Source: Prevotellaceae bacterium (GTDB lineage: Bacteria; Bacteroidota; Bacteroidia; Bacteroidales; UBA932). Taken from it: a stretch of DNA of 35,735 nucleotides. The notes under the pieces are model-generated. The model did no database searches, was not told the origin of the DNA, and saw nothing but the letters and a program-made list of their open reading frames with translations. A program made the translations under genes and the position numbers. Shown here one piece after another: positions 1-35,735 of this stretch (positions within the stretch are counted from its first letter, which is position 1; each line of letters starts with the position of its first letter). The DNA is taken from positions 1 through 35,735 of the forward strand of contig JAIRRX010000015.1 in the NCBI GenBank assembly GCA_031255755.1, read 5' to 3'.

Positions 1-2874
1 ATCAGTTCTATCGGTTATAAGACGCAGGAAATTGTTACAGGCAGCCGTAGTGTAATTGATGTTGCACTTGAACCGGATGTTGCTCAAATTGAAGAATCGT
101 TTGTTGTTGCTTACGGCACAGCAAGAAAAAGCACTTACACGGGTTCTGCAGCGGTAGTAAAAGCAGAGGCTATAAAGGATATGCCTAAAGCATCATTTGA
201 AACGGCTTTGGTCGGAACTGTTTCGGGTTTACAAATGACTCCGGGTTCGGGACAAGCCGGTTCATCTGTTAATATTCGAATAAGAGGTACTGGTTCTATG
301 AATGCATCTAATGAACCTTTATATGTAATTGACGGAGTTCCTATGAATAGCGGAGATTTGTCGAAATTAAACTATTCATCCAATAATGCTATGAATAGTA
401 TTAATCCTGCTGACATTGAGAGTATTACGGTGCTGAAAGATGCTGCCGCATCATCTCTGTATGGCTCGCGTGCCGCTAATGGTATTATTATGATTACTAC
501 AAAATCAGGGAAAAAAGGTAAAATGAATTTAAGTTTTAAAGCCAATGTTGGCTTTACTCCTTCGTTTGCTTACAACAACTGGGAAAAAGCATCTCCTCAA
601 GACCAAATTGATTATAGCCTTGAATTGTGGACTGCATGGAACATGAGGGATGAGCCGACTACATATCCTACATATGAATTAGCAAGAGCGCAGGCTGAAC
701 AGGATTACAAAAACCTGATTGGAGATGATCCTCGTGGCTTTTTCGATTGGGAAGATGCATTATTAAGAACAGCTACTTTTCAGAATTATGATTTAAGCGC
801 AAGCGGTGGTACAGAAAACAATACATACTATTTTTCGCTTGGATATACAAAAGAAAATGGACGTGTTTATGTTAACGACCTTTCTCGATATAGTGGACGA
901 TTAAATGTTACTCAAAAAATTACAAACTTTTTGGATATGACTTCAAATGTTTCTTTTTCATCCGTAGAAAAAAACGGTTTTAATGATGGTTACAATAACG
1001 GAGCGAACTATTTTTTGATGATACGTAATCTTCTGTTCGATAATTGGTGGCCAAAAAATGAAGATGGTACATGGCATACGGATCCATGGAGAACTTACGC
1101 ACAAAATGTATTGTATTATGATAATTACAGAGAAAATGTATCAAAAATTAACAGGTTCTCAATAAATGAATCATTAAAAGCTAATATTACTCCTGATTTA
1201 TCTGTAAAAACTATATTCAGTTACGATGAAACCAGGCTTGATGATTATGTATGGCGAGCAGCAAATCATTACGACCTTAGCGCTCGTTCAGTTAATGGCG
1301 TTGTTAGAAATATACATAATAAATGGTTAAAAATGGTTTCTACCAGTACCATAAACTATGATTATACATTTAAAGATGTACACAATATTGCATTATTGGC
1401 AGGTTTTGAGGTAGAAGATAATCAATTCAATTTAGTACGCGCAGAAGGAACAAACCTGCCATCCTTAACATCAAAAACAGTAGCAACGGCAGGAACAAAA
1501 ACATCAAACGCTTACTATTCGGGTAACAGTATGATGTCATTTTTGAGCAGGTTGGAATATAACTATGATAACAAATATTATTTTAGTGCAAGTTTCAGGA
1601 GAGATGGTTCATCTAAATTGTCGCCTTCAGTACGATGGGGTAATTTTTGGTCGGTTTCCGGCGCGTGGAAAATTAATAGCGAGAAATTCATGCAATCTGT
1701 CGAGTGGTTGTCAAATTTAAGAATTAAAACATCTTATGGAATAAATGGCACTATGCCCGAACCTAATTATGGACATATTGCTCTGTTTTCGTATTCTAAT
1801 TATACTTATGGCAATAATCCCGGAGGTAGAATTACTACAACAGCAGCTGAAACTCTTAAATGGGAAACTAACTATACTCTTAATCTTGGCGTAGAAGCTG
1901 GATTTTTTAATAACAGACTTAATATTAATCTTGAATATTATGACAGAGTATCAAAAAATCTGTTGCAAGATGCGCCAATATCACGCATAACGGGATTTAA
2001 TAGTATTCTTCAAAATATCGGAGCAATGGATAATAGCGGATTTGAAATAGAAATAGGAGGAGATATTATAAAAAGAAATGATTTTAGATGGAATATGAGT
2101 ATCAACGGGGCAACATTACGCAGCAGGGTTACCAAACTTTATGAAGGCGCTGATATTATTTGGTATGACCCAACTGGAGACGATAATCAAGCCAGATTTA
2201 TATATAGAGAAGGAAAATCGCCTAAATCATTTTATGGAAGAGAATGGGCAGGAGTTGACCCTGACAACGGAGAACCCATGTGGTACACCAACAACACAAC
2301 TACAACTCCATATAAAACTGTAAATGGCCGTCCTGTTACAAATTTATATGACCAGGCAAGTGATATAATAACGGGATGTGCAGATCCCAAATTGTTTGGA
2401 GGTATAAATAGTGATATTTCGTGGAAAGGTTTTAGCGTTTACCTAAATTTCTCTTATTCTCTTGGCGGAGATGTATATAATGCATTTGAAAGATATGTGA
2501 ATGACGACGGATACTTTACTACTCGTACACGAACAGAAAAAGCAATGGATTATTGGAAAAAACCCGGTGATATAACGCAAGCTCCACGCTTAGGGCTTGA
2601 TGAAAACACAAAAGCATTTAAAAGTCATCAAAGCAGATGGTTGTATAAAAACAATTATATACGCTTAAAAAATATTACAATATCATACAATCTACCGAAA
2701 AATATTGTAGAAAAGGTAAAATTAACAAACTGTCGCGTTTATTTTTCAGGTATGAATTTATTAACTTTTGCAAGTCAAAACTATTTTGACCCCGAAGTAA
2801 GCGTGTATGGAGTTAAAAGTTGGGAAATGCCTATTGGCAAAACATTTACATTTGGAATAGAACTTAATTTATAA
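1..2874 (+). CDS. SusC/RagA-family TonB-linked outer membrane protein, 5'-truncated by window edge
   Basis: Frame +1 is open from base 1 (ISSIGYKTQEIVTGSRSVIDVALEPDVAQIEESFVVAYGTARKSTYTGSAAVVK...), so the listed Met at 181 is internal. Plug-like motifs 'VRIRGTGSMNASNEPLYVIDGVP' style and 'ESITVLKDAAASSLYGSRAANGIIMITTKSGKKG'; followed directly by SusD. Confidence 0.95.
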   Translation: MSSIGYKTQEIVTGSRSVIDVALEPDVAQIEESFVVAYGTARKSTYTGSAAVVKAEAIKDMPKASFETALVGTVSGLQMTPGSGQAGSSVNIRIRGTGSMNASNEPLYVIDGVPMNSGDLSKLNYSSNNAMNSINPADIESITVLKDAAASSLYGSRAANGIIMITTKSGKKGKMNLSFKANVGFTPSFAYNNWEKASPQDQIDYSLELWTAWNMRDEPTTYPTYELARAQAEQDYKNLIGDDPRGFFDWEDALLRTATFQNYDLSASGGTENNTYYFSLGYTKENGRVYVNDLSRYSGRLNVTQKITNFLDMTSNVSFSSVEKNGFNDGYNNGANYFLMIRNLLFDNWWPKNEDGTWHTDPWRTYAQNVLYYDNYRENVSKINRFSINESLKANITPDLSVKTIFSYDETRLDDYVWRAANHYDLSARSVNGVVRNIHNKWLKMVSTSTINYDYTFKDVHNIALLAGFEVEDNQFNLVRAEGTNLPSLTSKTVATAGTKTSNAYYSGNSMMSFLSRLEYNYDNKYYFSASFRRDGSSKLSPSVRWGNFWSVSGAWKINSEKFMQSVEWLSNLRIKTSYGINGTMPEPNYGHIALFSYSNYTYGNNPGGRITTTAAETLKWETNYTLNLGVEAGFFNNRLNINLEYYDRVSKNLLQDAPISRITGFNSILQNIGAMDNSGFEIEIGGDIIKRNDFRWNMSINGATLRSRVTKLYEGADIIWYDPTGDDNQARFIYREGKSPKSFYGREWAGVDPDNGEPMWYTNNTTTTPYKTVNGRPVTNLYDQASDIITGCADPKLFGGINSDISWKGFSVYLNFSYSLGGDVYNAFERYVNDDGYFTTRTRTEKAMDYWKKPGDITQAPRLGLDENTKAFKSHQSRWLYKNNYIRLKNITISYNLPKNIVEKVKLTNCRVYFSGMNLLTFASQNYFDPEVSVYGVKSWEMPIGKTFTFGIELNL

Positions 2875-2890
2875 AATAAATAAAATTATT

Positions 2891-4426
2891 ATGAAAAAGA
2901 AAATATTTTTTACGCTTTTGGTGTCTGTTATTATAACTTTAAGCGTATCATCGTGTCAGGATTTTTTAGATAAATATCCATCGGAATCAGTTCCAGCAGC
3001 AATGGCAATAGGTAATGCCAACGATGCTGAAGTTGCAATCAATGGCGTATATCACGCCATGGCATCGTATGCTTATTATGGCCGCGATATGGTATTGTAT
3101 GCAGAATATAAAGGCGGTGATTTTGGTATTACAACTACAGGTATTTCAGGTGATGCTTTATACTTTTTTACTCATACATCAACCAGCGGTGCATATTCAG
3201 ACTTTTGGTCTCAATGCTATTTTGTGTTACTTCAGGTAAACAACATACTTGAATGTATTGAATCTGGTAAAGTAGATGCGCAAACTCCCGATGATATTGC
3301 AAAAGTAAATTCTGTTAAAGGACAGGCTTTGACAATAAGAGCGCTTGTTCATTTCGATTTGGCAAGATTATATGGTTATCCTTATCTTAAAGATAACGGA
3401 GCGAGCCTTGGCGCAGCTGTTGTTACAAACACATTGGCTGCAAGTTCCCAATTGAGACGTAATACTGTTGCCGAATGTTATGAGCAGGCAATAATCGATT
3501 TAACCGAAGTAATAAATTCTTCTTTGTTGCCTGTTACAAAAAAGAATGGCTATATAAACCAATATGGAGCTAAATCATTACTTGCAAGAATATATCTCTA
3601 CAAAGGTGAGTGGGAAAATGCTTACACAATGGCTAAAGATGTAATAGATAACGGAGGATATACTCCTTATACCGATGCAAATTGGGTAGATTCATGGAAA
3701 TCGCAATTCGGAACAGAATCTATTTTTGAATTGTTTGTTGTACCAAGCGAAACCGATTTGGGTAGCACTTCTCCATGCAGTTATTTTGCTCCAAGAAAAA
3801 ATCTTCCAGACAGAAGAGAACTTGGTCCAATTATGGTAAGCGACCAGTTTTTTGATATGTTTAAAGAATCTGTTCATGACACAGATGTACGTTGGGATGT
3901 TTTTGGAATAGATGAATTCGGACGCGAAGACCCTGCATCCAGTTTTTATATTCAAGATAGAAAAGGTTGGATGATGAAATACGAAGGAGATGGAAAATCA
4001 ACACGTTCAGCAGTAAACATTAAAATTATAAGATTAACGGAAGTTCTTCTAATTGGAGCAGAGGCGGCATTGAAGAAATCATCGCCAAACAAAACAGATG
4101 CTGCTTCTTGGATTAATATTGTAAGAAAAAGAAATCCTGCATTGACAGATTTAGATGGCAGCGAAAGCATCAATGTATTGTTAGATGAAGTTGCTTTGCA
4201 AAGACGTATTGACCTTATTGGCGAAGGTCATCGATATTTTGATGTATTGAGAACAGGAGGCACTATTTCATATACCGATGGAGGAGGTATTTTCCCTCAA
4301 CGGCAGGCTGGAGGTAGAGATGCCACTGTTGATTGGAATTTCAATAAGTGCGTACTCCCAATAGGTATTAATGAAATCAACGCCAATCCGGCAATCAAAG
4401 ATCAGCAAAATCCCGGATATAATTAA
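2891..4426 (+). CDS. SusD/RagB-family nutrient-binding outer membrane lipoprotein
   Basis: Signal peptide with lipobox (VSSCQDFLDKYPSES), TPR-like helices, C-terminal 'QRRIDLIGEGHRYFDVLRTG' and 'LPIGINEINANPAIKDQQNPGYN' typical of SusD; 16 nt after SusC. Confidence 0.95.
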   Translation: MKKKIFFTLLVSVIITLSVSSCQDFLDKYPSESVPAAMAIGNANDAEVAINGVYHAMASYAYYGRDMVLYAEYKGGDFGITTTGISGDALYFFTHTSTSGAYSDFWSQCYFVLLQVNNILECIESGKVDAQTPDDIAKVNSVKGQALTIRALVHFDLARLYGYPYLKDNGASLGAAVVTNTLAASSQLRRNTVAECYEQAIIDLTEVINSSLLPVTKKNGYINQYGAKSLLARIYLYKGEWENAYTMAKDVIDNGGYTPYTDANWVDSWKSQFGTESIFELFVVPSETDLGSTSPCSYFAPRKNLPDRRELGPIMVSDQFFDMFKESVHDTDVRWDVFGIDEFGREDPASSFYIQDRKGWMMKYEGDGKSTRSAVNIKIIRLTEVLLIGAEAALKKSSPNKTDAASWINIVRKRNPALTDLDGSESINVLLDEVALQRRIDLIGEGHRYFDVLRTGGTISYTDGGGIFPQRQAGGRDATVDWNFNKCVLPIGINEINANPAIKDQQNPGYN

Positions 4427-4444
4427 TTCTTGAATATCCCTACA

Positions 4445-4487
4445 TAAAAAAACAACTGCTCAAAATTTCGAGCAGTTGTTTTTTTAT
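4445..4487. terminator. Bidirectional intrinsic terminator between susD and mdh
   Basis: AAAAAAACAACTGCTC-AAAATTTC-GAGCAGTTGTTTTTTT: 11-bp perfect stem flanked by A and T tracts, between convergent genes. Confidence 0.85.
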
Positions 4488-4506
4488 TATTAAAACGGAA
4501 TATAAA

Positions 4507-5451
4507 CTAAATCATTTTACTGTCAATCATGATTTGATTTACATTTCGCGTTGCCTCGGCTGATGCCTTGAATGCAATTTTTTCATCATCGTTAAGCGGA
4601 AAATCAACAATCTTTTCCCAGCCGCTTTCGCCAAGTACAACAGGAACGCCGATTGTAAGGTCATTTTCACCATATTCGCCTTCCAGAAGTACTGCACATG
4701 GAATAATACGTTTTTGATTTCGCACAATTGATTCAACCATAGATGCTGCCGCAGCTCCGGGTGCATACCATGCCGATGTGCCAAGCAGTTTGGTTAAAGT
4801 TGCTCCGCCGACTTTTGTTTCCGCAACAACTTCATCAAGTTTTTCTTTTGTCAAAAAGTTTGTTACGGCAACGCCTCTGCATGTTGCAAGCGATGTAAGC
4901 GGAACCATTGTTGTATCGCCGTGTCCGCCTATTACCGTAGCCTCAATATCTTTGGAGTTTGCTCCCAATGCTCGACTCAGATAATATTTGAATCGCGAAC
5001 TGTCCAGCGCTCCGCCCAGTCCCATTACTTTATTTCGCGGAAGTCCGGACGTTTTTACGGCAAGATGACACATTGCATCCATTGGATTGCTTACGATTAT
5101 AAGTATTGCATCAGGAGAATGTTTAAGAATGTTTTCAACTACATTTTTGACAATTCCTGCATTTACTCCTATTAATTCTTCGCGTGTCATTCCGGGTTTG
5201 CGCGGAATGCCCGATGTTATAACTACCACATTTGAATTTGCCGTTGCCGCATAGTCATTTGTTACGCCTTTCACGCAGCATCCGAATTCGGCAAGCGCTG
5301 CCGTTTGCATAATATCCATTGCTTTTCCTTCCGAAATGCCTTCTTTAATATCAAGAAGAATAATTTCGGATGCAATTTCGCGCGTTGCGAGTACATTGGC
5401 GCATGTTGCGCCTACATTTCCCGAACCGACTATTGTTACTTTTACTGCCAT
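4507..5451 (-). CDS. mdh: Malate dehydrogenase
   Basis: N-terminal MAVKVTIVGSGNVGATCANVLA Rossmann motif, 'GIPRKPGMTREELIGVNAGIV', 'VIGGHGDTTMVPLTSLATCRGVAV'. Confidence 0.95.
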   Translation of the reverse strand: MAVKVTIVGSGNVGATCANVLATREIASEIILLDIKEGISEGKAMDIMQTAALAEFGCCVKGVTNDYAATANSNVVVITSGIPRKPGMTREELIGVNAGIVKNVVENILKHSPDAILIIVSNPMDAMCHLAVKTSGLPRNKVMGLGGALDSSRFKYYLSRALGANSKDIEATVIGGHGDTTMVPLTSLATCRGVAVTNFLTKEKLDEVVAETKVGGATLTKLLGTSAWYAPGAAAASMVESIVRNQKRIIPCAVLLEGEYGENDLTIGVPVVLGESGWEKIVDFPLNDDEKIAFKASAEATRNVNQIMIDSKMI

Positions 5452-5734
5452 AATACTTTATGTTTTTAATAATTAAATATTTTATTTGAATGAAATTCGG
5501 CACAAAGGTAAAATTTAAAATCAAAAAGTTGAAATACATTAAACCTAATATGGATTATTTAACCTGAAAAACAAAAATGTATTGACTTATTTTAATTTAA
5601 TATTTAGTACAGTTATAAAAGTAATAAGCTGTCATTGCTTCATTTGTAATCACATAACTGCAAATAAAAATTGATAAAAAATGCATGATTTCAACCAATA
5701 TGAGTACAAAACTCCGCAATACTTTATTGTTGAA

Positions 5735-5766
5735 TTTGCCGTATCATCCTAAAATTTGTATATTTG
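5735..5766 (+). promoter_or_regulatory. Bacteroidetes-type promoter of rmlA
   Basis: TTTG (5735-5738), 20-nt spacer, TATATTTG (5759-5766) matching TTTG-N19-20-TAnnTTTG; 41 nt before the ATG at 5808. Confidence 0.7.
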
Positions 5767-5807
5767 CATTTTATACGATTTATGTATTAATAAATAAAAC
5801 ACAGACT

Positions 5808-6698
5808 ATGAAAGGAATCGTTTTAGCGGGAGGTTCGGGTACTCGGCTGTATCCGATTACAAAAGGCGTATCAAAACAAATGCTGCCGATATATGACAAG
5901 CCGATGATTTATTATCCTGTTTCGGTTTTGATGCTGGCGGGAATACGCGAAATATTAATAATATCAACTCCGCAGGATTTACCCGGATTTAAACGTTTGC
6001 TCGGCGATGGCTCCGATTACGGCGTTATATTTGAATATGCCGAACAGCCTTCGCCTGATGGCTTGGCACAGGCGTTTATTATCGGTGAAAATTTTATCGG
6101 CAACGATTCGGCCTGTCTGGTTTTAGGTGATAATATTTTTCAGGGAGCAGGATTTTCGTCAATGTTGAAAACAGCGGTACACGCAGCCGAACATGAAGCC
6201 AAAGCAACGGTTTTCGGCTATTATGTTAATGACCCTGAACGTTATGGAGTAGTTGAATTTGATGAAAACGAAACTGTAATAAGTATAGAAGAAAAACCGC
6301 AAAACCCAAAATCAAATTACGCTGTTGTAGGATTATATTTTTATCCTAACAGAGTTGTGGATATTGCAAAAAATGTAAAACCATCTGCACGCGGCGAACT
6401 GGAAATTACAACAGTCAATCAGGAATTTTTGAAAAGGCAGGAATTGAAAGTGCAGTTATTGGGTCGCGGATTTGCATGGCTGGATACAGGTACGCATGAT
6501 TCGCTTGCCGAAGCATCTATTTTTGTTGAAGTGCTTGAAAAACGTCAAGGATTGAAAATTGCGTGTCTCGAAGGCATTGCCTATAACAACGGATGGATTA
6601 CAAAAGAAAAACTGATTGCAACAGCGCAACCAATGATTAAAAATCAATATGGGCAATATTTGTTGAAAATAGCAAACGAAACAAAATCTGCAAAATAA
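5808..6698 (+). CDS. rfbA: Glucose-1-phosphate thymidylyltransferase
   Basis: [55 protein letters not shown]; start set at 5808 rather than ORF start 5685 because homology begins there and the promoter lies at 5735-5766. Confidence 0.96.
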
Positions 6699-7246
6699 TG
6701 GAAGTAATAAAAACAAATATTGAAGATGTATTAATTATAAAACCCAAAATATTTGCAGATGCACGCGGGTATTTTTTTGAATCGTTTGTACAGAAAAATT
6801 TTGAAGAAAAAATCTGTAAAACAGTATTTGTTCAGGATAACGAATCAAAATCTTCGTATGGCGTTTTGCGAGGTTTGCATTATCAATTACCGCCTTTTGC
6901 TCAAGCCAAACTTGTTCGCGTTATCAAAGGCAGAGTTTTGGATGTAGCGGTTGATATCAGAAAAAATTCACCGACATTCGGAAAATATGCAGCAGTAGAA
7001 CTTACAGATGAAAATCATTTGCAACTGTTTATTCCACGCGGTTTTGCACATGGTTTTGCCGTATTAAGCAGCGAAACAATATTTCAATATAAATGCGATA
7101 ATTATTATTCGCCGCAAAACGAAGGCGCAATAATCTGGAACGATAAAACGATAGGTATAGACTGGCAAATTCCTGAAAAAGATATTATACTTTCCGAAAA
7201 AGATAAAAACCATCCAACGCTTGCAAATGCAAAGATGCTGTTTTGA
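6698..7246 (+). CDS. rfbC: dTDP-4-dehydrorhamnose 3,5-epimerase
   Basis: 'FADARGYFFESF', 'VLRGLHYQLPPFAQAKLVRVIKGRVLDVAVDIRKNSPTFGKY', 'FIPRGFAHGFAVLS'; start overlaps rfbA stop (translational coupling). Confidence 0.95.
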   Translation: MEVIKTNIEDVLIIKPKIFADARGYFFESFVQKNFEEKICKTVFVQDNESKSSYGVLRGLHYQLPPFAQAKLVRVIKGRVLDVAVDIRKNSPTFGKYAAVELTDENHLQLFIPRGFAHGFAVLSSETIFQYKCDNYYSPQNEGAIIWNDKTIGIDWQIPEKDIILSEKDKNHPTLANAKMLF

Positions 7247-7302
7247 TTGTATGTTTGCATAAATGTAAAAATCGTTCATGCGTTTGGCAAGTATAACAAT
7301 AA

Positions 7303-7331
7303 AAAAAGACTGCTGAATCAGCAGTCTTTTT
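7303..7331. terminator. Bidirectional intrinsic terminator between rfbC and TlpA-like gene
   Basis: AAAAAGACTGCTGAATCAGCAGTCTTTTT, perfect GACTGCTGA/TCAGCAGTC inverted repeat with A/T flanks. Confidence 0.85.
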
Positions 7332-7350
7332 ATGTTAAAAATCAGTCAAA

Positions 7351-8439
7351 TTATTTCAACAATTCTGCAAGTTTGTTTTTCAAGGCATCTCCGCGAAGAT
7401 TTTTTTCAATTATAATTCCTTGCGGGTCAATCAAAACAGTGTGAGGAATTGCGTTTACATTGTAAAGTCGCGCGCCTTCACTTTGCCATAATTTTATGTC
7501 CGACATGTGAACCCATGTAAGATTGTGTTCTTTTATTCCGTTCAGCCATTTTTCTTTGTCTCTGTCGAATGATACGCCTACGATTTCAAAGTTTTTGTTT
7601 TTATATTTTTGATAAACTTCGATAAGGTTCGGCATTTCGGCAATACAGGGTCCGCACCACGAAGCCCAAAAATCAACCAAAACGTATTTTCCTTTGCCTG
7701 CATAATCCGAAAGTTTCACATTTTCGCCCTGTGGATTCGGCATTTCAATATCCACAAAAGGTTGTCCGACTGCGACTGTTTTTGCGATTGCAACACGTTC
7801 CGAAAGTTTTTTAAATACATCTTTTTGTAATGTCTCTGCGCTGGCTAATGTCAGCAATTCTTCCATTTCTTCAACTCCCATTTGAGACGTTGCTCTTGAC
7901 AAAAAACATTCTCCCGCTTTATTGTTTATATTTTCTTTCACAAATGCAATACTCGAATTGATATATTCTTCGTACCATTTATTATAGTCGGAAGCGTCCA
8001 ATGCCGCATTAAGTTCTGCGTCTGAGACTCCTGCCGCAATCAAACTATCGGCTATTCTGTTGAGTTTTTCTTCTATCGCCGCAAGTTGCTTTAAATGCTG
8101 TGAAATCAAGTCGTTGAGTTCTGTGCCTGTAATTGTAACTTCGTTTTCGCCAATTATAATTTCTATCGGAACATTTTCAACAATAACTTCAAATACCTCC
8201 CTGCCTATTGTAACATAATAAATTTCAGGTTCGACAACATTTCCCGTAAAGGTAAATTTGCTGTCTTTAATTGTCGTTGAATCAATTGATACAAGTTTAT
8301 TTTCAATTCTTTTCCCCAAATAGACTGTTTGTCCGTTTAATCTTTCTAATTCAACGTTTCCGCTGATTGTGTAAGATTTTTTTTCGTTGCAAGCTAAGAT
8401 TGCAACTGCAATAAATGTAAGTAATAATAATTTTTTCAT
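7351..8439 (-). CDS. TlpA-like thiol-disulfide oxidoreductase lipoprotein with DUF4369-like N-terminal region
   Basis: Lipobox (AVAILACNEKK), 'YVLVDFWASWCGPCIAEMPNLIEVYQKYK' (WCGPC active site), 'YNVNAIPHTVLIDPQGIII'. Confidence 0.92.
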   Translation of the reverse strand: MKKLLLLTFIAVAILACNEKKSYTISGNVELERLNGQTVYLGKRIENKLVSIDSTTIKDSKFTFTGNVVEPEIYYVTIGREVFEVIVENVPIEIIIGENEVTITGTELNDLISQHLKQLAAIEEKLNRIADSLIAAGVSDAELNAALDASDYNKWYEEYINSSIAFVKENINNKAGECFLSRATSQMGVEEMEELLTLASAETLQKDVFKKLSERVAIAKTVAVGQPFVDIEMPNPQGENVKLSDYAGKGKYVLVDFWASWCGPCIAEMPNLIEVYQKYKNKNFEIVGVSFDRDKEKWLNGIKEHNLTWVHMSDIKLWQSEGARLYNVNAIPHTVLIDPQGIIIEKNLRGDALKNKLAELLK

Positions 8440-8471
8440 ATTAGTATGTATTAAAATTTAAATTCATAATT

Positions 8472-9083
8472 CTAAAAAAGCCCGTAAAGTTCGGCATTTA
8501 TTTTGTCAATAACAATATTAAGGTCTTCTGTTTTTTTTGCAAAATTCGTTTTATCAACATCAATAATCAGTTTTCGTTCTTTATAGGAATCTATCCATTC
8601 TTCGTAAAGTTCGTTGAGATGAGTAAGATAATCAATTCGTATTCCTGCTTCATATTCTCTGCCCCGTTCCTGTATTTGCGCAACAAGAGTCGGTATTGAT
8701 GCTTTCAGATAAATAAGCAAATCCGGCGGAGTAACTAAATCCATCATTAAATTGAACAGCGATGTGTAATTTTCAAAATCACGCGATGACATCAATCCCA
8801 TTTTATGCAAATTCGGCGCAAAAATACATGCATCTTCATAAATGGTTCGGTCTTGAATTATTATATCATCGCTTCGTTTTATATCAATAATATTTTTAAA
8901 CCTGCGATTTAAAAAAAATATCTGAATATTAAACGCCCAACGTTGCATATCTTTGTAAAAATCGTTCAAATACGAATTGTCATCAACCTTTTCAAACTGA
9001 GGCGTCCATTTGAAATGTTGAGATAATAAATGCGTGAGAGTTGTCTTTCCGCTTCCGATGTTACCTGCTATTGCTATGTGCAT
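8472..9083 (-). CDS. Deoxynucleoside kinase family protein
   Basis: MHIAIAGNIGSGKTTLTHLLSQHF P-loop, 'IIQDRTIYEDACIFA' DRS-like motif, 'PDLLIYLKASIPTLVAQIQERGREYE'. Start taken at internal Met (9083). Confidence 0.92.
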   Translation of the reverse strand: MHIAIAGNIGSGKTTLTHLLSQHFKWTPQFEKVDDNSYLNDFYKDMQRWAFNIQIFFLNRRFKNIIDIKRSDDIIIQDRTIYEDACIFAPNLHKMGLMSSRDFENYTSLFNLMMDLVTPPDLLIYLKASIPTLVAQIQERGREYEAGIRIDYLTHLNELYEEWIDSYKERKLIIDVDKTNFAKKTEDLNIVIDKINAELYGLF

Positions 9084-9123
9084 TATTTTTATTTTTTGAT
9101 ATGATAAACCAAATTCCCGCATA

Positions 9124-9155
9124 CAAAGTTAATAACTTTTTAATTATACATCAAA
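9124..9155 (-). promoter_or_regulatory. Bacteroidetes-type promoter of the deoxynucleoside kinase gene
   Basis: Minus strand: TTTG (9155-9152), 20-nt spacer, TAACTTTG (9131-9124). Confidence 0.65.
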
Positions 9156-9255
9156 AATATTTTAAAAAAATGTTAATTTTAACAGCATATTATTTTTGAT
9201 TTCAAATCAATATCTGATAAACAGAGTAATAACAATTATATAAACCTTATAAAAT

Positions 9256-9981
9256 TTAATCGTTAAACAATTCAATAAAAACTTTCAACGAGTTTATCGG
9301 ACTTAATTTTTCAAAATGATAATTATAAAAATCAAGCATAACTTTCAGAAAATCTTTGCGCTGTGTGCGATTTAATTCTATCTGACATATATTGCTGACC
9401 TGTATTTTCAACAGTTGTTGTAATATTTTCGTATTTGTTATATCAAAATACAGAGTATGTTTTGGTTGCAGAGGCGTTATACATCCGTTTTTGATGTCAA
9501 AAAATCCGTTTGCATCATAAATATCTTTTGGATAAAAACCAATATATTTTGACAAATTGGCAAGAAAATGAAGGTGAAAATTTTCAGCGCCCATGTCAAT
9601 TTTATCGAATATCAAAATAGAATTATAAATAAAATCGAACATTTTTTCGTTTGGTTCTTCTTCGCGAATTATTTTGTAAAGCACTTCGGCTATGAACATT
9701 GCAATGCTCGCTTTTTTTACATCAAACGGAATTGTGCGCAAAGGTTCTGCAAATTTACATTCTTTTATGCGCTGTATATTTGATGTTTGTTTATTATATG
9801 CCTCTAAATTCAGCAAAAACAGCGGTTGAAAAAGAGTTATTCTATTTTTGTTTTTTTGTGAATGTGAACAGTTTATGATATAAGTTTGCTTTCCGAATCT
9901 GTCGGTATAGGCATACACAATTAAACTGCTGTCGGTATGTTTTATTGTATGTAAAATTATGGCTTTTATTTTATAAATCAT
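9256..9981 (-). CDS. recO: DNA repair protein RecO
   Basis: 'MIYKIKAIILHTIKHTDSSLIVYAYTDRFGKQTYIIN' RecO-type N-terminal OB-fold, followed by helical domain; start taken at internal Met (9981). Confidence 0.85.
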   Translation of the reverse strand: MIYKIKAIILHTIKHTDSSLIVYAYTDRFGKQTYIINCSHSQKNKNRITLFQPLFLLNLEAYNKQTSNIQRIKECKFAEPLRTIPFDVKKASIAMFIAEVLYKIIREEEPNEKMFDFIYNSILIFDKIDMGAENFHLHFLANLSKYIGFYPKDIYDANGFFDIKNGCITPLQPKHTLYFDITNTKILQQLLKIQVSNICQIELNRTQRKDFLKVMLDFYNYHFEKLSPINSLKVFIELFND

Positions 9982-10144
9982 AAAAACAGATAATTTACAA
10001 ATGTACATGAAATATTTGAATTAATGTCGGCATATTGGAAATTTGCATTACAGAATATAATCTGAAAATGTCAAACGAAAATTTATTTAGTAACGCTTTG
10101 TCTTGTAACTCACAATAATGTTTACAACTTTTGAGACAGCATTT

Positions 10145-10930
10145 TTAAAATTCTATAATTCCCCAGCGTTCAGGAATGTGCATATTTATTCGCTTTTGAG
10201 GCGACCAAACCCAAAAATCCGATACTAATAATTTTCCATTTTCATCGGTTTTTTTTATGTATTTTTCATCAATAATATCAAAATTCCACTGGACTCTCAA
10301 AAGATTGAGTTTCCATTTATCTCCTTTATTCGGATGAGAATGTTTGCTGTCGGAATATTCATCAAAAGCGGAAAATGGAATGGCAAGTTCAACCGTCCAA
10401 AAACTGTCAATATCGGCAGGATTATTTAATGTTCCGTTCAAAAATACTGCTTTTTTCAAACCGTTAATATTCCAGCTACTGTTAAAATTTCCACCTTTGC
10501 TGTAAGGTTTATCCATTTGTAAATCCCAAGTAGCGCCGATTGCATTTATTTCAAATTCATAATAATTACAGGCATCTCCGTCAGGGTCAATAAACAGTTC
10601 AAAAGCGTTGTCAAGATAAATTTGCTGTTCGTTTTCGCTAATGTTTGCACAAATATGAGGCTCGTCAAATTTAACAGCCAAATATAAAAAATCGTTATCC
10701 CACAATATTTTTACACGTGTTTCATATTTCGGAAATCCGCCTCCGCGAATATCTTCAAAATCGTCAATCCAGTCGGTTTGCTGCCATGCAGGTTCGTCAA
10801 AATGTCCATCAATAATAATTTTTTCATCGATTTTACGGCAAATCGCATGTTTTACATTATCAGCATTTTGCGCTTTTACAGATATAAATATCAAAATAAT
10901 TGTTAAAAATGGCATCAATAATATTCTCAT
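10145..10930 (-). CDS. Secreted carbohydrate-binding family 9-like protein
   Basis: Signal peptide, 'AICRKIDEKIIIDGHFDEPAWQQTDWIDDF', 'KILWDNDFLYLAVKFDEPHI', 'LFIDPDGDACNYYEFEINAIGATWDL' as in CBM9-like domains. Confidence 0.88.
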   Translation of the reverse strand: MRILLMPFLTIILIFISVKAQNADNVKHAICRKIDEKIIIDGHFDEPAWQQTDWIDDFEDIRGGGFPKYETRVKILWDNDFLYLAVKFDEPHICANISENEQQIYLDNAFELFIDPDGDACNYYEFEINAIGATWDLQMDKPYSKGGNFNSSWNINGLKKAVFLNGTLNNPADIDSFWTVELAIPFSAFDEYSDSKHSHPNKGDKWKLNLLRVQWNFDIIDEKYIKKTDENGKLLVSDFWVWSPQKRINMHIPERWGIIEF

Positions 10931-10944
10931 TATAATATTTTTAT

Positions 10945-10962
10945 TTATCTTTGCAAAGATAA
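10945..10962. promoter_or_regulatory. 18-bp perfect palindrome TTATCTTTGCAAAGATAA carrying a TAnnTTTG -7 element on each strand
   Basis: Direct reading: TATCTTTG at 10946-10953 (+) and at 10961-10954 (-); 15 nt upstream of the CBM9-like start codon. Confidence 0.6.
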
Positions 10963-11023
10963 TTTTAATTTTTTATAATAAAAACAAAACAACATAATAA
11001 ACCGTAATAATAAAATAAATCAT

Positions 11024-11031
11024 TAACTTTG
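11024..11031 (+). promoter_or_regulatory. Candidate -7 element (TAACTTTG) upstream of lemA
   Basis: TAACTTTG matches TAnnTTTG; no convincing TTTG at the -33 spacing. Confidence 0.4.
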
Positions 11032-11095
11032 CCAAAATTTTAAACAAAATATATTTCACAGAAAAAATATTACTAACAAATAAAAATTATAAAAG

Positions 11096-11659
11096 ATGAG
11101 TACAACTTGGATTATTGTAATTATTGTCGCAATTTTGATTATATTTATAATCTCGCTTTACAATCGCTTGGTTCGTTATCGCAACAACCGCGAAAATGCT
11201 TTTGCCGACATAGATGTTCAACTTAAACAACGCCACGACCTTATACCACAACTTGTTGAAACGGTAAAAGGTTATGCGAAACACGAAAGCGAAACTTTTA
11301 TGAAAGTTACGCATGCACGTACTGCCGCTATGGGCGCTCAAACTATTGACCAAAAAATAGATGCAGAAAATCAACTTTCATCGGTATTAAGCGGTTTGAA
11401 AATTCAACTGGAAGCGTATCCCGAATTGAAAGCCAATACAAACTTTTTGCAGTTGCAGGAAGAAATGTCGGATGTAGAAAATAAACTTGCAGCCGTGCGC
11501 AGATATTTCAATTCGGCAACAAAAGAATACAACAATGCCGTTGAAACTTTCCCTGCAAATATTATTGCAGGAATGTTCGGTTTCAAACGCGAAAAAATGT
11601 TTGATACAGGCGAACAGGAACGCATCAGACTTGACGAACCGCCAAAAGTAAATTTTTAA
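11096..11659 (+). CDS. lemA: LemA family protein
   Basis: Single N-terminal TM then 'YNRLVRYRNNRENAFADIDVQLKQRHDLIPQLVETVKGYAKHESETF', 'VRRYFNSATKEYNNAVETFPANIIAGMFGFK'. Confidence 0.95.
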   Translation: MSTTWIIVIIVAILIIFIISLYNRLVRYRNNRENAFADIDVQLKQRHDLIPQLVETVKGYAKHESETFMKVTHARTAAMGAQTIDQKIDAENQLSSVLSGLKIQLEAYPELKANTNFLQLQEEMSDVENKLAAVRRYFNSATKEYNNAVETFPANIIAGMFGFKREKMFDTGEQERIRLDEPPKVNF

Positions 11660-11693
11660 AAACAAAATTTAATGTAAAATAATTCGCATATAA

Positions 11694-12632
11694 ATGAAAT
11701 ACGTTGGAATACAGACACAAAAAAGAATTAACAACTTCAAATCTACATTATTATTAATACTTTTTCCGTGTATAATCCTTTTACTCGTTTGGGCTTTTTT
11801 TCAAATTATTTACGGTCAGTTTGATAATGATACCAATTATAATTTAACCCATGCAAACAGTATGTTTATTGAAACATTACCATGGGTTATCGGTATTTGT
11901 TTGCTTTGGTTTCTGATTGCATATTTTGCAAATACAACAATAATAAATATGTCAACAGGTTCACGCCCGCTTGAACGCAGAGACAATAAAAGAATTTATA
12001 ATTTGGTTGAAAATCTTTGTATTGCCAATAATATCAGTATGCCGAAGATTAATATAATCGACGATGATTCGCTTAATGCATTTGCAAGCGGAATAAATAA
12101 AAAAACGTTCACGGTAACGCTTTCGCGAGGTATAATAAACAAACTTAACGACCAGGAACTTGAAGGCGTGATAGCGCACGAACTTACTCACATTCGCAAT
12201 CGTGATGTAAAATTGCTGATAGTTTCCATTGTTTTTGTCGGAATATTTTCGTTTCTTACGCAAATGCTTTTTCGCACTTTGCTTTATGGAAATCATCGCC
12301 GAAGCGGAAACAATAAAGGCGGTGGCGCTGTTGTTGTTATTGTTGCTTTAGCGCTTGCCGTAGTTGGCTATTTAATAACTATCATGATGCGGTTTGCAAT
12401 ATCAAGAAAACGCGAATACATGGCAGATGCAGGCGGTGCGGAAATGACTAAAAATCCTTTGGCATTAGCTTCGGCGTTGCGCAAAATTTCAACAGATTCA
12501 CGAATTGAAACAGTAACACAAAAAGATGTTGCTCAACTGTTTATTGATAATCCGCTACAAAAAGGAATTGCAGGTTTGTTTTCAACGCATCCGCCAATAG
12601 AAAAGCGGATACAAATTCTTGAACAGTTTTAG
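11694..12632 (+). CDS. htpX: M48-family zinc metalloprotease (HtpX-like)
   Basis: 'GVIAHELTHIRNRDVKLLIV' (HExxH), 'ISRKREYMADAGGAEMTKNPLALASALRKI', 'LFSTHPPIEKRIQIL'; downstream of lemA. Confidence 0.93.
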   Translation: MKYVGIQTQKRINNFKSTLLLILFPCIILLLVWAFFQIIYGQFDNDTNYNLTHANSMFIETLPWVIGICLLWFLIAYFANTTIINMSTGSRPLERRDNKRIYNLVENLCIANNISMPKINIIDDDSLNAFASGINKKTFTVTLSRGIINKLNDQELEGVIAHELTHIRNRDVKLLIVSIVFVGIFSFLTQMLFRTLLYGNHRRSGNNKGGGAVVVIVALALAVVGYLITIMMRFAISRKREYMADAGGAEMTKNPLALASALRKISTDSRIETVTQKDVAQLFIDNPLQKGIAGLFSTHPPIEKRIQILEQF

Positions 12633-12762
12633 TAATTTGGAATGTGTATAATTGTCATTCCGTAAAAATAAATTTGCCGAAAAATTAAGATTTAATACTG
12701 ACAATAGCGTATTTTGGGTTTGTTTTTAGGAAAATAAGTTGCAATTTTATTTGCATAAAATG

Positions 12763-12792
12763 TTTGTTAATAAAATAATTTTGTTATCTTTG
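12763..12792 (+). promoter_or_regulatory. Bacteroidetes-type promoter of rplU-rpmA
   Basis: TTTG (12763-12766), 18-nt spacer, TATCTTTG (12785-12792). Confidence 0.65.
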
Positions 12793-12856
12793 CAGTCCGA
12801 AAATTTATTATATAAAGACTAAAATAAAGATATTCAATATTATAAAATAAAAATTA

Positions 12857-13234
12857 ATGTACGTAATAGTAGAAATAGCAGGTCAACAATTTAAAGTTGA
12901 AAAAGATCAGAAACTGTTTGTCCACCGTCTCGAAGGCGCTGAAGGCGACCTCGTAAGTTTCGATAAAATTCTGCTGATTGATAATGACGGACAGGTACAA
13001 ATTGGCACACCTGTAATACAAGATGCCTCGATTAGTGCAAAAATTCTCAAACATCTTAAAGGTGATAAAGTTATTGTTTTTAAGAAAAAGAGAAGAAAAG
13101 GTTATGCTGTTAAAAACGGTCATCGTCAACAGTTTACACAAATTCAGATAGAAGAAATAAACATTGCCACAGAAAGCAAACGCGAAGAAAAGTCATCGGA
13201 CAGTGATCTTTCAACTAATGCTGAGGCTGTTTAA
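12857..13234 (+). CDS. rplU: 50S ribosomal protein L21
   Basis: MYVIVEIAGQQFKVEKDQKLFVHRL...FKKKRRKGYAVKNGHRQQFTQIQIEEI. Confidence 0.97.
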   Translation: MYVIVEIAGQQFKVEKDQKLFVHRLEGAEGDLVSFDKILLIDNDGQVQIGTPVIQDASISAKILKHLKGDKVIVFKKKRRKGYAVKNGHRQQFTQIQIEEINIATESKREEKSSDSDLSTNAEAV

Positions 13235-13277
13235 TACTTGATTAATTTTGATTTAGAAACAATAAAAATTTATAAAG

Positions 13278-13535
13278 ATGGCACATAAAAAAGGTGTAGG
13301 TAGTTCAAAAAACGGACGTGAATCACACAGTAAACGATTAGGAGTAAAATTATTCGGCGGACAATTTGCAACTGCAGGAAATATTTTGGTTCGCCAGCGT
13401 GGAACGGTTCATAATCCCGGCGAAAATGTAGGCATAGGCAGAGACCATACTCTTTATGCTTTGATTGACGGAATTGTTGTTTTTCGTCGTAAACGCAACA
13501 ATAAATCATTTGTTTCCGTAATCCAGCAAGCTTAA
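13278..13535 (+). CDS. rpmA: 50S ribosomal protein L27
   Basis: [65 protein letters not shown]. Confidence 0.98.
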
Positions 13536-13554
13536 GTTTTGCTATTGTAATAAT

Positions 13555-13584
13555 AAAAACATACGCTAAAGGCGTATGTTTTTT
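13555..13584. terminator. Intrinsic terminator after rpmA (probably bidirectional)
   Basis: AAAAACATACGC-TAAAG-GCGTATGTTTTTT. Confidence 0.85.
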
Positions 13585-13607
13585 ATTTTAAAAAAATCAG
13601 AGAATTT

Positions 13608-14264
13608 TTATTTTGAATAATTTCTTTCGCCAAAAATAAGCGAACCTATACGAATTATCGTACTGCCTTCGCTTATAGCAATTTTGTAGTCATTGCTCAT
13701 ACCCATTGACAGTTCACAAAAATCAGAATTGCCGACAAATGTCGTTTTTTTCAATTCATCAAAAACTGTGCGTAACGTGTGAAATTCACTGCGTATTTGA
13801 TTTGTATTATCGGTAAAGGTTGCAATTCCCATAAGTCCGACAATTTTAACGAATGTGTGTGCCAGAAACTCTTTTGTTGATAAATATTCCTGTAATTCCT
13901 TGACGGAAAAGCCGAATTTTGTTTCTTCCATTGCAATGTGAAGCTGTAAAAGGCATTTTATTATTCTGTTCCGTTTTGCCGCTTCTTTGTTTATTTCGGC
14001 AAGCAATCGAGGCGAATCAACAGAATGTATAAGACTTACAAAGGGAACAATATACTTTATTTTATTTGTTTGCAGATGTCCTATAAAATGCCATTCTATA
14101 TCTTTGGGCAATTCATTATATTTTTTAACGAGTTCCTGAGGTTTGTTTTCTCCGAAAATACGCAAACCGCTGTTATATGCATGCTGAACGGTTTCACACG
14201 AATGTGTTTTTGAAACCGCAACAATCTTAATTTCGTTGGGAATGGATTTTATAAAACCGTCCAT
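13608..14264 (-). CDS. YggS/PROSC-family PLP homeostasis protein
   Basis: 'IKIVAVSKTHSCETVQHAYNSGLRIFGENKPQELVKKYNELPKDIEWHFIGHLQTNKIKYI', 'LSMGMSNDYKIAISEGSTIIRIGSLIFGER'. Confidence 0.95.
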   Translation of the reverse strand: MDGFIKSIPNEIKIVAVSKTHSCETVQHAYNSGLRIFGENKPQELVKKYNELPKDIEWHFIGHLQTNKIKYIVPFVSLIHSVDSPRLLAEINKEAAKRNRIIKCLLQLHIAMEETKFGFSVKELQEYLSTKEFLAHTFVKIVGLMGIATFTDNTNQIRSEFHTLRTVFDELKKTTFVGNSDFCELSMGMSNDYKIAISEGSTIIRIGSLIFGERNYSK

Positions 14265-14317
14265 TGATTTTTGCTGTCAATATTTAACTGCGATAAAAAA
14301 TACTTTTATTTAAGTTA

Positions 14318-16192
14318 TTATCTTTTTCTTTTGTTTTTCTGCTGTAACTGTTGCTGCTGGCGTTGCATTTCTTCAAGTTTCATCTGAAATTTTGATTTTT
14401 TTATCGGCTGTTTTGCATGTTCCTGCATTTTTCTGAGCAAATCTTCATCTTTTACGATATATTTGCGTATAAACCACATTTGTCCTATGGTTATCATGTT
14501 AGACAATAAATAATAATAACTCAGTCCGCTTGAAAAATTATTACAGAAACACAACATCATTACTGGCATAAAGTATAATGACATAAATTTCATTCCCGGC
14601 ATTGAATTTTGGCTTTGCGACTGGCTTGACATTGTTATTTTTGTATAGAAAAACATCGATATTGCCATCAGCAAGGCAAAAAGACTTACATGGTCGCCAT
14701 AAAACGGAATGCTAAACGGTAAATTCAAAACAGAATCGAAGCCCGAAAGGTCGTCAGCCCAAAGAAATGCTTTTTGGCGCAATTCAAACGAACTTGGGAA
14801 AAAACGAAACATCGCAATAAGAATAGGAAACTGTAAAAGCATCGGCAAACAGCCTCCGAACATGCTTGCTCCGTTTTTTTTGTAAAGAGCCATTGTTTCC
14901 TGCTGTTTTTTCATTGCATCTTCCTTTTTTGGATATTTTGCGGCAATCTTGTCAATTTCTGGTTTAAGCAAACGCATTTTTGCCATCGATACATATGATT
15001 TTCGTGTAAACGGAAATATTATTAATTTTATTAAAACAGTCAGTATCAATATTATTATACCATAGTTGGAAATAAAATTCTCAAAGAAATTAAAAACAGG
15101 AATAATGATATATTTATTTATCAAACCATCGATGCCAATCCAGCTTATAGGTACAAGTTTTTCAAATTTCAATTCGTATGAATGTAATGTATTATAATGA
15201 TTTGTTCCCAGATAAAAACTCAACGCATAATCCTGATTTGCAACCATTGAATTGTAAGGAACCGTTGTATATGTTTCAAATCGTTTTACCAGACTGTCAA
15301 TATTTCTTTCATTATACGTTTTGAAACTTAATTCTGCTCCGTCAAAATTGTTTTTATTGATAAGAATTGCCGAAAAAAACTGTTGTTTATACGCAATCCA
15401 GTTAATTTTTACGCTTCGCAGTTTTTCCGATTTTTCGGCGCTCCTGCCAGAAAGTTTTTCTATTGATGTTTCATCTGGAAATCTGTATGCAAGATCTGTA
15501 TAATTATTTTCATTGCTAAAACCTTTTTCCTGCTGTGGAGAATTCATAGTCCACCGCAATCCCATGCTTGTTTCGCGTTTTTCTATGTAATCCTGCAATC
15601 CCACAAAATGCACATCAAGGTCAACAAGATATGAGCCTTGCCGTATTTTGTACACATATTCGATATATCCGTTACCCAATGCAAGCCGCAACGGAAAACT
15701 GATAACAGTGTCGGTTTCGTTCATTACAATCTGCGTTTCATTTACGGCAGGCTCGAAAGCCATTTTTGATGTTGATACTGCCTGATTTGCATAAAATTCA
15801 AACGAAAAATCATTATCTTTACCACTAAACAGGATTAACGGTTTTTTGCTGTATGTGAAAAAACCTTTAAGTTCTGCCGAATATATGCGTCCTCCGATAT
15901 TGGTTAACGTAAGTTTCAGCAAATCGTTTTCAATTGTATAAAATTCTTCATCTTTCTGTATAACTGCCTGTAAAACGGTATCCACAGTCGGTTGTAATGT
16001 GTCGCCTGTAAGAGTATTTAAACTGTCGGTAAGAAGCAGTTCCTGCCTGCTGTTGATTTCTCTGACATGAGAAATTGAATCCTGCACTCGTTTTTCTTCG
16101 TTGTATTTTGCTGCCTGCTTCGAATTAAAAATTCCGAATCCAATTATTATTGCAACAATAAGAACTAATCCTGTAACTGTATTTTTATCCAT
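14318..16192 (-). CDS. yidC: Membrane protein insertase YidC
   Basis: 'MDKNTVTGLVLIVAIIIGFGIFNSKQAAKYNEEKR', periplasmic domain, 'YGIIILILTVLIKLIIFPFTRKSYVSMAKMRLLKPEIDKI', basic C-terminus. Start at internal Met (16192) instead of 16303. Confidence 0.96.
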   Translation of the reverse strand: MDKNTVTGLVLIVAIIIGFGIFNSKQAAKYNEEKRVQDSISHVREINSRQELLLTDSLNTLTGDTLQPTVDTVLQAVIQKDEEFYTIENDLLKLTLTNIGGRIYSAELKGFFTYSKKPLILFSGKDNDFSFEFYANQAVSTSKMAFEPAVNETQIVMNETDTVISFPLRLALGNGYIEYVYKIRQGSYLVDLDVHFVGLQDYIEKRETSMGLRWTMNSPQQEKGFSNENNYTDLAYRFPDETSIEKLSGRSAEKSEKLRSVKINWIAYKQQFFSAILINKNNFDGAELSFKTYNERNIDSLVKRFETYTTVPYNSMVANQDYALSFYLGTNHYNTLHSYELKFEKLVPISWIGIDGLINKYIIIPVFNFFENFISNYGIIILILTVLIKLIIFPFTRKSYVSMAKMRLLKPEIDKIAAKYPKKEDAMKKQQETMALYKKNGASMFGGCLPMLLQFPILIAMFRFFPSSFELRQKAFLWADDLSGFDSVLNLPFSIPFYGDHVSLFALLMAISMFFYTKITMSSQSQSQNSMPGMKFMSLYFMPVMMLCFCNNFSSGLSYYYLLSNMITIGQMWFIRKYIVKDEDLLRKMQEHAKQPIKKSKFQMKLEEMQRQQQQLQQKNKRKR

Positions 16193-16340
16193 GGTAAAAT
16201 TAGAAGTATTTATCTGTTTTATAATTATATTCATGTATAAAAATACATGAATTTTACTAATATGGCGGCAAAGATAATATTTTAAAATAAAAATTCCGAA
16301 CAAATATTGAAATTAATGAATAAAACGCAAAATAAATATA

Positions 16341-16451
16341 ATGTTTTTGCCTGATATTAAACATCTTTGGAAAATCATTGATAATGTAATTTTCGCTATT
16401 AAAGAGGAGTGTAACGGAAAAACAGAAAACAATGCCGAAAGAAATTATTAA
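16341..16451 (+). other. Candidate small ORF (36 aa), not in supplied track
   Basis: ATG...TAA translates to MFLPDIKHLWKIIDNVIFAIKEECNGKTENNAERNY; A-rich upstream region; lies in the large yidC-purA intergenic gap. Confidence 0.25.
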
Positions 16452-16681
16452 ATTATGTAAATGAAAATCACTGTTCGGACAAACAAATTAGCAAATACAC
16501 AAAAATAATGTAAGTTTGACATGTGTTTTTATTTTGCGGTATGTTTGTCAATATGTTTTATATCAACATAATGTAAAATGTAAATATTTTATCATGATAT
16601 TTTGTTGAAAAAAAAACAGTCATATTTACTTTCATACAAAAAAAAATATCTACATTTATAACCTCAAATTTATGTAAAAAT

Positions 16682-17941
16682 ATGAAAGCAGATGTAGTTT
16701 TAGGACTTCAATGGGGCGACGAAGGTAAAGGTAAAATTGTTGATTTTCTTACGCCTGATTATTATATGGTTGCCCGTTTTCAAGGAGGACCCAACGCCGG
16801 TCATTCACTTGAATTTAATGATAAAAAAATTGTGTTGCATACCGTTCCTTCGGGAATTTTTCGTGAAAACACTTTAAATTTAATAGGCAATGGCGTTGTT
16901 ATTGACCCTGTGATACTAATGGATGAAATCAACGCTATTGAGGCTATGGGTGTGAATGTAAAATCTAATTTAATCATATCAAAACGTGCGCATTTAATTT
17001 TGCCTACGCATAAACTTATAGATACGGCATCGGAATTATCAAAAGGAGAAACCAAAATCGGCTCTACGCTTAAAGGTATATGCCCTGCTTATATGGACAA
17101 AACAGGACGCAACGGATTGCGGATAGGTGATTTGTTATCCGATAAATTCCAAGAGCGTTATAATGCTTTGAAAAACGCGCATATAAATATTCTGAAACAT
17201 TTCGATTTCAAATATACAATAGAAGAGTCGGAATGGTTGCAGGCAATAGAACGCATTAAAACATTGAGACTTGTGGACAGCGAATACGAAATAAACAATT
17301 CTTTGGATTTGCATAAAAGAATTTTATGTGAAGGCGCACAAGGTTCATTACTTGATGTTGATTTCGGAACATATCCTTATGTTACTTCATCCAGTACAAT
17401 TTGTGCCGGAGCATGTACAGGCTTGGGAATTGCACCGTGCAGAATAGGAGAAGTTTTTGGAATTTTCAAAGCATACTGCACACGAGTAGGAAGCGGAGCG
17501 TTTCCTACAGAATTGCATGATGAAACAGGAGAAAAAATGCGGCGCACGGGACGTGAATTCGGCGCAACAACAGGACGACCGCGCCGTACAGGCTGGCTTG
17601 ACTTGCCCGCTCTTAAATATTCAATCATGGTAAATGGCGTTACGCAATTAATAATGATGAAAGCCGATGTACTTGATGATTTTGATACTATACGCATTGC
17701 CGTTGCATACAAAATAAACGGCAAAGTTTACGAAACTATTCCTTATGACATGAACCATACGGATATTGAAATTATATACAAGGATTTCGAAGGTTGGAAA
17801 ACAAAAATATCAAATTTTAAGTCGTACAAAAAACTACCGACAGCGTTTAAAAATTATGTTGATTTCATAGAAACGGCAACGGGACGCTCGCTGAAAGCAA
17901 TTTCTGTAGGACCAAACAGAGAAGAAACAATAATACGTTGA
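16682..17941 (+). CDS. purA: Adenylosuccinate synthetase
   Basis: MKADVVLGLQWGDEGKGKIVDFLTPDYYMVARFQGGPNAGHSLEF...; 'GRPRRTGWLDLPALKYS'. Confidence 0.98.
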   Translation: MKADVVLGLQWGDEGKGKIVDFLTPDYYMVARFQGGPNAGHSLEFNDKKIVLHTVPSGIFRENTLNLIGNGVVIDPVILMDEINAIEAMGVNVKSNLIISKRAHLILPTHKLIDTASELSKGETKIGSTLKGICPAYMDKTGRNGLRIGDLLSDKFQERYNALKNAHINILKHFDFKYTIEESEWLQAIERIKTLRLVDSEYEINNSLDLHKRILCEGAQGSLLDVDFGTYPYVTSSSTICAGACTGLGIAPCRIGEVFGIFKAYCTRVGSGAFPTELHDETGEKMRRTGREFGATTGRPRRTGWLDLPALKYSIMVNGVTQLIMMKADVLDDFDTIRIAVAYKINGKVYETIPYDMNHTDIEIIYKDFEGWKTKISNFKSYKKLPTAFKNYVDFIETATGRSLKAISVGPNREETIIR

Positions 17942-17979
17942 TAAACAATTAATAAAAGATAACTCACAAAATACTTATT

Positions 17980-19632
17980 ATGGAAAAAATTATTAAATTA
18001 ATGAAAGATGTACCGGCAATTCGCTGGACAGCGCTATTATTATTGGCATTTGCCATGTTTTGTTCCTATATCTTTATGGATATTCTTTCGCCTATCAAAG
18101 ATTTGATGCAATCAACTCGTGGCTGGGATTCAACCGCTTTCGGAACAATGCAGGGTTCGGAAACATTTTTAAATGTTTTTATTTTCTTTTTGATTTTTGC
18201 AGGTATCATTCTTGATAAAATGGGTGTTCGGTTTACCGCTATTTTATCTGGCATCGTAATGCTTGCAGGAGCGGCAATAAACTGGTATGCGGTAACCGAA
18301 GCTTTTCAAAATTCAGGTTTGCATACATGGTTTACAAATAATCTTAATTACATTCCCGGCTTTGATGAATTGGGTATTTCGCCGTTTTACGCGGGTATGC
18401 CCGCATCTGCCAAGTTTGCATCGGTTGGCTTTATGATTTTTGGCTGTGGCGTTGAAATGGCGGGAATTACAGTTTCACGCGGAATCGTAAAATGGTTCAA
18501 AGGCAAAGAAATGGCTTTAGCAATGGGGTCGGAAATGGCATTGGCGCGTTTGGGCGTTGCTACGTGTATGATTTTCTCTCCTGTATTTGCAAAATGGGGC
18601 GGAAATATTGATGTTTCGCGTTCGGTGGCATTCGGCGTAATACTTCTGATGATTGCTCTGATAATGTTTATAGCCTATTTCTTTATGGATAGAAAATTAG
18701 ATGCGCAGACAGGCGAAGCTGAAGAAAAAGACGACCCGTTCAAAATTAAAGATATTGGAAAAATACTTTCAAGCAGCGGTTTTTGGTTGGTTGCTTTGCT
18801 TTGTGTTCTTTATTATTCCGCAATTTTCCCATTCCAGAAATATGCGGTAAACATGCTGCAATGCAATTTGACATTTATTCCGCCTGCCGAAGGTTCTTTC
18901 TGGGCATCAAATTTATGTACGATAATTCAATATTTTATAATGTTGATGGTTGCTGCTGCTGCTTTTGCAAGTAATTTCAGTAAAAAAACATTAAAAATTG
19001 TATTATTGACGACATCTGTCGTATGCTTAATCATTTTCTGTGTTATGGGTTATATGCGTCAATCTGCCGAAACGATTTTTGCAGTATTTCCTCTTCTGGC
19101 AGTTGGAATTACGCCAATTATCGGAAAATATGTGGATACAAAAGGTAAAGCTGCATCAATGCTTATGATTGGTTCTATTTTATTGATTGCATGTCATTTG
19201 ACGTTTGCATTTGTTTTGCCGATGTTCAAAGGAAGCGCTATCGGCGGCATAATGGTTGCATACATAACAATTTTAGTACTTGGGTCATCATTCTCTCTTG
19301 TTCCGGCATCATTGTGGCCCAGCGTTCCGAAATTAGTTGATAACAAAGTTATCGGTTCGGCTTATGCGTTGATTTTCTGGATACAAAATATAGGTTTGTG
19401 GCTCTTCCCGCTATTGATTGGTAAAATTTTGGATGCATCAAATCCGACAGTTGTACAGCAATTAAAGGATAACCTGATTACACCCGAAGCGGCAGCTACT
19501 TCGTATGACTATACCAATCCGCTTTTAATGCTGGCTTGTTTGGGCGTTGCAGCGTTGATTTTAGGATTTTATCTTAAAGCCGTTGATAAACGCAAAGGTT
19601 ACGGACTTGAACTGCCTAACATCAAAAAATAA
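17980..19632 (+). CDS. MFS transporter (paralogue 1)
   Basis: About 12 hydrophobic segments; 'FAGIILDKMGVRFTAILSGIVM' MFS motif A-like; 'VKWFKGKEMALAMGSEMALARLGVA'. Confidence 0.9.
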   Translation: MEKIIKLMKDVPAIRWTALLLLAFAMFCSYIFMDILSPIKDLMQSTRGWDSTAFGTMQGSETFLNVFIFFLIFAGIILDKMGVRFTAILSGIVMLAGAAINWYAVTEAFQNSGLHTWFTNNLNYIPGFDELGISPFYAGMPASAKFASVGFMIFGCGVEMAGITVSRGIVKWFKGKEMALAMGSEMALARLGVATCMIFSPVFAKWGGNIDVSRSVAFGVILLMIALIMFIAYFFMDRKLDAQTGEAEEKDDPFKIKDIGKILSSSGFWLVALLCVLYYSAIFPFQKYAVNMLQCNLTFIPPAEGSFWASNLCTIIQYFIMLMVAAAAFASNFSKKTLKIVLLTTSVVCLIIFCVMGYMRQSAETIFAVFPLLAVGITPIIGKYVDTKGKAASMLMIGSILLIACHLTFAFVLPMFKGSAIGGIMVAYITILVLGSSFSLVPASLWPSVPKLVDNKVIGSAYALIFWIQNIGLWLFPLLIGKILDASNPTVVQQLKDNLITPEAAATSYDYTNPLLMLACLGVAALILGFYLKAVDKRKGYGLELPNIKK

Positions 19633-19663
19633 AACACAATTTTAATAATCAAAAATTATATAA

Positions 19664-21079
19664 ATGGTACAAAAATTACAATCTGTTTTACGCGACTCGA
19701 AAACCGCACGTTGGTGTGTATTGCTTTGTTTGTCGCTGCCAATGTTTGCATCGTATTTCTTCGATGATATTTTTTCTACGGTAAGTCAAATGTTTGACAA
19801 TCCCGCCTTGCTCGAATTAGGCTGGGATTCGGCAAATTATGGCGTATATGGTGGCGCTTATTCTTTATTGTGTGTATGGGGAGGACTTATTATATGCGGA
19901 ATCTTGCTTGATAAATGGGGCGTGCGTTTTACGGGAACATTATTTGTCATATTAATGGTTGCAGGGTCGTTAATTGTTGCTTACGCTTTATCTCCTGCAT
20001 TTAAAGACGGTTCGGTCGCCGCTTTTATAAGCAGTCTCGGATTTGCTAAACCTTCGCTTACACTTGCTACAGCAGGATGCGCCATCTTCGGATTAGGCAG
20101 CGAAATTGCAGGAGTTGCCGTAACCAAATCAATAGCAAAATGGTTCAAAGGCAGGGAAATGGCTTTGGCTATGGGATTACAGTTGGCTTTGGCTCGACTT
20201 GGCACCGCTACGGCAATGCTGATTGCTCCAATGGTTATTGCAACAAAAGGCGAAGTTCCGTTATCCGAATCAAATAATATGGCTGAAATAGGATTGTTTT
20301 TAATGATTATTGGAGTTGTTACATGGTTTGTATTTATTTCGTTTGATAAACGGTTGGATAAACAGGATGTTGAAGCTGCATCTGCAAATAGTGCAAAGAA
20401 AAGCGAAGATGATAAATTCAAATTTTCGGATATAGGAAAAATATTAACCAACAAAAATTTTATACTTATAGCGTTGTTGTGCGTATTTTTTTATTGCTGC
20501 ATAATTTCGTTCAAACGATTTGCAACATCAATACTTATTCCACGTTTCGGACTTGAAGACGATGTTGCTTCGTACATGGCAACTCTGCTTCCTTTTACTC
20601 CGATTATTTTTACACCTCTGTTCGGCTCGCTGGTTGATTTCAAAGGCAAAGCCACAACGTGGATGATAATAGGCGCTGTTATTGTTTTGATATCTCATCT
20701 TATTTTCGGATTTGCGCCAAGCGTATCAATATTCGGATTTATAAGTTTTGCACTGCTCGGAATAGGTTATTCGCTTGTGCCTGCAGCAATGTGGCAATCG
20801 GTACCGAAAATTATTCCCGAAAACAAATTGGGAACAGCATATTCATTAATTTACTGGATACAGAATATGGGAATGTTGCTTGTACCGATAGTTATTGGAA
20901 GTATTTTGAAAACAACAGATGAAGCAGATAATGCAACAAAAGTTGAAAATGCCGTAAATGCCGAATTGGTATTTATAGGTTTAGCCTGCATTGCGATAAT
21001 AGTTTCGTTGCTGTTGAAAAAATCATCTAACAATCATCCCGAATTGCGATTAGACGAACCGAATAAGATTAAAAAATAA
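19664..21079 (+). CDS. MFS transporter (paralogue 2)
   Basis: Same architecture as upstream gene: 'ICGILLDKWGVRFTGTLFVILM', 'AKWFKGREMALAMGLQLALARLGTA', 'LVPAAMWQSVPKIIPENKLGTAYSLIYWIQNMG'. Confidence 0.9.
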   Translation: MVQKLQSVLRDSKTARWCVLLCLSLPMFASYFFDDIFSTVSQMFDNPALLELGWDSANYGVYGGAYSLLCVWGGLIICGILLDKWGVRFTGTLFVILMVAGSLIVAYALSPAFKDGSVAAFISSLGFAKPSLTLATAGCAIFGLGSEIAGVAVTKSIAKWFKGREMALAMGLQLALARLGTATAMLIAPMVIATKGEVPLSESNNMAEIGLFLMIIGVVTWFVFISFDKRLDKQDVEAASANSAKKSEDDKFKFSDIGKILTNKNFILIALLCVFFYCCIISFKRFATSILIPRFGLEDDVASYMATLLPFTPIIFTPLFGSLVDFKGKATTWMIIGAVIVLISHLIFGFAPSVSIFGFISFALLGIGYSLVPAAMWQSVPKIIPENKLGTAYSLIYWIQNMGMLLVPIVIGSILKTTDEADNATKVENAVNAELVFIGLACIAIIVSLLLKKSSNNHPELRLDEPNKIKK

Positions 21080-21098
21080 AAAACGATTATTGACAATT

Positions 21099-21131
21099 AA
21101 AAAATCCTCGATGAAAAATCGAGGATTTTTT
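21099..21131. terminator. Intrinsic terminator after MFS pair
   Basis: AAAAATCCTCGAT-GAAAA-ATCGAGGATTTTTT, T-tract follows. Confidence 0.85.
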
Positions 21132-21213
21132 ATTATATATGATAAAAATTGATATGGAAAAAGTCTTGTTTAAAATTCATAACTTATGAAATAGATTTTA
21201 TCAATTTAAAAAC

Positions 21214-22566
21214 CTAAAAATCATATTTCAAACCTATATTTAAGCCAAGATTGAACTGTTTTTCGGTTCTGAAACTTTGAGGCTGATTATTATCTTTTAT
21301 ATAATACACAACATTTGGCTCAATATAAATTCCCATGTTTTTTATAAAGTTATATGATACTCCCAAACCTGCATTTGTAGAAAACTGTATGCCGCGTACG
21401 CTTCTGTTTTCTATTGTGTAATATTTACTTTCGGAAATTTCCTGAACTGCTTTTATATAACTGTACGATACGCCTTTTTCTGCGGCAAATTCGCCTGTCA
21501 GATAAATATTGAAATTATTTTTTTTGAAAAATAAAAATTCAAATCCTACAGGTATTCCGACATAATGTATTTTTTGCTGAATCTTTTTACCTTCGGTACT
21601 GAATTCCGATAAAAAATATGAATATGAAAATCCTGTTTTTGCTATTATGTTTTTGTTGATATTTTTCTTAATGCGTATGCCGAAATTCAAAGGATGTTTA
21701 TGTTTCATATCAATTTTATCATCTGTTTTCAAACTTTCGGGCGATACAGTCGGAGTTGCCGACATAATTGGCATGTCTGCTATTGAAGATTGTGCATTAT
21801 GTGAATTTTTATTTGCGAAATCACGTACTATAGAATTGCTGCCTATGCTATTTCCGGATTCAAATGCAAATGTCCATGTATTTTTATTCTGTTCTTTTGG
21901 GGTTTCTGTTTCAAACTGATTCCACCATTCATCATTCGTGTTAATTTGTTTGATTTCCTGCTTGTTTTCCTCTATTGATTTTTGTTTATCTGTCGAATAT
22001 GACGATTCGGTTTGTTTTGTTATTGCAACTTTTGCAATAGTTCTTTCGACTTCATTCACAGATTTATCGGTTAAAATATCAATAAAGTTAAGAGTAAATT
22101 TATTGTAGTCAATTTTTTCTATTTTATCAACCGACCTGTTGATGCTTTCATCTGATTTTGTTTGTATTAATTCATTATTTTTATCATTGTTTGAATTATA
22201 TGCAATTTTGACATTATTGTCTGTATTTTCGCTTACAGGCTTGTTTGTCTGTGTATTCTGTTCTATATTTGCAATATGATTATTGCTATTATTTTCTGTT
22301 ATTGTATCACTTTTTCCCTTTTTTATGTCTGTTTGACTTATTGTAATATCAGGAATATCAATATTATCAGGTTTTATCAAAAACATTACAAGCAGTAGAG
22401 CAACAGCAATTCCTGTTGTACCGTAAAAATAAAATAAAGGAATGATTTTACGCTGACGTTTCTTTTGAATACGTTCACGTATAATCTCCCAATCCGATTC
22501 AAATATTTCGGATTCGTGATTATACAGTTTTTCGTGAAATAAATCTTTTAATTTATCATTACTCAT
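21214..22566 (-). CDS. Putative anti-sigma-like protein: cytoplasmic N-terminus, single TM helix, long low-complexity linker, C-terminal outer-membrane beta-barrel domain
   Basis: Residues 41-64 hydrophobic (IIPLFYFYGTTGIAVALLLVMFLI); about 220-residue N/T/K/E/S-rich linker; last ~160 residues alternating beta strands ending in ...LNIGLKYDF (terminal aromatic). 13 nt downstream of the ECF sigma gene. Confidence 0.75.
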   Translation of the reverse strand: MSNDKLKDLFHEKLYNHESEIFESDWEIIRERIQKKRQRKIIPLFYFYGTTGIAVALLLVMFLIKPDNIDIPDITISQTDIKKGKSDTITENNSNNHIANIEQNTQTNKPVSENTDNNVKIAYNSNNDKNNELIQTKSDESINRSVDKIEKIDYNKFTLNFIDILTDKSVNEVERTIAKVAITKQTESSYSTDKQKSIEENKQEIKQINTNDEWWNQFETETPKEQNKNTWTFAFESGNSIGSNSIVRDFANKNSHNAQSSIADMPIMSATPTVSPESLKTDDKIDMKHKHPLNFGIRIKKNINKNIIAKTGFSYSYFLSEFSTEGKKIQQKIHYVGIPVGFEFLFFKKNNFNIYLTGEFAAEKGVSYSYIKAVQEISESKYYTIENRSVRGIQFSTNAGLGVSYNFIKNMGIYIEPNVVYYIKDNNQPQSFRTEKQFNLGLNIGLKYDF

Positions 22567-22579
22567 ATTTCCACATTGT

Positions 22580-23122
22580 TTATTTATATCTTGATTCTAT
22601 TTTTTTCTGTAGTAAAATTCTTGCTTTGAAATAATTAGACCTTACCGCAGAAGGTTTAATTCCAAGTATTACTGCCACTTCATCATGAGAATAACCTTCG
22701 ATTGCATGAAGATTAAAAACGCTACGAAACGACATTGGCAATTCCTTTACTAAATTCATCAATTCGCCAACTCCAATTTGACTGTCGGTATCTGATATTG
22801 AACTGTCAACAAGTTGTAATTCATCATTATTACTGTTAATACTTTGGAACGTCATTTTCTTTACTTTCCGTAAATTTTCAAGACAGAGATTTACAAACAT
22901 TTTACGTATCCATCCTTCGAGCGATCCTTTTCGGTCAAACATTCCTATTTTATCAAACAGTTTTACAAATCCGTCATGCATGGTATCTCTTGCTTCATCT
23001 TCATCACACATATATCTCACACACACACTTAGCATTTTTTTTGCATAGCGTTCGTACAACTCTCGCTGGGCATTAATGTCTTTATTTATACAGCCTTCTA
23101 CCAAGTGTTGTTCTTCAGTCAT
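22580..23122 (-). CDS. ECF-type RNA polymerase sigma factor
   Basis: 'LYERYAKKMLSVCVRYMCDEDEARDTMHDGFVKLFDKIGMFDRKGSLEGWIRKMFVNLCLENLRK' (region 2) and 'LPMSFRSVFNLHAIEGYSHDEVAVILGIKPSAVRSNYFKARILLQKKI' (region 4). Confidence 0.95.
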   Translation of the reverse strand: MTEEQHLVEGCINKDINAQRELYERYAKKMLSVCVRYMCDEDEARDTMHDGFVKLFDKIGMFDRKGSLEGWIRKMFVNLCLENLRKVKKMTFQSINSNNDELQLVDSSISDTDSQIGVGELMNLVKELPMSFRSVFNLHAIEGYSHDEVAVILGIKPSAVRSNYFKARILLQKKIESRYK

Positions 23123-23201
23123 ATCGTTGTAAACAAAAATAATTTTACACTCAGCATTTATTGTAAGATGATTTTTTTAGTTAAAATGATGCAAAATATA
23201 T

Positions 23202-24305
23202 CTATTTTTTAATATAATTTAACCATTCTCCTATAATTTGCCAATATTTACGATGAAAATTTTCACCTTTTTCATCTGAATATAATGATAAAAAACTTTG
23301 ATTATCGCTGTCGTCATGTTTCAATTTGATTGTAAAATCTTTGTTATACAAACTTGTATGCTCGGGATGAAACTGAGTTCCTGCAACATGTTTGTATTTT
23401 TGATGAACAATTGCTTCAATAATTTTCCCATCCGGCGAAACTGCTGCAACATCAATATCTTTACCTGTTTTTTTTACTGCCTGATGATGCGAGCTTAAAA
23501 CATAAGGTTCGGTTTTGCCGATAATTTCAGAAAAAATATTTTCTCCTTGCGGCTTGATTTTGTGAAAATTATAACCTGTAAGTTCATCATCATAATCAAA
23601 ATACGAATTATAGTTTTTGTGCTGTGCATTCGGCGTATTCAGTACATCTTCCGCTGTTGCGATATTATAAACTTCCATTGGAATATCCTGAATCATTGTT
23701 CCGCCTGTTGCACAGTTCATTGTTTGCATGCCGAGACAGAAACCTATAACCGTATAATTCGGATTTTGTTCAAGTAATGCGACATGATTTTCATTTTGAC
23801 TTCCGCCAAGCAAATGAAACAAAAACGACAGTTCAAAAAAATGACGATACGGATCGGTAATTCCTGACATCAAATGCGTTTTTTCTCCAAAACATTCTGC
23901 CGGAATATCAGGACCGCCAAAGAAAAAAATACCTTCGGTTTGTTCAAATATTTCCTTAAAAATATTGCTGCAACCGTTTTGTTCATATATGTTTTTTGCC
24001 GACAGTTCGTTTTCGCATTTCACGAGTTTCATCATCAAATTATTTTCGTCTATATATTTTTGACTGCGTTCAAAATCATAATTTTGCCGTACATGATAAA
24101 TGCCTATCATTCCAAAACTGTCAACATTGGGAAGTATGTTATTATCAACCAAATATCTGAATGTTTTGATATTTGCAACCGTAGGGTTGACAATGGCAAC
24201 ATTGTATTGAGGCAACTGTTTTTCATGCTTTTCATCGTTTTTTTGCGGTTGCGAGCATGATATAATTGCAAATATAAATACAAACAGCGATAATATTTTT
24301 TTCAT
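23202..24305 (-). CDS. Class I glutamine amidotransferase-like / peptidase C26-like lipoprotein
   Basis: Lipobox (IFAIISCSQPQ), nucleophile motif 'VIGFCLGMQTMNCATGG', C-terminal 'GTQFHPEHTSLYNKDF' with His-x-Glu. Confidence 0.8.
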   Translation of the reverse strand: MKKILSLFVFIFAIISCSQPQKNDEKHEKQLPQYNVAIVNPTVANIKTFRYLVDNNILPNVDSFGMIGIYHVRQNYDFERSQKYIDENNLMMKLVKCENELSAKNIYEQNGCSNIFKEIFEQTEGIFFFGGPDIPAECFGEKTHLMSGITDPYRHFFELSFLFHLLGGSQNENHVALLEQNPNYTVIGFCLGMQTMNCATGGTMIQDIPMEVYNIATAEDVLNTPNAQHKNYNSYFDYDDELTGYNFHKIKPQGENIFSEIIGKTEPYVLSSHHQAVKKTGKDIDVAAVSPDGKIIEAIVHQKYKHVAGTQFHPEHTSLYNKDFTIKLKHDDSDNQSFLSLYSDEKGENFHRKYWQIIGEWLNYIKK

Positions 24306-24331
24306 AATCAGTTATTTTTTATGATGATATT

Positions 24332-24829
24332 TTATTTGTCGGAACCTTCAAATGTTGCGATTTCTTTTCCCATTTGATTAAAAACAAGCTTGTTACCTAT
24401 AACAATACAGGCATCTACACGTGTAAGAACGGATGAAAATAAATTTTCGGGATTTTTATATAAACATGCTTTTTGAGTAGAAACAATGTTCTCTAATTTA
24501 AGAATATCTCCCGAAAGATAATATGACCCGCCAAAGTTATTGCAGCCTAATGAACCAGATATTTTGTCATCATCACTGAAAATGATATATGCAGGATTTT
24601 CAGGATGCATTTCAACTTCTTTACCATCAATGTTTTTCAAAATCCATTTGGTATTTTCAAAACTCATATCCTGTGTATTGTTTGAATTTTCGTGTTTTAC
24701 ATCTTTTTGCAGATTTTCTGTAGAATTTACGTTTGACTGTAAATCATTATCAGAATTTTTTTTCTTTTGAGAACTGCAAGCGGCTAATACACAAGCCGAA
24801 ACCGTAATAATAAACCAATACTTTTTCAT
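24332..24829 (-). CDS. META-domain (HslJ-like) lipoprotein
   Basis: Lipobox (VLAACSSQKKK), 'FENTKWILKNIDGKEV', 'IIFSDDDKISGSLGCNNFGGSYYLSGDILKLENIVSTQKAC'. Confidence 0.85.
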   Translation of the reverse strand: MKKYWFIITVSACVLAACSSQKKKNSDNDLQSNVNSTENLQKDVKHENSNNTQDMSFENTKWILKNIDGKEVEMHPENPAYIIFSDDDKISGSLGCNNFGGSYYLSGDILKLENIVSTQKACLYKNPENLFSSVLTRVDACIVIGNKLVFNQMGKEIATFEGSDK

Positions 24830-24881
24830 TTTTTATAGTTTTTCATTTTTTATTAATAATTTTGTCAAAAATTTGTGTCCA

Positions 24882-25481
24882 ATGATAATCAAACAAGCCG
24901 ATTTTATATGCAGCAGCAGCAAAGTAGAACAGTGTCCGCAGAACAAATTACCGGAATATGCGTTTATTGGACGCTCAAATGTAGGAAAATCTTCGCTAAT
25001 AAACATGCTTACGGGCAAAAAAAAATTAGCCAAAGTTTCTTCTACACCCGGTAAAACACGGTTAATCAATCATTTCATTATAAATAATTCGTGGTATCTT
25101 GTTGATTTACCCGGATACGGATACGCAAAAGCCTCAAAAAACGACAGAAGCGGTTTTTCAAAAATAATTATTGATTATATCGAACGCAGAGAAGAAATGA
25201 CTTTGCTGTTTGTGTTAATTGACAGCAGACTTGAACCACAAAAAATTGATATTGCCTTTATAAATTTTCTCGGTGAATATGAAATTCCTTTTGCAATAAT
25301 TTTTACAAAAACAGATAAAACAGGCAGTGAAAAATTAAACAAAAACATCGAAGCATACAAGCAATTATTGTTTGAATCTTGGGAAGAATTACCGAATATG
25401 TTTTATACTTCATCCAAAACACAAGCAGGCAAGGATGAAATTCTCACTTACATTGATAATGTAAACGGTTCATTAAACTAA
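24882..25481 (+). CDS. engB: Ribosome biogenesis GTP-binding protein EngB/YihA/YsxC
   Basis: 'PEYAFIGRSNVGKSSLINMLTGKKKLAKVSSTPGKTRLINHF', 'WYLVDLPGYGYAKASK', 'IIFTKTDK'. Start at internal Met 24882. Confidence 0.96.
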   Translation: MIIKQADFICSSSKVEQCPQNKLPEYAFIGRSNVGKSSLINMLTGKKKLAKVSSTPGKTRLINHFIINNSWYLVDLPGYGYAKASKNDRSGFSKIIIDYIERREEMTLLFVLIDSRLEPQKIDIAFINFLGEYEIPFAIIFTKTDKTGSEKLNKNIEAYKQLLFESWEELPNMFYTSSKTQAGKDEILTYIDNVNGSLN

Positions 25482-25766
25482 TATTTGAAATATTTTCAGT
25501 TGCATTGTCGCCATAATGCTAAACAGCAGAAAATAAAGGAAACAGACAGCGAAATTTATTACGCTTTATAATTGTGAAATCACGACACAGACAAGGTAAT
25601 AAATATAATTCCATTTTCATTAAGCAATTATGCTTCTTATGAAAATCATTTATAAATGCGTTTTTTCGTCATTGCCAATCCGTTAATGTAAAGCAATCGA
25701 AACGAAATATTTTAATATAGTCTATTTCTCAAAGAATTCCGTTTTTTCTGTTTATTGCAGCATAAG

Positions 25767-25970
25767 TTATTTAATATGAAGCAACTGTTTATCTCTTTTA
25801 TTTTTTGAAGGTAATCTGCCGCTTTTTTTCAAAGCGTTATTAAGCAAATAAAGTATTTGCCCGTTAACGCTGCGAAATTCATCACTTGCCCATTTTTCAA
25901 TGGCATTCATTGTGTCAATATCTATGCGTAATACAAAACTCTTATTTTTATTTTCCTTTTCTTTCGCCAT
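25767..25970 (-). CDS. Arc/ribbon-helix-helix-type small DNA-binding protein
   Basis: 67 aa; 'SFVLRIDIDTMNAIEKWASDEFRSVNGQILYLLNNALKKSGR' resembles Arc RHH fold. Confidence 0.75.
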   Translation of the reverse strand: MAKEKENKNKSFVLRIDIDTMNAIEKWASDEFRSVNGQILYLLNNALKKSGRLPSKNKRDKQLLHIK

Positions 25971-26005
25971 GAATTAAAATTAAACTTTCTTCCAATTATA
26001 CACTG

Positions 26006-26572
26006 TCATTCGTTGAATTTTCCGAGCTTTTTCAATATTTCCGTTAATTCTTCGGATTTATGCGTTCCTATCAGCAGTTTTGAACCGTCTGTAAATTCAA
26101 TCTGCAATCCCTTATTTCCCGATATGGACATAACTTCGCTGTTTTGTTTGCTAAACAATTTTTTGCTGTTTAAACAATATCGTATCCGTGTAATAAAAGA
26201 AAGCCTGAACTTAAACGTGTTTCGGCAACCCCAGCCTCCATATTCCACTAACGGACGATATTTTCTGATATATGCTTTTTGTATTTCATCCCATGTAAAA
26301 TATTGATATTTTCTGTTAAAAGGAAACATTTTTACATAAATGCCTTCGCTATTGATGACAGTTTTCATCGAAATGCAACATACAAAAACAATAATCAGCA
26401 AGGCAACGGCGCTCCATACAACAATTTCCAAAAACGAAAATTCTGCAGTCGTGTCGTATTTATATTTGAACATAAAAATCAAAACAACGGCAAATACCAA
26501 AAACGGAATAATTATTTTATTGCGCTGCACTTCGTAAAAAGCATCATTATTTTTTTTGTATCTGTGATTCAT
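26006..26572 (-). CDS. Membrane protein of unknown function, two N-terminal TM helices and PH-like C-terminal region
   Basis: Hydrophobic segments 'IIPFLVFAVVLIFMFKY' and 'IVVWSAVALLIIVFVCCISM', then 'KYQYFTWDEIQKAYIRKYRPLVEYGGWGCRNTFKFR' and 'SGNKGLQIEFTDGSKLLIGTHKSEELTEIL' typical of bacterial PH-like domains. Confidence 0.7.
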   Translation of the reverse strand: MNHRYKKNNDAFYEVQRNKIIIPFLVFAVVLIFMFKYKYDTTAEFSFLEIVVWSAVALLIIVFVCCISMKTVINSEGIYVKMFPFNRKYQYFTWDEIQKAYIRKYRPLVEYGGWGCRNTFKFRLSFITRIRYCLNSKKLFSKQNSEVMSISGNKGLQIEFTDGSKLLIGTHKSEELTEILKKLGKFNE

Positions 26573-26623
26573 TGTGGTATTTGTTAGCCATTATTTGTTT
26601 GATAGTTGTATGGAAAAACTACA

Positions 26624-27586
26624 TTAATTATAAAGGGTGCCGGTATTTACAATCGGTTGAGTACGTTCGTCGCTGCAAAGCACAACAAGAAGATTTGAAA
26701 CCATAGCGGCTTTCTTTTCGTCATCAAGTTCGATAATTTCTTCTTCCGACAGTTTTGCAAGTGCATGTTTTACCATTCCTACTGCTCCGTCAACAATTTT
26801 TTCGCGCGCGCTTATTATTGCATCAGCCTGCTGACGCCGCAACATTACGGCTGCAATTTCAGGAGCGTAGGCAAGATAATTTACGCGAGCTTCCAAAACT
26901 TCAATTCCTGCTATTGCCAAACGTTCATCCAACTGTTTTTCCAGAATGTCGTTTATTTCTTCGCCGCCCGAACGCAAAGTGAGTTTTTCATCTTCATTGT
27001 CGGTATTGTCGTAAGCAAACGTTCCTGCGACATAACGCAAAGCCGCATCGCTTTGTACCTTAACAAAATGCTCGTAGGCTTTCATTTTTGAATTTAGTTT
27101 GTTGTGAAAACCGGAACTTGTAATTATTGGCATTGACGTATTGTCAATATCGAATGATGCTCTGTATGTGTCGGTAACTCTCCACACCAGCATCTGACCA
27201 ATCATAATCGGATTTCCGTTTTTGTCATTTACCTTTATCGGCTCGGCATCAAGATTACGGGCGCGCAAAGTGAGTTTTTTTCTTGTATAAAAAGGATTTA
27301 CCCAAAAGAAACCGTTTTCTTTGACAGTGCCTTCATATTTGCCGAAAAAAACTAAAACCTGCGCTTCGTTTGGTTCTATGCGAATAAATCCGCAATAAAA
27401 AATAATGTTGATAATAAACAGAATAATATCTGCTATAATTAACACCGCAAGCAGCGGCGATGAAAGATTGGCGCCGACAATCCATAAGAACGCCACAACA
27501 ATGGCTGCCAGAAATATAAGATTGAATATCAACATTCCTATTCCAGACAGTTTTACTTTTTCAAAATTTTCTTCCTGTTTTTTCAT
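26624..27586 (-). CDS. SPFH (stomatin/prohibitin) domain protein
   Basis: Two N-terminal hydrophobic segments, 'IRIEPNEAQVLVFFGKYEGTVKENGFFWVNPFYTRKKLTLRARNLDAEPIKVNDKNGNPIMIGQMLVWRV', 'LAIAGIEVLEARVNYLAYAPEIAAVMLRRQQADAIISAREKIVDGAVGMV'. Confidence 0.93.
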   Translation of the reverse strand: MKKQEENFEKVKLSGIGMLIFNLIFLAAIVVAFLWIVGANLSSPLLAVLIIADIILFIINIIFYCGFIRIEPNEAQVLVFFGKYEGTVKENGFFWVNPFYTRKKLTLRARNLDAEPIKVNDKNGNPIMIGQMLVWRVTDTYRASFDIDNTSMPIITSSGFHNKLNSKMKAYEHFVKVQSDAALRYVAGTFAYDNTDNEDEKLTLRSGGEEINDILEKQLDERLAIAGIEVLEARVNYLAYAPEIAAVMLRRQQADAIISAREKIVDGAVGMVKHALAKLSEEEIIELDDEKKAAMVSNLLVVLCSDERTQPIVNTGTLYN

Positions 27587-27628
27587 GATATTGAAATTTA
27601 AAATTAAAATGATATTAAAATAATATCA

Positions 27629-27658
27629 CAAAGGTAAACATTTTTTTTAACTTCCAAA
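27629..27658 (-). promoter_or_regulatory. Bacteroidetes-type promoter of the SPFH operon
   Basis: Minus strand: TTTG (27658-27655), 18-nt spacer, TACCTTTG (27636-27629), about 42 nt before the ATG. Confidence 0.6.
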
Positions 27659-27850
27659 AAAAAATATGATTTTTTTCATTATATTTACAAATACAATTTC
27701 TGTTTTTGAAAAAATAATTGTATGACTGCGTTTTTGTTTTATTGACACAAACCCTTTCAAATCACACCTATATACATTTTGCCATTAAAAATATTTTTTA
27801 AAATCATATTTTATTTATATCTTCGCACTGTAAAATCGTCATAACACAAA

Positions 27851-28873
27851 ATGGACACATCGGTACTCGTAATCTATACAGGCGGAACAATAGGAATGAA
27901 ACGACACTCAACAACAGGAGCGCTTGTTCCATTTGATTTTAGCGAGATAGAAAAAGAAGTTCCGGAACTGAAAAAGTTCAAATACAAACTTGATACACAT
28001 TCATTTCAAAATCCTGTGGATTCTTCTGATATTAAGCCCGAATTTTGGGCAAATACGGCAAAAATTATAAAAGACAGTTATGATTTGTATGATGGATTTG
28101 TAATTTTACACGGAACTGATACAATGTCGTATTCGGCATCCGCATTGAGTTTTATGCTGGAAAATTTAAGTAAACCCGTAATTTTTACAGGTTCTCAATT
28201 ACCAATAGATTCATTGCGTACAGACGGAAAGGAAAATATTTTGTCGGCAATAGAAATTGCAGCATCTCAACACAATGGAAAGCCTGTGGTTCCCGAAGTA
28301 TGCATATTTTTTGAAGATAAACTGTTTAGAGGAAATCGGACAACAAAACACAGCGCCGAAAATTTTAATGCTTTCAGGTCGTATAATTATCCTGCGCTCG
28401 CAGAATCGGGTGTGGAAATTAAGTATAATTTATCTGCAATAGCAAAACCAAAATCAGGCAAAATATTAAAAATTCACACCGAAATGGATACTGCTGTTAT
28501 AGGATTAAAAATTTTTCCGGGAATAGATTGTGATTTTATTGATAATATATTGAATATAAAAGGATTAAAAGGAGTTATAATTGAAACATTCGGCTCCGGA
28601 AATACGCCTACAACCGAAAAATTTTTATCTAAATTCAGGACGGCAATTGATAAAGGTTTGATAGTACTAAACATTAGTCAATGTCAAGTAGGAAGCGTAG
28701 AGATGGAACGTTATGAAACAGGAATTTTATTCAAAAATACAGGCGTAATATGTGGAAAAGATATGACATTTGAAGCGGCAATAACAAAATTATCGTTTTT
28801 ATTAGCTAATAATAAGACGATTACAGAAGTTAAAGAGAACTTGCAAAAATCATTACGAGGAGAAATTTCTTAA
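27851..28873 (+). CDS. ansA: Type I (cytoplasmic-type) L-asparaginase
   Basis: 'VLVIYTGGTIGMKRHSTTGALVPFDF', 'GFVILHGTDTMSYSASALSFMLENLSKPVIFTGSQLPI'. Confidence 0.95.
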   Translation: MDTSVLVIYTGGTIGMKRHSTTGALVPFDFSEIEKEVPELKKFKYKLDTHSFQNPVDSSDIKPEFWANTAKIIKDSYDLYDGFVILHGTDTMSYSASALSFMLENLSKPVIFTGSQLPIDSLRTDGKENILSAIEIAASQHNGKPVVPEVCIFFEDKLFRGNRTTKHSAENFNAFRSYNYPALAESGVEIKYNLSAIAKPKSGKILKIHTEMDTAVIGLKIFPGIDCDFIDNILNIKGLKGVIIETFGSGNTPTTEKFLSKFRTAIDKGLIVLNISQCQVGSVEMERYETGILFKNTGVICGKDMTFEAAITKLSFLLANNKTITEVKENLQKSLRGEIS

Positions 28874-29009
28874 TATTTTGTTGTTATAATAATTTTTTTT
28901 TGTAATTTGGCAGCTTCAAATTGAACATAAAAATAGAAAAAGTAAATTTTAAAAATATTTGAACTTAATAAAAAATAAAAAAATTAAAAAAAATTAAATT
29001 TAAAGAGCC

Positions 29010-29723
29010 ATGAAAAAACTATTTATGTTTTTAGCAGCAACAGGAACGACCCTTGCTGCAAATTTAGCAATCGCAGAAGAAACAGTAGAAGCTACAGTTC
29101 CTTTGCATCAAACACTCAAGAAAAACTTTATTGATGGTGGTCCTCTGTTTATGACGCCGATTATTCTGTGTCTTATTCTTGGATTAGCATTTGTAATTGA
29201 AAGGATTATTTACCTGAACCTTGCAGATGTTAATACAAAAAAACTTGTTGATGATGTTGAAACAGCGCTGGCAAAAGGCGGCATTGAAGCAGCAAAAGAT
29301 TTGTGCCGCAATACACGCGGACCTGTTGCAAGTATTTTTTATCAAGGTCTTGACCGTGCAGGTGAAGGTGTTGAAATGGTAGAAAAAGCCGTTGTTAATT
29401 ATGGCGGAGTACAAATGGGTAAACTTGAAAGCAACCTTTCATGGATTGCGTTGTTTATTGCAATATCGCCTTCGTTAGGGTTCTTGGGAACAGTTATCGG
29501 CATGGTGGTGGCTTTCGACGCTATTGAAACTGCAGGACAGATTTCTCCGAGCGTTGTAGCATCAGGTATGAAAGTTGCTCTTATTACAACTGTTGCAGGT
29601 CTTATTGTAGCTATTGTTCTCCAACTTTTCTACAACTACATTCTTGCAAAAATTGATTCCATTGTTAATAAAATGGAAGATGCTTCAATTAGTCTTGTTG
29701 ATTTGGTTATAAAAAATAAATAA
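29010..29723 (+). CDS. exbB: MotA/TolQ/ExbB proton channel family protein
   Basis: 'PIILCLILGLAFVIERIIYLN', 'LSWIALFIAISPSLGFLGTVIGMVVAFDAIETAGQISPSVVASGMKVALITTVAGLIVAIVLQLFYNYI'. Confidence 0.95.
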   Translation: MKKLFMFLAATGTTLAANLAIAEETVEATVPLHQTLKKNFIDGGPLFMTPIILCLILGLAFVIERIIYLNLADVNTKKLVDDVETALAKGGIEAAKDLCRNTRGPVASIFYQGLDRAGEGVEMVEKAVVNYGGVQMGKLESNLSWIALFIAISPSLGFLGTVIGMVVAFDAIETAGQISPSVVASGMKVALITTVAGLIVAIVLQLFYNYILAKIDSIVNKMEDASISLVDLVIKNK

Positions 29724-29726
29724 ATC

Positions 29727-30179
29727 ATGTCGAGAAAAACATTAAACATAGTAACAATAATCCTGTTTATCGTTTCTATTATTGTGGGCATATTTACATT
29801 TGCCAATGCAACTGCAATACAAAACGGAGAATCGGGATTAGTAAATCCGTTGTTTTACTGGACAAGTTTATTACTCATTATTACAGTGATATTGGCATTA
29901 TTAATGCCGCTTCCTTCAATACTGAAAAATCCGAAAGCAATAAAACGAACACTGTTTATTATTGTGGGAATTGCCGTTGCTTTTGGGCTGGTTTATGTTT
30001 TATCCCAAGGTAAACCCGATGGGGAAGCAATAATGAGTACTTTGACTCCGATACAACAGAATGAATATACGGACAATTCCGTTATTGCAAATATGAACAT
30101 AATTGCAGTTGAAATTGCTTTGCTGCTCGCAGTTGTAGCAGTTTTGGCATCCGCAGTTAAAGGTTTTGTAAAGAAATAA
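29727..30179 (+). CDS. Four-TM membrane protein of unknown function in exbBD cluster
   Basis: Four hydrophobic segments; 3 nt after exbB and 22 nt before exbD. Confidence 0.8.
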   Translation: MSRKTLNIVTIILFIVSIIVGIFTFANATAIQNGESGLVNPLFYWTSLLLIITVILALLMPLPSILKNPKAIKRTLFIIVGIAVAFGLVYVLSQGKPDGEAIMSTLTPIQQNEYTDNSVIANMNIIAVEIALLLAVVAVLASAVKGFVKK

Positions 30180-30201
30180 TTTTTGTAAAAAGCAAACAGA
30201 T

Positions 30202-30786
30202 ATGGCAAGAAAAAAGAAAGAAATGCCCGAACTGAACGGAGCCGGTATGTCCGACATATCGTTTCTTTTGCTTTGCTTCTTTTTGATGACATCCAGCATG
30301 GATGAGAGTATGGGTATAAGCCGTCAGTTGCCGCCGATACCACCGGAAGACCAACAGATACAGATTGACATCAAGCAACACAATGTGTTGCAGGTATTGG
30401 TTGACGGGCAAGACAGACTCTCTGTAAACCAAAGGCAAATGGATATAAAGGATTTGAAGGATGCGACTAAGGAATTTATCCTGAACCCGACAAATGACCA
30501 GACAAAATCAAGCAAAAAGGAAGAAGATATACCGGGCGTAGGAAATGTTATGATATCGGAGGCAGTGATTTCGTTGCAAAATGTGCGCAGTACAAGTTAT
30601 GAAGTATATTTACAGGTACAAAACCAACTTACTGCGGCATATAACGAGTTGCGTAATGAAGAATCCGTAGCAAGATTCGGAAGAAAATTTGCTGACTTGG
30701 ATGAAATTCAACGCGAAGCAATTACAAAAATTTACAGGCAAAGAATATCGGAATCACCTCCGAAAGACACACGTAAAAAGAAATAG
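30202..30786 (+). CDS. exbD: ExbD/TolR-family biopolymer transport protein (1)
   Basis: 'MPELNGAGMSDISFLLLCFFLMTSSMDESMGISRQLPPIP': single TM with conserved Asp, downstream of exbB. Confidence 0.92.
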   Translation: MARKKKEMPELNGAGMSDISFLLLCFFLMTSSMDESMGISRQLPPIPPEDQQIQIDIKQHNVLQVLVDGQDRLSVNQRQMDIKDLKDATKEFILNPTNDQTKSSKKEEDIPGVGNVMISEAVISLQNVRSTSYEVYLQVQNQLTAAYNELRNEESVARFGRKFADLDEIQREAITKIYRQRISESPPKDTRKKK

Positions 30787-30797
30787 GAGATAATACA

Positions 30798-31262
30798 ATG
30801 GCAAAATTTACAGGAAAAAAAGGAAAAAAACTTGCAGGTTTTAGCACCGCTTCAATGGGCGATATTGTATTTATTCTGTTATTCTTTTTTATGGTAACTA
30901 CTACAATGCGCGAAACGGAAGTAAAAGTAAGAACCGATGTTCCAAAAGCATCGGAAGTTACCAAACTTGAACGTAAAGATCTTACCGTTTATATTAATAT
31001 AGGACCTCCTATTGCGTCCGAACAGGCAAGATACGGTACGGATGCGTGTATTCAGCTAAACGATTCGTTTAAAACAGTTGACGATATTCGTAACTTTATA
31101 GCATCATTCCGTGAAGGTTTGGCGGAAGCAGACCGTCCGTACATGACAACTGCCCTTAAAATAGACAAGGAAACAAGAATGGGCATAGTGTCTGATGTGA
31201 AAGAAGAATTGAGGCGATGTCAGGCGTTAAAAATTATGTACAATGCTATCAAAGCCGAATAA
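30798..31262 (+). CDS. exbD: ExbD/TolR-family biopolymer transport protein (2)
   Basis: 'FSTASMGDIVFILLFFFMVTTTMRETEVKVRTDVPKAS', 'LKIDKETRMGIVSDVKEELRRCQALKIMYNA'. Confidence 0.92.
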   Translation: MAKFTGKKGKKLAGFSTASMGDIVFILLFFFMVTTTMRETEVKVRTDVPKASEVTKLERKDLTVYINIGPPIASEQARYGTDACIQLNDSFKTVDDIRNFIASFREGLAEADRPYMTTALKIDKETRMGIVSDVKEELRRCQALKIMYNAIKAE

Positions 31263-31273
31263 TAATATCAAAT

Positions 31274-31312
31274 AAAGAAAAAGGGGTGCTTTTATGCACC
31301 TCTTTTCTTTTT
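31274..31312 (+). terminator. Intrinsic terminator after the exbBD cluster
   Basis: AAAGAAAAAGGGGTGC-TTTTAT-GCACCTCTTTTCTTT, imperfect stem with T-rich 3' side. Confidence 0.7.
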
Positions 31313-31329
31313 AATTTATAAAAATAAAA

Positions 31330-32538
31330 ATGAAAAAAATTTTATCCACAGTTTTATGCATTGTAGTGCTTTTCAGTGCATGTTCTGTACAAAACAGTAA
31401 AAAAGCCAAATACATTTTTCTTTTCGTAGGCGATGGAATGGGAATTGCTCACGTTACGCTTACGGAAGCATATTTGGCAGATAAAGCAGGAGAAATAGGA
31501 AGCGAATATTTATCGTTTTCAAAATTTCCATACACGGGATTTGTAACAACATATTCGGCAAGCCATTTTACAACATGTTCATCCGCATCGGGAACAGCAT
31601 TTTCAACAGGATATAAAACAAAAAATCACATGCTTGGAATAGCTCCGGATTCAATTACAAAATTAAAAAGCGTTACGTATAAACTTAAAGAAAACGGATT
31701 GAAAATAGGAGTAAGTTCAAACGCAGGAATAAATCATGCAACACCGGCTTCATTCTACGCAAGCAACATCAGCCGCACGGCTTATTATGACATAGGTCTT
31801 CAACTTTGGCAAAGCGGATTTGATTTCTTCGGAGGCGGAAGTTTTATACAGGATAAAGGTAAAACCAAAGACCTGCAATCATTGGAAGAAATAACAAAAA
31901 ATAATGGTTATACGGTTACGCGCGGAATAAAAGAAATAAGTGATGTTTCTGAAAACACAAGCATAGATAAAGTTGTCGCCTTTTTTAATGAAAGTGATGA
32001 TGTACAAAACTTATCGTATGCAATCAACAGGAAACCGGGTGAAGCCAAACTTTCGGACATTATAGAAGCCGAAATAAAATTCCTTAAAGCAAGAGAAAAT
32101 AAAGGATTTTTTATAATGGCAGAAGGAGGAATTATTGACTGGTGCGCACATGACAACGATGCGGCAGGAGTTGTTAAGGAAGTTATTGATTTGTCGGAAG
32201 CAGTGCAGATTGCCGTTGATTTTTACAATAAATATCCTGACGAAACGCTTATACTTGTTACTGCCGACCATGAAACAGGAGGTTTAATATTGAGAAACAG
32301 TAACGGTTATGCAAGTTTTGACGGACAAGCAGGCTCGGTAGGAACATTAGGAGAAAACGGCAAGGAAATTTGCGATTCGATAAACAAGGAAGCAGGAGTT
32401 CGTTTTGGCACAAAAGGACACACGGGAATCGTTGTACCGATGTATGCAATTGGAGCAGGAGCAGAATTATTTACAGGCAAATTCGATAATACAGACATTC
32501 CACGCAAAATAATGCAAGCAGCAGGATTTGAATTTTAA
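31330..32538 (+). CDS. Alkaline phosphatase (PhoA-type) lipoprotein
   Basis: Lipobox (VLFSACSVQ), 'IFLFVGDGMGIAHVTLTEAYL', 'CSSASGTAFSTGYKTKNHMLG' nucleophile Ser, 'LILVTADHETGGLIL'. Confidence 0.93.
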   Translation: MKKILSTVLCIVVLFSACSVQNSKKAKYIFLFVGDGMGIAHVTLTEAYLADKAGEIGSEYLSFSKFPYTGFVTTYSASHFTTCSSASGTAFSTGYKTKNHMLGIAPDSITKLKSVTYKLKENGLKIGVSSNAGINHATPASFYASNISRTAYYDIGLQLWQSGFDFFGGGSFIQDKGKTKDLQSLEEITKNNGYTVTRGIKEISDVSENTSIDKVVAFFNESDDVQNLSYAINRKPGEAKLSDIIEAEIKFLKARENKGFFIMAEGGIIDWCAHDNDAAGVVKEVIDLSEAVQIAVDFYNKYPDETLILVTADHETGGLILRNSNGYASFDGQAGSVGTLGENGKEICDSINKEAGVRFGTKGHTGIVVPMYAIGAGAELFTGKFDNTDIPRKIMQAAGFEF

Positions 32539-32560
32539 ATCGGTTGTTTTATCTAAATAT

Positions 32561-32597
32561 AAAAACGGTTGGCTTTGTTTTTGTCCATCCGTTTTTT
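32561..32597 (+). terminator. Probable intrinsic terminator after the alkaline phosphatase gene
   Basis: AAAAACGGTTGG-N12-CCATCCGTTTTTT, one stem mismatch. Confidence 0.6.
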
Positions 32598-32670
32598 GTT
32601 TTCTTTCTCTGTGTTAACTGATTTATTATTAACTTTGCAAATTATTTGTAAAACAAAATATTTAAATAAA

Positions 32671-34185
32671 ATGAACAAAAAAGTAGTATTAATTATCCTC
32701 GATGGATGGGGAATAGGAAAAAACGACTCAACAAACGCCATTTTCACACAGGGCGAACCATATATTGACCTGCTTAAAAAAAAATATAAAAATTCACAGC
32801 TTGCCGCCTGCGGAATTGATGTCGGATTGCCGGAAGGGCAAATGGGAAATTCGGAAGTCGGTCATTTGAATATTGGCGCAGGACGAATTGTTTATCAGGA
32901 TTTGGTAAAAATCAATCTGGCTTGCGCCGACAATTCTATAATGCGGAATACGGAAATAATAAATGCCTTTTCGTATGCGCAAAAAACAGGAAAATCAGTG
33001 CATTTTTTGGGTTTGGTCTCGGATGGCGGTGTTCACAGTTCGCTTGAACATCTGTTTAAACTTTGCGACATATCACAGGAATACAATATCAAAAATTCTT
33101 TTGTTCACTGCTTCATGGACGGCAGAGATACAGACCCGCACAGCGGTAAAAATTTTATTGTTGAACTTTTAAATCATACCAAAAATACAAATGTAAATAT
33201 TGCAAGCATCACCGGTCGCTACTATGCAATGGACAGAGATAAACGCTGGGAACGAATAAAGGAAGCATACAATCTGCTTGTAAACGGAAAAGGTAAAGAG
33301 TTTACCGATATGGAAGCAGCAATGCAGCAGTCGTATGATGATGGCATTACAGACGAGTTTGTGAAGCCGATAGTAAACACATGCGTTGACGGGCGCATCA
33401 AAGAAGGAGATGTTGTTATATTTTTCAATTTCCGCAATGACAGAGCCAAAGAGCTTACGTTTGTTCTTACTCAGCAAAATATGCCCGAATATGGAATGTC
33501 AACCATTAAAAATCTTCAATATTACTGCATGACGCCTTATGATGCATCATTCAAAGGTTTGCATGTTATATTCGACAAGGAAAATGTAACAAATACGCTT
33601 GCCGAATATTTCCGCTCAAAAAAAATCAAACAGTTACACATAGCCGAAACCGAAAAATATGCTCACGTAACATTCTTTTTCAACGGAGGACGTGAAATGC
33701 CTTTCGATGGCGAAGACCGTATTCTCATTAATTCGCCAAAAGTTGCAACCTACGACCTCAAACCTGAAATGAGTGCGTATGAAGTGAGAGATGCTTTGGT
33801 TGAACAAATCAAAGCCAACAAATACGAATTTATTGTCGTAAATTTTGCCAACGGCGATATGGTTGGACATACAGGCATTTACGAGGCAATTCAAAAAGCG
33901 GTTTTTGCTGTCGATAACTGCGTAAAAGATGTTGTTGAAACGGCAAAGCAAAATGATTATGAAATAATAATAATCGCCGACCACGGCAATGCAGACAATG
34001 CGGTAAACGCCGACGGCACGCCGAATACCGCACATTCGCTTAATCCTGTTCCGTTCATAGTTGTGAGCGACAGAATAACCGAAATAAAATCAGGAAGGCT
34101 TGCCGATGTTGCGCCATCTGTGCTTACGCTTATGGGGCTTGAAATCCCAAAGGAAATGAAAGGCGAAAGTTTGATAAAACTGTGA
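32671..34185 (+). CDS. gpmI: 2,3-bisphosphoglycerate-independent phosphoglycerate mutase
   Basis: '[24 protein letters not shown]', '[31 protein letters not shown]', '[14 protein letters not shown]', '[31 protein letters not shown]'. Start at internal ATG 32671; a TAACTTTG element lies at 32630-32637. Confidence 0.97.
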
Positions 34186-34218
34186 TGAAAAAACATAAAT
34201 TGATAAATTCACAAAACT

Positions 34219-34806
34219 GTGATAATAGATATTGATGATAAATTGTTGAGTTCGGATTTGTTTACCGAATGTTTTTGTTGCGATTATGAAAGTTGTGGCG
34301 GAATTTGCTGTGTTTACGGCGACAGCGGAGCGCCTTTGGAAGAAAAGGAAACAGAAATTATCAAACAAAATATTGCTGAAATTTTACCCTATATGAAGCC
34401 CGAAGGAAGACAAACTGTTGAAAAAAACGGCGTTGGCGTGCTTGACGCAGATGGCGATCTGGTAACTCCGCTTATAAACGGAGAAGAATGTGCCTATTCG
34501 TTTTACGACGAAAATGCAAACTGTTTTTGCAGCATCGAACGCGCATATATAGACAAAAAAATAAATTTCAGAAAGCCCGTTTCGTGTCATTTGTATCCTG
34601 TGCGCGTCAAAAATGCCAACGGAACTGCCATGCTGAATTATGACAGATGGAGTATTTGTCAGTGCGCTCGCGATAAAGGCGAAAATGAAAAAATTTATGT
34701 TTATCAATTTTTGAAAGATGCTATAATAAGATGTTTCGGAAATGAATTTTACGCTAAACTTGAAAATATTGACAAATTAATTAAAACAACAAAAAATATT
34801 GAATAA
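34219..34806 (+). CDS. DUF3109-like Cys-rich protein (GTG start)
   Basis: 'FTECFCCDYESCGGICCVYGDSGAPLEEKETEIIKQN', 'ANCFCSIERAYIDKKINFRKPVSCHLYPVRV', 'WSICQCARDKGE': Cys motif set as in DUF3109. Confidence 0.85.
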   Translation: MIIDIDDKLLSSDLFTECFCCDYESCGGICCVYGDSGAPLEEKETEIIKQNIAEILPYMKPEGRQTVEKNGVGVLDADGDLVTPLINGEECAYSFYDENANCFCSIERAYIDKKINFRKPVSCHLYPVRVKNANGTAMLNYDRWSICQCARDKGENEKIYVYQFLKDAIIRCFGNEFYAKLENIDKLIKTTKNIE

Positions 34807-35427
34807 ATGAAACAGGAAAATAATTACAGTGAAGTCGATGCTGCTATTTTTGTTCACAGTTACATCTCTCCGCAAATGCAGCAAAAATATAATATTGAGC
34901 AAACAGAATATTTGCTTGATATGGTGTATGAATATTATGATACGATTGATGAAATTGAAGAGAATATCGGTGTTAATATTATGAAAATGACTTCCTTCAT
35001 TAATCAAAATATCGACATAAGCATTTGCAGCCCGATTAGACACAGAGAAACAGGAATGCTTTTGGACGCAGATAATGCATACATGGAAAGCATAGGAATA
35101 CATGAAGAAAATGATTTGACTGATGAAAATATGAGCATTGAAGAGGTCAGTAACGGCGTTTATGCATTACTGCCGCAAAAAATGAAAGACAGATATGAAA
35201 TCGATGATATTTTTACTGTCATTTGTGTAGAGTACGCTTATCTTATGGAAAGTGAATTTGAAGGTGAGATGTACGAATATATTCAGCAACACGCCGCCGA
35301 TAATGGCGTAAAAATATCAATTATCGACATACAAAACATTTTAAATGCCGAATTATATTTTTTAGATGGTTATGATCTTGAAGATGAAGACGAATATTTT
35401 AGTAACGACTTTAGCTTCCGCGAATAA
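34807..35427 (+). CDS. Acidic protein of unknown function
   Basis: 206-aa ORF starting immediately after the upstream stop codon; no family recognised. Confidence 0.8.
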   Translation: MKQENNYSEVDAAIFVHSYISPQMQQKYNIEQTEYLLDMVYEYYDTIDEIEENIGVNIMKMTSFINQNIDISICSPIRHRETGMLLDADNAYMESIGIHEENDLTDENMSIEEVSNGVYALLPQKMKDRYEIDDIFTVICVEYAYLMESEFEGEMYEYIQQHAADNGVKISIIDIQNILNAELYFLDGYDLEDEDEYFSNDFSFRE

Positions 35428-35473
35428 ATTTTAGGCGTCCCCAACGAAAAAGGGAAGTTCCCCAAAAACAAAC

Positions 35474-35696
35474 CGTCATTGCGAGGCGGAACAAAACAAC
35501 AGCCCGTCATTGCGAGGGCAAAGCCCGAAGCAACCCAAAGGCAGCACGTCATTGCGAACCGCGAAGCGGTGAAGCAACCCAAAGGCAGAACGTCATTGCG
35601 AACCGCGAAGCGGTGAAGCAACCGAAGCGCAGCGGAGTTCGGCGTTAGCCAATCCAGAAAACCGTCATTGCGAGGCGAAACGCCGAAGCAATGACG
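35474..35696. repeat. Array of CGTCATTGCGA palindromic repeat units (five copies)
   Basis: CGTCATTGCGA at 35474, 35505, 35547, 35591 and 35663; the four complete units carry a GC-rich inner hairpin and a GAAGCAA arm; array is GC-rich compared with the AT-rich surroundings. Confidence 0.9.
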
Positions 35697-35735
35697 CACT
35701 GCAACATTATAAATATTTTCCGCGTTGACAATGAT

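Follow-up and report, generated by a model that had tools for sequence, protein, structure and literature searches.

The locus and its conserved gene pair

The window, by which we mean the whole 35,735-nt stretch of DNA analysed here (contig JAIRRX010000015.1 of a Prevotellaceae bacterium), carries on its minus strand a 180-aa ORF (22580-23122) followed, after a gap of 13 nt, by a 450-aa ORF (21214-22566). A sequence-only reading had described these as an ECF sigma gene and a protein that appears to span both membranes, and its ORFs, strand, coordinates and gap are exact. The first ORF bears both expected Pfam domains of a sigma factor (Sigma70 r2, 1.7e-11; Sigma70 r4_2, 2.8e-11). The features of the locus, including the subdivisions of the 450-aa protein justified below, are as follows.

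22580..23122, minus strand: ECF sigma factor, 180 aa (Sigma70 r2 and r4_2; 66-77% identity, nine genus loci)
21214..22566, minus strand: Dma/Reo-type anti-sigma factor, 450 aa (PF13505, homologues, alignment, AlphaFold2)
22447..22566, minus strand: residues 1-40, cytoplasmic two-helix N-terminus with a near-invariant Trp26, presumed to bind sigma (alignment conservation, modelled helices)
22375..22437, minus strand: residues 44-64, single transmembrane (TM) helix (hydropathy, AlphaFold2)
21883..22374, minus strand: residues 65-228, predicted disordered periplasmic tether (low pLDDT, lowest conservation in the protein)
21217..21882, minus strand: residues 229-450, predicted OmpA-like outer-membrane barrel (PF13505, AlphaFold2, Foldseek)
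23166..23193, minus strand: putative autoregulatory ECF promoter TGCATC-N17-CATCT (conserved block, motif counts)
21098..21132, no strand assigned: terminator-like hairpin lying where the anti-sigma gene and the MFS gene converge
23202..24305, minus strand: C26/GATase-like lipoprotein gene, collinear and upstream of sigma (PF07722; kept in nine genus loci)
24332..24829, minus strand: META-domain (HslJ-like) lipoprotein gene, collinear and upstream of sigma (PF03724; kept in nine genus loci)

It is uncertain whether the two lipoprotein genes upstream of sigma are part of the sigma/anti-sigma system. They were considered as regulon members and set aside, because the ECF element was not seen before the META gene; the element before the sigma gene sits between that gene and the C26 gene. 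Elsewhere in the window, two tandem MFS transporter genes (17980-19632 and 19664-21079, plus strand) converge with the anti-sigma gene, an ExbB gene and two ExbD-like genes with an unassigned ORF between them occupy 29010-31262 (plus strand), and a gene for a TonB-dependent receptor with a plug domain lies together with a SusD-like gene at the window start (1-4426, plus strand). An Rfam search of the whole window found no RNA families.

A protein search detected homologues of the 450-aa protein in 38 of 61 genomes, including all 11 of the genus. In the ten other genus genomes the ORF shows 54-64% identity, and a sigma gene lies upstream of it in every one of them (in one case clipped by a contig end), so that conservation of the ORF goes far beyond chance. 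The genus members are named 'Prevotellaceae bacterium' MAGs in the contig scan described below, and from the style of their isolate names we take them to be, probably, termite-gut assemblies. A sigma gene is adjacent upstream in all 30 loci inspected from the 61-genome search. A wider profile scan of genome contigs, seeded with a closer alignment of homologues, yielded 80 named Bacteroidales loci, with matches in Phocaeicola, Bacteroides, Barnesiella, Dysgonomonas and Parabacteroides among others; sigma adjoins the barrel protein or is fused to it in 78 of these, and the remaining two end at contig edges. At four loci (L115, L128, L130 and L137) sigma factor, TM helix, tether and barrel form a single ORF, in which the sigma factor replaces the anti-sigma N-terminus, i.e. 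these are membrane-tethered sigma factors. A locus of Bacteroides heparinolyticus (L127) resembles a broken fusion of this kind. The genome to which the window belongs contains nine sigma-like matches and one Dma-type protein; a second was sought there and not found.

Architecture of the 450-aa protein

The C-terminal part of the 450-aa protein matches the OMP_b-brl family (PF13505) at residues 281-443, above the curated cut-off, while a search of NCBIfam gave no match to any of its models and a sequence search of the PDB returned weak matches only, mostly within the linker. Hydropathy indicates one TM segment at residues 46-64. The AlphaFold2 model, computed from an alignment of 68 sequences (the protein and 67 homologues), places helices at 3-14 and 23-37 and the TM helix at 44-63, in agreement with the single helix that had been proposed to follow the N-terminal segment. 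The residues ahead of the TM helix are rich in lysine and arginine, which favours an N-in orientation. Confidence in the model is low across about 75-222 and exceeds a pLDDT of 90 over most of 290-450; the predicted strands comprise 231-239 (pLDDT about 81) and 286-449. Among PDB structures the best Foldseek matches are TM domains of OmpA (best E-value 5.1e-8, TM-score by target 0.61), with alignments that span 222-228 columns. The model thus points to an OmpA-like barrel that starts near residue 229 and probably has eight strands. The C-terminal domain models as an outer-membrane barrel, not as a soluble periplasmic domain, as the sequence-only reading had expected, and its last residue is indeed Phe (..GLKYDF), a terminal residue that fits the barrel-assembly signal.

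The proportions of the protein differ from those first suggested. Since the first barrel strand lies at 231-239, the linker comprises about 164 residues (65-228) instead of some 220, and the barrel, by AlphaFold2 and the OmpA alignments, about 222 (229-450) instead of some 160. A tether of 164 residues could bridge the periplasm even well below full extension. Within the genus, column identity is lowest in the tether (0.53, compared with 0.84 in the N-terminus and 0.76 in the barrel), as expected for a spacer.

Residues 1-40 presumably bind the sigma factor. Searches of this segment against the anti-sigma profiles of Pfam and NCBIfam, which the sequence-only reading had proposed as a check, found no matches, and profile searches of the pair against the same two collections found no FecR domain. 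Mean-field coupling between sigma and the N-terminus was not above that between sigma and the barrel, a comparison with too little power at an effective 60 sequences.

A promoter-like element and its predicted targets

The gap before the sigma genes holds a conserved block, of which the copy in the window is the TGCATC-N17-CATCT at 23166-23193. When the upstream regions of 92 sigma genes were scanned for TGCANY-N17-CATYT, 38 carried it, of which 29 lie outside the genus; dinucleotide shuffles gave 0.25 on average. This is not an independent comparison, because the pattern was drawn up from the same upstream sequences on which it was first counted; with a 16-nt spacer it yields nine matches upstream of sigma genes. 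A scan of the 11 genus genomes, semi-independent of the pattern definition, found 33 sites as against three for the reversed pattern. Twenty-four of these 33 precede three gene families, namely the sigma gene (nine sites), a 114-aa protein (seven) and a lipoprotein of about 270 aa (eight). The window's own genome has exactly one site ahead of each of the three, and its predicted targets are a lipoprotein pair (L158:1557-3026, contig C83) and the 114-aa protein (L138, contig C73). A second lipoprotein gene directly follows that of the ~270-aa lipoprotein in both loci read.

Because the element stands before the sigma gene itself, the sigma factor probably reads it, and TGCAnC-N17-CATCT points to autoregulation together with a small genus regulon made up of the 114-aa protein and the tandem lipoproteins. 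In a Pfam search the 114-aa protein and both lipoproteins all remained below the cut-off. The 114-aa family is present in all 11 genus genomes and the ~270-aa lipoprotein in nine; searches of the other relatives showed neither, save for two marginal matches in one of them (G018). No description of the element turned up in the searchable literature, outside which the primary Dma1 and EcfO papers lie, and it may already be known.

The predicted output can be compared with that of better known relatives through NigD, whose production depends on the EcfO-Reo pair (PMC13114119), a pair induced in Phocaeicola vulgatus by an envelope-damaging antibacterial protein (PMC9308784). A locus of Phocaeicola coprocola (L077) encodes a homologue of the 450-aa protein (tblastn, 5e-28), and there the sigma gene has a divergently oriented NigD gene (PF17415, 2e-25) on one side and the anti-sigma gene downstream; this gene order matches the EcfO-Reo region of P. 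vulgatus, the orthology being read from gene order and the published text. NigD-like genes lie in the flanks of 20 scanned loci, and four relatives (G013, G014, G017 and G038) have NigD no more than about 2.2 kb from the homologue. The genus genomes do not show the NigD output of the EcfO/Dma1 branch: NigD (PF17415) was found in none of the 11, several of which are incomplete. There is perhaps an even chance that the genus switch has kept the promoter code and, without NigD, directs a genus-restricted output of lipoprotein pair and 114-aa protein, i.e. that the sensor is conserved and the response lineage-specific.

A probable trans-envelope switch and its relatives

The Dma-type layout put forward by the sequence-only reading, and homology to Dma proteins, are borne out by the sigma pairing, the modelled barrel, homologous loci of Phocaeicola and Bacteroides whose gene order is the published one, and the Dma3-like fusions, and the pair is a well-supported addition to the already described Dma/Reo family. 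Given the architecture, the homology, the conserved pairing and the common promoter-like element, all observed computationally, we read the pair as a Dma/Reo-type sigma/anti-sigma switch that acts across the envelope and is released by a change in the outer membrane (probability about 0.85). The TM helix would anchor the 450-aa protein in the inner membrane and the OmpA-like barrel would anchor it in the outer membrane, with the disordered tether crossing the periplasm between both anchors, while the two-helix N-terminus would sequester the sigma factor in the cytoplasm. In this way the protein may itself sense the cell surface. A change at the barrel or in the outer membrane, most likely envelope stress, would disable the tethered protein and set the sigma factor free, either conformationally or by proteolysis, and the freed sigma factor would then act at TGCAnC-N17-CATCT promoters to express both genes of the pair along with a small number of genus-specific targets.

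The release step could take a specific form, which we regard as about as probable as its contrary: a damaged or misassembled barrel would expose the tether to cutting by a periplasmic protease, RseP would then cut the TM helix, and the N-terminus would be freed together with the sigma factor. This differs from the switch outlined above in the release step only. The natural fusions attach their sigma factor straight to the TM helix, so that cutting it free is probably needed, and the genome encodes an RseP homologue; RseP is near-universal, however, so that its presence says little, and the tether is poorly conserved. A quite different reading, that of a structural or adhesive OmpA-like barrel which is a chance neighbour of the sigma gene and has no anti-sigma role, could appeal to the barrel being the only part that matches a curated domain. 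It is very improbable, because the protein is paired or fused with sigma across the Bacteroidales and because its cytoplasmic N-terminus and TM helix are conserved, parts for which a barrel that loses a signal peptide on export would have no use. Moreover, for homologues both an anti-sigma function and their induction by proteins that damage the envelope have been published (PMC9308784, PMC13114119, PMC13088901).

Dma1 and Dma2 mutants of Bacteroides thetaiotaomicron overproduce vesicles (PMC13088901), and the shared architecture might suggest that the 450-aa protein, like Dma1, regulates the formation of outer membrane vesicles. We consider this rather unlikely. Dma1 works via NigD1 (PMC13088901), and since the search of the 11 genus genomes gave no NigD, we do not extend the vesicle inference to the genus; Dma2 works by another route, which leaves some probability for a vesicle role. 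The lack of a NigD match also cautions against assuming that every Dma/Reo member works via NigD and vesicles.

With the trans-envelope switch as the preferred reading, the wider interest of the pair is that a single Dma/Reo polypeptide appears to relay outer-membrane information to RNA polymerase. A promoter element common to Dma/Reo sigma genes would make their regulons readable from genomes, including those of uncultured organisms, and together with the genus-specific targets it is the most useful new lead.

Among known systems, EcfO-Reo of P. vulgatus and Bacteroides fragilis likewise has an ECF sigma gene followed by that of an anti-sigma factor spanning from the cytoplasm to an outer-membrane barrel (PMC9308784, PMC13114119), but the EcfO regulon includes NigD, whereas the predicted targets in the genus, where none was detected, are the 114-aa protein and two lipoproteins. 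Dma1/Das1 and Dma2/Das2 of B. thetaiotaomicron, compared by their published description, are likewise encoded beside an ECF sigma gene and begin with a sigma-binding part, as presumed here, which is followed by TM helix, disordered tether and barrel; yet they have other target genes, and the vesicle phenotype is theirs (PMC13088901). Dma3 of the same species has TM helix, tether and barrel, with related single-ORF forms in other Bacteroidales, but carries the sigma factor as its own N-terminus, while in the window sigma factor and barrel protein are encoded by separate genes (PMC13088901). In FecI/FecR-type signalling an outer-membrane signal likewise reaches an ECF sigma factor (for an example see PMC11637429); there receptor and anti-sigma factor are two proteins, whereas here one chain is predicted to serve as both.
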